Of a stretch of 43,851 nucleotides of DNA, positions 1-43,851 are shown one piece after another. Source of the DNA: Bacillota bacterium (GTDB lineage: Bacteria > Bacillota > Clostridia > Peptostreptococcales > Anaerovoracaceae); the NCBI GenBank assembly GCA_029239605.1, contig JARBUO010000039.1, positions 1 through 43,851 of the forward strand, written 5' to 3'. Made by a program: the position numbers and the translations under genes. Below the pieces are notes generated by a model. It did no database searches. It had not been told where the DNA came from and saw only the letters and a list, made by a program, of their open reading frames with translations. Positions within the stretch are counted from its first letter, which is position 1, and the number at the start of each line of letters is the position of its first letter.

Positions 1-448
<448 letters not shown>

Positions 449-495
449 CTATTTTTTAATCCTATCTTTTGATTTTCGTTTTACGGCTGTGCCGC

Positions 496-1089
496 TTATT
501 CCGCTACCTTAACCATAGCAGGTCTGATTACTTTTTTATTCAGCAGATACCCCTTTTGCAATACCTGTGTGACGTTCCCGCTTTCATGTTCGCCGGAGCT
601 TTCCATAATTACCGCATGATGAAAGTTGGGATCAAATGGCTCCCCTTCGGGAGTCATTTCTTCGACGCCGCTCTTCTCCAGTACCCCTTTGAACTGTTTG
701 AAAATCATGTTCATACCTTCCGAAAAGCTGTCGCTGCTGCCCTCGCTATGTTCCAGAGCTCTTTCAAAATTATCTATTACATCAAGCAAATCTACTACGA
801 TCTTCTCGTTAGCATATGCATAAATGTCGCTCTTCTCTTTTTCCACTCTTTTTCTGAAATTTTGGAAATCGGCAGCAAGTCTAAGATAACGTGTGTTTAA
901 TTCCTCATCTTCCTTGTTTTGCTCCTCATTTCCGGTTTTATTCCCCCCTGGATTCGCTTCGTCAGCTTCCGCAGAACCGGCCGAATCATTCTGGTCGAAA
1001 GCTTCCGTGTCCATGGTCTCTTTAGAAGGTTCTGAACCGGGTTTTCTTTCGAATCCTGCCGTATCCTCAGGCGCTTTCTTCTTACTCAT
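496..1089 (-). CDS. grpE: Nucleotide exchange factor GrpE
   Basis: GrpE releases ADP from DnaK. The 197-residue protein has an acidic, low-complexity N-terminus (about residues 1-60), a predicted long coiled coil containing RYLRLAADFQNFRKRVEKE, and a C-terminal beta domain with GEPFDPNFHHAVI and KGYLLNKKVIRPAMVKV, all typical of the family. The ATG is preceded by GGAGGA lying inside the 3' end of hrcA. The two genes overlap by 8 bp, which suggests translational coupling. Length is normal for Firmicutes GrpE. No oddity was seen. Confidence 0.97.
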   Translation of the reverse strand: MSKKKAPEDTAGFERKPGSEPSKETMDTEAFDQNDSAGSAEADEANPGGNKTGNEEQNKEDEELNTRYLRLAADFQNFRKRVEKEKSDIYAYANEKIVVDLLDVIDNFERALEHSEGSSDSFSEGMNMIFKQFKGVLEKSGVEEMTPEGEPFDPNFHHAVIMESSGEHESGNVTQVLQKGYLLNKKVIRPAMVKVAE

Positions 1090-2128
1090 CTTCTTTGTCT
1101 CCTCCCGTTAGTTTAAAAGTTTGGCTAATATTGTCTGTAATATATTGAATGATTGAGGTAACCTCGTCATACTTCATTCGTGTCGGGCCGATTACACCCA
1201 GTTTACCCACCAGTTTTCCATTGATATGATAGGTAGCAGTGATCAGACTGCAATCCCTCATATAGTCCTCTTTATTTTCATTTCCGATGGTAATAATCAT
1301 TCCATTGTCACGGTTGATCAAAACATCGGTAAAGTGTTTTTTCTGATGGATCATCTCAAGGAATACTTTGGCTTTTTCGATGTCATTGTATTCCGGAATC
1401 GAGAAGATGTTTGTCAGACCATCCATGAAAAGCTCCACATTCAGCATGTTTTCCAGCGTATTAATGAAGTTGGGGCGGATTGTTTCCATCAGTTTTCCCA
1501 TGGATTCAATGTCGCTTTCAAAATTCTTGATGATATCAAGGGTAAGGATATCACTCAAGGTCTTCCCTTTATAATTGTAGGTCATCACCTTTGACAGCAG
1601 GCTGAGATGCTCCTCTGAATAAGGATTGCTCAGCTTGATGGCCGTATTGGAAACCTTACCGCTCTCCGTTACAATCATAAGCACAACAGTGCGTTCATCC
1701 ACCGGCAGGAAATTGATATATTTTAGCTGATTGACTTCCTGATTTGGGGTAATGGCAAAGGAAGTCAGATTCGTAAGTTCAGACAGCAGGCTTGCCGCAT
1801 GCTGTATGGTCTTTTCCAGCTCAGTTACATTCTTCGTTAACTTTTCGGCGATGATCTTCTTTTCTTCTTCCGGAAGCTCATACTGTTTCATCAAATTGTT
1901 GACATACAGGCGATACGCCTTATCAGAAGGAACTCTTCCAGCCGACGTATGCGGGTGTGTCAGGAATCCCATCTCTTCCAGATCGGACATTTCATTCCGA
2001 ATTGTAGCCGGGCTGATACCCATGTCATATTTCTTTGAAAGCGTTCGTGATCCGATGGGTTCAGCAGAACGGATAAAGTCTCCCACGATCGCTTGCAGTA
2101 TTCTCAATTTTCTTTCTGACAAATCCAT
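1082..2128 (-). CDS. hrcA: Heat-inducible transcription repressor HrcA
   Basis: HrcA represses class I heat-shock operons by binding CIRCE, and its activity depends on GroE chaperones in studied Firmicutes. The 348-residue protein starts with a winged-helix domain (about residues 1-75, containing RKLRILQAIVGDFI and SPATIRNEMSDLEEMGFL). A dimerisation/GAF-like region follows, and the C-terminus has LGVIGPTRMKYDEVTSII. Length matches the family. It is the first gene of hrcA-grpE-dnaK and overlaps grpE by 8 bp. A perfect CIRCE element and a promoter lie immediately upstream, so it is very likely autoregulated. Confidence 0.97.
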   Translation of the reverse strand: MDLSERKLRILQAIVGDFIRSAEPIGSRTLSKKYDMGISPATIRNEMSDLEEMGFLTHPHTSAGRVPSDKAYRLYVNNLMKQYELPEEEKKIIAEKLTKNVTELEKTIQHAASLLSELTNLTSFAITPNQEVNQLKYINFLPVDERTVVLMIVTESGKVSNTAIKLSNPYSEEHLSLLSKVMTYNYKGKTLSDILTLDIIKNFESDIESMGKLMETIRPNFINTLENMLNVELFMDGLTNIFSIPEYNDIEKAKVFLEMIHQKKHFTDVLINRDNGMIITIGNENKEDYMRDCSLITATYHINGKLVGKLGVIGPTRMKYDEVTSIIQYITDNISQTFKLTGGDKEDE

Positions 2129-2177
2129 CTTTTATCACCGCATTTCAATAATTTCTATAACGTGTTTTCTCAACTTG

Positions 2178-2204
2178 TTAGCACTCGATACAAGTGAGTG
2201 CTAA
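2178..2204. promoter_or_regulatory. CIRCE operator (HrcA binding site)
   Basis: TTAGCACTC (2178-2186), a 9-bp spacer and GAGTGCTAA (2196-2204) match the CIRCE consensus at every arm position. The site lies about 50 bp upstream of the hrcA start and downstream of the predicted promoter, where HrcA would block transcription and could also affect the transcript 5' end. Confidence 0.96.
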
Positions 2205-2215
2205 TGCTTAGTTTT

Positions 2216-2244
2216 AATTTAACACTGTTGAACTTTAATGTCAA
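2216..2244 (-). promoter_or_regulatory. Predicted sigma-A promoter of hrcA-grpE-dnaK
   Basis: On the minus strand a perfect -35 TTGACA (2244-2239) is separated by 17 bp from TAAATT (2221-2216). The predicted start site falls just ahead of CIRCE, the usual layout for HrcA-controlled operons. Confidence 0.75.
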
Positions 2245-2251
2245 CAGTGTT
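2221..2251. repeat. Perfect 11-bp inverted repeat overlapping the hrcA promoter
   Basis: AACACTGTTGA (2221-2231) and TCAACAGTGTT (2241-2251) are perfect complements around a 9-bp centre. The dyad covers the -35 and the spacer of the hrcA promoter and is separate from CIRCE. It has no T-run on the minus side, so it is not a good terminator for the upstream ZIP gene. A second operator is possible but not demonstrated. Confidence 0.7.
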
Positions 2252-2359
2252 TTATAAAATAATGCAATATTTTTGGTAATTTCTGCTTTCAAATGATGCG
2301 CCGCAACCCCTCTGGATTCCCGGTAGCCTTTTCATGCAAAAGCAAATGTGGTATGGGAA

Positions 2360-3157
2360 CTATCCGAGTGCCACATCAAGAATCATCATTACAAGGAAAC
2401 CCAGCATTACGCCAAAGGTTCCTTTATGAGAATGTTCGCCAAGGCACGCTTCCGGAATCAATTCCTCTACTACAACGTAGATCATCGCTCCGGCAGCCAT
2501 GGCCAGGAGCCAAGGCATAATGCCCACGATGGATCCGACCAGAAGTACGCCCGCTACCCCGGCAATGGGCTCCACGATACCGGATGCAGCTCCGTATAGA
2601 AACGCCTTTGTTCTGGAGAGCCCTTCCTGTCTTAACGGAAGCGAGATTGCAGCCCCTTCCGGGAAATTTTGTAGCCCGATTCCCACGGCAAGAACAATGG
2701 CAGATGCAATGGTAACCGTAGAATTGCCCTGGGCTGCCATACCAAAGGTGAGTCCCACTGCCAGCCCCTCAGGAATATTGTGAAGCGTTACAGCGAGAAC
2801 CAGCAGCGTCGTTCTCTTCCAGCTGGACTGAAGCCCTTCCGGCGTCTTGCTTTCAAGGTGCAAATGGGGCAGCAGGCGGTCCAGCAGGAGCAGAAAAATT
2901 CCTCCTAATACAAAGCCGCCCGCAGCGGGAATCCACCCGATCTTTCCCTGCTCCTCTGCCATCTCAATGGCAGGAATAAGCAGAGACCAGACAGAAGCTG
3001 CAATCATGACGCCCCCTGCAAAGCCCAAAAACAATCTGCGGACGTCTGCGGACATCTCTCTGCGGAAGAAAAACACAACTGCTGCGCCAAGTGCTGTCAT
3101 TAAAAATGTCCCCCCGGTTCCAAGAAGCGCCAATAAAACCGGATTTAAATCTGTCAT
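2360..3157 (-). CDS. ZIP family divalent metal transporter (ZupT/GufA-like)
   Basis: This 265-residue integral membrane protein is predicted to import zinc or another divalent metal. It has about eight hydrophobic segments and the two ZIP metal-site helices, seen as LHNIPEGLAVGL and LQNFPEGAAISL, plus a C-terminal VVEELIPE. Family knowledge supports metal uptake into the cytoplasm, but the substrate cannot be read from sequence. The ATG at 3157 has upstream GGAGG. It is divergent from the cytidylate-kinase-like gene, and a perfect AT-rich dyad lies 24 bp upstream of the start. It is one of the genes separating hemW from hrcA. Confidence 0.93.
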   Translation of the reverse strand: MTDLNPVLLALLGTGGTFLMTALGAAVVFFFRREMSADVRRLFLGFAGGVMIAASVWSLLIPAIEMAEEQGKIGWIPAAGGFVLGGIFLLLLDRLLPHLHLESKTPEGLQSSWKRTTLLVLAVTLHNIPEGLAVGLTFGMAAQGNSTVTIASAIVLAVGIGLQNFPEGAAISLPLRQEGLSRTKAFLYGAASGIVEPIAGVAGVLLVGSIVGIMPWLLAMAAGAMIYVVVEELIPEACLGEHSHKGTFGVMLGFLVMMILDVALG

Positions 3158-3180
3158 AAAAACCTCCGTAATTTTTGCTC

Positions 3181-3195
3181 AATCAAAGTTTGATT
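3181..3195. promoter_or_regulatory. Perfect 7-1-7 dyad upstream of the ZIP gene
   Basis: AATCAAA-G-TTTGATT lies between the divergent ZIP and kinase-like genes, close to the ZIP start. It could be an operator for a metal or other regulator, but no regulator family is recognised from it and AT-rich dyads arise by chance. Confidence 0.35.
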
Positions 3196-3314
3196 ATAAA
3201 AATTCATTGTTGAATTTACATTTATATTATGAAACATATTTTTATATTTACCATATGTGATATAATTTTAAACATAGAAGTTCCAGTGATACTTATCATG
3301 AAAGGAGTTGTGCA

Positions 3315-3971
3315 ATGAACAATAAGATCGTTATAACCATTGCGAGGCAATTCGGCAGCGGAGGCAGAGAAATCGGCGAAATGCTCGCGGAAAAGATGAA
3401 GATTCCATTTTATGATAAGGCCTTGATCCATTTGGCTTCCAAGGAAAGCGGAATCGATGAAGACTTATTTGCCTTAGCTGATGAAAATGCTGTGCAGAGT
3501 TTTTGGTCAGCGACCACTGGTGCAACTGGAATATATGGTAGCAGGCTCCCCGTTTTTAACGAGATCCCTATGAACGATAAGCTCTTTATTATCCAGTCCA
3601 GTACGATTAAAAAACTTGCAGAAGCGAGCTCCTGCGTTATTGTGGGCAGGTGTGCCGATTATATTCTTCGAAGCGATCCCGGTGCTCTATCTGTCTTTAT
3701 ACACGCTGAAGAGAAGGATAAAATAAACAGAATCATTCATTCTTATGGTGTACCGGAAAAAGAGGCGAAAGAGATTATGAACAAGACAGATAAAAAACGT
3801 GCTTCTTACTACAACTATTATTCCGGAGAAAAATGGGGCCGCGCAGATAATTACGATCTCTCCGTGAATACCTCTGCCATTGGGATAGAAGGCGCAGTCA
3901 GCCTGATTATAAAATTTGCCGAAATAAAGTTCGGGGAAACACCACAGTCCATTGATACAATCCATTCATAA
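3315..3971 (+). CDS. Cytidylate kinase-like family protein
   Basis: This 218-residue P-loop protein starts with ITIARQFGSGGREIGEMLA, the phosphate-binding loop variant of the cytidylate-kinase-like family found widely in Clostridia and often unlinked to true cmk. Other family marks are YDKALIHLASKESG (substrate/lid region), VIVGRCADYIL (NMP-binding core) and DKKRASYYNYYSGEKWG near the C-terminus. Family knowledge suggests phosphoryl transfer, but the physiological substrate is unknown. The ATG follows AAAGGAG. A TATAAT-like -10 is near 3260. Its last 65 bp overlap the convergent acyltransferase gene. Confidence 0.9.
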   Translation: MNNKIVITIARQFGSGGREIGEMLAEKMKIPFYDKALIHLASKESGIDEDLFALADENAVQSFWSATTGATGIYGSRLPVFNEIPMNDKLFIIQSSTIKKLAEASSCVIVGRCADYILRSDPGALSVFIHAEEKDKINRIIHSYGVPEKEAKEIMNKTDKKRASYYNYYSGEKWGRADNYDLSVNTSAIGIEGAVSLIIKFAEIKFGETPQSIDTIHS

Positions 3972-4923
3972 TATGATGATATAAGGCTGCAGTAAACGGT
4001 CTGGAAAAGAGCCAAACCGACAGAACAGCCAAAACGGCTAGTAGCAAAAACGAGACACCATCATCAAAAGGAAATCCAAACGCCTTCACAAAATATCGAA
4101 TTACAATATGCAGTACATAAACCGTCATGGTGTTTTGCCCAATCACTACCAAAAATGTCTTTTTTCGGGGCAGCAGGTTGATAAATATCATGATCCATGC
4201 AATAGAGACTGCCGAGAGCAGCAGCCGAACTGCCATTCCTTCAAGGTTTCCAAGGCCGGTTGCCCCATAAGAGTTCTTCATATGAAACGCTGCCAGCGGA
4301 ACCACTTCCAGCATTGATAGCGCTGCAGCAAGAGAAAGCAGCAGCACCAGAAGCAGGAAGGACGCAGTTTTCGGAACTCTTCGTATTTGCTCAATCCATT
4401 CTGATTTAAAATAGTAACCCATAAGAAAAAACGGAAGAAAGGCCAGCGTTCGCCCTATCGATAATGTTGAATTAAACAATGGAATGAATCCTGCCGTCAG
4501 GGAGATTAAAAAGCTGATTGGCAGGATATTTTTAATTCTGACAAGATTTATGAGGAAATATCGATAGAAAAACAGCGTCAGCAGATACCAAAGCGCCATT
4601 GTCGGCAGCGTCAGATCGAAATTTGCCGTTCCAAAAATAAGAGATCGGATCCCGTACATAAGCGGCATTAGAATCAGATAGGGATACAGGAAGGTCTTGA
4701 AGGCAGTATCCCTGCATTTTTGCGGATTTCCGGAAAAATAACCGGAAATAAAAAAGAATGCCTGCATGATATACGAAAATGAGGTGATGTAGATCATCCC
4801 CCCGAGATTATCCGCATCAAAAGCAGTGCTTGCCCTGAAATAATGGGCAAGCACCACTGAAAAAATCAAGATTGCCTTTATATTGTCGAAAAGGTAATTT
4901 CTATTGCCTAGGTTCTCAGTCAA
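3907..4923 (-). CDS. Membrane acyltransferase (acyltransferase-3 / fucose-4-O-acetylase-like)
   Basis: This 338-residue protein has about ten predicted membrane segments. Near the N-terminus, RNYLFDNIKAILIFSVVLAHYF carries the conserved histidine used by acyltransferase-3 enzymes to O-acylate extracytoplasmic sugars or other small molecules. FFFISGYFSG and the C-terminal VYVLHIVIRYFVKAFGF segment also fit the family. The acceptor cannot be predicted, and no glycan-biosynthesis cluster is nearby. The 3' end runs 65 bp into the convergent kinase-like gene, so the two transcripts would be antisense over that stretch. Confidence 0.88.
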   Translation of the reverse strand: MTENLGNRNYLFDNIKAILIFSVVLAHYFRASTAFDADNLGGMIYITSFSYIMQAFFFISGYFSGNPQKCRDTAFKTFLYPYLILMPLMYGIRSLIFGTANFDLTLPTMALWYLLTLFFYRYFLINLVRIKNILPISFLISLTAGFIPLFNSTLSIGRTLAFLPFFLMGYYFKSEWIEQIRRVPKTASFLLLVLLLSLAAALSMLEVVPLAAFHMKNSYGATGLGNLEGMAVRLLLSAVSIAWIMIFINLLPRKKTFLVVIGQNTMTVYVLHIVIRYFVKAFGFPFDDGVSFLLLAVLAVLSVWLFSRPFTAALYHHIMNGLYQWTVVFPRTLFRQIL

Positions 4924-5070
4924 TTTATATATTTTCCTTTTTATCGTCTGTCTCCCATCAGCCGCTGCCGAAATGGGTATCTATACGGTGATGTTTTTTT
5001 TAACTTGTCACTCAATATTTTATTGTAAATCCAAAGCAAGTTCAAGTTTAATTTAACCACATGATTCATT

Positions 5071-6564
5071 TTATTCTTTCGCCCATCCAAAGGAGGTGGA
5101 AACCGCCTTTTTCCATCCTCTCAGCAATTCGGTTCTCTTCTCTGACTCCATTTCGGGCAAAAACGTCCTTTCAACCTGCCAGTTTTCCAAAACATCCTCT
5201 TTGTTCTTCCAATACCCTGTGGCAATCCCCGCGAGATAAGCAGCACCCAGGGAAGTTGTTTCAATGGTTACCGGCCGTTTCACCGGCACATCCATCAAAT
5301 CGGATTGAAATTGCATGAGAAAATCATTGGCGCAGGCTCCGCCGTCTACTTTCAAAGCTGCAAGCTTTATCCCGGAATCCTCTTCCATGGCCTTTAAGAC
5401 GTCGTAGGATTGGTATGCCAAAGATTCCAGAGTGGCTCTTACAAGGTGGAACTTATTCGCACCTCTTGTCAGTCCAACGATGGTCCCTCTTGCGTAAGGG
5501 TCCCAATACGGTGCGCCCAGCCCTACGAAGGCCGGAACGAGATATACACCGTTGGTATCCTCAACTTTTCTTGCCATCCACTCAGAATCTGACGAATGCT
5601 CTATGAGTTTCAACTCATCACGCAGCCACTGGATGGCAGCTCCTGCAACAAAGACTGAGCCCTCCAGTGCATAGTTTACCGTTCCGTCAAGCCCCCATGC
5701 AATGGTGGTCAGCAGCCCCTTCTGTGAAAGAATTGGTTCGGTTCCTGTATTCATCAACAGAAAGCAGCCCGTTCCATAGGTATTCTTTGCTTCCCCCTGT
5801 GCGAAGCACGTCTGACCGAACAATGCTGCCTGCTGGTCTCCCGCAGCCCCTGCAATGGGAAGTTCGCCGCCGAAAATGGTATGGTCTGTCATACCATAGA
5901 TATGGCTGGAGGGTTTGGGCTCCGGCAGCATGACAGCGGGTATTCCCAGCGTATCCAAAATTTCAGAATCCCATTGCAGCGTATGAATATTGAAAAGCAT
6001 TGTTCTCGACGCGTTGGAATAATCTGTAACATGGACTTTTCCGCCGGTAAGCTTCCAGATCAGCCAGGTTTCCACAGTCCCAAATAAAAGCTCTCCCCGC
6101 CGTGCCCGCTCCCCTGCTCCCTCTACGTGATCGAGAATCCACCTGATCTTCGTTCCGGAAAAATAAGCATCGATGGGCAGCCCCGTTTTATTTCGGAAGG
6201 ATTCAGACAGCCCCTTTTCTTTCAGACTGTCACAGTATTCGGCGGTACGCCTGCATTGCCACACAATGGCATTAGAGACCGGTTCCCCGGTCTCTTTATC
6301 CCAAACGATGGTCGTTTCTCTTTGATTGGTAATGCCGATGGCGCAGATGTTTTTATGACCTGCGTTGATCTTGTACATTGCCTCCTGTGCCACGCCAATC
6401 TGGGTGGACCAGATTTCCATAGCGTCATGCTCAACCCAGCCCGGTTTCGGATAGATCTGAGTGAACTCTTTCTGCGCAAGGCTTACGATTTCACCCTTCT
6501 TGTTGTATAGAATACACCGGGAACTCGTAGTTCCCTGGTCAAGTGCCATGATGTATTGATCCAT
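5071..6564 (-). CDS. glpK: Glycerol kinase
   Basis: GlpK phosphorylates glycerol to sn-glycerol 3-phosphate using ATP. The 497-residue protein begins [17 protein letters not shown], the FGGY phosphate-1 motif, and contains [35 protein letters not shown] and [15 protein letters not shown]. Length is standard. No glpF or glpD is adjacent, so glycerol uptake and oxidation must be encoded elsewhere. The ATG at 6564 is preceded by GGAA-type Shine-Dalgarno sequence. No riboswitch or operator was recognised upstream, and I did not see a convincing terminator downstream. Confidence 0.97.
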
Positions 6565-6686
6565 ACAGTAAATTCCTTTCTTCCGTCACTACATCCGCAG
6601 TAAATCTGATTTAGTCTCTCAGAGGTCTGCGCACTGCCTGCCTTTTTCCCTCAGCTTCGTCATCCGATGCTGCTTCACCCTGAACC

Positions 6687-8102
6687 TCATTGAAATCCGT
6701 TGTCTGTTCCTGTGAATGCTGTTTCCGTCTTTTTTTCATCATCCAGTTCTTTTCCAAGGAAAGCCGGAAGCTCCATGCCCGCCTGATGGAACAGCTCATT
6801 CATTGGAGGAATGGACTTCATCATGCCGGAAAGGAAATTAGCTGTAGCAGTTTTCCCTTGTTCTCCTGCACCGTTGCTGTCCCAGACAGTGACTTTATCG
6901 ATCTTAATGTTCTTAATGGCATCAACCTGAATTCTGGTGAGATCTTCCAGTTTGTCTGCGATGATGAGCTTAACGGCTGCATCCGCATCCTGACCGGCAG
7001 CTTCTACAAGGAGTTTCATACCTTCTGCCTGCTTTGCCAGAATCTCTCTTGCACCACGGGCTTCCGCTTCCAGCTTTGCATAAATTGCATCCGCTTCACC
7101 GCGGGCTTTGCGTCTCATTACTTCAGCCTGAGCCTCTGCTTCGATTTCTGCTCTTTCCTTCATGATCTGGGCGTTAATCAAAACGTCTGCTGTCTGTGTC
7201 GCTTTTTCCAGCTGAGCACGTGTCTGCTCTGCTTCCTGCTGTGCAAGATAAGCCTCCTGCTTTGCTTTTGCAGCCTGAACAGCTTCGGCAGCGGTGGCCA
7301 TTTTCAGAGCTTCCGCTTCTTTTTCTCTTCTTCTTGCTTCCGACTGAGCCACCTCGATCTTGGCAGTATTTTCTCCGTCGATGGCGCTTGCATCCGCTGC
7401 AGCCACCTGGATACGCTGATCCTTATGGGCATTTGCCTGACCGATTTCACCGTCTCTGTTCTTCTCCGCCACGCTTTTCTTTGCATCATTGATTGCTTTC
7501 GCAGCAGCTTCTTTTCCGAGGGCTTCTATGTAGCCAGATTCATCATTGATATCCGTAATGTTAACGTTGATCAGCCGGAGACCAATTTTTTTCAATTCTA
7601 TTTCTACGTTATTGGAAACAGCAAGCAGGAATTTATCCCGATCCGTGTTGATTTCCTCAATGTCCATGGTTGCGATCACAAGTCTGAGCTGACCGAAGAT
7701 GATATCCTTTGCCAGTTCCTGAATTTCCTGCAGTCTCAACCCCAAAAGGCGTTCTGCCGCGTTCTGCATGACACCCGGTTCCGTTGAGATACCTACGGTA
7801 AATCTGGACGGTACATCAATACGGATATTTTGTTTGGACAGCGCCTGCGTCAGGTCTACACTGATGGATATTGGTGTCAGATCCATATACTGATAGGCCT
7901 GGATGACTGGGATAATGAAAGCCGCGCCTCCGTGAATACATCTTGCGCTCTTTGACTGGCCGTCCTTATCGTTGCCAACCTTACCGTAGATTACCATCAC
8001 TTTATCTGAAGGGCACTTTCTGTACCGCGACAGGATTAGAATAATGGTCGATAACAATACGACTGCAATGATACAAATGGCAATTAATACTTGAATGCTC
8101 AT
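6687..8102 (-). CDS. floT: Flotillin-like SPFH domain membrane scaffold protein
   Basis: Flotillins oligomerise on the inner face of the membrane and organise functional microdomains. This 471-residue protein has one N-terminal membrane segment (about residues 3-25) and an SPFH/PHB domain (about 30-200). A long Ala/Glu-rich coiled coil with repeated EAEA, AKAKQEA and EARGAREIL stretches (about 200-380) follows, then a short C-terminal tail with LSGMMKSIPP. This matches Bacillus YuaG/FloT. The ATG at 8102 has GGAGGA upstream. It follows an NfeD-type gene by 66 bp, the usual yuaF-yuaG partnership, so they are likely one operon. Confidence 0.93.
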   Translation of the reverse strand: MSIQVLIAICIIAVVLLSTIILILSRYRKCPSDKVMVIYGKVGNDKDGQSKSARCIHGGAAFIIPVIQAYQYMDLTPISISVDLTQALSKQNIRIDVPSRFTVGISTEPGVMQNAAERLLGLRLQEIQELAKDIIFGQLRLVIATMDIEEINTDRDKFLLAVSNNVEIELKKIGLRLINVNITDINDESGYIEALGKEAAAKAINDAKKSVAEKNRDGEIGQANAHKDQRIQVAAADASAIDGENTAKIEVAQSEARRREKEAEALKMATAAEAVQAAKAKQEAYLAQQEAEQTRAQLEKATQTADVLINAQIMKERAEIEAEAQAEVMRRKARGEADAIYAKLEAEARGAREILAKQAEGMKLLVEAAGQDADAAVKLIIADKLEDLTRIQVDAIKNIKIDKVTVWDSNGAGEQGKTATANFLSGMMKSIPPMNELFHQAGMELPAFLGKELDDEKKTETAFTGTDNGFQ

Positions 8103-8136
8103 ACTCTTACTTCCTCCTGATTTCTATTAATTTAAC

Positions 8137-8184
8137 ACTGTTATTTATTGGTCTTCTTCTACTGTTATTTATTGATCTTCTTCT
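8137..8184. repeat. 24-bp tandem duplication at the nfeD stop codon
   Basis: Positions 8137-8160 and 8161-8184 are adjacent copies differing at one base (G8151 versus A8175). The second copy holds the nfeD stop codon and its last codons. The first copy is a silent duplicate in the nfeD-floT gap, so it lengthens the intergenic region without altering the protein. Confidence 0.9.
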
Positions 8185-8828
8185 ACGATCAAAATATCGT
8201 TTCTGACATCGGTAACCCGAACCATATCGCCTGTGGGGAGCATTTTATCTCCCAGAGCCATTGCTGTACATTCTACATATCTTCCCTGTACCTGCAATGT
8301 AATTTTACCAGTACCAGCTCCCTCTGCAGGAATCGGGATATATACCCTGCCCGACTCACCGATTGCATTACGCAGATCCAATGTGCCGTTCGCTGTCAAT
8401 TTCTTAGAAGCATGCAGCAACCTTGCAGCCGCATACATCGCAACGAAGCCCATAGCAATCCCGATAATAACGCTGAGAAACACCGGCGTGCCCGAAGTTA
8501 CTCCCACAATGGAGCTCCACCCCATTACGGTCAGAAACGTAACAATGCCCTGAAGGGTAATCATGCTCATGATTGAAAAATCATGCGGATTCCCTCCGTC
8601 GCTTAAATGGCCGAGATCCCCCATATCGGAGGCATCTGCAATTTCGCCTATATCTGATCCCCCATGAAAATCGATACCCGAAGTATCGCTTGTATCGATT
8701 CCTCCGCCGCCTTCAAACCCCCCAAGCAGCGAAAGAACTGTTTGAATCACCATCACAAGCGTAGACGGTATCGCAATACAATATAAGATTCTTAATGCCT
8801 CATCCAATCCGTTCCACCATTCTGTCAT
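8169..8828 (-). CDS. NfeD-family membrane protein (flotillin partner, YuaF-like)
   Basis: NfeD proteins accompany flotillin/stomatin genes and carry a cytosolic OB-fold. This 219-residue protein has a first membrane helix (about residues 10-35), an unusual Gly/Asp/Ser-rich stretch (about 37-75, with GGFEGGGG and repeated SDT/ASDMGD motifs), two more helices (about 85-135), and a C-terminal OB-like domain (about 145-219) with GRVYIPIPAEGAGTGKI and RVTDVRNDILIVEE. The start has GGAGGAG upstream. It is the first gene of the probable nfeD-floT operon. The acidic glycine-rich segment is not something I can assign to a function. Confidence 0.85.
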   Translation of the reverse strand: MTEWWNGLDEALRILYCIAIPSTLVMVIQTVLSLLGGFEGGGGIDTSDTSGIDFHGGSDIGEIADASDMGDLGHLSDGGNPHDFSIMSMITLQGIVTFLTVMGWSSIVGVTSGTPVFLSVIIGIAMGFVAMYAAARLLHASKKLTANGTLDLRNAIGESGRVYIPIPAEGAGTGKITLQVQGRYVECTAMALGDKMLPTGDMVRVTDVRNDILIVEEDQ

Positions 8829-9063
8829 ATCATCTCCTCCTTTGCCTTTTGATTCTTCGTGATCGGAACTCAGTCACCCTTGCAAATTTATTTACTGCGC
8901 TCATCATATCAACCTCGCAAACCGTTGCCGGTTTGCTTTACAACAAACAATGAATGCATCCGAGACAAAAGCCCCTGCTTTTGTTTCATTTCACTGTGTT
9001 CATTATATCACATTTTTACCACATATCGACAGGAAAGCGAAAGATTATGATGGTAAATCTTAT
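8829..9063 (-). other. Long hairpin-bearing 5' leader of the nfeD-floT operon
   Basis: From the predicted promoter to the nfeD start is roughly 235 nt without a gene. On the minus strand it contains two perfect 8-bp hairpins. One is ACAAAAGC/GCTTTTGT with a 4-nt loop (8965-8984), and the other is GCAAACCG/CGGTTTGC with a GCAA tetraloop (8917-8936). Neither is followed by a T-run, so they are not simple terminators. No known riboswitch class was recognised. Confidence 0.5.
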
Positions 9064-9071
9064 TTACCTTT

Positions 9072-9099
9072 ATTATAACATTCGTCAAAACGTTGTCAA
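9072..9099 (-). promoter_or_regulatory. Predicted sigma-A promoter of nfeD-floT
   Basis: On the minus strand TTGACA (9099-9094) and TATAAT (9077-9072) are perfect hexamers separated by 16 bp. This is the best promoter candidate between the divergent nfeD and XRE genes. It differs from the extracytoplasmic-stress promoter type known for Bacillus yuaF. Confidence 0.7.
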
Positions 9100-9247
9100 T
9101 GATTATAATTGATTATTTCTGTTGATTTTAATAAATATCCTTGATAATATAGAGTAAATTATACTTACATCCAATTACACTAAAAATCATATATTCCATA
9201 TCATATACTTGGAAGGATAGATCATACGATTTTATTAAAGGTAGATT

Positions 9248-9772
9248 ATGAATTCTGCAGAGCTTGGAAAAAAAATTAAAGAAGCTAGAATCGCCAGAAA
9301 AATGACGCAAAGCGAAGTAGTGGGAACTTTCATCACCAGAAATATGCTGAGTCAGATTGAAAGCGGTACTGCTACGCCTTCCATCAAAACGCTGGAATAC
9401 CTCTCGCGTGTTCTTGACATTCCGCTTTTTCAGCTGATTCCAGATCAAAAGGATGATTCCATTACGGTTTTGAATAGGGCCAAAAAATATCTTTCAGAAG
9501 GTTCTTACGATAAAATCCTGGAAATGGAAGAAGGATACCCTCCGGAGCTGCAGGATGAATTCCGGGCAATTTTTGCAAAAGCCGGACTTAGACTTGCGAA
9601 ACAGCAGCTTCGTTCCGGTTGCTATAAAGACGCCGCCAGACTTTCCCAAAAGGCAATGGAATACGCGGAACAAGGCATCTACGCAAATCCCACGGTAAAG
9701 TCAGAGAGCATTATGATATTGAATCAGGCTGCAAGCAAGTTGAGCCTGGAGTTTCATGAGGATTCACACTGA
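9248..9772 (+). CDS. XRE-family transcriptional regulator
   Basis: This 174-residue protein has an N-terminal helix-turn-helix (about residues 5-62) seen as LGKKIKEARIARKMTQSE and ITRNMLSQIESGTATPS, the Cro/CI-like pattern. A helical C-terminus with possible TPR-like pairs (LRSGCYKDAARLSQKAMEYAE) follows. It probably binds DNA and senses a ligand or peptide through the helical part, but the signal is unknown. It is divergent from the nfeD-floT operon, so that operon or its own promoter is a possible target. The ATG follows AAAGG. Confidence 0.88.
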   Translation: MNSAELGKKIKEARIARKMTQSEVVGTFITRNMLSQIESGTATPSIKTLEYLSRVLDIPLFQLIPDQKDDSITVLNRAKKYLSEGSYDKILEMEEGYPPELQDEFRAIFAKAGLRLAKQQLRSGCYKDAARLSQKAMEYAEQGIYANPTVKSESIMILNQAASKLSLEFHEDSH

Positions 9773-9788
9773 CACGACCCTTCATAAC

Positions 9789-9826
9789 AAAAAACAGCAC
9801 CAGACCTTTTCACATGATCCGGCACC
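9789..9826 (-). terminator. Possible terminator of hemW
   Basis: On the minus strand GGTGCCGGATC pairs with GGTCTGGTGC through several G-U pairs and is followed by a T-rich tract (GTTTTTTG). It lies just after the hemW stop codon and between convergent genes. The stem is imperfect. Confidence 0.45.
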
Positions 9827-9829
9827 ATT

Positions 9830-11095
9830 TTAAAAAATAAATTCTGTTAAAATCGTATTGGAAATATCAATCCCCTTTTTCGTAAACCGCAGCCGATTGC
9901 CGGTATTCACCAAATATTTTTCCCTGATATACCGCTCCATTTGATTCCAATTGTGAGCATAGACCTCCTTTATGGACTCACCAAACCGGGCATGGAATTC
10001 ATTCAGATCAACCCCTTCAATTTTTCTGAGTCCGGTAAAGAGATATTCCGAAATATCATCCTCTCTGGAATTGACATGGTTCCAAACAGTAAATGGACTG
10101 GACACAATGCAGGATGTATTTTTACCCATTGGCTGTTCTGCTATTCCCCCGGCTTTTATATACGCCTTTAAATCTGTCTCGTTGCTGAATCGCTCGCCGT
10201 TCATAAAAGAGTGAGCACCCAAACCCAACCCAAGATAGTTCTCCATGGACCAATATTTCAGATTATGGCGGCATTGATACCCTGCCCGGGAAGCATTGGA
10301 AATCTCATAATGCAGGTATTCCTTTTCGTTCAAAAAAGTCTGGGCATAATGATACATTTCCCGATCCTCTCTGCCGTCAGTCTCAACCAAAGTGCCTTCT
10401 TCTTTCATCTGAAAGAAAGGAGTCCCCTCTTCGATCTGGAGGCTGTAGAAAGAAAGGTGCTCGGGGGCAAGATCTGCCGCTGTGCGCAGCGTTTCTTTCC
10501 AGTGTTCCATGGTCTGCCCGGGGATGGAAAACATTAAATCGATATTGATGTTCAGGAATCCACATTTGCGGGCGAGGGAGTAATTGTCAAAGAAGTCCTT
10601 AGCGCTGTGGGCTCTGCCCAGACGTGTCAGAAGTTCGTTGTCAAAGGACTGGGTGCCGATGCTGAGCCGGTTGATCCCCATCTCGAGATAAGCTTCAAGC
10701 TTCTCCTTGTTCAGCGTCTTTGGGTTGCTTTCTATGGTAATTTCGGTGTCTTTTGCAAGGTCGAAACCCGAGGTCAGTTCCTTGGTCAAATCCCGTAAAA
10801 GCCCAATATTAAGCAGTGACGGCGTTCCTCCTCCGATAAAAATCGAATCTACATAATACTCGTTATGGTACATGTCGGAATACAGTACTATTTCTTTTCG
10901 CAAAGCATCAATGTATGCCTTTTGGTGATCATAGTCTGCCGGAAAGGAAAGAAAATCACAGTAATTACATTTTCTGATGCAAAATGGTATATGGAGATAT
11001 AAGCCCAAGGATTTCCTTGGGCTTATGTTATTACCGTGATTAACTTTTAGAGTACAGCCGTTTTTTTCTCCGGCAGTTTTATTTATTGTCGTCAT
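9830..11095 (-). CDS. hemW: Radical SAM heme chaperone HemW
   Basis: HemW is the former HemN-like protein, a radical-SAM heme-trafficking protein. The radical SAM cluster motif is [10 protein letters not shown] (Cys39, Cys43 and Cys46 from the 421-residue start). [21 protein letters not shown] and [14 protein letters not shown] follow, with a HemN C-terminal domain including [17 protein letters not shown]. The four-residue spacing after the first cysteine and the absence of the HemN N-terminal extension favour HemW over coproporphyrinogen oxidase. The chosen ATG overlaps lepA by 17 bp but has only a weak Shine-Dalgarno sequence. A GTG at residue 18 is possible, but the core fold is unaffected. 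A strong hairpin lies within its first 35 codons. Confidence 0.93.
10999..11026. repeat. Perfect 12-bp hairpin inside the 5' end of hemW
   Basis: ATAAGCCCAAGG (10999-11010) and CCTTGGGCTTAT (11015-11026) are perfect complements around a 4-nt loop. In hemW mRNA the stem covers about codons 24-33, just ahead of the radical SAM motif. There is no T-run, so it is not an ordinary terminator. Confidence 0.85.
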
Positions 11096-12890
11096 ATTTC
11101 AGCACCGCTGTAAATGCCTCCTGAGGAACCTCTACACTGCCGAATTGTCTCATCCGCTTCTTTCCTTCCTTCTGCTTTTCCAGAAGTTTTCTCTTTCTCG
11201 AGATGTCTCCGCCATAACATTTGGCCAGTACGTCCTTACGATAGGCTTTTACCGTCTCTCTGGCGATGACCTTCTGGCCGATGGAAGCTTGAATCGGCAC
11301 CTCAAACTGGTGGGGCGGAATAATCTGCTTCAGCTTTTCACAAACAAAGCGTCCCCTGTTATAGGCCTTGGATTCATGAACAATCATGGAGAAAGCATCC
11401 ACCAGATCCTTATTCAGCAGAATATCCATCTTCACCACATTGGACTTTTCGTATCTGACGAATTCATAATCCAGGGAACCATAGCCTCTGGTCTTTGATT
11501 TTAATGCGTCAAAGAAATCATAAATGACTTCGTTCAGCGGCATTTCATAATGCAGTGCGACCCGGCTCTCAGTGATATATTCCATATGCAGCATCTTTCC
11601 TCTGCGCTCCTGGCATATCTCCATAATGCTGCCAACGTATTCCTTCGGAATCATAATGTCCGCTTTTACGATTGGCTCCTGAATGTGGTTGATTAAAAGC
11701 GGCGATGGGAGGTTGGAAGGGTTTTGAATCATTTCTTCCGTTCCGTCATTCATGACCACCTTATAGATTACGCTGGGGGAAGTAGTGATGATACCAAGAT
11801 CAAATTCTCTCTCCAGTCTCTCCACGATGATTTCCATATGGAGAAGTCCCAGAAAACCGCAGCGGAATCCAAATCCAAGGGCTGTGGAGGTTTCCGGCTC
11901 AAAATGGAATGCGGCGTCATTGACCTGCAGCTTTTCCAGCGCATCTTTAACATTCTCATATTTTTCTCCCTCGGCGGGATAAATTCCACAGTAAACCATG
12001 GGCTGAACCTTCTTATAACCCGGAAGGGCTTCCTCGGTGGGATCTTGATCCAAAGTAATGGTATCTCCCACTCTGGCATCCGCAACCTGCTTTATGCTGG
12101 CACAGATATAACCTACCTCTCCGGCAGAAAGTTCACTGACAGGCATAGGGCCTGGTGAGTATACACCGACCTCTGTAACCTCATATTTCTTTTTTGTATT
12201 CATCAGGCGGATCACATCACCTTTTTTAACCTTGCCGTCAAAGACACGGGTGTAGATGACAACACCGCGATAATTATCGTAGTAAGAGTCAAAGATTAAA
12301 GCCTTGAGCTTAGCCCCTGCATCACCGCTTGGCGCCGGAACCTTCTCTACCACCGCTTCCAGAACCTCCTCGATGCCGATTCCCTCCTTGGCGGAAATCA
12401 ACGGAGCATCATGCGCGTCAATACCAATGATATCCTCAATTTCCAGCTTGGCTTCATCGGGTCTTGCACTGGCCAGATCAATTTTGTTGATTACCGGCAA
12501 AATTTCCAGTTCTTCATCCAAAGCCAGATAAACGTTGGCAAGGGTCTGGGCTTCCACTCCCTGGGTTGCATCCACGATCAAAAGTGCTCCCTCGCAGGCA
12601 GCAAGACTTCGGGAAACTTCATAGGTAAAGTCCACATGTCCCGGTGTATCGATCAGATTGAAAATGTATTCCTTTCCATTTTTCGCACGATAAGCAAGCC
12701 TCGTTGTCTGAAGTTTGATGGTGATGCCGCGTTCCCTTTCCAGATCCATGTTGTCCAAAAACTGTTCCTTCATTTCCCGGTGGGATACGAGGCCGGTATT
12801 TTCAATGATGCGGTCTGCCAGAGTGGATTTGCCATGATCTATATGCGCGATAATACAGAAATTTCTTATCAATTGCTGGTACGAATTCAT
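11079..12890 (-). CDS. lepA: Elongation factor 4 (LepA), ribosomal back-translocase
   Basis: LepA/EF4 is a translational GTPase. G motifs are seen as [13 protein letters not shown] (G1), [14 protein letters not shown] (G3) and NKIDLASA (G4), and the LepA C-terminal domain includes [22 protein letters not shown] 12 bp upstream (12902) is in frame but lies within the Shine-Dalgarno sequence GGGAGGAACA. That sequence points to the ATG at 12890-12888 (MNSYQQ), giving 603 residues, the family norm. It sits between the yqxA-like gene and hemW, as in Bacillus, and is likely co-transcribed with hemW. Confidence 0.97.
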
Positions 12891-12970
12891 TGTTCCTCCC
12901 AATATATTATCAAGTATTTCTCATTTTGCTTCGTTATACAGCGTCCATTATACCACACCAGCATCTCGCT

Positions 12971-13294
12971 TTACAATATCTCTGTTTTAAATACGTTATA
13001 GTCCCGTTCAGGCTCTGTGATTCCGAGGAACCCCTGAATTCCAGAAACGGCAGTGTCCAGTCTTTCTGTGACACTGCCGGTGAGTTCACTCCAGTCAGCC
13101 TTTAGCTCACTGATATTGATTGCTGCACTTTTTCCGAACATGGATAGCGTAAGATAATCTGCATTGACCCTTCGAACCTGAAGCGACAGCTTTCCAGGCT
13201 GATCCATCATATCAGAATAGGCTTCATCCACAGCTGTAAAACCGTAAACAGCTGCAAATACAAGAATAAACAAAATCGCTTTTTTTAGTCTCAT
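12971..13294 (-). CDS. Small membrane-anchored protein at the yqxA position
   Basis: This 107-residue protein has a positively charged start and one hydrophobic segment (about residues 5-23, KKAILFILVFAAVYGF), consistent with a signal anchor or signal peptide. A soluble extracytoplasmic part with no recognisable catalytic motif follows. Its place between spoIIP and lepA, and its size and topology, match Bacillus yqxA (DUF3679), a protein of unknown role. I base the name on synteny rather than on sequence identity. The ATG follows AAGGGAAC. Confidence 0.75.
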   Translation of the reverse strand: MRLKKAILFILVFAAVYGFTAVDEAYSDMMDQPGKLSLQVRRVNADYLTLSMFGKSAAINISELKADWSELTGSVTERLDTAVSGIQGFLGITEPERDYNVFKTEIL

Positions 13295-13394
13295 GATGTT
13301 CCCTTAATCAATCTCTGGAATACAGGGCAGCTTATGTTTTCCTGAATTACAGAGTACTGATTCCTTTGCTTTCGTATAGTTTAGTATTATTTTA

Positions 13395-14480
13395 TTATTG
13401 ATTTTCTTTGATTACTTCAGTTAGAACTTTCGCAAAGTACTTTGCAGTGATCTTTGTCTGATCAATGGTATTTTCATTGTTCCCCACTTCCAAAAGAATG
13501 TGGTTGTCAGCTACATACTGGTTAAATTTATATGGCTTTTCAATAATCTTTCCGCCAAATCCCGGATACATCTCCTCAGCTTTTTTATTGATTTTATTGG
13601 CAAAAGATCGCAGTGCTTCAACGTTGGGATTACCGGTTCCGATTACAAGACTGTAGCCTGCCATTGTCTCGCTGTTTATACTGACTGTTTTGGCCACATT
13701 CCCGACATATCCCGCTGCATCTCTATGTAGGTCGATTACGATTTTATCCGAATCATAACTTGCCATCAACGTCTTAATGGTCTCAAGTGACCTGGAGTAA
13801 GACTGATTATAAGACGGAGAGTCGTGAATGGTCTTATCGTGAACAACCTGAATTCCCGCCTTACGCAGTTCTTCGGTCATAATATCTCCAACCTCCCGGA
13901 CTGTTCCATATTCCTGAAGGGAATGGAAATTGCCTTCCGTCACCGGCTGGTAGGATTCTGTTGCATGGGTATGATAAATGATGACCACCGGTTTTTTAAC
14001 ATCCACATCGGCAGGAGTAGGATTGGGCACCTCAGCGGTGATACCGGAATCTGTTGTTTGTTCCGGACTGGCAGTGCCGCTCTTTTCGATATCCTCCGGC
14101 GTGAAGAAATATCCTGGGTCTTCTTCCGCAAGATCATCGTTCAGAACCTTTGCTCCAGGAAACATGGAGCCCATCATCCCTTTTAACAGACCGGAAGACT
14201 TTTCATTCTCCAAAAGATCTGCCTCGCCGTTCTGGTCAGGTAACGTTGCAAGAGCCTCTCTTGATTCAAAAGAACTCCTGCTTACCGTGGGGAAGATATT
14301 CCCGATATACATTTTCCCAACATCTTCTTTTTTTCCATCAAGCAGCCCAAAGGGACCACCGTGCAGAAACGAAATCAAAATAAAACCGGAGACAACCCAG
14401 AACAGTAAGGTCATGATTCCCAGTCTTCCGCTTCCAGGTTTCCTCCTGCCGCCATATGCCCCGTATCTTCTTTTTTTCAT
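13395..14480 (-). CDS. spoIIP: Stage II sporulation protein P (peptidoglycan hydrolase)
   Basis: SpoIIP is the amidase/endopeptidase of the SpoIIDMP engulfment complex that remodels septal peptidoglycan during sporulation. The 361-residue protein has a basic N-terminus, one membrane anchor (about residues 20-42, MTLLFWVVSGFILISFLHGG), a linker rich in charged residues, and the catalytic SpoIIP domain (about 165-361). That domain contains VVIIYHTHATESYQP, DKIVIDLHRDAAG and ILLEVGNNENT. The ATG follows GAGGAG. It lies 28 bp after gpr, the classic gpr-spoIIP pair, which implies sporulation-specific expression. Confidence 0.95.
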   Translation of the reverse strand: MKKRRYGAYGGRRKPGSGRLGIMTLLFWVVSGFILISFLHGGPFGLLDGKKEDVGKMYIGNIFPTVSRSSFESREALATLPDQNGEADLLENEKSSGLLKGMMGSMFPGAKVLNDDLAEEDPGYFFTPEDIEKSGTASPEQTTDSGITAEVPNPTPADVDVKKPVVIIYHTHATESYQPVTEGNFHSLQEYGTVREVGDIMTEELRKAGIQVVHDKTIHDSPSYNQSYSRSLETIKTLMASYDSDKIVIDLHRDAAGYVGNVAKTVSINSETMAGYSLVIGTGNPNVEALRSFANKINKKAEEMYPGFGGKIIEKPYKFNQYVADNHILLEVGNNENTIDQTKITAKYFAKVLTEVIKENQ

Positions 14481-14508
14481 TGATTTAACTCCTCAACACT
14501 CAGCAATA

Positions 14509-15399
14509 CTAAGAGTATATGCCGGGATGAAGTGTTATATTAATTCCATTTGCAATTATATCGGAAAAATCCTTGATCACCTGGTCGATATCCGTTGCGG
14601 TTACAATCATTTGATATCCATTGTCATCAAGGTATTGCTCCGCACCGTCTGGATCGCTAAGGAAGCCGCTGAGGTTGTCCAAAATCAAGGTTTTCGTATC
14701 GATGACAGTAGGAACTCCGATGGCAATCACCTTAATACCAAGAGTTGACTCATTCAGCTGTTTCCTCATATTTCCGGTCCCTGCTCCCGGTGAAATTCCC
14801 GTATCGCTGATCTGGATCGTGGTGCTGATTCTATCCACATTTCTTGCCGCCAGAGAATCAATCGCAATGATTACTTCAGGCTTGGCAATCTTTGCTGCAC
14901 TTTGAATCAAATCAGCAGTCTCCATTCCGGTGGAACCCATCACTCCGGGGATAAAGCCGCTTACGCATGAAATCTCATTGTCGCTGTCGGTATCATACAT
15001 TAAAAAGTAATGCCTTGTGACCTTAACCTTGGCAACCGTATACGGACCAAGAGAATCCGGAGTTACCTTATCGTTGCCAAGTCCAATAATGAGCACCTTG
15101 AGCTTGCTGTGGAATTTGATCAATTTTTTTAATTCAATCGACAGGGCCATAGCCGCTTTTTCCTTAATTTCCTCCCGGCCGTCCACTGCACTGTCGATCT
15201 CCAGTGTAATGTAGTTGCCGATGGGCTTACTCAAGATCTTGCTGCCGTGTTCATCGGTTATTTTAATCCGCGTGATATCCACCGCATCCTCATAATGATC
15301 GGTATCAACCTCCACGCCTTTTATTTCGATCTTCTCCTCCTGATTTTCGGAATCGTAGATTTCCTTATTTTCAATGGCCAAATCCGTTCTGAATTTCAT
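14509..15399 (-). CDS. gpr: Germination protease GPR
   Basis: GPR degrades small acid-soluble spore proteins at germination and is made as a zymogen in the forespore. The 296-residue protein starts FRTDLAIENKEIYD, the expected pro-region and cleavage context, and contains VLIIGLGNDKVTPDSLGP, VSGFIPGVMGSTGMETADLIQ, AIDSLAARNVDRI and TIQISDTGISPGAGTGN, all strongly conserved in GPR. Length is close to the usual 320-370, slightly short. It is divergent from rpsT, as in Bacillus. No forespore promoter was confidently seen upstream. Confidence 0.96.
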   Translation of the reverse strand: MKFRTDLAIENKEIYDSENQEEKIEIKGVEVDTDHYEDAVDITRIKITDEHGSKILSKPIGNYITLEIDSAVDGREEIKEKAAMALSIELKKLIKFHSKLKVLIIGLGNDKVTPDSLGPYTVAKVKVTRHYFLMYDTDSDNEISCVSGFIPGVMGSTGMETADLIQSAAKIAKPEVIIAIDSLAARNVDRISTTIQISDTGISPGAGTGNMRKQLNESTLGIKVIAIGVPTVIDTKTLILDNLSGFLSDPDGAEQYLDDNGYQMIVTATDIDQVIKDFSDIIANGINITLHPGIYS

Positions 15400-15460
15400 C
15401 GTGCTTTTTCTCTCTTTCCATCGGTCTACATTGCGGTAATGAACTTTTTATATTTTTGCC

Positions 15461-15489
15461 TTGCATTTTCCATTCTATTCATGTATACT
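15461..15489 (+). promoter_or_regulatory. Predicted sigma-A promoter of rpsT
   Basis: TTGCAT (15461-15466) and TATACT (15484-15489) are separated by 17 bp, 37 bp before the rpsT start codon. Confidence 0.75.
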
Positions 15490-15525
15490 CAAACTTGCGA
15501 TATTTTGCGAAAGTGGGGTGAAATA

Positions 15526-15795
15526 ATGGCGAATATCAAATCAGCAAAGAAAAGAATCAGCGTCATCGCAAAGAAGACAGCGATCAACAGAAGAGTTAAG
15601 TCTCATCTGAAGGCAATCGTGAAGAATTTTGACGGAGCAATCGCTACCGGAGATTTTGACACAGCAAAAGCTAAGCTGGCTTTAGCAGAAAAGAAACTGA
15701 TGCAGGCAGCTGCAAAAGGAACCATTCATAAGAATGCTGCTTCCAGAAAAGTTTCCAGAATGACGACCAGATTCAACAAAGCAAAAGCAGAATAA
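15526..15795 (+). CDS. rpsT: 30S ribosomal protein S20
   Basis: S20 is a 16S rRNA-binding protein of the small subunit. The frame is open further upstream, but the real start is the ATG at 15526 (MANIKSAKKRISV), behind GGGGTG. It gives 89 residues, the usual length. The Lys/Arg-rich helical protein contains NRRVKSHLKAIVK and KGTIHKNAASRKVSRMTTRFNK. It has its own promoter and a strong terminator, and is monocistronic and divergent from gpr. Confidence 0.97.
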   Translation: MANIKSAKKRISVIAKKTAINRRVKSHLKAIVKNFDGAIATGDFDTAKAKLALAEKKLMQAAAKGTIHKNAASRKVSRMTTRFNKAKAE

Positions 15796-15848
15796 TCTCA
15801 CCCGTCCCCACAGTGCATAAGTTAAATGCACAAAATATGGAAACAATT

Positions 15849-15898
15849 AATCATGCCAGAGCTGGCGGTGTCTCCCAGTTCATGGCATGATTTATTTT
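15849..15898 (+). terminator. Intrinsic terminator of rpsT
   Basis: AATCATGCCA (15849-15858) pairs with TGGCATGATT (15883-15892). The stem continues inward through GAGCTGG/CCAGTTC, and TTATTTT follows. Confidence 0.85.
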
Positions 15899-15925
15899 GC
15901 CCGTAAACAAGGAATGACATAGGCG

Positions 15926-16202
15926 AGACAAACGGATAAAGAAAGAAATACGATCCAAAATTGCAGGAACAATCCCACCAACCGTGGCTGAAAGCAGCTG
16001 TCGGAAGGTTTTTTCAGCACTCTCCGCTTAATTGAGCAGCTTGTTCAGCTACTGTCAAACACGGTTTACGCCGTGATTTGTTTGACAGCCTGAACATAGC
16101 GAAATGAAGCGCTTCGAGTGCCAAAAACCTGACCTGCTGATGAATCCGCGGTTGGTGGGTTTATTTTACTTGTGGGTCTCTGTAAGCTTTATCCGTTTAT
16201 CT
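15926..16202. repeat. 277-bp imperfect palindrome, possible structured RNA or MITE-like element
   Basis: The noncoding gap between rpsT and the convergent amidohydrolase (15796-16215) is filled, after the rpsT terminator, by a sequence whose halves pair along most of their length. The ends are 15926-15941 and 16187-16202 (15 of 16 complementary, ending AAACGGATAAAG/CTTTATCCGTTT). The middle arms are 15974-15987 and 16146-16159 (CCCACCAACCG/CGGTTGGTGGG). Further in, 15995-16021 pairs imperfectly with 16116-16139, GTTCAG (16043-16048) pairs with CTGAAC (16090-16095), and CTGTCAAA (16052-16059) pairs with TTTGACAG (16081-16088). CACGG/CCGTG forms the apex. No open reading frame, recognised RNA family or clear target-site duplication was found. 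Confidence 0.8.
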
Positions 16203-16215
16203 ATGAATTATGGTT

Positions 16216-17391
16216 CTATTCAAGGAGCTTTAAAACCGACATCACCAGCAATTGAATTCCAATTCCGATGCAGCTTTCATCTACTTCAAAACCGCTGGAG
16301 TGTATCCCCTCATTTTCCCTTCCTTTATAGCCGCTCCCAAGAAAGAAAAATGCTCCCGGCACCTTTTCCAGATAGTAAGAAAAGTCCTCCACGCCCATGG
16401 TCGGTTCCTTCAGTTCTACAACCTTTTCGACTGCGGTCTCGCAAATGACTGCATTTTTCACGGTATCCACAACGATGTTATCATTGGTTAATACCGGATA
16501 TCCTTTTTTGAATTTTACTTCCGCTCTTGCGCCGTAAGCCTTTGCTGTAGATTGCGCCATTTCTTTCAATCTGGCTTTTAGAAATTCCCTGCTGAAACTG
16601 TCAAGAGCCCGAATGGTGCCCTCCAAAACCACCGTGTCAGCAATCAGGTTGACGGCTGTGCCGCCGTGGATGATTCCGAAGGTAATAACTGCAGGATTCA
16701 GCGGGCTGATATTTCTTGCTACAATACTCTGGGCCCCGCATATAATCTGCGATGCGGCAGCAATGGCATCGACGCCCATTTCAGGATATGCGCCATGGCT
16801 GTGCTTTCCTTTTACGGTAATCTGAAACGTATCTGATGAAGCATGAACCTTTCCGTATTTTATGCCTATGGTTCCGGCCGGTAAATCAGGCTTTACATGC
16901 AAACCGAGGATGAAATCAGTTTTGGGACTTAAGCAGCCTCTTCGGATCATGCGCCGTGCACCTCCGGTTGTTTCTTCCGCTGGTTGAAATATAAATTTAA
17001 CATTTCCGTTCAATTCATCCTTAATTTCATTCAACACCCTTGCAGTTCCAAGAACTACAGCCATATGGACATCATGTCCGCAAGCATGCATGAGCCCCTT
17101 TCTTCTGGATGCAAACGGAAGGAGAACCGTCTCCTGAATCGGCAGAGCATCCATATCGGCACGAAGTGCCACAGTTTTCTTTTCAATGCTTTTATGTATA
17201 GAACCAACGACTCCGGTGGAAAGCACTTCCTGATAATCAATCTTCATTGTGCTCAGCTCCCGCTTAATACGCTCTGCTGTCCGACACTCTTCATTTCCAA
17301 GTTCAGGCCATTGATGCAAGTCCTGCCGGATGCTTACTGCCCATTTCTCCGCTTCTTTTACCAATTCATCCAATTTCACATGACTGACCAA
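16216..17391 (-). CDS. M20 family amidohydrolase (N-acyl-amino-acid / hippurate hydrolase type)
   Basis: This 391-residue metallohydrolase probably deacylates N-acyl amino acids. The M20D marks are LRADMDALPIQE, HACGHDVHMAVVLG (metal ligands), FIFQPAEETTGGARRMI (catalytic Glu region), HSHGAYPEMGVDAI (dimerisation domain) and MGVEDFSYYLEKVPGAFFFLG (C-terminal metal His region). It lacks a signal peptide, so it is cytosolic. The start is TTG at 17391, chosen because GGGAGGG lies 9-10 nt upstream. It is divergent from the LD-carboxypeptidase gene, and its 3' end stops 13 bp from the palindromic element. Confidence 0.93.
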   Translation of the reverse strand: MVSHVKLDELVKEAEKWAVSIRQDLHQWPELGNEECRTAERIKRELSTMKIDYQEVLSTGVVGSIHKSIEKKTVALRADMDALPIQETVLLPFASRRKGLMHACGHDVHMAVVLGTARVLNEIKDELNGNVKFIFQPAEETTGGARRMIRRGCLSPKTDFILGLHVKPDLPAGTIGIKYGKVHASSDTFQITVKGKHSHGAYPEMGVDAIAAASQIICGAQSIVARNISPLNPAVITFGIIHGGTAVNLIADTVVLEGTIRALDSFSREFLKARLKEMAQSTAKAYGARAEVKFKKGYPVLTNDNIVVDTVKNAVICETAVEKVVELKEPTMGVEDFSYYLEKVPGAFFFLGSGYKGRENEGIHSSGFEVDESCIGIGIQLLVMSVLKLLE

Positions 17392-17479
17392 GTTGAAATC
17401 CCTCCCCGCGGTATTAATTGCTAACCTGTATTAATATAATATTAAGCAGAAATGAGATTTATGAGGAGGTACTTGCAGA

Positions 17480-18421
17480 ATGTCCGTTATGTTAAAGCCG
17501 AAATGTCTGAAGCCTGGTGACCGGATCGCTTTGATTGCTCCTTCGTCGCCTGTAACGGAGGAGAAACTGGAGCTTTCTGTTAATTCCGTTAAGTTTCTGG
17601 GACTAAAACCCGTTCTATACCCTTCTGCTTCCATGTCACATGGGTATTTATCAGGGCCGGATGATATCAGAGCAGCCGATGTAAATGATGCGTTTTTAAA
17701 TCCTGATATCGATGGTATTTTCTGTGTAAGGGGCGGATATGGGATGACACGGATATTGAATAAAATAGATTATAAAGCCATTGCCAAGCATCCGAAGCTC
17801 CTCCTTGGGTACAGTGACATCACAGGGCTCCATGTGGCACTCAATCAAAAGTGCAGGCTCATCACGCTGCATTCCCCCATGCCCTCCCGAGGCTGGAATA
17901 CACTGGATGCCGTTACGCTGGAGTGCCTTACCAAGTGCCTGTTATCACCGGAGCCTATGGGAACTGCACCGGACGTCGAAGGGGAACCGATTGAAGTTTT
18001 ATATCCCGGCATTGCCGAAGGGCAAATAATCGGAGGAAACCTCTCCCTGCTTGCGGCTACCTTGGGCACCCCTTATGAGATTGATACCAGAAACAAAATT
18101 CTTTTTATCGAAGAGGTAGAGGAACGGCATTACAAGATTGACCGCGGCTTGACAAGCCTTGCCCTTGCTGGGAAATTTGATGATTGCGCCGGAATCATTT
18201 TGGGAACCTGGGCTGACTGCGGCGACCCTGATCTGGAGCCCGGTCACAATCTGACGCTGAACGAGATTTTTGATGAAATCATCAAACCCTTTGGCAAGCC
18301 CACCATCAACAATTTCAGAGCGGGTCACATTTACCCGCAGATCACAATACCAATGGGGGTAAAAACCAGGTTGGATGCCAACAAGGGCACCGTTACCTTC
18401 CTTGAAGCAGCCACCCAATGA
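17480..18421 (+). CDS. LD-carboxypeptidase (peptidase S66 family)
   Basis: S66 peptidases cleave L,D bonds in murein tetrapeptides or microcin-type adducts in the cytoplasm. The 313-residue protein starts KPGDRIALIAPSSPV. It has VRGGYGMTRIL, the nucleophile elbow LLGYSDITGLH (Ser112), LFIEEVEERHYKIDR (Glu near 211) and FRAGHIYPQITIPMG (His283), which together are the Ser-Glu-His triad. Length is normal. The ATG follows GAGGAGG. Together with the divergent amidohydrolase it may serve recycling of peptides or murein fragments. That link is inference from proximity only. Confidence 0.93.
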   Translation: MSVMLKPKCLKPGDRIALIAPSSPVTEEKLELSVNSVKFLGLKPVLYPSASMSHGYLSGPDDIRAADVNDAFLNPDIDGIFCVRGGYGMTRILNKIDYKAIAKHPKLLLGYSDITGLHVALNQKCRLITLHSPMPSRGWNTLDAVTLECLTKCLLSPEPMGTAPDVEGEPIEVLYPGIAEGQIIGGNLSLLAATLGTPYEIDTRNKILFIEEVEERHYKIDRGLTSLALAGKFDDCAGIILGTWADCGDPDLEPGHNLTLNEIFDEIIKPFGKPTINNFRAGHIYPQITIPMGVKTRLDANKGTVTFLEAATQ

Positions 18422-18473
18422 AGAAAAGAAAAAAGCTGCCCAATGCGGAAAAGAAAAAGTTGTGATAAATCCC

Positions 18474-18502
18474 TTGCTCGTCCCATATTTTATGTATATA
18501 AT
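18474..18502 (+). promoter_or_regulatory. Predicted sigma-A promoter of the GreA/GreB-like gene
   Basis: TTGCTC (18474-18479) and TATAAT (18497-18502) are separated by 17 bp, about 70 bp before the next start codon. This suggests that gene is expressed separately from the S66 peptidase. Confidence 0.6.
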
Positions 18503-18573
18503 AACATTAGAGAAAAGAACCGTCATAGATTACACACATTTCCTATGAAGGGCTTTTATTTAATGTAATTAGA

Positions 18574-18981
18574 ATGCATTTAAATGAAAGGCCTTTTATT
18601 TTTTATAGAAACAGATTGAAGAAATTACTTACCAACGCAGTGCTTGAAGGTCTGCAATCGGATAAATCCTTCGGGTATCTGAAAGATGAAATTGAAAAAG
18701 CGAAGGTTCTCGACGGAAGAAAGTTTCCCGGAAATGTCATTACCATGAATTCGAAAGCCTTAATTTCCATTAACGGCAATGAAGAAGAGGTCACCTTAGT
18801 CTATCCGCAGGATGCGGACTTAATCGAAAACAAAATTTCAATTTTGTCCCCGGTGGGTACTGCAATCCTTGGCTACAGCGAAGGTGATACAATTCAATGG
18901 TCAGTTCCTTCCGGCATGACAGAAATACTCATCAAGGAAATCCTTTACCAACCGGAGGCGGCAGGTGATTTACACCTGTAA
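18574..18981 (+). CDS. GreA/GreB C-terminal domain protein (Rnk-like)
   Basis: This 135-residue protein has an N-terminal helical stretch (about residues 10-50) and a C-terminal FKBP-like GreA/GreB domain. The domain is recognised by VTLVYPQDADLIENKISILSPVGTAILGYSEGDTIQW followed by a short strand-rich end. Rnk-type proteins bind RNA polymerase without the long cleavage-inducing coiled coil, so it probably modulates transcription rather than acting as a true Gre cleavage factor. The start is uncertain: the ATG at 18574 lacks a convincing Shine-Dalgarno sequence, and a TTG at 18616 is an alternative. It is followed by a strong terminator. Confidence 0.8.
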   Translation: MHLNERPFIFYRNRLKKLLTNAVLEGLQSDKSFGYLKDEIEKAKVLDGRKFPGNVITMNSKALISINGNEEEVTLVYPQDADLIENKISILSPVGTAILGYSEGDTIQWSVPSGMTEILIKEILYQPEAAGDLHL

Positions 18982-18994
18982 TAGGATTGAAAAC

Positions 18995-19049
18995 AGAGCT
19001 TGAAATACTTGCTCACGCTAATGAGCAGGAATCTCAAGCTCTTTCTTTT
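18995..19049 (+). terminator. Intrinsic terminator after the GreA/GreB-like gene
   Basis: AGAGCTTGA (18995-19003) pairs with TCAAGCTCT (19034-19042), with an inner CTGCTCA-type stem (TTGCTCA/TGAGCAG), then TTCTTTT. Confidence 0.8.
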
Positions 19050-19151
19050 GTTGGCAGATATTCAGCACGTTTCATACAGATTCAGCGATTCGTCAGGCAT
19101 TCATGCTTTGGCTAAGATTCTGCATAGCACATGCCTCAAAGCTTTATAGTA

Positions 19152-20909
19152 TTATACATTCTTATGTCTTTGTATTTTTTTTGTTGTGGTCTTTATAAAT
19201 TCGTCCTTGCGTACTGCAATATTTCGAATGCGCTTATAGATCGGTAATTTTTCGTTGATTTCTGCAATCACTCTTTTTATCAGCGACTGTACCTCTTCTT
19301 CCCCAAAGCTTTCCCCGAATTCTTCGTAAATCACCTCATAATTGGGTCTGACCTGCGCACTGACCAGTGTATCCTCGTTTTCATCGTCTTCATAGCCATG
19401 AACCAGGCTTTCCTGAATATATTTATTCCGATTGATGTAATATTCAACCTCTTCAGGATAAATATTTTTACCATTTTTCGTAACGATGACGTTTTTCTTT
19501 CTGCCTGTAATATAAAGCCAGCCCTCATCATCTAAAAACCCTAGATCCCCGGTATGAAACCAGCCGTCACGAATGACTTCCGCAGTCTTTTCCGGCAGAT
19601 TATAATAGCCCAGCATTACATTTGGGCCCCTGTAGATGATCTCACCGATCCCATCTTCATCCTTGTCGATGATCCTGATTTCACCGGTTTCTACTGCAGG
19701 GCCAGAGGAACCAGCTTTTTTATACGTATTACAAAAATCCGGTGTTCCCGAAACAAGCGGCGCACACTCTGTTAGCCCATATCCTTGAAGCATCTTCAAG
19801 CCCAGATCATCATATCCGCGCAAAACGTTAGGATCGATTCCTGCGGCCCCTGTAATGAGCAGCCTCAATTTGCCGCCAAACTTCTCGTGGACGCTCTTAA
19901 ACAGCTTTTTGCTGGTGTCGATACCCAAAGATTTCATCGTTTTATTCAGTTTAATGGCTTTTCTTAATGTATTGGCTTTCCCTGTTTTCTCAGCCTGCTT
20001 CCAGATCTTATCGTAGATTGATTCAAAGATGAGCGGCACACCAATTAATATCGTTGCCTGTGCTTCCATCAGGTTTTTGTTTACATATTTCAGCCCCTCG
20101 CAGAACGCAGTGGAGGCACCGCGATACAGAACCAGCGACATACCCATGGTTGATTCAAAGGTATGGTGGATGGGAAGGATGGATAAGGTCCGATCCTCAG
20201 GTGTGACCAACGCGATTTTGCAGGTGTCCATCACGTTGACCGCAATGTTTTTATGACAGAGCATAACACCTTTCGCCGCATCTGTTGTCCCCGATGTGAA
20301 AAGAAGAATTTTCATCTCTTCCGGGTCGATCTCACAGTCCATAAAGCTTCTGTCCCCACCGCGAATCAGCGCTTCTCCCGAAGCAACCAGATCCTCCCAG
20401 TCACAGACACCGCCCTTTACCGGTTCTGCACCGGAAGTCTTTAACGGCTCGTTTAAATCAGTTCTGTCTCCGTAAATCTTCATCCGAATTTTATAATCAA
20501 TTTCAATGTCGTTAAAGTACTCTTCGAAACTTGGCGTAAAGAAAACCGCTTTGCAGTCTGCAGTTCGCAGAAGATTATTGATTTCATCTTTTCCAAGCTC
20601 TTTATCTAAAGGAACAACAACGCCTGCACCGTTGACAACGGCAAAGTAAGATGCAATCCATTCGTAGCAGTTTTCACCGATGACAGCAATTTTCGCATCC
20701 TTAAGTCCCATGGAAATCAGTTTTGTCCCAAGTGCATCAACGTCGTTTTTGACCTGGGAATACGTAATATTCTGATACGCTCCGCCCTTTGCTTTCTTTG
20801 TCAGAAAAGCGGGCCTGTCTTTGAAAAGCTGCACGCTGGAATTCAGCATATCCTTAAGGGATGTGATTGTCCTGACCTCATGGTACTTCTCTTTCAGTTT
20901 GTTTTCCAT
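19152..20909 (-). CDS. Long-chain fatty acid--CoA ligase (AMP-binding enzyme)
   Basis: This 585-residue adenylate-forming enzyme activates a fatty acid to acyl-AMP and then acyl-CoA. Motifs are LLFTSGTTDAAKGVML (phosphate-binding loop), HTFESTMGMSLVLYRG, LRLLITGAAGIDPNVL, MLQGYGLTECAPLVS, GWFHTGDLGFLDDEGWLYITGRKKNVIVTKNGKNIYPEEVE (hinge and C-terminal domain) and a final KTTTKKIQRHKN lysine region. It has no signal peptide. It is FadD-like, and no beta-oxidation genes are adjacent. The ATG at 20909 has CAGGAAA upstream. No substrate choice can be made from the sequence. Confidence 0.94.
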   Translation of the reverse strand: MENKLKEKYHEVRTITSLKDMLNSSVQLFKDRPAFLTKKAKGGAYQNITYSQVKNDVDALGTKLISMGLKDAKIAVIGENCYEWIASYFAVVNGAGVVVPLDKELGKDEINNLLRTADCKAVFFTPSFEEYFNDIEIDYKIRMKIYGDRTDLNEPLKTSGAEPVKGGVCDWEDLVASGEALIRGGDRSFMDCEIDPEEMKILLFTSGTTDAAKGVMLCHKNIAVNVMDTCKIALVTPEDRTLSILPIHHTFESTMGMSLVLYRGASTAFCEGLKYVNKNLMEAQATILIGVPLIFESIYDKIWKQAEKTGKANTLRKAIKLNKTMKSLGIDTSKKLFKSVHEKFGGKLRLLITGAAGIDPNVLRGYDDLGLKMLQGYGLTECAPLVSGTPDFCNTYKKAGSSGPAVETGEIRIIDKDEDGIGEIIYRGPNVMLGYYNLPEKTAEVIRDGWFHTGDLGFLDDEGWLYITGRKKNVIVTKNGKNIYPEEVEYYINRNKYIQESLVHGYEDDENEDTLVSAQVRPNYEVIYEEFGESFGEEEVQSLIKRVIAEINEKLPIYKRIRNIAVRKDEFIKTTTKKIQRHKNV

Positions 20910-21049
20910 TTCCTGTTTCTGCTCCTCACAAGAATAGTATTACTACATAATAAGGTATATGTTATCATGTTATATATTATATAAGATGATATGTGATATT
21001 ACAATCATACATGAATTCAAATCACAAGTAAATAAAATTTAATAAGATC

Positions 21050-21097
21050 CTGATACTTAACGAATGAAGCGTTATGCTTTGTTAAGGAGGGTATCAG
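21050..21097. repeat. Structured inverted repeat between acyl-CoA ligase and deoD
   Basis: CTGATAC (21050-21056) pairs with GTATCAG (21091-21097), TTAAC (21057-21061) with GTTAA (21081-21085), and AAGC with GCTT inside. A GGAGG lies in the unpaired 3' side. It sits upstream of the predicted deoD promoter and is not followed by a T-run. Its role is unknown. Confidence 0.5.
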
Positions 21098-21114
21098 AAG
21101 CAAAGATAAAGTAT

Positions 21115-21143
21115 TTCCACTCTTTTACAGGGTATGCTATACT
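21115..21143 (+). promoter_or_regulatory. Possible sigma-A promoter of deoD
   Basis: TATACT (21138-21143) is a good -10 located 27 bp before the start codon. The -35 17 bp upstream (TTCCAC, 21115-21120) is weak. Confidence 0.5.
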
Positions 21144-21169
21144 ATAAGAAAAAAACAGGAGGTCGCTTT

Positions 21170-21877
21170 ATGACTGCACATATTTACGCAGCAAAAAAAG
21201 GTGAAATTGCTGAATCTATCCTCTTGCCGGGTGACCCGCTAAGAGCAAAATTTATCGCAGAGAACTTTCTTGAGAGTCCGAAATGCTATAATGAAATCCG
21301 AGGAATGCTCGGTTACACAGGCACTTACAAAGGGGTTCCTGTTTCTGTTCAGGGAACCGGAATGGGAATGCCGTCCATGGGAATTTACAGCTGGGAACTG
21401 ATCAATGATTATGGCGTTCAAAACCTGATCCGAATTGGTTCTGCCGGCTCCTTCCATGAGAAGGTAAAAATCAGAGATATCGTTTTTGGAGTCAGTGCTT
21501 CCACAGATTCCAACTATGTTCATACCTTCGGCGTGAATGGAACCTACGCACCCTGCGCAGATTTCGATCTGCTGATGAAAGCTAAAGATGCAGCGGACAA
21601 GCAGGGAATCTCCTTCCATGCCGGCAATATCGTATCCTGTGATGTTTTTTATGAGCAACAGGAAGGCTGGTGGCAGAAATGGGCTAAGATGGGAGTGCTG
21701 GCAGTTGAAATGGAAGCAGCAGCACTGTACATGAACGCTGCTTACCTTGGTGCCAAAGCACTTTGCATCATTACCATCAGTGATCACTTCATCACTTCGG
21801 AGCAATCTACTTCCGAAGAGAGAGAAAAGTCCTTCACAGATATGATGAAAATAGCACTGGAAGCTGCCATCGCATAG
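21170..21877 (+). CDS. deoD: Purine nucleoside phosphorylase, DeoD type
   Basis: DeoD cleaves purine (deoxy)ribonucleosides with phosphate to free base and (deoxy)ribose 1-phosphate. The ATG at 21170 (MTAHIYAAKKGEIAES) follows GGAGG and gives the usual 235 residues. An earlier in-frame ATG at 21134 overlaps the promoter and is unlikely. Motifs are ILLPGDPLRAKFIA, GMGMPSMGIYSWELI, LIRIGSAGSF, AVEMEAAALYMNA (nucleoside binding) and IITISDHF (catalytic Asp), all trimeric/hexameric DeoD marks. It stands alone, without deoB or deoC neighbours. Confidence 0.97.
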   Translation: MTAHIYAAKKGEIAESILLPGDPLRAKFIAENFLESPKCYNEIRGMLGYTGTYKGVPVSVQGTGMGMPSMGIYSWELINDYGVQNLIRIGSAGSFHEKVKIRDIVFGVSASTDSNYVHTFGVNGTYAPCADFDLLMKAKDAADKQGISFHAGNIVSCDVFYEQQEGWWQKWAKMGVLAVEMEAAALYMNAAYLGAKALCIITISDHFITSEQSTSEEREKSFTDMMKIALEAAIA

Positions 21878-21945
21878 ATGTAAGAGATTATAAAAGAATT
21901 TATTATATGCGTAACAAATAAAGCAGGTTGTTTTTCCTGTAAAAT

Positions 21946-21997
21946 AAAGATGCTGCAAATGGTCTCAACATCATTCTGCAGCATCTTTTTTATTTTT
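21946..21997. terminator. Bidirectional intrinsic terminator between deoD and the HD-GYP gene
   Basis: AAAGATGCTGCA (21946-21957) pairs perfectly with TGCAGCATCTTT (21977-21988). T-rich tracts follow on both strands, fitting the convergent gene arrangement. Confidence 0.85.
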
Positions 21998-22063
21998 ACT
22001 TAGCATAACCACAGGATTTTATAAAGAGCCTTTTTTGCTAAGTTCTTCTTTTTTCATAAGTTC

Positions 22064-23122
22064 CTACAACTGAAAGTCAATTTCATGTTCACAGTCGTCA
22101 ATCTTATAATGATCTTCCTCAAATAAGGAAAGGCAGGCGGATACAACCTCCTGATGATAGCGGCTTCCCCCATTTGTTCTGATTTCATCCAGTGCTTTAT
22201 CAAGTCCAAGAGCGGGCCGATATGGGCGGTGGGACATCATTGCTTCCACCACATCGGCAACCATCAGGATTTTTGCTTCCATAGAGATTTCACTGCCCTT
22301 CAACCCTCTCGGATAACCTTTGCCGTCACATCGTTCATGATGCTGATAGATGGTCTCGGCAATATTTTGAGGAAGATCGACTTTCATCAGCATTTCATAA
22401 CCGCTGATGGAGTGCGTTTTCACCATTAAAAGTTCCAAATCGGTCAACGATCCGGGCTTGGACAGAATCTCTGCAGGAATGGCAATCTTGCCGACGTCAT
22501 GGATGTAGCCGATCATGCGAATATGCTCTATGGCCTTTTCCTCCAGCCTCATCTTTTTTCCGATCTCAGCAGACAAATTTCCAACCCTCCGCTGGTGACC
22601 CGCCGTATAAGGATCTCTGGCTTCAACAACCGAGGAAAGCAGAGAGATAATGCCCTGCATCGCACCTTTGAGCGCATTGGTCTTCTCTTCTACGATATGT
22701 TCCAGACCCCTCTGATACTTGAGGTTTTGCCGTTCCAGTTCCTCTTTTTCGTCAATAAGGCGCTTCACTTTCTCTGCATGCCGGATAGCCGATATGAAGT
22801 GTTCCTTTTTTATGGGTTTGGTCAAGTAATCATTCGCTCCGCTCTGAACAGCTTTTACAGCCGTATCCACGGTAGGTTCTCCAGTCATGATAATGATCTG
22901 GATCGTTTGGGATTTCTCGCGAATTCGCTCAAGAAGCTCAATTCCCGTTATTCTTGGCATAATAATATCCGTTACGATAATATCATATTCTTTTTGATCC
23001 ATCATCTGGAACGCTTGATAAGCATCTGCCGCAGTATCGATCTCATAGCCTTCGGGTCTTAGAAATTCCGACAGGGTTACTCTCATGCTTTTTTCGTCAT
23101 CAACAATTAAAACTTTGAACAT
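22064..23122 (-). CDS. Response regulator with HD-GYP c-di-GMP phosphodiesterase output
   Basis: This 352-residue protein has an N-terminal receiver (about residues 1-120: VDDEKSMR acidic pocket, DIIVTDIIMPRITGIELLE with the phosphoacceptor Asp, and a K in YLTKPIKKEHF). A coiled linker (about 125-160) and an HD-GYP domain (about 165-352) follow. The HD-GYP core is intact: DPYTAGHQRRVG, IGYIHDVGKIAIP, KTHSISGYEML and YQHHERCDGKGYPRGLKG. It should hydrolyse c-di-GMP or a related dinucleotide when phosphorylated. It starts 9 bp after the histidine kinase gene, its evident partner. Confidence 0.94.
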   Translation of the reverse strand: MFKVLIVDDEKSMRVTLSEFLRPEGYEIDTAADAYQAFQMMDQKEYDIIVTDIIMPRITGIELLERIREKSQTIQIIIMTGEPTVDTAVKAVQSGANDYLTKPIKKEHFISAIRHAEKVKRLIDEKEELERQNLKYQRGLEHIVEEKTNALKGAMQGIISLLSSVVEARDPYTAGHQRRVGNLSAEIGKKMRLEEKAIEHIRMIGYIHDVGKIAIPAEILSKPGSLTDLELLMVKTHSISGYEMLMKVDLPQNIAETIYQHHERCDGKGYPRGLKGSEISMEAKILMVADVVEAMMSHRPYRPALGLDKALDEIRTNGGSRYHQEVVSACLSLFEEDHYKIDDCEHEIDFQL

Positions 23123-23131
23123 AATCCTCCC

Positions 23132-25213
23132 TCACAAACTCCAGCCATTATCAACAGGTAAAATAAGAATACATTTCGTATAGAAACCTTCCTTGGTATC
23201 TATCGTAATACTGCCGTGGTGGTCTTTTACAATACCGAAGCTGATGGAAAGCCCCAATCCAGTTCCTGTTTCTTTCGGTTTGGTGGAAAAGAAGGGCTCA
23301 AATATCTTCTCCCGAATGTTGTCCGGAATCCCGTTCCCATGGTCTTCCACAATGATTTTCATCCACCTGCGCTCTGCTTCAAAAAAGTGGGTGCAGGATA
23401 ACCGGATGATTTTGTCCTCATCGTAATCCCGGTACTTCTCATTCAGGGCATCTCTGGCGTTTGTCATCAAGTTCATGAGAACCTGCTGAATCTGCTGACT
23501 TCTGCATTTGATGTCCGGCAGATTCTCCTCCAGTTCCACTTCCAGCGTAATTTGGTCGCGCTTAACCACAGTATTGATCAGCGAAATGGTCTGATTAATG
23601 ATATCATAAATACTTGCATAACTATGGGACTGCTTTTCCTGCCTGGAGAACTGCAGCAGGTTTTTCACAATGGTGGCTACCCGGTCGGTCTCCTGCAGGA
23701 TTTCTCCCGCATATTCCGAAATCGCTTCATTACCATCTCCTGAAAGGTCTAAAATCAACTGGGCATAATTCATGATGCCATTGATGGGATTGTTGATTTC
23801 ATGGGCAACGCCTCCAGCCAATGTTCCGATGGCTTCCAGCTTTTGTTGCTGTCTCAGCTGTGCCTCAACTTCATTCTTCGCATGCTCCAGTCTTTTTCTT
23901 TCTGTGATATCTCTGGCAAATACCAGCGCACCGTCCAGGTTCTGGTAATGCAGCGGTACTGCAGTGACATCCACATCAACAGGGGTACCATCCAGCTTGA
24001 TAAAGACTTCCTCATTGGATGGCACAGCCTTCTTCCCTTGGTTCAGCTGGTGAATTCTTTCGCGGATCACCTCCTGATACGCGGGATGAAACCGTTCCAT
24101 TACAGAAGTACCCAGCAGCTCCCTTTCGGACTGAGCGCCGAAGAGAGAGACTGCAAATCGGTTTAAGAAAGAGAATTTACCGTCTGTTTGAATAAAGATC
24201 GCTTCCGGTGCGCTTTCAATCAGAAGACGGAAACGCTCCTCACTTTCCTGGAGAGCCTTGGTTGCCGCTGCGCTTTCTGACACATCATGCACGATGGAAT
24301 AATTTATGGTTTTACCGTTTATCATCAATGGGCCGCTGTAGACTTCCACATCAATCTCTCGTCCTGAGGCAGTTCTATGCTGGAAGAAAAAGTGGTTCTG
24401 TTTCATGTGAACAGAATTGCTCAAGTTGGCTTTTACACCAGCCTCTCCTAAAGTATTAATCTCACTGATTTTCATTGTTTTGAGGGTTTCAATAGGCCAG
24501 CCGTAAAACTCCACCGCAGCAAGATTGGCATCCACGATATCTGCTGTTTCAGGATCGATGAGAAGCATCACTGCATAATTATTGTTAAAAATGCTTGCAT
24601 ACCTTCCCTCTGCTTCTTCAATCATCTGACGTGCTTCTTTTCGATACTTTTGATGGAGTAGAATCATGCTTAGAAGAACCGTTACCACAGGGTAAAGAAG
24701 CATGATGGGAATACTTACTTCAGCCAAAACTTCCAGCGGCTGAGGCCATGGAAGAATAAAGACACAAGAAAGCATTCCGAGATGAAGAAGAATCCCAAAA
24801 ACATAAATATTCAGCCATTTGCATTTCTTTCTGTCCGGTAAATTTAGTCTGCGCCACAAGATTCCGATCAGACAGGATGATAGGATGATTGCACACCCGG
24901 CAATTGCCCCGGCGCCTCCGATGAAAAGACGGTAAAAAATCAGGATGATCCCTGCAATAATAGACGGTATGGCCCCAAAAGTTAAGGCTGTAACACCAAG
25001 CAGAATGGAGCGGGTATCGAAGAGTATACCACTTTTCAAATGCAGCGGAACGCTCATGATGGCCAGACCAATCAAGCCGATGAGGAGACCATTGATAACA
25101 GGAACAGATCGTTTCCAGCGATCATTGATCAAGTAAGAAAGTTCATAAATTACAATCAATGCCATAAGAAGTGCCGAATTGTTGATCAAACCTACATACA
25201 GATTTGTATTCAT
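23132..25213 (-). CDS. Membrane PAS-PAS histidine kinase with 5TM (LytS-type) sensor
   Basis: This sensor kinase is the likely phosphodonor for the HD-GYP regulator just downstream. Using the ATG at 25213 (MNTNLYVG), which follows AGGGGG, it has 693 residues. The domains are a LytS-like five- or six-helix membrane module (about 1-190, with VNGLLIGLIGLAIMSVP-type helices and an FDTRSILLG loop), PAS 1 (about 205-310), PAS 2 (about 320-440), HisKA with GTLAGGVAHEINNPING (phospho-His near 470) and HATPase_c with NLMTNARDAL, EDHGNGIP and GTGLGLSISFG. The ligand is not predictable. An in-frame earlier start is less likely because it would overlap the Shine-Dalgarno sequence. Confidence 0.93.
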   Translation of the reverse strand: MNTNLYVGLINNSALLMALIVIYELSYLINDRWKRSVPVINGLLIGLIGLAIMSVPLHLKSGILFDTRSILLGVTALTFGAIPSIIAGIILIFYRLFIGGAGAIAGCAIILSSCLIGILWRRLNLPDRKKCKWLNIYVFGILLHLGMLSCVFILPWPQPLEVLAEVSIPIMLLYPVVTVLLSMILLHQKYRKEARQMIEEAEGRYASIFNNNYAVMLLIDPETADIVDANLAAVEFYGWPIETLKTMKISEINTLGEAGVKANLSNSVHMKQNHFFFQHRTASGREIDVEVYSGPLMINGKTINYSIVHDVSESAAATKALQESEERFRLLIESAPEAIFIQTDGKFSFLNRFAVSLFGAQSERELLGTSVMERFHPAYQEVIRERIHQLNQGKKAVPSNEEVFIKLDGTPVDVDVTAVPLHYQNLDGALVFARDITERKRLEHAKNEVEAQLRQQQKLEAIGTLAGGVAHEINNPINGIMNYAQLILDLSGDGNEAISEYAGEILQETDRVATIVKNLLQFSRQEKQSHSYASIYDIINQTISLINTVVKRDQITLEVELEENLPDIKCRSQQIQQVLMNLMTNARDALNEKYRDYDEDKIIRLSCTHFFEAERRWMKIIVEDHGNGIPDNIREKIFEPFFSTKPKETGTGLGLSISFGIVKDHHGSITIDTKEGFYTKCILILPVDNGWSL

Positions 25214-25584
25214 CCATATACCCCCTGCTATCTGCAACTATTCTTCTATGATTTTACTGTATCCAGTACGCTGTGACACCTTACTCCTTACATTCACCAG
25301 GTTAAATTTCAATATGACTGCGTTGTCAGTCAACCGTGTAAATATAAAATACTATTATTTTCGACACAATGCAAGAATTTTGAACAATATAACACTTAAT
25401 TACATTTAATCAGGTTTTTTCTATAGGATTTTGACTTATTTAACTTAAAAGCACAATAATAAATCATGATGGAAAATCAAAGGGTTGTCCAGATACAGAC
25501 TATGGGTGGACTACGCAATTGTAATCCAGCGGATTCATACCAGAAGTTAAGGTTGGTCTACCAGGAATAGTTTCATGTATCATG
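25214..25584. other. Noncoding gap upstream of the histidine kinase
   Basis: No supported gene was found in these 371 bp. On the minus strand TTGCAT (25374-25369) and TATTTT (25351-25346) with a 17-bp spacer form a possible kinase promoter. TGACTG/CAGTCA (25315-25332 region) makes a short dyad. The segment 25480-25584 is less AT-rich and looks like degraded coding sequence, but I could not identify a parent gene. Confidence 0.4.
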
Positions 25585-26838
25585 TCATGATTTTGGAATT
25601 AATCGTATGATTCGATCGTCCTCAGGTCTTGGAACACCTCCCCTGCCATCCCGATTGCTGGTAGACAGGTAGATCGATCCATCATTGGCCTGAATCACAT
25701 CCCGGAGCCGCCCATATTCCCCTTGGAGCCAGGGTTCTATACTTAGCGCTTCTGTTCCGTTTTCTGACAGAGGAATGGAGACCAGCTGCTGCCCCCTCAG
25801 GGTAGCTACCAGCAGACGATTCTCCCACGGACCTTGATTGAGATATGCAATTCCTGATGGAGCCCAGGTTGCATTCCCGGTGTTGAAAAGAGGTTGTTGA
25901 ACCGTAAGTTCATTTGATTTTTCATCTCCGATGACAAGTGGCCACCCATAATTTCCGCCGGGAATGATAATATTGATTTCATCCCGCGCTTCCGAACCAT
26001 GATCCGATGCATACATTACGTTGTTCGCAGGATCCCAAGCCATTCCCTGAGGATTTCTCAGCCCATAGCTATATACAGGCGATCCGGGAAAGGGATTGTC
26101 TTCCGGAATGCTTCCGTCAAGCTCGATCCTAAGGATCTTTCCGGCTGTACTGGAAAGGTTTTGCGGCAGCGATGTGTTGCCTGCGTCGCCCGTTGAAATA
26201 TAGAGCTTTCCATCGGGGCCTATTTTGATTCTGCCCCCATTATGGACCAGGCTGCCGGGAATTCTGTCGATCAGAACCTGGTCGATAAACGCTCTGTTGT
26301 CCTGCTCGATCAGACGGATCACACGATTATAGGTCTGATTGTCCTCCAGATAGGTATGCATGACGTAAATAAAATGGTTTTGCAGAAAATCCGGGTCAAG
26401 CGCAATCCCCAAAAGTCCCCCTTCTCCCTGGCTGGTAAATGGCTCCCGAAAGGTCATGATCGGTTCAGGGTAAAGCTTCCCGTTCTGAATCATTCTCAGG
26501 GTCCCGGGTCTTTCTGTGAAATAAATCCTTCCATCCTTACTGATGTCCATGGCCCAGGGAATATTGAGATCTTCAGCGATGATCTGCGCTTCAAAAGGAA
26601 ATTCTCCCTGTGAAACCGGCGGCATACTGCGCTCGGTTTTGAACAGAGAATTCCTTCTTCGCAAGATGTATGGAGATTCCTTTCGATTCTCAAGGGAACT
26701 GCCTTCATTGGTCATTCTGAAGTTTTTCGTTCCTACTCTTCGAAAGTTTTTGGCTCCTGTTCTTTGAATATTTTTGGCCCCCGCTCTTTTTTTCCGAAAT
26801 AGAAAAAGTTTATTGATATTGAATTTACCTCCGGACAT
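25585..26838 (-). CDS. PQQ-type sugar dehydrogenase-like beta-propeller protein
   Basis: This 417-residue protein matches the soluble aldose/glucose-sorbosone dehydrogenase family. Marks are EDLNIPWAMDISKDGRIYFTERPGTLRMI, GEGGLLGIALDPDF, LVHNGGRIKIGPDGKLYISTGD (catalytic His region), YGLRNPQGMAWDP, SDHGSEARDEINII and GNYGWPLV. Family members oxidise sugars with PQQ, usually outside the membrane. Here the N-terminus (ATG chosen by GGAGGG 6 nt upstream) has no signal peptide. It carries three 8-residue repeats, RAGAKNIQ/RTGAKNFR/RVGTKNFR (residues 18-41). Cofactor use and location are therefore uncertain. Confidence 0.85.
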   Translation of the reverse strand: MSGGKFNINKLFLFRKKRAGAKNIQRTGAKNFRRVGTKNFRMTNEGSSLENRKESPYILRRRNSLFKTERSMPPVSQGEFPFEAQIIAEDLNIPWAMDISKDGRIYFTERPGTLRMIQNGKLYPEPIMTFREPFTSQGEGGLLGIALDPDFLQNHFIYVMHTYLEDNQTYNRVIRLIEQDNRAFIDQVLIDRIPGSLVHNGGRIKIGPDGKLYISTGDAGNTSLPQNLSSTAGKILRIELDGSIPEDNPFPGSPVYSYGLRNPQGMAWDPANNVMYASDHGSEARDEINIIIPGGNYGWPLVIGDEKSNELTVQQPLFNTGNATWAPSGIAYLNQGPWENRLLVATLRGQQLVSIPLSENGTEALSIEPWLQGEYGRLRDVIQANDGSIYLSTSNRDGRGGVPRPEDDRIIRLIPKS

Positions 26839-26979
26839 CTTCTGCCCTCCATTCCATATAAATTCAATGAATACTCCCTTTTCATCATATTACAATCTAA
26901 GTTATTTCATGCCAGTACATCGTATATTAAATCACTGGATTGAAAACGCAGGATCAATTTTCAGAGGCACTTTTTCACA

Positions 26980-28422
26980 CTAATTTCCGTTCCCTGCTTT
27001 TTTTATTCGCCGCAGGATAAAAATTACAAGGCAGGCAACAAGAAGAATCGGCCAGATAATCGAGATTATCATGGGAAGGTATCGCAAACCGTCGAGGGAC
27101 TTTTGAACTTTATCAAGGGTTGTCACCTGCTCTTTATTGTATAAAGTAAACTGGAGCTCCTGCTCCGGCAAACCATCAAGCACAGCAGTGTATCTCCGTT
27201 CCTCTTGGAGTTCCAGAGGCAAAGTACTTTCAATCAAATAAGGAGCTTCCTGCGGAGTACGGATTTCAAGTTCCAGTTTTCCAAAGGACTGCCAGTGTTT
27301 CGCAGGGCTCAGCAGATAGGTGTAAAGATATCTGGGCATTGATGTTTCCCGGCGATCCATCGTACCATTCGTTAAGTATCCGACGCGTACTGTTTTTTCA
27401 GTATCTGCAGGAAATTCAACAGTGTAGAGTAGTGTTATGATACGATCAGCATGTGATACGGAAAGGACTTCATCCAGAAGACTGTATCCGGCAACAAGCC
27501 CGTCATTAGAAATTCGATTTAAATAAAGATTTATCAGCTGGGTATCCTCAATTGCATTACGAATGTCTCTGCCGAGTTCCCGGCGGATGTGATCCATAAG
27601 ATAGTCCCGCGGCGCAACGCTGATTTCTTCTTTCTCCAAACGAAAATCAGACGGATCAGCTTCCTTTCCGTCCTGAGTTAAAACCTCAGTTTTCAAGGTA
27701 CTGGGTTCGCCTAATACAAGAATTTCCACCGTCTGCTCTTGTTCTCCAAAAACTCCTGCTCCAATAGAAGCGCCTTTTCCCTCCGTATAACTGGCCATAT
27801 TAAAATTCTTACCGATCAGTCTTGTCTTTTGAGGGTCGACCTTGAAGCTTACTTCAAACCGTAAATCCTCTCCCGTGACAGGTTTTATTTGATAGCGAAG
27901 GAGCTTTGCGTTTTGATTCAGATCAATCCCCGGCAGTTCCAGCTCCGCTGTCGAGATGTGAAGTCCTCCATAATGAAATTTTTGATCAGAATCGTATGCC
28001 TGTTCTGCTTCGTCCATTGCCGGATAGATCTGGTAGGAGACAGGATTTCCGTCAGACTCTATGGTCAAATCCTTTACTGAAAATTCCGATAGGCTGGACA
28101 CGAGAGAGAAAGCCATCTGGACTGATTTGTCCGAATGGGATGTATTCTTCATCGTATATGCTGCTGTAACCTTTGCAGTAGGAGTAAAGCCGTGTCTCTC
28201 TTTCGCGGGAGCGTTAAAATCAAAACGCAGCGTCTCATTGATGATCGAAACAGGAGATGACGCATCCACAAGAAGCACTTCCGAATAGGGATATCCTTGC
28301 CAGTAAGTAGGGGCCGAATTGGCAAATACTACCGTTGATTGTAGCATCATCAATATCATCATAACAATTGTTTTTCTAAATCGAAAACCAATTTTCAACC
28401 GTACCCATAAACTCATTCTCAT
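26980..28422 (-). CDS. Uncharacterised exported protein with C-terminal membrane anchor
   Basis: I do not recognise a characterised family. The 480-residue product has a long basic N-terminus, a signal-type hydrophobic segment (about residues 18-35, ending VVFANSAP), and a large extracytoplasmic region rich in beta strands. A TM segment (about 447-470, MIISIIWPILLVACLVIFIL) and a basic tail RRIKKAGNGN follow. That is type I topology. Residues 80-120 (AAYTMKNTSHSDKSVQMAF) resemble an Ig-like or adhesion fold typical of surface proteins, but no motif is decisive. It lies between the ABC exporter and the sugar-dehydrogenase-like gene on the same strand. Confidence 0.8.
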   Translation of the reverse strand: MRMSLWVRLKIGFRFRKTIVMMILMMLQSTVVFANSAPTYWQGYPYSEVLLVDASSPVSIINETLRFDFNAPAKERHGFTPTAKVTAAYTMKNTSHSDKSVQMAFSLVSSLSEFSVKDLTIESDGNPVSYQIYPAMDEAEQAYDSDQKFHYGGLHISTAELELPGIDLNQNAKLLRYQIKPVTGEDLRFEVSFKVDPQKTRLIGKNFNMASYTEGKGASIGAGVFGEQEQTVEILVLGEPSTLKTEVLTQDGKEADPSDFRLEKEEISVAPRDYLMDHIRRELGRDIRNAIEDTQLINLYLNRISNDGLVAGYSLLDEVLSVSHADRIITLLYTVEFPADTEKTVRVGYLTNGTMDRRETSMPRYLYTYLLSPAKHWQSFGKLELEIRTPQEAPYLIESTLPLELQEERRYTAVLDGLPEQELQFTLYNKEQVTTLDKVQKSLDGLRYLPMIISIIWPILLVACLVIFILRRIKKAGNGN

Positions 28423-28645
28423 CCTCGTTCTCCCTTCATCTTCACCCTCATTTTGACCTTTTGCCCTTCAACAACGCCTCTTTCTTCCGATGGCAGATGC
28501 CGTTTTCAGCCCTGTTGCAGTATAATGAACCAGTAAAAAAACAAGAAACTTCACCCTGCCGCCACACCAAAATCGGTTATTTACCAATTTAGATTTACCA
28601 TATTATTCTATAGGAATTATCTCACTTCCGCAAGTTTCATCTATA

Positions 28646-28676
28646 GAAAAAGCCCCTCACCCATTGGGCGAAGGGC
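28646..28676 (-). terminator. Intrinsic terminator of the ABC exporter operon
   Basis: On the minus strand GCCCTTCGCCC pairs with GGGTGAGGGGC around a 3-nt AAT loop and is followed by TTTTT, directly after the permease stop. Confidence 0.85.
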
Positions 28677-28689
28677 CGCTCGTCAAGGA

Positions 28690-29433
28690 TTACTCCCAGC
28701 GAAAACAGCGTATAGAAACTCCGGTACAAATCACAGTGATAGAAACCATGACGATAACCGGCAGCATAACATCACCAGCCGGCAAGCCGAGAGACATCGC
28801 CTTCAGCAGCTTGATTCCCTGTGTTAACGGCATGATGTCGGCCACAGTTTGCAGCGAAGGAGGCATCACTTCATAGGGCAGCGTTGCTCCGGAAAAAATC
28901 AACATCGGAAAATACAGAATGCTGGCGATCATACCGGCTGTCTTCGTGTTTGGAGCAAGCCCGCCAACCATCAGGCCGATGCTGAACATCGACAGCATTA
29001 CCAGAAAATACGCTGGCAGAAACGACATCCAGGAACCTTCAAAACGATAACCGAAGAAAATTGCCGCAACCCAGTAAACCAGAAAAAGGGAGCAAACAGA
29101 ATAAAGCGTATAGATTACTGCTTCGACCCCGAGGATCATACCCGGGTGAACAGGCGTCACTTTCATCCGCTTTAAGATTTTTTTCTGTCGATAATCAGAA
29201 ATTACAAGGGGAAGCCCCATCACACCTCCTGCACAAATTGCAATGGTCGTTACAGCTCCAAAGGATTGTGCTAAAAAACTGTAAGGTGCACCGTCAAAAG
29301 CAGGGCGGCTTCCAAACACTGAACCAAGAATGATCACTGCAATAATAGGCATAAAAATTGCGAATATTATCATATCCATTCCACGTAAAGATAATTTTCC
29401 TTCTATTTTTAAATGTGTGCTAAAGGCTTTCAT
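28690..29433 (-). CDS. ABC-2 type transporter permease
   Basis: This is the membrane subunit of a drug/lipid-type ABC exporter, with about six helices (MIIFAIFMPIIAVIILGSVFG, VTTIAICAGGVMGLPLVI, YTLYSVCSLFLVYWVAAIFF and others) and the ABC-2 hallmark GLAPNTKTAGMIASILYFPMLIFSG. Several in-frame ATGs exist. MKAFSTHLKIEG at 29433 is chosen because GAGGAGGGG lies 7 nt upstream. It gives 247 residues and overlaps the ATPase gene by 14 bp, so the two are translationally coupled. The substrate is unknown. Confidence 0.9.
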   Translation of the reverse strand: MKAFSTHLKIEGKLSLRGMDMIIFAIFMPIIAVIILGSVFGSRPAFDGAPYSFLAQSFGAVTTIAICAGGVMGLPLVISDYRQKKILKRMKVTPVHPGMILGVEAVIYTLYSVCSLFLVYWVAAIFFGYRFEGSWMSFLPAYFLVMLSMFSIGLMVGGLAPNTKTAGMIASILYFPMLIFSGATLPYEVMPPSLQTVADIMPLTQGIKLLKAMSLGLPAGDVMLPVIVMVSITVICTGVSIRCFRWE

Positions 29434-30163
29434 ATTCATTCCCCTCCTCATCCGTAAACCAAAGATAAGCGTCTTCGAGATTATTTCCTGGTCCGGCTTC
29501 AATGGCCTCCTCCACAGCTCCGTAAAACACTGTATGGCCCTTTTTTAAGATTAAAATTTTATCACACAAGGTTTCAACTTCATCCATAAAGTGAGATGTG
29601 AGAAGGATTGTCAGCCCTTTTTCCTTCATGCCCTTCAGATAGTGCCATACCTCGCGCCTTGCCTTTGCATCCAGGCCGGTGGTCAGTTCGTCTAAAAAAA
29701 CCACCTCTGGATCGGGAGTCATGGCCAAAACAATAAAGAGACGCTGCCGCTGCCCTCCCGACAGTTCGCTGACATTACTTTTCTTCTTGCCGGACAGCCC
29801 TAGTTGAATCAGCAGTTTCTCATAATCAGCGGGGCGCGGGTATAATGCAGCTGTCACTTCACACAGTTCTCCTACCGTAATCTTTTCCTGATACGCAGAT
29901 TCCTGAAATTGAACACCGACCCTTTCGAAAAGCCTTCTTCTCTCTTTCACAGGATTCAAACCAAGGATCTCAACAGACCCGTCTTCAAAGGATCTGGTTC
30001 CGAGTAAACACTCTATGGTCGTCGATTTTCCTGCTCCATTTGCACCAAGGAGCCCGAAGATTTGTCCTTGGCCTACAGTGAAACTGAGCTGGTCTACTGC
30101 TTTAACACCACCGTAAGATTTGCTAAGGCCCTCAGCCTTAATTGTTATACATTCACTTTTCAT
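29420..30163 (-). CDS. ABC transporter ATP-binding protein
   Basis: This 247-residue ATPase energises the adjacent permease. Walker A is LLGANGAGKSTTIECLLG, the Q-loop is VQFQESAY, the signature is VSELSGGQRQRLFIV, and Walker B is PEVVFLDELTTGLD, where Leu replaces the common Pro. The switch His is in ILLTSHFMDEVETL. It belongs to the DrrA/CcmA-like class that pairs with ABC-2 permeases. The ATG at 30163 follows AGGAGG. It is downstream of the MerR-family regulator and behind a separate promoter with a perfect dyad, so the regulator is probably its controller. Confidence 0.94.
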   Translation of the reverse strand: MKSECITIKAEGLSKSYGGVKAVDQLSFTVGQGQIFGLLGANGAGKSTTIECLLGTRSFEDGSVEILGLNPVKERRRLFERVGVQFQESAYQEKITVGELCEVTAALYPRPADYEKLLIQLGLSGKKKSNVSELSGGQRQRLFIVLAMTPDPEVVFLDELTTGLDAKARREVWHYLKGMKEKGLTILLTSHFMDEVETLCDKILILKKGHTVFYGAVEEAIEAGPGNNLEDAYLWFTDEEGNEYESL

Positions 30164-30185
30164 ATGTCATTCCTCCTTTCTCAAA

Positions 30186-30218
30186 AGAATAACACCAGAA
30201 GAAGGTCTGGTGTTTCAA
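30186..30218 (-). promoter_or_regulatory. Predicted MerR-type promoter/operator of the ABC exporter
   Basis: On the minus strand TTGAAA (30218-30213) and TATTCT (30191-30186) are separated by 21 bp. The spacer is centred on a perfect dyad: AACACCAGA (30191-30199) and TCTGGTGTT (30206-30214) around 6 bp. A dyad inside an over-long spacer is the hallmark of MerR-regulated promoters. The same dyad could also fold as an attenuator hairpin. Confidence 0.65.
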
Positions 30219-30235
30219 TGGAGGGTTGTATTTTT

Positions 30236-30994
30236 TCAGATCAGCAGTCTCATTCGATCCAGCTGCCGGATCATTTCGATTGCATTTTCTTCTGCCAGAT
30301 GCAAAGACGTCAGAAGCTCATCACAAACAGAGACAATCTCCTCATCACTCCGCGGTGTATTGATTTCCCTGGAAACATCCGCGTCGGGATTTACTGACAG
30401 CGCAGTCAGCATTCTGAGAATAGATGCCAGTGAGTAGTTCGCACATCGAAGGGCCTTGATGATTTTCAGCCTGCTGAGATCATCATTCCCATAAACCCGA
30501 TAACCGTTTTGTTTTCGTTTTACCGTTAAAAGGCCGTTCATCTCCCAATTTCTCAGCGAATCCATGGAGATCTCCAGAAATCGTGCAGCTTCTTTCCTGG
30601 TTAGCAATTCTGAATTCTTAAGATTAGAACTGTTCCTCCCCATCTCAGAAGCTAATGTTTTCGTAACGATACAAATAGCCTCCTCAGCATTCTGCTGTTC
30701 TCTTTTGATCTGCTTCAGATAGGCTTGGGACAGGACCACAGCCTTTTCAAGATCTTTCTGCGCTGAAGCCTTAATCACGTCCATAGCTCTTTTTCGAAGC
30801 CCATTTTGTAATATCTCAACCTTTAGGGCAATTCGAACCAATTTGACTTGTTCCAGATGATACTCATAAAAAACCCGGTATCCATTGGGTTTTCTTTCTG
30901 CTGCAGGAATTAAATGAAGTGCCTCATAAAGCCTAACCGTATTGGGATGAATCCCTGTCAATCGAGCGATCTCTGATGTTTTGTAGGTGTTCAC
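30236..30994 (-). CDS. MerR-family transcriptional regulator with two HTH domains
   Basis: The protein (252 residues from GTG at 30994, chosen because GGGAGG lies 10 nt upstream) has an N-terminal MerR helix-turn-helix (about residues 1-65: KTSEIARLTGIHPNTVRLYE, KPNGYRVFYEYHLEQVKLVRI). It has a second helix-turn-helix (about 130-195: LLTRKEAARFLEISMDSLRNWE, KQNGYRVYGNDDLSRLKIIKAL). MerR proteins usually have one such domain and act as dimers. A helical C-terminus follows. It precedes the ABC exporter operon, and both promoters carry the same motif, which points to autoregulation plus exporter control. Confidence 0.87.
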   Translation of the reverse strand: MNTYKTSEIARLTGIHPNTVRLYEALHLIPAAERKPNGYRVFYEYHLEQVKLVRIALKVEILQNGLRKRAMDVIKASAQKDLEKAVVLSQAYLKQIKREQQNAEEAICIVTKTLASEMGRNSSNLKNSELLTRKEAARFLEISMDSLRNWEMNGLLTVKRKQNGYRVYGNDDLSRLKIIKALRCANYSLASILRMLTALSVNPDADVSREINTPRSDEEIVSVCDELLTSLHLAEENAIEMIRQLDRMRLLI

Positions 30995-31060
30995 TGCCCT
31001 ATTACCTCCCACAAATCGTTTGTTCTATCATATCACAGTTCCCCCTTTATCATACTGATT

Positions 31061-31093
31061 AGTATAGCATCATGAAAAAGTCTGGTGTTTTAA
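31061..31093 (-). promoter_or_regulatory. Predicted promoter/operator of the dual-HTH MerR gene
   Basis: On the minus strand TTAAAA (31093-31088) and TATACT (31066-31061) are separated by 21 bp, exactly as at the exporter promoter. The same CACCAGAC half-site follows the -35, and the second half-site is degenerate. The surrounding 26 bp (31080-31105) match 30205-30230 at 24 positions. Confidence 0.6.
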
Positions 31094-31151
31094 TGGAGGG
31101 TTTTATGAATTTTAATAGGATTTGAAAATCCTGTGTTCTCCCGTATTAATC

Positions 31152-31180
31152 GAGACTGTTTTTTCATTATATGGTATAAT
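31152..31180 (+). promoter_or_regulatory. Possible promoter of the Ldh_2 family gene
   Basis: TATAAT (31175-31180) is preceded by TGG, an extended -10. The -35 17 bp upstream (GAGACT) is weak. Confidence 0.5.
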
Positions 31181-31232
31181 AATCTAATATAAAAAAAAAG
31201 AATCTTACAAATGAATCAGGAGGCAAGTATAC

Positions 31233-32339
31233 ATGGAAACAAGACCATATATGTCATGGGACCTGATCGGTGATTTTATTGCATCGGCCTTTGAAAAAAT
31301 TGGAGTTCCCAGGGATGAGGCGGAAATATGTGCCGATGTACTGATGGAAAGTGACAGAAGAGGCATTGAAAGCCACGGCTGCAATCGCTTTAAACCCATC
31401 TATATCGATCGGATCAATGCAGGAATACAAAAACCTGTGACCGAGTTTGAGATTCTCAGAGAAACACCGACCACCGCTGTTGTAGACGGTCATGATGGAA
31501 TGGGTATGGTAGTGGGCTATAAAGCCATGACCATGGCTATCGAGAAGGCAAAGAAGTATGGAATGGGCATGGTAGCAGCCAGAAACTCAACGCACTACGG
31601 CATTGCCGGCTATTATCCTTCCATGGCCATCAAGGAGAACATGATCGGAATCACCGGAACAAATGCACGTCCATCCATCGCACCTACCTTCGGCGTAGAA
31701 AATATGCTGGGAACAAATCCCCTCACCTTCGGTTTTCCCACAGATGAAGAATTTCCTTTTATTCTGGACTGTGCTACCAGCATCACACAGCGAGGGAAGA
31801 TTGAATATTACGCCAGGGAAGGGAAAGACACTCCGGCAGGCATGGTCATTGGTCATGACGGCAATCCCATGACTGACAGTGTCAAAATACTGGAAGACCT
31901 TGTGAAAGAAACTGCTGCTCTGGCGCCCCTTGGCGGCATTGGTGAAGAATTAGGCGGCTATAAAGGCTATGGCTATGCTGCTGTTGTAGAAATTCTCTCC
32001 GCAGCCCTGCAAGCCGGAAGCTATCTGAAAATGCTGACGGGGCTTGATGCGCAAGGAAACAAAGTGCCTTACCATCTTGGCCACTTCTTCATTGCCATCG
32101 ATACGGAAGCGTTTCTGGGGGCTGACAGTTTTAAGAAGACCACCGGAGATATTTTAAGAACGCTTCGCGCTTCCACACTTGCGCCGGGAGAGAGTAAAAT
32201 CTATACTGCCGGTGAAAAGGAACATCTCGTATGGCTGGAAAGAAAGGATAAGGGCGTACCTGTTGGAGAGGCTGTCCAAAAGGAATTCATCGAAGTAAGA
32301 AACAGTTTAGGACTGCCCCACCGCTTCCCCTTTGAATAA
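31233..32339 (+). CDS. Malate/L-lactate dehydrogenase family oxidoreductase (Ldh_2)
   Basis: This 368-residue NAD(P)-dependent 2-hydroxyacid dehydrogenase is of the MdhA/ComC/ureidoglycolate-dehydrogenase type. It has ESDRRGIESHGCNRF near the N-terminus, VVDGHDGMGMVVGYKAM, AARNSTHYGIAGYYPSMA (catalytic His), GTNPLTFGFPTDEEFPFILDCATS and LGGYKGYGYAAVVEILSAAL. The family includes enzymes for malate, lactate, sulfolactate and ureidoglycolate, so the substrate is open. The ATG follows AGGAGG. It is monocistronic and convergent with the receiver-ATP-grasp gene, and no pathway neighbours are seen. Confidence 0.92.
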   Translation: METRPYMSWDLIGDFIASAFEKIGVPRDEAEICADVLMESDRRGIESHGCNRFKPIYIDRINAGIQKPVTEFEILRETPTTAVVDGHDGMGMVVGYKAMTMAIEKAKKYGMGMVAARNSTHYGIAGYYPSMAIKENMIGITGTNARPSIAPTFGVENMLGTNPLTFGFPTDEEFPFILDCATSITQRGKIEYYAREGKDTPAGMVIGHDGNPMTDSVKILEDLVKETAALAPLGGIGEELGGYKGYGYAAVVEILSAALQAGSYLKMLTGLDAQGNKVPYHLGHFFIAIDTEAFLGADSFKKTTGDILRTLRASTLAPGESKIYTAGEKEHLVWLERKDKGVPVGEAVQKEFIEVRNSLGLPHRFPFE

Positions 32340-32404
32340 GACCGATCGGGAATAAAAGCTATTCCTTTAGCGCTCACAAAATGTATTTGCTTAACAAAAG
32401 CCAC

Positions 32405-32505
32405 AAAAAAGCTGCCTTGAACAGAGACTGAACCGACGTCCCGATCGTTGGATTTTGGGTCTAACTCTTGGGGGTCGGTTCAGACCTATTCCCGCCAGGG
32501 CAGCT
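32405..32505 (-). terminator. Long two-stem terminator of the receiver-ATP-grasp gene
   Basis: On the minus strand AGCTGCC near 32505 pairs with GGCAGCT ending at 32410, immediately followed by TTTTTT (32410-32405). An inner stem, GTCTGAACCGAC with GTCGGTTCAGTC (32474-32485 and 32426-32437), matches at 11 of 12 positions. The roughly 100-nt size is unusual for a terminator. Confidence 0.7.
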
Positions 32506-32510
32506 CTTAC

Positions 32511-35459
32511 TTATTCCTGAATCAGGATTACCCCCTGATTGCTCTGCCCGTCAATTTTGATGATCAGGGGCTTCTCAAAACGCACCAGCCTCACATGCTC
32601 TGTCTCACGGATAGCCTTAGCCTGCCTGAGCAGCTCCCAGTTGATGTATTCCTGCTCGGGTGATTTTTTTCCGATATGAAAATATCCCATCTTTAAAGAG
32701 GTCAGATTATGATGAAAATGACTTCCAAGTGAAGGTTCTACCGTCAGATGATCCAAATCAGCCTCCACAACAACCTTTGCCTGGGACATCTGCCACCACA
32801 TCAACGGTATGCCCAGCCAGGGGTCAGAGGTTCCGATTCTTCCAAAGCCCATCAAGACACATTTTCGCCCCTCACTCATGAGCTGTTTGTTTAGCTCTCC
32901 GATTTCGGAAGCGATTGCAACGGTTTTATTTAACTCAAAATGATCTGGGTCCAGATAAATAATATCCGTAATATCCTTATAAACACCATTCCCTATGATA
33001 TGGTTGCAGGTACATACGACATTTTCTCTGTTGAAGTCTTCAATCTTTACTTCTCTGGCTTCTCTGCCCACAACCATAGGCCGGATCTGCAGGAAGTAAA
33101 ACTCAGGCTGCTGATCGCTTTCAACGGGGTAATTCACAGCAAACTCGATCTCAACATCCGTTCCGAAGGCGTTCTTGCCCAATTCAAACAAGTCTTTGAC
33201 GATGCTTACAAGTGGGAAGGAGTTGTATTTCAAAATGGACGCAAAGGTTACAATTTTCGGTCCCTGCACAGCAAAGGTATCCATAATCATATCACTGTCT
33301 CTCAAATATGTGCTGGCGACCATCTGAAGGGTTTTATCCTTCTCTGCACGATCAAAGCTAATTTTTCTGTAGGTACACTCATCATCTTTGGTCAGCTGTC
33401 TTGCACAGCCGCTTAAATCCAGGGTGTAAAAGCTGGACTGGGTATTCTCCATAAATTCCTGAGGTGACGCCACCGGAGGATTCATCTTTGGATATGCAGG
33501 AGAGAAACTGTATACACGCCCGCCGTCTACAATGGCTTTGCCAAACCCAAGCGCAAGACTCACCACCCCTTGTTCCGGCTGCATATAGGAGTAAGGATAA
33601 TAGTTATAGGTTTGTGCAACGCCGGAAATCAAAGGATAGAAGATATCCTCATGCCGCTCTCCCACCAGCTGCTGGATGAGAACAGACATGGAACCTTCCT
33701 CTATGCGAACATCTGCATTTTTTGCATAACCCTTGGGAGACTGAAAAAAAGCAGATGCATAAATCAGCTTTACCGCATCGATGAGCTGTTTCAGCCTGAC
33801 CACCGGATTTGGGTCGCAGTTAGGAAGAATGTACGTTTTGAAGATCCCGGCAAAAGGTAAGACCTGTGAATCTTCCAGAATGCTGGAAGACCGGACCGCC
33901 AGCGGATAATCGATCACGTTGATCAGAATTCTGAGATTGTCGATAATCACATCCGGCAGCTGCCCTTCAAGAAACCGCTGGGCAATTTCTTCTTCATCCG
34001 TTGAGTTATACGCCATTTCCTGCAGATCATTGATGGACATGAATTCCTCAAAAACATCGCTGCAGATTACGAAGGAACTTGGGATCTTTAATTTGATATC
34101 AGGATACTTTTTCTGCAAATCCGAATTGATAATCAGGTTTCTAAAAAAAGCAACACTTCTTGCCTTACCGCCAAGGGAACCGCTCCCCAGTCTTGTAAAG
34201 GAATTTTCAAAATTCATTTTTGAAAGACCAAAGTCAATGATACCGCCTTTTTGGTAGCTTCGATACAGTCGATCGAGACAATCTACGATGAAATCTCTGA
34301 ATTCATTGATATTTTCTGATGCACTGGGCTCTCTTTCCCGCAGTTCGTCCGCAATGGCAAATTCCGTTCTTGCTCTGAACCATCTGGAAAAATGATTGTG
34401 ACTTGCATGATAGATCAGACTCTCTGTGGGAAGGGTCTCGACAATACGCTCAAAATCGGTAATATCCGAAGCCTTAACAATAATCTCTCCCTCTGCGGTT
34501 CTGAAAACAAATTCGCCAAAGCTGTAATTGCCAAGAATGTAATTTCTCAACTCCTTTAAAAGGTTCGGAGAATTTTTATCAATGAAATTCAAGCCCTTTT
34601 TCCTGGCCTTTTTTAAGCTTTCTGTCTCTTCTGACTGCAGCAGAATGGGCAGATCAGGAATGGTACTGCTGATGTAGGAAGCGAGCTTTAGACCCGCTTC
34701 AGAATACACCTCACCCTCTTTTAAAAAACCGATATCAGAAATTACGCCCAGCAAATTGTTTTTATATTTATGGAGGATTTCCTGCGCTTCTTCATACGAA
34801 ATTGCAAGCATGATTTTGGGCCTTGCACGCATTCTCAGTAAACGGTGAAGATCATTGACCGCATGGGATATCAGGTAACGGGTTTGCTTCATGATTTCAG
34901 TATAAATGAGTGGAAGAAATTGGGAGTAATAACTGGGCGAGTCATCTACCACCAGAATTACCTGAACTCCTTGCTGACTATCCTCCTCAACATTACCCAG
35001 ATCCTCTACATATTTAATGATGGCGAGAAGGATCTGACTGTCACCCGACCATACGAAAACTCTGTCGATGGTTCTCGCCTCTCTGATTTTGCTCAGCGTT
35101 TCATTATCCAATGTTTCATAGGTCAGCATCACCACGGGTTTTTCCGGATACGCTTCCTTTACAAGCCTGCTGAATTCCAGGGGGCTCATATCACTGATTC
35201 TGGGCATGGTGATGACCAGATCGTAAGTACGGCTTTTCAACGCTTCAAAGGCTTCCTCGGCAGAGGATGCATGCGCAATTCTGGGGACAAACTGCAGATT
35301 CAAATCGAGGTATTCGCTGAAAATCTTGTCAGCAAGGTGTCCGTCTTCCTCGAGCACAAAGGAATCATACGGAGTAGATACCAACAGAATTTCCCGTACA
35401 CGGAATTTCATCAGATCATGAAACCTGGTAAATTTGGAATCGTATTCTTTTGTGGTCAT
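32511..35459 (-). CDS. Receiver-receiver-PEP synthase ATP-grasp chimeric protein
   Basis: This 982-residue protein fuses two receiver-like domains to the PEP-synthase/PPDK N-terminal ATP-grasp fold. Domain 1 (about residues 20-140) has lost the phosphoacceptor: LVITMPRISD has Thr84 where Asp is expected. Domain 2 (about 165-310) keeps VVDDSP (Asp172-173), VISDIG (Asp242) and FIDKNS (Lys295). The ATP-grasp part (about 420-790) shows LGSGSLGGKARSVAFF, YPLAVRSSSILEDS and FYFLQIRPMV. The C-terminus (about 790-982, GRIGTSDPWLGIPLMWWQMS, PSLGSHFHHNLTSLKMGYF) is not the phosphohistidine or PEP domain, so PEP synthesis is not expected. Similar proteins exist in anaerobes but lack a known role. Confidence 0.88.
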   Translation of the reverse strand: MTTKEYDSKFTRFHDLMKFRVREILLVSTPYDSFVLEEDGHLADKIFSEYLDLNLQFVPRIAHASSAEEAFEALKSRTYDLVITMPRISDMSPLEFSRLVKEAYPEKPVVMLTYETLDNETLSKIREARTIDRVFVWSGDSQILLAIIKYVEDLGNVEEDSQQGVQVILVVDDSPSYYSQFLPLIYTEIMKQTRYLISHAVNDLHRLLRMRARPKIMLAISYEEAQEILHKYKNNLLGVISDIGFLKEGEVYSEAGLKLASYISSTIPDLPILLQSEETESLKKARKKGLNFIDKNSPNLLKELRNYILGNYSFGEFVFRTAEGEIIVKASDITDFERIVETLPTESLIYHASHNHFSRWFRARTEFAIADELREREPSASENINEFRDFIVDCLDRLYRSYQKGGIIDFGLSKMNFENSFTRLGSGSLGGKARSVAFFRNLIINSDLQKKYPDIKLKIPSSFVICSDVFEEFMSINDLQEMAYNSTDEEEIAQRFLEGQLPDVIIDNLRILINVIDYPLAVRSSSILEDSQVLPFAGIFKTYILPNCDPNPVVRLKQLIDAVKLIYASAFFQSPKGYAKNADVRIEEGSMSVLIQQLVGERHEDIFYPLISGVAQTYNYYPYSYMQPEQGVVSLALGFGKAIVDGGRVYSFSPAYPKMNPPVASPQEFMENTQSSFYTLDLSGCARQLTKDDECTYRKISFDRAEKDKTLQMVASTYLRDSDMIMDTFAVQGPKIVTFASILKYNSFPLVSIVKDLFELGKNAFGTDVEIEFAVNYPVESDQQPEFYFLQIRPMVVGREAREVKIEDFNRENVVCTCNHIIGNGVYKDITDIIYLDPDHFELNKTVAIASEIGELNKQLMSEGRKCVLMGFGRIGTSDPWLGIPLMWWQMSQAKVVVEADLDHLTVEPSLGSHFHHNLTSLKMGYFHIGKKSPEQEYINWELLRQAKAIRETEHVRLVRFEKPLIIKIDGQSNQGVILIQE

Positions 35460-35677
35460 AGATGCCTCCTTTAATTTACTTTTCCTTCCTTGAAGCGGAA
35501 TGAGATGAAATGATTATATCACATTTCTTTCATCATCAATCACGTAGATTCCATAAACCGGTAATTTTCTTGGATTAGGTTTTTAGTAGTAAGTATTTCT
35601 GTATCTGTTTAGAAATCTTGATCTTCATGTAGGTATCATTTATACTTATTGGTAAATTGATATCATGAGGTAGTATC

Positions 35678-35980
35678 ATGAGCTTTGACGGAATTCTGAT
35701 CGGTGCCGTAACGTTTTTCATCATCGGTGCCTTGCATCCAATTGTAATAAAGGCAGAATATCACCTGGGGAAACAAATCCGGCCGGTTTTTCTGTTCCTT
35801 GGTCTGATTTGCATTTTTGCCTCCATTCTGATTTCCGATATATTATTCTCTGCAAGCTTTGCAGTACTGGGTTTTTCCCTGCTTTGGAGTATTCGGGAAC
35901 TTTTTGAACAGGAACAGCGTGTTATGCGAGGGTGGTTTCCTGCCAATCCAAATAAAAACTCATATACAACGAGGAAATGA
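35678..35980 (+). CDS. Small membrane protein, DUF4491 family
   Basis: This 100-residue protein has three predicted helices (about residues 5-25, 35-55 and 58-78) and the family-like opening FDGILIGAVTFFIIGALHPIVIKAEYHLGK. Function is unknown. Its stop overlaps the start of the next gene by 4 bp (ATGA), so they form a two-gene operon. The ATG follows GAGGTAG-type sequence. Confidence 0.85.
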   Translation: MSFDGILIGAVTFFIIGALHPIVIKAEYHLGKQIRPVFLFLGLICIFASILISDILFSASFAVLGFSLLWSIRELFEQEQRVMRGWFPANPNKNSYTTRK

Positions 35981-36342
35981 TGAAGAAAATGATTTTAATG
36001 ATCTGCGGCTGGCTTCTGCTTGTCCTGGCTATTATAGGAATTGTACTTCCCGTTCTGCCAACCACGCCTTTTGTCATTGTAGCTGCAGCCTGTTTTTCTG
36101 TAGGTGATCCGCAAATGTACCACCGCCTGGAGACAAGCAAGGTCTTCGGACCTTACATCGAGGGCTGGCGTACAAAACAAGGAATCAGTGCAGCCCGAAA
36201 GGCATCTGCCATCGCCACACTCTGGGTTTTGATGGGAGTATCGATCTGGATTACCCAAAAGCTTTGGCTCACGATGCTTCTTTTATTCATTGCCATTGGA
36301 GTTACGATACATCTGCTGCTGATGAAAACAAAAAAATTATAA
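35977..36342 (+). CDS. YbaN-like inner membrane protein (DUF454)
   Basis: This 121-residue protein has an N-terminal hairpin of two helices with the family signature GIVLPVLPTTPFVIVAAACFS, a soluble loop with MYHRLETSKVFGPYIEGWR, and two C-terminal helices. DUF454 is widespread in bacteria without an assigned role. It is coupled to the DUF4491 gene by an ATGA overlap. Confidence 0.92.
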   Translation: MMKKMILMICGWLLLVLAIIGIVLPVLPTTPFVIVAAACFSVGDPQMYHRLETSKVFGPYIEGWRTKQGISAARKASAIATLWVLMGVSIWITQKLWLTMLLLFIAIGVTIHLLLMKTKKL

Positions 36343-36361
36343 GATCTATCCCTATGAAAGG

Positions 36362-36387
36362 AACGCCCCGGTATCCTCCAGGGCGTT
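36362..36387 (+). terminator. Weak terminator-like hairpin
   Basis: AACGCCC (36362-36368) pairs with GGGCGTT (36381-36387) between the DUF454 gene and the convergent C39-like gene. The following sequence lacks a proper T-run. Confidence 0.35.
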
Positions 36388-36406
36388 GCATGGTTGAAAA
36401 AATCTT

Positions 36407-37048
36407 TTATCCAAGATACTTTATCTGCGATGGATCATATTTAACCGGACAATTTTCATGATACATAATCAATGCACTGTGAAAATGCCGGTTTCCGGAT
36501 TGATCAACCGAATGCCACCGTCTTTCCAGATCTTCAAAAGAAAGGTAAGTGTAATATCCAAGCGTGTATGGATCCATTGCATAAATTCCTTTCTCGTAAT
36601 ATCCGCAGGCGATGATATAATGACCATTTTTCCAATCATGAGAATAATCGGTATCATCATCAGACCAAGCTTGAATGATCAATAGCGGTGCAATGCCTGC
36701 ATCGATGAATCGAATCAGATCTGTAATTTTCAGGTTTTCATGAAAGGATACTGTCAGGCCGTTGGATTTGACAAAGGAAAGAATCCTCTGATATTCTGTT
36801 CCGGTATATGGCCTTGTATTTAAAACATCAGCCAGCATACTCTGTTTGAAATACATACCATACCGGGCGAGCAGAGACTGAACGCATGCAGCACCGCAAG
36901 TGAATTCTGTTTCCTGATAACATAACGGTACAGCTATAAAACGGATACTGTGATGCATCCCTGCGAGCTCCCTTGGAATCGTTTTATTCGGTAACACATT
37001 AAAAACTCCTCGTTTCAGGCTAAGAGAAAATACAGTTCCCCCTTTCAT
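36407..37048 (-). CDS. Stand-alone C39-like cysteine peptidase
   Basis: This 213-residue protein has the papain-like C39 layout: QETEFTCGAACVQSLLARYG (oxyanion Gln45, nucleophile Cys51), NGHYIIACGY (His143) and AMDPYT (Asp159). In bacteriocin exporters this domain removes double-glycine leaders. Here there is no fused ABC transporter, and no signal peptide is evident, so a cytosolic peptidase or deamidase-like role is possible. Three starts compete: ATG 37048 (AGGA 6 nt upstream), GTG 36997 (GAGGAG 8 nt upstream) and ATG at MHHSIRF. All keep the catalytic residues. Confidence 0.82.
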   Translation of the reverse strand: MKGGTVFSLSLKRGVFNVLPNKTIPRELAGMHHSIRFIAVPLCYQETEFTCGAACVQSLLARYGMYFKQSMLADVLNTRPYTGTEYQRILSFVKSNGLTVSFHENLKITDLIRFIDAGIAPLLIIQAWSDDDTDYSHDWKNGHYIIACGYYEKGIYAMDPYTLGYYTYLSFEDLERRWHSVDQSGNRHFHSALIMYHENCPVKYDPSQIKYLG

Positions 37049-37154
37049 ATATATTCCTGTAATTCAGGAGTGTGTATCCTAAGGTAGCTCTGTGATCGAT
37101 CCTATTCAACCGCGTCCATCGCGGGAACAATATTTTCATTTCCATAAATTTCTG

Positions 37155-37184
37155 TTGACATAATGCACAAATCCCACTTATAAT
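37155..37184 (+). promoter_or_regulatory. Sigma-A promoter of the T-box operon
   Basis: Perfect TTGACA (37155-37160) and TATAAT (37179-37184) with an 18-bp spacer, about 25 bp before the T-box stem I. Confidence 0.85.
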
Positions 37185-37209
37185 GAAAAACAATAAGTTA
37201 ACAAGCCAA

Positions 37210-37493
37210 ACGCTATGACGAAGGAAAGTATGCGGCACTATCTTGTCAGGGAGGATCTGTCACCGACTGAAAGCAGATCTGAAGTGAAATCCGTTGAAGT
37301 TCCCTTCTGAGCGTATCTGTTGAACACGCTGCACTGCAGCAGTAGGCGGATACGGTTTCCACCGTTAAAAGGATAGGATATCGATCAGTATCTGAAAATG
37401 AGTGCGCGTATTTTATTATACGCGAATCAGGGTGGTAACACGGAGAGCAAATTGATGCCCTTCGTCCCTATTATAGGGGCGAAGGGTTTTTTT
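37210..37493 (+). ncRNA. T-box riboswitch leader, specifier read as UUC (Phe)
   Basis: Stem I starts at ACGCT (37210-37214) and closes with AGCGT (37310-37314), with GACGAAGG and an AGTA loop-E strand on the 5' side. On the 3' side GAAG-TTC-CCTTCTGAGC aligns position by position with the specifier region of the studied glyQS leader, placing the codon at 37300-37302 (UUC). GUU, one base earlier, is the alternative. Stem III is CGCGTAT/ATACGCG (37405-37424 region). The T-box motif AGGGTGGTAACACGG (37429-37443) offers UGGU for the tRNA NCCA end, which fits discriminator A. The terminator is CCCTTCG..CGAAGGG plus seven T (37457-37493). Confidence 0.93.
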
Positions 37494-37552
37494 GTTTTCA
37501 GCAAACTTCATGGCGGGCAAAACCGTTACAGATCTTAAAAAGGGAGGAAACT

Positions 37553-37684
37553 ATGTTAGGATTATCAGACCCATCCATTTTACTTGCGTATTTATTATCC
37601 ATCTGCGGCGCGCTTCTCTGTGTGTCTTACGGCGTGATCAACTGGAATAAAGACAGCGGCAGTGACGGAGGTGACAAAAAATGA
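37553..37684 (+). CDS. Symporter small accessory protein (43-residue membrane microprotein)
   Basis: This short gene lies between the T-box terminator and the symporter. The ATG at 37553 follows AGGGAGG. The product MLGLSDPSILLAYLLSICGA continues to a conserved-looking GVINWNKD and a Gly/Asp/Lys tail, with one hydrophobic helix (about residues 8-28). Its stop overlaps the symporter ATG by 4 bp (ATGA). Similar microproteins sit directly ahead of sodium:solute symporter genes in other bacteria and are named symporter small accessory proteins. The mechanism is unknown. Confidence 0.88.
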   Translation: MLGLSDPSILLAYLLSICGALLCVSYGVINWNKDSGSDGGDKK

Positions 37685-39291
37685 TCTATGTTATTGTAAG
37701 TCTCTGCATTTACGTACTAATTTTGGCAATTCTTACTTATACCGCATTCAAAAGAACGAAGAATACAAGTGATTATTTATTGGCAGGCAAACAAATTCAT
37801 CCCATTGTAATGGCATTATCCTATGGAGCCACCTTCATCAGTACTTCCGCTATTGTTGGCTTTGGCGGCGCTGCAGGTCAATTTGGCCTGGGACTTCTAT
37901 GGCTCACCGTTCTTAATATTATTGTCGGCGTATTTATTGCATTTGTTGTATTTGGTAAACGAACCCGTGAAATAGGCCACAGACTTGGAACCAACACCAT
38001 GCCTGAGTTTTTCGCCCGACGTTTTGACTGCAATTTTATACAGGGCTATGCAGGCATCCTGATCTTCTTGTTCATGCCGATTTATGCCTCCGCTGTACTT
38101 AAGGGAATTGTAGATTATGTAGCAAAATACACCGGAGCACCATTTGATGCTGCATTGATCGTAATCGCAGTTTTAGCAGCTGTATTTGTAATTATGGGCG
38201 GGCTAAAAGGCATCATGTACGCGGATGCATTCCAAGGCACCCTAATGTTTGCGGGGATGGCTTTCCTCATCATATACACCTACGGTATGTTAGGAGGGAT
38301 AACCAATGCTCATATGGCATTATCAGAGCTTCCCTCTAAACCTGGTGTTGCTGAACAGGTAGCCGGTCTGACAAAAGGAGGTTTCGCAGGATGGACATCC
38401 ATGCCAGTTACCGGAACCCCAGTATGGTGGAATATTGTAACTTCACTTGTGGCCGGAGTGGGAATTGGTGTACTGGCACAACCGCAGCTCTCTGTAAAAT
38501 TCATGACGGTAAAAAGCGGCCGTGAGTTAAACCGCGCAGTACTCTCCGGAGGGATTTTTATTTTGTTCATGACAGGGGTTGCCTTCTCTGTGGGTGCTCT
38601 GTCCAACGTGGCATTCTATAACGCTACCGGACAGGTTTCAATCGTAGCTGCAGGTTCAAATGACAGTATTATTCCCACCTTTATCAAGGTTTTCCTACCC
38701 GAATGGTTCGGCGGAATCTTTCTTGTGGTACTTTTGGCAGCGGGGATCTCAACTTTAAATGCCTTGATTCATACCATGGGAACTGCTCTTGGGCGTGATT
38801 TTCTCAAGCAGTCTCTGAGATTAAAAACAGAAACCATAGCACTGACGCGAATTGCAATGGTAATTGGGCTGATGATCAGCACGTTGCTCGCCTGGTTGTC
38901 GAGCAAACTGGATGCAAGCATGGCAATTATTGCAATTGGCACCTCTTTGTTTTTCGGACTATGCGCAGCAACCTTCCTTCCAACTTATTTCGCAGCCCTG
39001 TATTTTAAGAAATTTCCCAGAAAAGCAGCCCTTGCAAGTATCCTGACCGGTTCTGTTGCAAGCCTGTTCTGGCTCTTCTTTGTGCAGGAAAAAACGGCCG
39101 GAAGCTTACAGCTTTGCAATCTGCTCTTCAAGACGACTTCTATTGTAAAAGGCACTGCATTACAAACCCTTTCCATGGTAGATGCAATCGTTGTTGCACT
39201 GCCGCTTTCGATCCTTGCTGCGGCGATTGCATGGGCAATTTTCGGAAATGCCAAAGATGCTGAACTTGCAGCGCATCCTATCGCAGAATAA
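37681..39291 (+). CDS. Sodium:solute symporter family transporter
   Basis: This 536-residue SSS-family (LeuT-fold) permease has about 13 helices. It contains NTSDYLLAGKQIHPIVMALSYGATFISTSAIVGFGGAAGQFG (TM1-2 region), GTNTMPEFFARRFDC, GGLKGIMYADAFQGTLMFAGM, LAQPQLSVKFM and an unwound-helix-like AAGISTLNALIHTMGTALGRDF. Substrates in the family range from proline to pantothenate and sugars. The Phe-type T-box upstream argues for an amino acid, perhaps aromatic, but that is inference. GGAGG lies within the microprotein gene, so translation is coupled. Confidence 0.93.
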   Translation: MIYVIVSLCIYVLILAILTYTAFKRTKNTSDYLLAGKQIHPIVMALSYGATFISTSAIVGFGGAAGQFGLGLLWLTVLNIIVGVFIAFVVFGKRTREIGHRLGTNTMPEFFARRFDCNFIQGYAGILIFLFMPIYASAVLKGIVDYVAKYTGAPFDAALIVIAVLAAVFVIMGGLKGIMYADAFQGTLMFAGMAFLIIYTYGMLGGITNAHMALSELPSKPGVAEQVAGLTKGGFAGWTSMPVTGTPVWWNIVTSLVAGVGIGVLAQPQLSVKFMTVKSGRELNRAVLSGGIFILFMTGVAFSVGALSNVAFYNATGQVSIVAAGSNDSIIPTFIKVFLPEWFGGIFLVVLLAAGISTLNALIHTMGTALGRDFLKQSLRLKTETIALTRIAMVIGLMISTLLAWLSSKLDASMAIIAIGTSLFFGLCAATFLPTYFAALYFKKFPRKAALASILTGSVASLFWLFFVQEKTAGSLQLCNLLFKTTSIVKGTALQTLSMVDAIVVALPLSILAAAIAWAIFGNAKDAELAAHPIAE

Positions 39292-39306
39292 CGCCGGTTA
39301 AAAAGC

Positions 39307-39347
39307 AAAGGCAATTGGATTCGGCGATACAATCCAATTGCCTTTTT
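39307..39347. terminator. Intrinsic terminator between symporter and VOC genes
   Basis: AAAGGCAATTGGATT (39307-39321) pairs perfectly with AATCCAATTGCCTTT (39331-39345) and is followed by TT. T-rich sequence on the other strand suggests bidirectional use. Confidence 0.88.
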
Positions 39348-39371
39348 CATTCAAAAAAAAATTCTTATTTA

Positions 39372-39773
39372 TTACAGCGCTGTGAACATCCAGTTGATTC
39401 CAAACTTATCCTGCAGCGATCCGTGTTTTTTAGCAAAGAAGGAAGGTGTTAATTCCATATAAATTTTTCCGCCCTGCTTCAAAATCTCCCATGCCCGTTC
39501 TACACACGCTCCATCCTCCGTTGTCACTGAGACATACATATTGGTCCCGCTGGTACTCCTTTCCGAACTGTCTGCACACATAATTTCCATATCAAACAAT
39601 TTTAATCTGGCGTGCAATACAAGATTCCTGTCGGCTTCAGGGATGGGGAAATCAGGATTCGATGGCATATCTGCGTACGTTCGCATCTCTGTGATCTTCC
39701 CATGAAAAGCTTTTTCATAAGTTCTGACCGCCTCATCGCAATTTCTGTTAAACAGTAAATAGTGACTGATCAT
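39372..39773 (-). CDS. VOC superfamily (PhnB-like glyoxalase fold) protein
   Basis: This 133-residue protein starts MISHYLLFNRNCDEAVRTYEKAF, the PhnB/3-demethylubiquinone-methyltransferase-like VOC opening, and ends KHGSLQDKFGINWMFTAL, the family C-terminus. The ATG at 39773 follows AGGAGG; an upstream in-frame start lies before that site and is unlikely. Members bind metals or small molecules, but most, including this type, have no assigned reaction. Confidence 0.9.
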   Translation of the reverse strand: MISHYLLFNRNCDEAVRTYEKAFHGKITEMRTYADMPSNPDFPIPEADRNLVLHARLKLFDMEIMCADSSERSTSGTNMYVSVTTEDGACVERAWEILKQGGKIYMELTPSFFAKKHGSLQDKFGINWMFTAL

Positions 39774-39852
39774 TTTTATCCTCCTATGGGTATGTTTCAT
39801 TTAAGAATTGCTTCTTGTTTTCATCTTATTTAATTACCCTCAGGAGCAGAAT

Positions 39853-41313
39853 TTATGCAGGATCTTCGCAAATGAGCACCCAGTGGTCTTTTCCGCTTCC
39901 CTTAGCATCATACAACGCCTGATCGGCTCGATAAATCAGTGTGTCGGGATTGTCATGCTCATGGGCCTGCGTTATACCAAGACTTACAGATGTATGATAC
40001 TGTTGTATTGATGTATCATTTCTGACCATCGAAAAAAAGTTCTCAAGAAGCCTGTTCACTTCCTGACTGTTACAAAAACAATAGCCCGCAAATTCATCGC
40101 CGCCCCAGCGACATACCAATCCCTTTTGCTGGAATGCATCGGTGGCCAGCCGTCCAATGACCTGCAGCATTCTGTCTCCTGTCAAATGTCCGTGAGTATC
40201 GTTTACATTCTTGAAATTGTCCAAATCGAATACAAATACATACAAGACATCTTTCCCGGGCGGAGTGCTGATCGCTTTTGCCAGTGTTTCATTGAAGCTG
40301 CGCCGGTTGGGCAATCCGGTCAAAGAGTCTGTTCGCAACAGACTTCGCATCAACTGATCATTTTTCCTTACGATACCATTGGTAATGAATAATACAAACA
40401 GGACTACAACCCCATAGATAACTGCATCCCTGACGGTCTGCGCATACATGGACCTTGCAAGTACCGAAGTATCCTTTTTGATAAGCAAATACCAGTTTAG
40501 TTCCTCCACATACCGGACAATGTAGTATCCGTAAAAAGATTGTTCTTTGAATTGAAATATTTGTAATGAATCACGGTTTTCAACGATCTTCTGTTTATTT
40601 TGACGCAGGATATCAGCATCAAAAACATTTTTCAAACCGATATCATTAAGTCTCGTACTAATCTGGACCGTGCCATTCTCGTCAAACAGCAGCGCCTCCA
40701 AATCGTATTCATCTTCAAAGGTTCTGAGCAAGCTCTGTACCTGGTCCATTTCAACCCCAACACCAGTCACCCCCATAAGCTTCCCATCGTCATCCGTCAT
40801 TCGGCAGTTTACAAAAACAGAAAGATGTCCTTTGTTTGCCTCGTCTGTGTCAACATCCAAATCATATACATGACCACCATCGATAAAGGTGTAGTACCAA
40901 ACATCATGATCATCATTTTGACTGATAACCTTGTTAAGCCCGTTGAAGTGATAGTATTTATCGGTGTTGTCTGACACCAGAAAAACAGAGTCATAATCAT
41001 ATTTTTTCTTAAGGCCCAATAAATACTGACGCAGTTCCTCCTGATGACTGGCAGTCCTGTCTGTCCTCTCATTTCTCAGCCAATCCTTAAGAAAACTGTC
41101 ATTCGCCATGGTTAGCGAAACAAAGATAGGTTTTGTAAGTTCATTGCGAATATCAGAATAAATATTTGTCGAGGTCAGCTTTGAGATATTAACAATATCA
41201 TCGTCAATGATTTTACTGTAAGTATTATAGCTGGTGAATGCCACAGCGGCAAAGCCTGCCAATATGATCAAACAAATTAGTATGTTTACTCTCAGCTTAA
41301 ATCTACGGCCCAT
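39853..41313 (-). CDS. Diguanylate cyclase with extracytoplasmic Cache sensor
   Basis: This 486-residue membrane protein should make c-di-GMP from GTP. It has a first TM (about residues 8-28), a double-Cache-like sensor (about 30-275, with DSVFLVSDNTDKYYHFNG and GVTGVGVEMDQVQSLLRTF), a second TM (about 288-308) and a GGDEF domain (about 320-486). GGDEF motifs are TDSLTGLPNRRSFNETL, FDLDNFKNVNDTHGHLTGD and CRWGGDEFAGYCF. The RxxD product-inhibition site is absent (QQKG at that position). The ATG at 41313 is chosen over a GTG 6 bp upstream because TAGGAG is properly spaced. The window also encodes an HD-GYP phosphodiesterase. Confidence 0.93.
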   Translation of the reverse strand: MGRRFKLRVNILICLIILAGFAAVAFTSYNTYSKIIDDDIVNISKLTSTNIYSDIRNELTKPIFVSLTMANDSFLKDWLRNERTDRTASHQEELRQYLLGLKKKYDYDSVFLVSDNTDKYYHFNGLNKVISQNDDHDVWYYTFIDGGHVYDLDVDTDEANKGHLSVFVNCRMTDDDGKLMGVTGVGVEMDQVQSLLRTFEDEYDLEALLFDENGTVQISTRLNDIGLKNVFDADILRQNKQKIVENRDSLQIFQFKEQSFYGYYIVRYVEELNWYLLIKKDTSVLARSMYAQTVRDAVIYGVVVLFVLFITNGIVRKNDQLMRSLLRTDSLTGLPNRRSFNETLAKAISTPPGKDVLYVFVFDLDNFKNVNDTHGHLTGDRMLQVIGRLATDAFQQKGLVCRWGGDEFAGYCFCNSQEVNRLLENFFSMVRNDTSIQQYHTSVSLGITQAHEHDNPDTLIYRADQALYDAKGSGKDHWVLICEDPA

Positions 41314-41368
41314 ATACACTCCTACGATTTTTATTATCTTATAACAACAAACATTACAGCTTATATTT

Positions 41369-42121
41369 TTATAGTTTATCCTCTTCCAGAAGATAATGAA
41401 GCATTTTTTCCGGATTTTCCAGAAAGCAGCGTGTAAGCTGATAATGCTCCGTATCGCGATAATCCATTGAGCAGATGCCTTGTTCCGACAGCTGGTAAAC
41501 TTCCGCTCCTGGATATGCCATTAGTATGGGAGAATGGGTAGCGATGATGAACTGAGAATTCTCCCTTACCAGTTCATGAATATGCGCAATTAAGGTCATT
41601 AGCCGGGTAGGTGAAAGTGCAGCCTCCGGTTCGTCCAGCAGATATATTCCGTTCCCGCCGAAGCGGTTTCTTACCAGTGAAAGAAAGCTCTCTCCATGTG
41701 ACTGCTCATGAAGCGACCGATCACCGTAACTGGTGTTCCGTTGCTCCCGGAATTCCGCATCATAAATCTCGTCCAGATAACTTGCCGCATTGTAAAAGCT
41801 CTCTGCCCTCAAAAAGTATCCATTCCTCGGATATGCACTCTGCGCAAGAGTCAAATGGCGATACAAATCCGAGTGGGTAGAACTGGTCGTAAAATGAAAG
41901 TTCCGCGTGCCGCCTTCGGGGTTGAAGCCATATGCTACAGCAATCGCTTCCAGTAAAGTAGACTTCCCTGTGCCATTCTCGCCTACAAGAAACGTAACAG
42001 CTTTCGAAAACGAAAGCTCTTTCATCTGTTTCAGATAATGGACCACGGGTAAGTGATTCAGATATGAGTCCCCTTCTATTTGTGAACTCAGCCGCACGCT
42101 GCGGATATAATTCCGCTCCAT
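41369..42121 (-). CDS. AAA family ATPase, ABC/SMC-like fold
   Basis: This 250-residue protein has Walker A in TFLVGENGTGKSTLLEAIA, a signature-like QSHGESFLSLVRNRF, Walker B in GIYLLDEPEAALSP and a switch His in FIIATHSPILMA. This arrangement is typical of small stand-alone AAA_21/AAA_15 ATPases, some of which pair with defence effectors. No nuclease or toxin gene is adjacent, so a defence role is not supported here. The ATG at 42121 follows AGGAG. It may be co-transcribed with nothing else. Confidence 0.9.
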   Translation of the reverse strand: MERNYIRSVRLSSQIEGDSYLNHLPVVHYLKQMKELSFSKAVTFLVGENGTGKSTLLEAIAVAYGFNPEGGTRNFHFTTSSTHSDLYRHLTLAQSAYPRNGYFLRAESFYNAASYLDEIYDAEFREQRNTSYGDRSLHEQSHGESFLSLVRNRFGGNGIYLLDEPEAALSPTRLMTLIAHIHELVRENSQFIIATHSPILMAYPGAEVYQLSEQGICSMDYRDTEHYQLTRCFLENPEKMLHYLLEEDKL

Positions 42122-42261
42122 CAGGAGACTCCTTTCACCAAAACTACCTTTTCTGTGCCTTGGGCATGTCTATTATTTTGCCCTTAATTCAATTCGCGAA
42201 ACCTATTGCACCTTATCGTAAAAAGTGCTAAAATTTTCATTTTATTTTATCATAGTTAATA

Positions 42262-42298
42262 GGAAAAGTCATGTACGAGTTCGATGCTCATACATGAC
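42262..42298 (-). terminator. Terminator downstream of the PadR operon
   Basis: On the minus strand GTCATGTATGAG pairs with CTCGTACATGAC (one wobble) and TTTTCC follows. A smaller perfect hairpin, TTGCAG/CTGCAA, lies at 42304-42320. Confidence 0.7.
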
Positions 42299-42353
42299 CT
42301 TTATTGCAGGGAAGCTGCAATAATATGCAAGTCCTATTCATTTGCCGTTCTCT

Positions 42354-43043
42354 TTAATTGCTTTCCGTAAAAAAACTGTTTTCATACTGATTGTTTAAAA
42401 ACTTAATTATGACAAAGGCGACAGCGAAAGCAACAAGAGGATACAAGCAGTTTACATTGATTATAACCATCTGATCAAAAAGGTATCGAAACAATAAAGC
42501 TGCTGCCCATAATATTGTAAAGCCTGCCAGAAATAAAATTTGAGTCTTGCGATTTTTCTTTAACGTTTCATGGGAATTCTTTGTAAAATAATAGTAAACA
42601 AAATATCCCATTCCTACTGCAAATAAAGTCATAACGACGAAACCCAACGTAATTGGCATTGTAAACTGATTGTATTTTAAAATATTAAATATTGTTGATG
42701 ATAGCATGATTTCAGCAATATATAATACCAGCAAAGCGTTTGTAATCGTATACAAGATACCTAGTATTTTTTCATAATTCGTTTTTTGTCTGCCATTTTC
42801 CATCAGTTCCATGCAAAATGCTTTTTTATCATCTCCCACAATATCGCTGAAGTTTTCACCTCTCAATTGTGATTCCAGCGCCATTCCGATCAATTCCTTC
42901 CTGATAATTTCAATATCATACTCACATAAATCCGACGCTCTGAGATAGCAAATGATATCTGTCATAATGGGACTATTTTCTTTTGACAGCTGCTTATCCT
43001 GCATATTATTTTCTTTCCGCAGCTTATTTAACCGATTCGTCAT
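42354..43043 (-). CDS. PadR-associated four-helix membrane protein
   Basis: This 229-residue protein has a soluble N-terminal helical part (about residues 25-85, ending GENFSDIVGDDKKAFCMELM). Four membrane helices follow (about 92-113, 123-148, 160-182 and 192-215). The GDD-AFC motif recurs in membrane proteins encoded next to PadR regulators, which are uncharacterised. The ATG at 43043 follows GGAGG inside padR and overlaps it by 20 bp, so the two are coupled. A later ATG (MQDKQLS) has a poor Shine-Dalgarno sequence. Confidence 0.83.
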   Translation of the reverse strand: MTNRLNKLRKENNMQDKQLSKENSPIMTDIICYLRASDLCEYDIEIIRKELIGMALESQLRGENFSDIVGDDKKAFCMELMENGRQKTNYEKILGILYTITNALLVLYIAEIMLSSTIFNILKYNQFTMPITLGFVVMTLFAVGMGYFVYYYFTKNSHETLKKNRKTQILFLAGFTILWAAALLFRYLFDQMVIINVNCLYPLVAFAVAFVIIKFLNNQYENSFFTESN

Positions 43044-43374
43044 CTTCTTTACCCTCCAGCGACAATATTTTACCTACCGCAGCAGAAATGCCGCCCCAGT
43101 ACAGTTCAAAGGAATTTAATAGTTCAAGACCAGCTTTCGTGATGGAATAATATTTCCTGCTTGGTCCCAGAGGGGATGGCCTGAACTCTGCAGAAATAAG
43201 TTCCTTCTTTTCAAGTCTTACGAGCAATGGATATATGGTTCCTTCCTGTATTTCATAAAACCCATATGTTTTTAGCTTCATCATGATTTCATAACCATAG
43301 GTCACCTCTAAGCTGATAATCTTTAAAATACATCCTTCCAAAGTTCCACGCATCAACTGCGATTTGTCAAACAA
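43024..43374 (-). CDS. PadR family transcriptional regulator
   Basis: This 116-residue winged-helix repressor starts LMRGTLEGCILKIISLEVTYGYEIMMKL, followed by IQEGTIYPLLVRLEKKELISAEFRPSP and GPSRKYYSITKAGLELL, which are canonical PadR segments. The start is TTG at 43374, supported by GGAGG 7-8 nt upstream. It probably represses its own operon through the repeats overlapping the promoter at 43.4 kb, responding to a small molecule. The ligand is unknown. Confidence 0.94.
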   Translation of the reverse strand: MFDKSQLMRGTLEGCILKIISLEVTYGYEIMMKLKTYGFYEIQEGTIYPLLVRLEKKELISAEFRPSPLGPSRKYYSITKAGLELLNSFELYWGGISAAVGKILSLEGKEDDESVK

Positions 43375-43407
43375 AATGATACCTCCAATTCTGAAGATCT
43401 ACTTTGC

Positions 43408-43457
43408 AGTGCATAGTAGTTTAACTACATTGTAGTGCAAAGTAGTTAAACTGTCAA
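43408..43457 (-). promoter_or_regulatory. PadR operon promoter with direct-repeat operator
   Basis: On the minus strand TTGACA (43457-43452) and TACAAT (43434-43429) have a 17-bp spacer. Two 19-bp direct repeats (43408-43426 and 43434-43452, 17 identical) begin AGTGCA and end AACT. They lie 26 bp apart, one in the spacer and one just downstream, ideal for autorepression by PadR. Confidence 0.7.
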
Positions 43458-43483
43458 GTCAATGTCTCCTAAATTATTGCGAG

Positions 43484-43515
43484 CAAAAAAATACGCCCGT
43501 CATTGACAGGCGCAT
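43484..43515 (-). terminator. Intrinsic terminator of the malic enzyme gene
   Basis: On the minus strand ATGCGCCTGTC pairs with GACGGGCGTAT around AAT, followed by seven T. Confidence 0.88.
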
Positions 43516-43611
43516 TAGAACCAGACCTTAAGAATATTTTCTTAAATTAAGCATTTTTACAGAATTTTAACTTATTTATAGAACTTTCCTTATACTTAAT
43601 AAGAAAGATTT

Positions 43612-43851
43612 TTAAACTCTTGCCACACCGCTTCTTCTGGCCGCCTCGGCAACAGCACTTGCCACCGTATTTTTGATGCGTGGATCAAAGGCAGCCGGTA
43701 TGATATAATCCGATTTTAGTTCTGCGTCAGATACTAGGTCTGCAATTGCATAGGCTGCTGCAATTTTCATATCATCGTTGATGTCACTTGCACGTACATC
43801 CAATGCACCCCTGAAAATCCCCGGGAACGCCAGAACGTTGTTGATCTGATT
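43612..43851 (-). CDS. NAD-dependent malic enzyme, C-terminal 79 residues (cut by window edge)
   Basis: This is the end of a malic enzyme, which decarboxylates malate to pyruvate. The visible part [20 protein letters not shown] followed by [17 protein letters not shown] and [11 protein letters not shown] is the conserved NAD-binding domain end of the bacterial two-domain type. The start is beyond position 43851. A strong terminator follows about 100 bp downstream of the stop. Confidence 0.93.

Follow-up and report, generated by a model that had tools for sequence, protein, structure and literature searches.

A palindrome between rpsT and an M20 peptidase gene belongs to a dispersed family of rod-like hairpins

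Palindromic repeats in bacteria are mostly defined by their ends and are expected to decay once they have inserted. Integron attC sites, at which gene cassettes recombine, are folded single strands in which the extrahelical bases are conserved and the arms vary. The element described here would resemble attC in its folded strand, its conserved unpaired bases and its variable arms; attC sites themselves serve cassettes.

Bacterial MITEs are described as small, non-coding, intergenic and multi-copy, with a stable stem–loop (PMC10969869, PMC2229807). The present family shares those traits, and one of its subfamilies also has inverted ends and 7-bp duplications. Unlike MITEs as so described, however, it has no family-wide ends, its covarying inner rod favours one strand and is conserved across genera, and our searches, of IS66 loci and Y1 transposases, found no partner insertion sequence (IS). 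The pneumococcal BOX, RUP and SPRITE repeats are dispersed and extensively structured, with an excess between convergent genes and low current mobility (PMC3049150). Our family is likewise dispersed and structured, with a convergent excess (13/62 versus 71/607) and low current mobility, but where BOX is built from boxA, boxB and boxC modules it consists, comparing by description, of one rod of ~160–300 nt with GA/GA loops and a bias to lie antisense to the gene whose stop codon is next to it.

REPs are given as 20–40 bp long (PMC3733652, PMC3116915). Like REPs and REPINs the element is palindromic, non-autonomous, multi-copy and extragenic; unlike REP/REPIN with RAYT, it is larger, has 7-bp duplications in one subfamily and is not tracked by Y1 transposases. 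ERIC and Correia/NEMIS are palindromic MITEs in transcribed intergenic sites that can affect mRNA, with fixed inverted ends and TA termini and, in the case of ERIC, an orientation that matters (PMC2229807). Our element is also palindromic and in transcribed intergenic places, and it shows an orientation bias, but the hosts differ and the subfamily tested has other ends. By description, the family resembles BOX, RUP, ERIC and Correia in copy number and location, whilst being defined by its unusually well conserved inner fold and not by its ends. A few word searches of the open-access literature, covering titles and the starts of abstracts, found no publication on such an element.

The palindrome at the rpsT–M20 junction

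The window (the whole 43,851-nt stretch of DNA analysed) contains a 277-base palindrome at 15926–16202. A preliminary description had reported nearly end-to-end pairing, and direct reading of the sequence confirmed that the palindrome is real, down to the 15 of 16 pairs at the tips, the 13 of 14 in the middle arms and the apex arms CTGTCAAA and TTTGACAG (16052–16059 and 16081–16088). The context it gave, convergent rpsT and M20 genes with the rpsT terminator complete, was borne out by Pfam and by reading the sequence, and the stop codon of the M20 gene lies ~13 bp from the element. The features are as follows.

15526–15795, + strand: rpsT (ribosomal protein S20), the upstream neighbour (Pfam PF01649 S20p, E = 1.9e-24)
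about 15850–15898, + strand: intrinsic terminator of rpsT, intact despite the insertion, from sequence reading; present in syntenic loci too
15926–16202, + strand: whole rod-like palindromic element, + being the strand of the family consensus fold; an insertion relative to the syntenic spacers of relatives
15926–15941, + strand: outer tip arm, 5', forming 15 of 16 pairs with 16187–16202; not common to other copies
15974–15987, + strand: middle arm, 5', forming 13 of 14 pairs with 16146–16159
15987–16143, + strand: family core recognised by covariance models R1–R3 (E = 2.5e-25 with R3)
16000–16005, + strand: 5' side of internal-loop motif 1, GTCGGA (a bulge of two bases, a single covarying pair, then GA), from alignment A6
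16034–16037, + strand: internal-loop motif 2, 5' side, GAGC, from alignment A6
16052–16088, + strand: apical hairpin, from the fold, with a large share of the invariant columns among the genus copies
16099–16102, + strand: internal-loop motif 2, 3' side, GCGA, from alignment A6
16131–16133, + strand: 3' side of internal-loop motif 1 (GA followed by C, which pairs with the 5' side), from alignment A6
16146–16159, + strand: middle arm, 3', from sequence reading
16187–16202, + strand: outer tip arm, 3', from sequence reading
16216–17391, − strand: M20 family peptidase gene (Pfam PF01546 and PF07687, E = 1.2e-45)

The fold of 15926–16202 is far past chance on either strand. The + strand has an MFE of −112.3 kcal/mol (shuffle mean −70.3, s.d. 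5.05, z −8.3) and the − strand one of −112.9 kcal/mol (z −9.7), with none of 200 shuffles as low in either case. Over the core of this copy the strands are nearly equal, at −84.7 and −84.2 kcal/mol.

The palindrome had also been said to match no known RNA family and to be far longer than a terminator, and both statements hold. An Rfam search of the window gave no match over the element, and Rfam 15 (4227 models) applied to seven related loci with E up to 1 returned only a mir-994 match, far under the cut-off. No tRNA or tmRNA was found in 15000–17000. The rod measures 277 nt and does not as a whole have the form of a hairpin followed by a T tract; three small terminator-like matches lie inside it (shuffle mean 0.7). 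The sole Rfam match in the window is a T-box leader at 37206–37472 (+ strand, 108.6 bits, E = 3.1e-23).

A dispersed family and its fold

BLAST located five places in the host genome, the window included, and 22 more in four of the eight other genomes of the genus, showing that the palindrome is multi-copy and not a lone sequence. Apart from that of the window itself, the matches cover only the inner part (~15984–16149), and what the copies have in common is the inner 15987–16143, without the tips. The outer arms vary between copies yet pair within many of them. Judged by eye, further copies are partial, breaking off close to the apex in some cases and inside an arm in others. One genome (G033, locus L115) has tandem rods at 1293–1449 and 1501–1658, ~208 bases apart, and in another (G007, locus L157) the rod is directly preceded by the apparent 3' end of an additional copy.

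To follow the family further we used covariance models: R1 was made from 13 copies of the genus, and R2 and R3 were each trained on the matches of their predecessor, so that the training rows of all three match by construction. R1 found copies in three further genera among 148 sampled genomes of the bacterial family. With R2, 15 of 349 genomes of that family were positive, including nine of nine genomes of the genus and representing seven of 92 genera. R3 gave 99 matches in 15 carrier genomes, with eight copies in the host, 30 in G098, eight each in G002, G008 and G160, and one in several others. The option of a single-copy RNA gene is excluded. In a sample of the order, 10 of 393 genomes matched, all 10 from the same bacterial family, and in a class-wide sample R2 found one of 391, the host itself; both samples were run under strict filters that limited scoring to seven candidates in each genome, and weak copies could have escaped. 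Plasmid and phage collections gave no match by blastn with one G004 copy, and viral contigs none to two exact patterns. The palindrome is therefore a member of a dispersed family of rod-like hairpins that occurs in one bacterial family and is absent from Rfam. By the germination protease encoded nearby, the closest records are Bacillota/Eubacteriales MAGs and, at 57%, Emergencia timonensis, which makes Anaerovoracaceae the probable bacterial family.

Alignment A6, fitted to the covariance model, comprises 74 copies (71 distinct rows). Standard pairs fill 92.2% of its 3503 pair cells, against 63.7% after shuffling, and its covariation score of 0.716 compares with 0.209 in shuffles, none of 500 shuffles being as high; controls in which the structure was slid along the alignment reached at most 0.129. 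Two-sided change is seen at 47 of the 51 pairs. A MAFFT alignment of the 13 genus copies gives the same picture (93.7% standard pairs, 25 of 51 pairs with two-sided change, none of 500 shuffles as high). The copies are kin, and these pair counts, like the mismatch counts below, are not counts of independent events. Compensatory change had been proposed as the mark of a real structure, and it is strongly present in both alignments; the alternative of a neutral palindrome is refuted for the family. Judged from aligned sequences, it is the fold, rather than the letters, that is conserved.

Across genera, two internal loops keep GA dinucleotides that face each other. At motif 1, A6 columns 18–19 have G in 67 and A in 71 of the 74 copies, and columns 258–259 have G in 61 and A in 66; beside it, column 17 belongs to a covarying pair (G-C 27, C-G 17 and U-A 12 in the 71 distinct rows). 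At motif 2 the corresponding figures are G 56/74 and A 70/74 (columns 65–66) and G 71/74 and A 64/74 (columns 204–205). The natural reading of such GA/GA loops, from established chemistry, is as predicted tandem G-A pairs.

The consensus strand folds to a lower energy than its complement in 61 of 67 copies, by a mean of 8 kcal/mol (67 of the 74 rows were used; two second matches that were weak and five loci, most of them partial, were left out). Folds computed without G-U pairs contain 69 G-T against 34 A-C mismatches; a smaller, earlier count gave 23 against 10 (p = 0.035). A cruciform would give no difference between strands, which argues that what is kept is a single strand, either RNA or ssDNA. 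Statistically, then, the strand that corresponds to + in the window is the better-folding one in most copies, with its pairing kept step by step.

Insertion, ends and genomic sites

In three related genomes (G001, G002 and G004) the element is absent from the rpsT–M20 spacer, and little sequence separates the terminator from the M20 stop codon; the G004 spacer is the same sequence as that of the named contig L022. In a fourth, G007, the aligned flanks are 15 bases apart, which we read as empty. The comparison was bounded in three others, where the contig ends at the site (G003), the match ends within rpsT (G006) or matching is confined to the rod (G008). Since four related genomes have an empty spacer, the window palindrome is an insertion. 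No convincing target duplication was seen by eye at the window copy, and among the 274 loci fetched its 16-base tip is confined to the four that hold the window copy itself. It is probably a single, older insertion into the spacer that separates the rpsT terminator from the M20 gene. In G005 (locus L171) the spacer has an unrelated repeat instead of the rod, consisting of two copies of a ~30-base unit with a small palindrome of its own.

Clearer ends are found in G003 and G004, where elements of 40 to 237 bp have common inverted ends. A 12-base end occurs 23 times in G004 against once for its reversed control and four times in G003 against none; in the host it is no commoner than the control (2 and 2). 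Nine elements, all from G003 and G004, have both ends within one mismatch and could be used to look for target duplications: 7-bp direct repeats are exact at four of the nine and agree at six or more of seven positions at seven of the nine, whilst none of 72 mismatched flank pairs reached six. The full rod is present in only two of these nine, the others having one arm, the ends only or another hairpin.

G098 has larger elements, seven of which were measured at 563–814 bp, that carry the rod within quite different inverted ends; six of the seven hold two rods in opposite orientation. No convincing target duplication was seen by eye in these composites. The rod thus occurs within ends of both the G003/G004 and the G098 type, and moves with ends of different kinds.

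Several other arrangements were seen in passing. In two G004 elements with the same ends (L062:249–349 and L103:1501–1576) the arms pair perfectly over 45 and 36 bp, which looks like fold-back copying of one arm from a longer element, and two more (L105:1307–1512 in G004 and L088:1501–1644 in G003) have the same ends around other internal hairpins, as if palindromes had been captured. At L079 (G007) a large hairpin of different sequence begins at the 12-base end, from position 1501, with a second end-like sequence adjoining. At L078 (G003) an unrelated long palindrome (~300–410) lies beside a truncated copy and near an end resembling the 12-base one.

Two candidate mobilisers were rejected. 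IS66 was set aside for the three loci found, which are without the ends of the subfamily, and Y1/RAYT transposases for their distribution (six of 15 carriers versus 14 of 25 genomes taken as non-carriers); no Y1 transposase was found in G098, with its 30 copies, or in the single-contig genome G008, with eight. G162 gave 21 Y1 transposase matches of near-identical score, mostly in tandem pairs ~750 bp apart.

The genomic sites show a clear orientation bias. The gene on the 3' side of the core is antisense to the consensus strand in 54 of the 74 copies, sense in 18 and not seen in two (p = 2.6e-5), counting genes of at least ~100 aa; a 70-aa limit gives 55 to 18. In 41 of the 54 antisense cases its stop codon lies less than 100 bp from the core. 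With the G098 composites (19 rows) left out, 41 of 55 are antisense and 13 sense, and copies flanked by genes of one direction are antisense in 34 cases and sense in 13 (p = 0.003). The 5'-side gene has no clear bias (37 to 27, with 10 not seen). Convergent pairs are somewhat enriched, at 13 of 62 against 71 of 607 gene pairs counted in 40 20-kb stretches (p = 0.04); the deficit of divergent pairs is not significant (2/62 versus 60/607, p = 0.11). Replication strand was rejected as the source of the bias: of the 28 copies tallied, 17 have the consensus strand opposed to the leading strand and 11 have the two in the same direction, with no clear link, in a skew-based count by hand that covers part of the copies in four genomes and omits one near-zero-skew stretch.

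The same junctions are occupied in different species and genera, among them purH|purD, mnmE|mnmG, smc|ftsY, secA|prfB and aconitase|icd; we take these and the other junction genes to be what their names say from their proteins, not from a database. At mnmE|mnmG (G007 and G001), aconitase|icd (G002 and a genome from another genus) and an ethanolamine-permease site (G000 and G008) the copies are each other's nearest relatives. The copies tested at the smc|ftsY, yaaT, purE and parB sites are closer to copies elsewhere, and at purH|purD and secA|prfB relatedness is mixed. Both inheritance and repeated insertion seem to occur.

Four orthologous pairs were compared base pair by base pair. At purH|purD, G001 and G005 differ by 14 compensatory and nine broken pairs with one reference, and 11 and 15 with the other. 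The remaining three have more broken than compensatory pairs (7, 9 and 5 compensatory versus 24, 17 and 17 broken; with the reference reversed, 1, 3 and 3 versus 26, 27 and 27). With the added flanks included, these comparisons are compatible both with constraint at individual sites and with its absence. Pairing in the core is equal whatever the transcriptional context, at 0.922 in antisense (21 copies), 0.935 in sense (8) and 0.926 in convergent (11) positions, for 40 hand-picked rows of the 74, which points to a fold that is of use to the element and not to the neighbouring message.

What the palindrome may be

The preliminary description had offered a structured RNA, a MITE-like element and an IS relic as possible readings, and had named scattered copies with flanking duplications as the sign of a MITE. 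Scattered copies exist, eight in the host alone, and flanking duplications are present in the subfamily, though none was found at the window copy; the MITE-like and structured readings both find support, whilst the IS relic finds none.

In the reading that we consider probable, at about 0.62, the palindrome is one of the dispersed copies of a MITE-like, non-autonomous mobile element, and selection acts on the single-strand fold. The MITE-like part is supported by the many copies, the empty spacer in relatives, the conserved structure and the sister subfamily with inverted ends and 7-bp duplications. The consensus strand, as ssDNA or RNA, would act in folded form and would be recognised by whatever moves or maintains the element, presumably by way of the rod together with its pair of GA/GA loops. 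The ends used in transposition would lie in the outer arms, and these would often be exchanged or rebuilt, which is how copies with different tips could have the same inner rod. Most copies lie directly after a stop codon and antisense to that gene, probably because insertions at such places are least harmful. Set against this reading are the searches for a mobiliser, in which neither the three IS66 loci nor the Y1 distribution yielded a transposase with these ends, the duplications, which are seen in two genomes only (G003 and G004), and the window copy itself, which has no convincing duplication, tips not seen in other fetched copies and strands of equal stability. Copies that are closest relatives at the same junction in two genera fit a function at the site as well as they fit mobility; three of the four orthologous pairs, added flanks included, have more broken than compensatory pairs.

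The deep covariation and the conserved unpaired GA motifs across genera would also be expected of a family of structured non-coding RNAs, expressed from the consensus strand, in most cases opposite in sense to the adjacent gene, and carried about by various mobile ends. We hold this to be possible but rather unlikely. It accords with the preference for one strand and for G-T over A-C mismatches, with vertical persistence at the mnmE|mnmG, aconitase|icd and ethanolamine-permease sites, with the compensatory changes between the purH|purD copies of G001 and G005, and with the G098 elements, in which the rod, mostly doubled, sits within other inverted ends. Promoters at the window copy, however, are no more frequent than chance (one found, 1.0 expected), copy number ranges from 1 to 30 per genome, and a folded ssDNA would give the same preference for G-T and G-A.

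The stop codons that lie within 100 bp of the core at 41 of 54 antisense right-hand genes, the excess of antisense over sense copies between co-directional genes (34 versus 13) and the reuse of purH|purD, smc|ftsY and secA|prfB would suit a hairpin acting at the level of mRNA, placed after stop codons in operons and tuning termination, processing or decay in the manner of REP, ERIC and Correia. We think this improbable, for the mRNA strand is usually the worse-folding one, pairing is kept equally in all transcriptional contexts tested and related genomes do without the rod at the window site.

Long palindromes can become perfect by template switching. Such quasipalindrome correction within hairpins might maintain the pairing, and so give structure without selection, and the two G004 elements with perfect 45- and 36-bp arms resemble fold-back copying of this kind. 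The changes between copies speak against it. In 32 pairs of copies less than 6% diverged there are 36 one-sided and no two-sided changes, and at 6–15% divergence four two-sided changes compare with 3.4 expected if the sides changed independently. At 15–25% there are 221 (194 between standard pairs) against 78 expected, and at 25–32% there are 939 (727 between standard pairs) against 371, in counts where pairs share sequences and the alignment is model-fitted. As the excess of paired change appears only above 15% divergence, step-wise compensation, and hence selection on pairing, fits better than conversion, and template switching is disfavoured as the source of the covariation. Together with internal loops that persist uncorrected across genera and the preference for one strand, this makes it very unlikely as an explanation of the fold.

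A relic of an insertion sequence would account for an insertion absent from related genomes but is almost certainly wrong, since no Pfam family matches either of the ORFs, of 42 and 114 aa, that lie over the window copy, ORFs (of 70–110 aa) reach into the core in only 16 of 74 rows, on differing strands and at differing offsets, and the three IS66 loci tested have no ends of the subfamily.

Returning to the MITE-like element with a selected fold, a bolder form of it can be imagined, which we regard as speculative and doubtful. The rod with its two GA/GA loops might itself be the transposition substrate, as ssDNA or RNA, of an enzyme not yet described, which would place it just behind stop codons with one orientation preferred; the arms would be freely rebuilt, and the rod would persist across genera whilst its tips differ. 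If true, this would be a mobile nucleic acid defined by a folded single strand and not by its ends or its sequence.

A dispersed palindrome here keeps a strand-specific fold and two GA/GA motifs across genera and recurs at operon junctions. This opens a question that can be tested, namely whether the hairpins are selected as DNA, for mobility, or as RNA, for function, and a family outside Rfam gains a covariance model that can be used for annotation.
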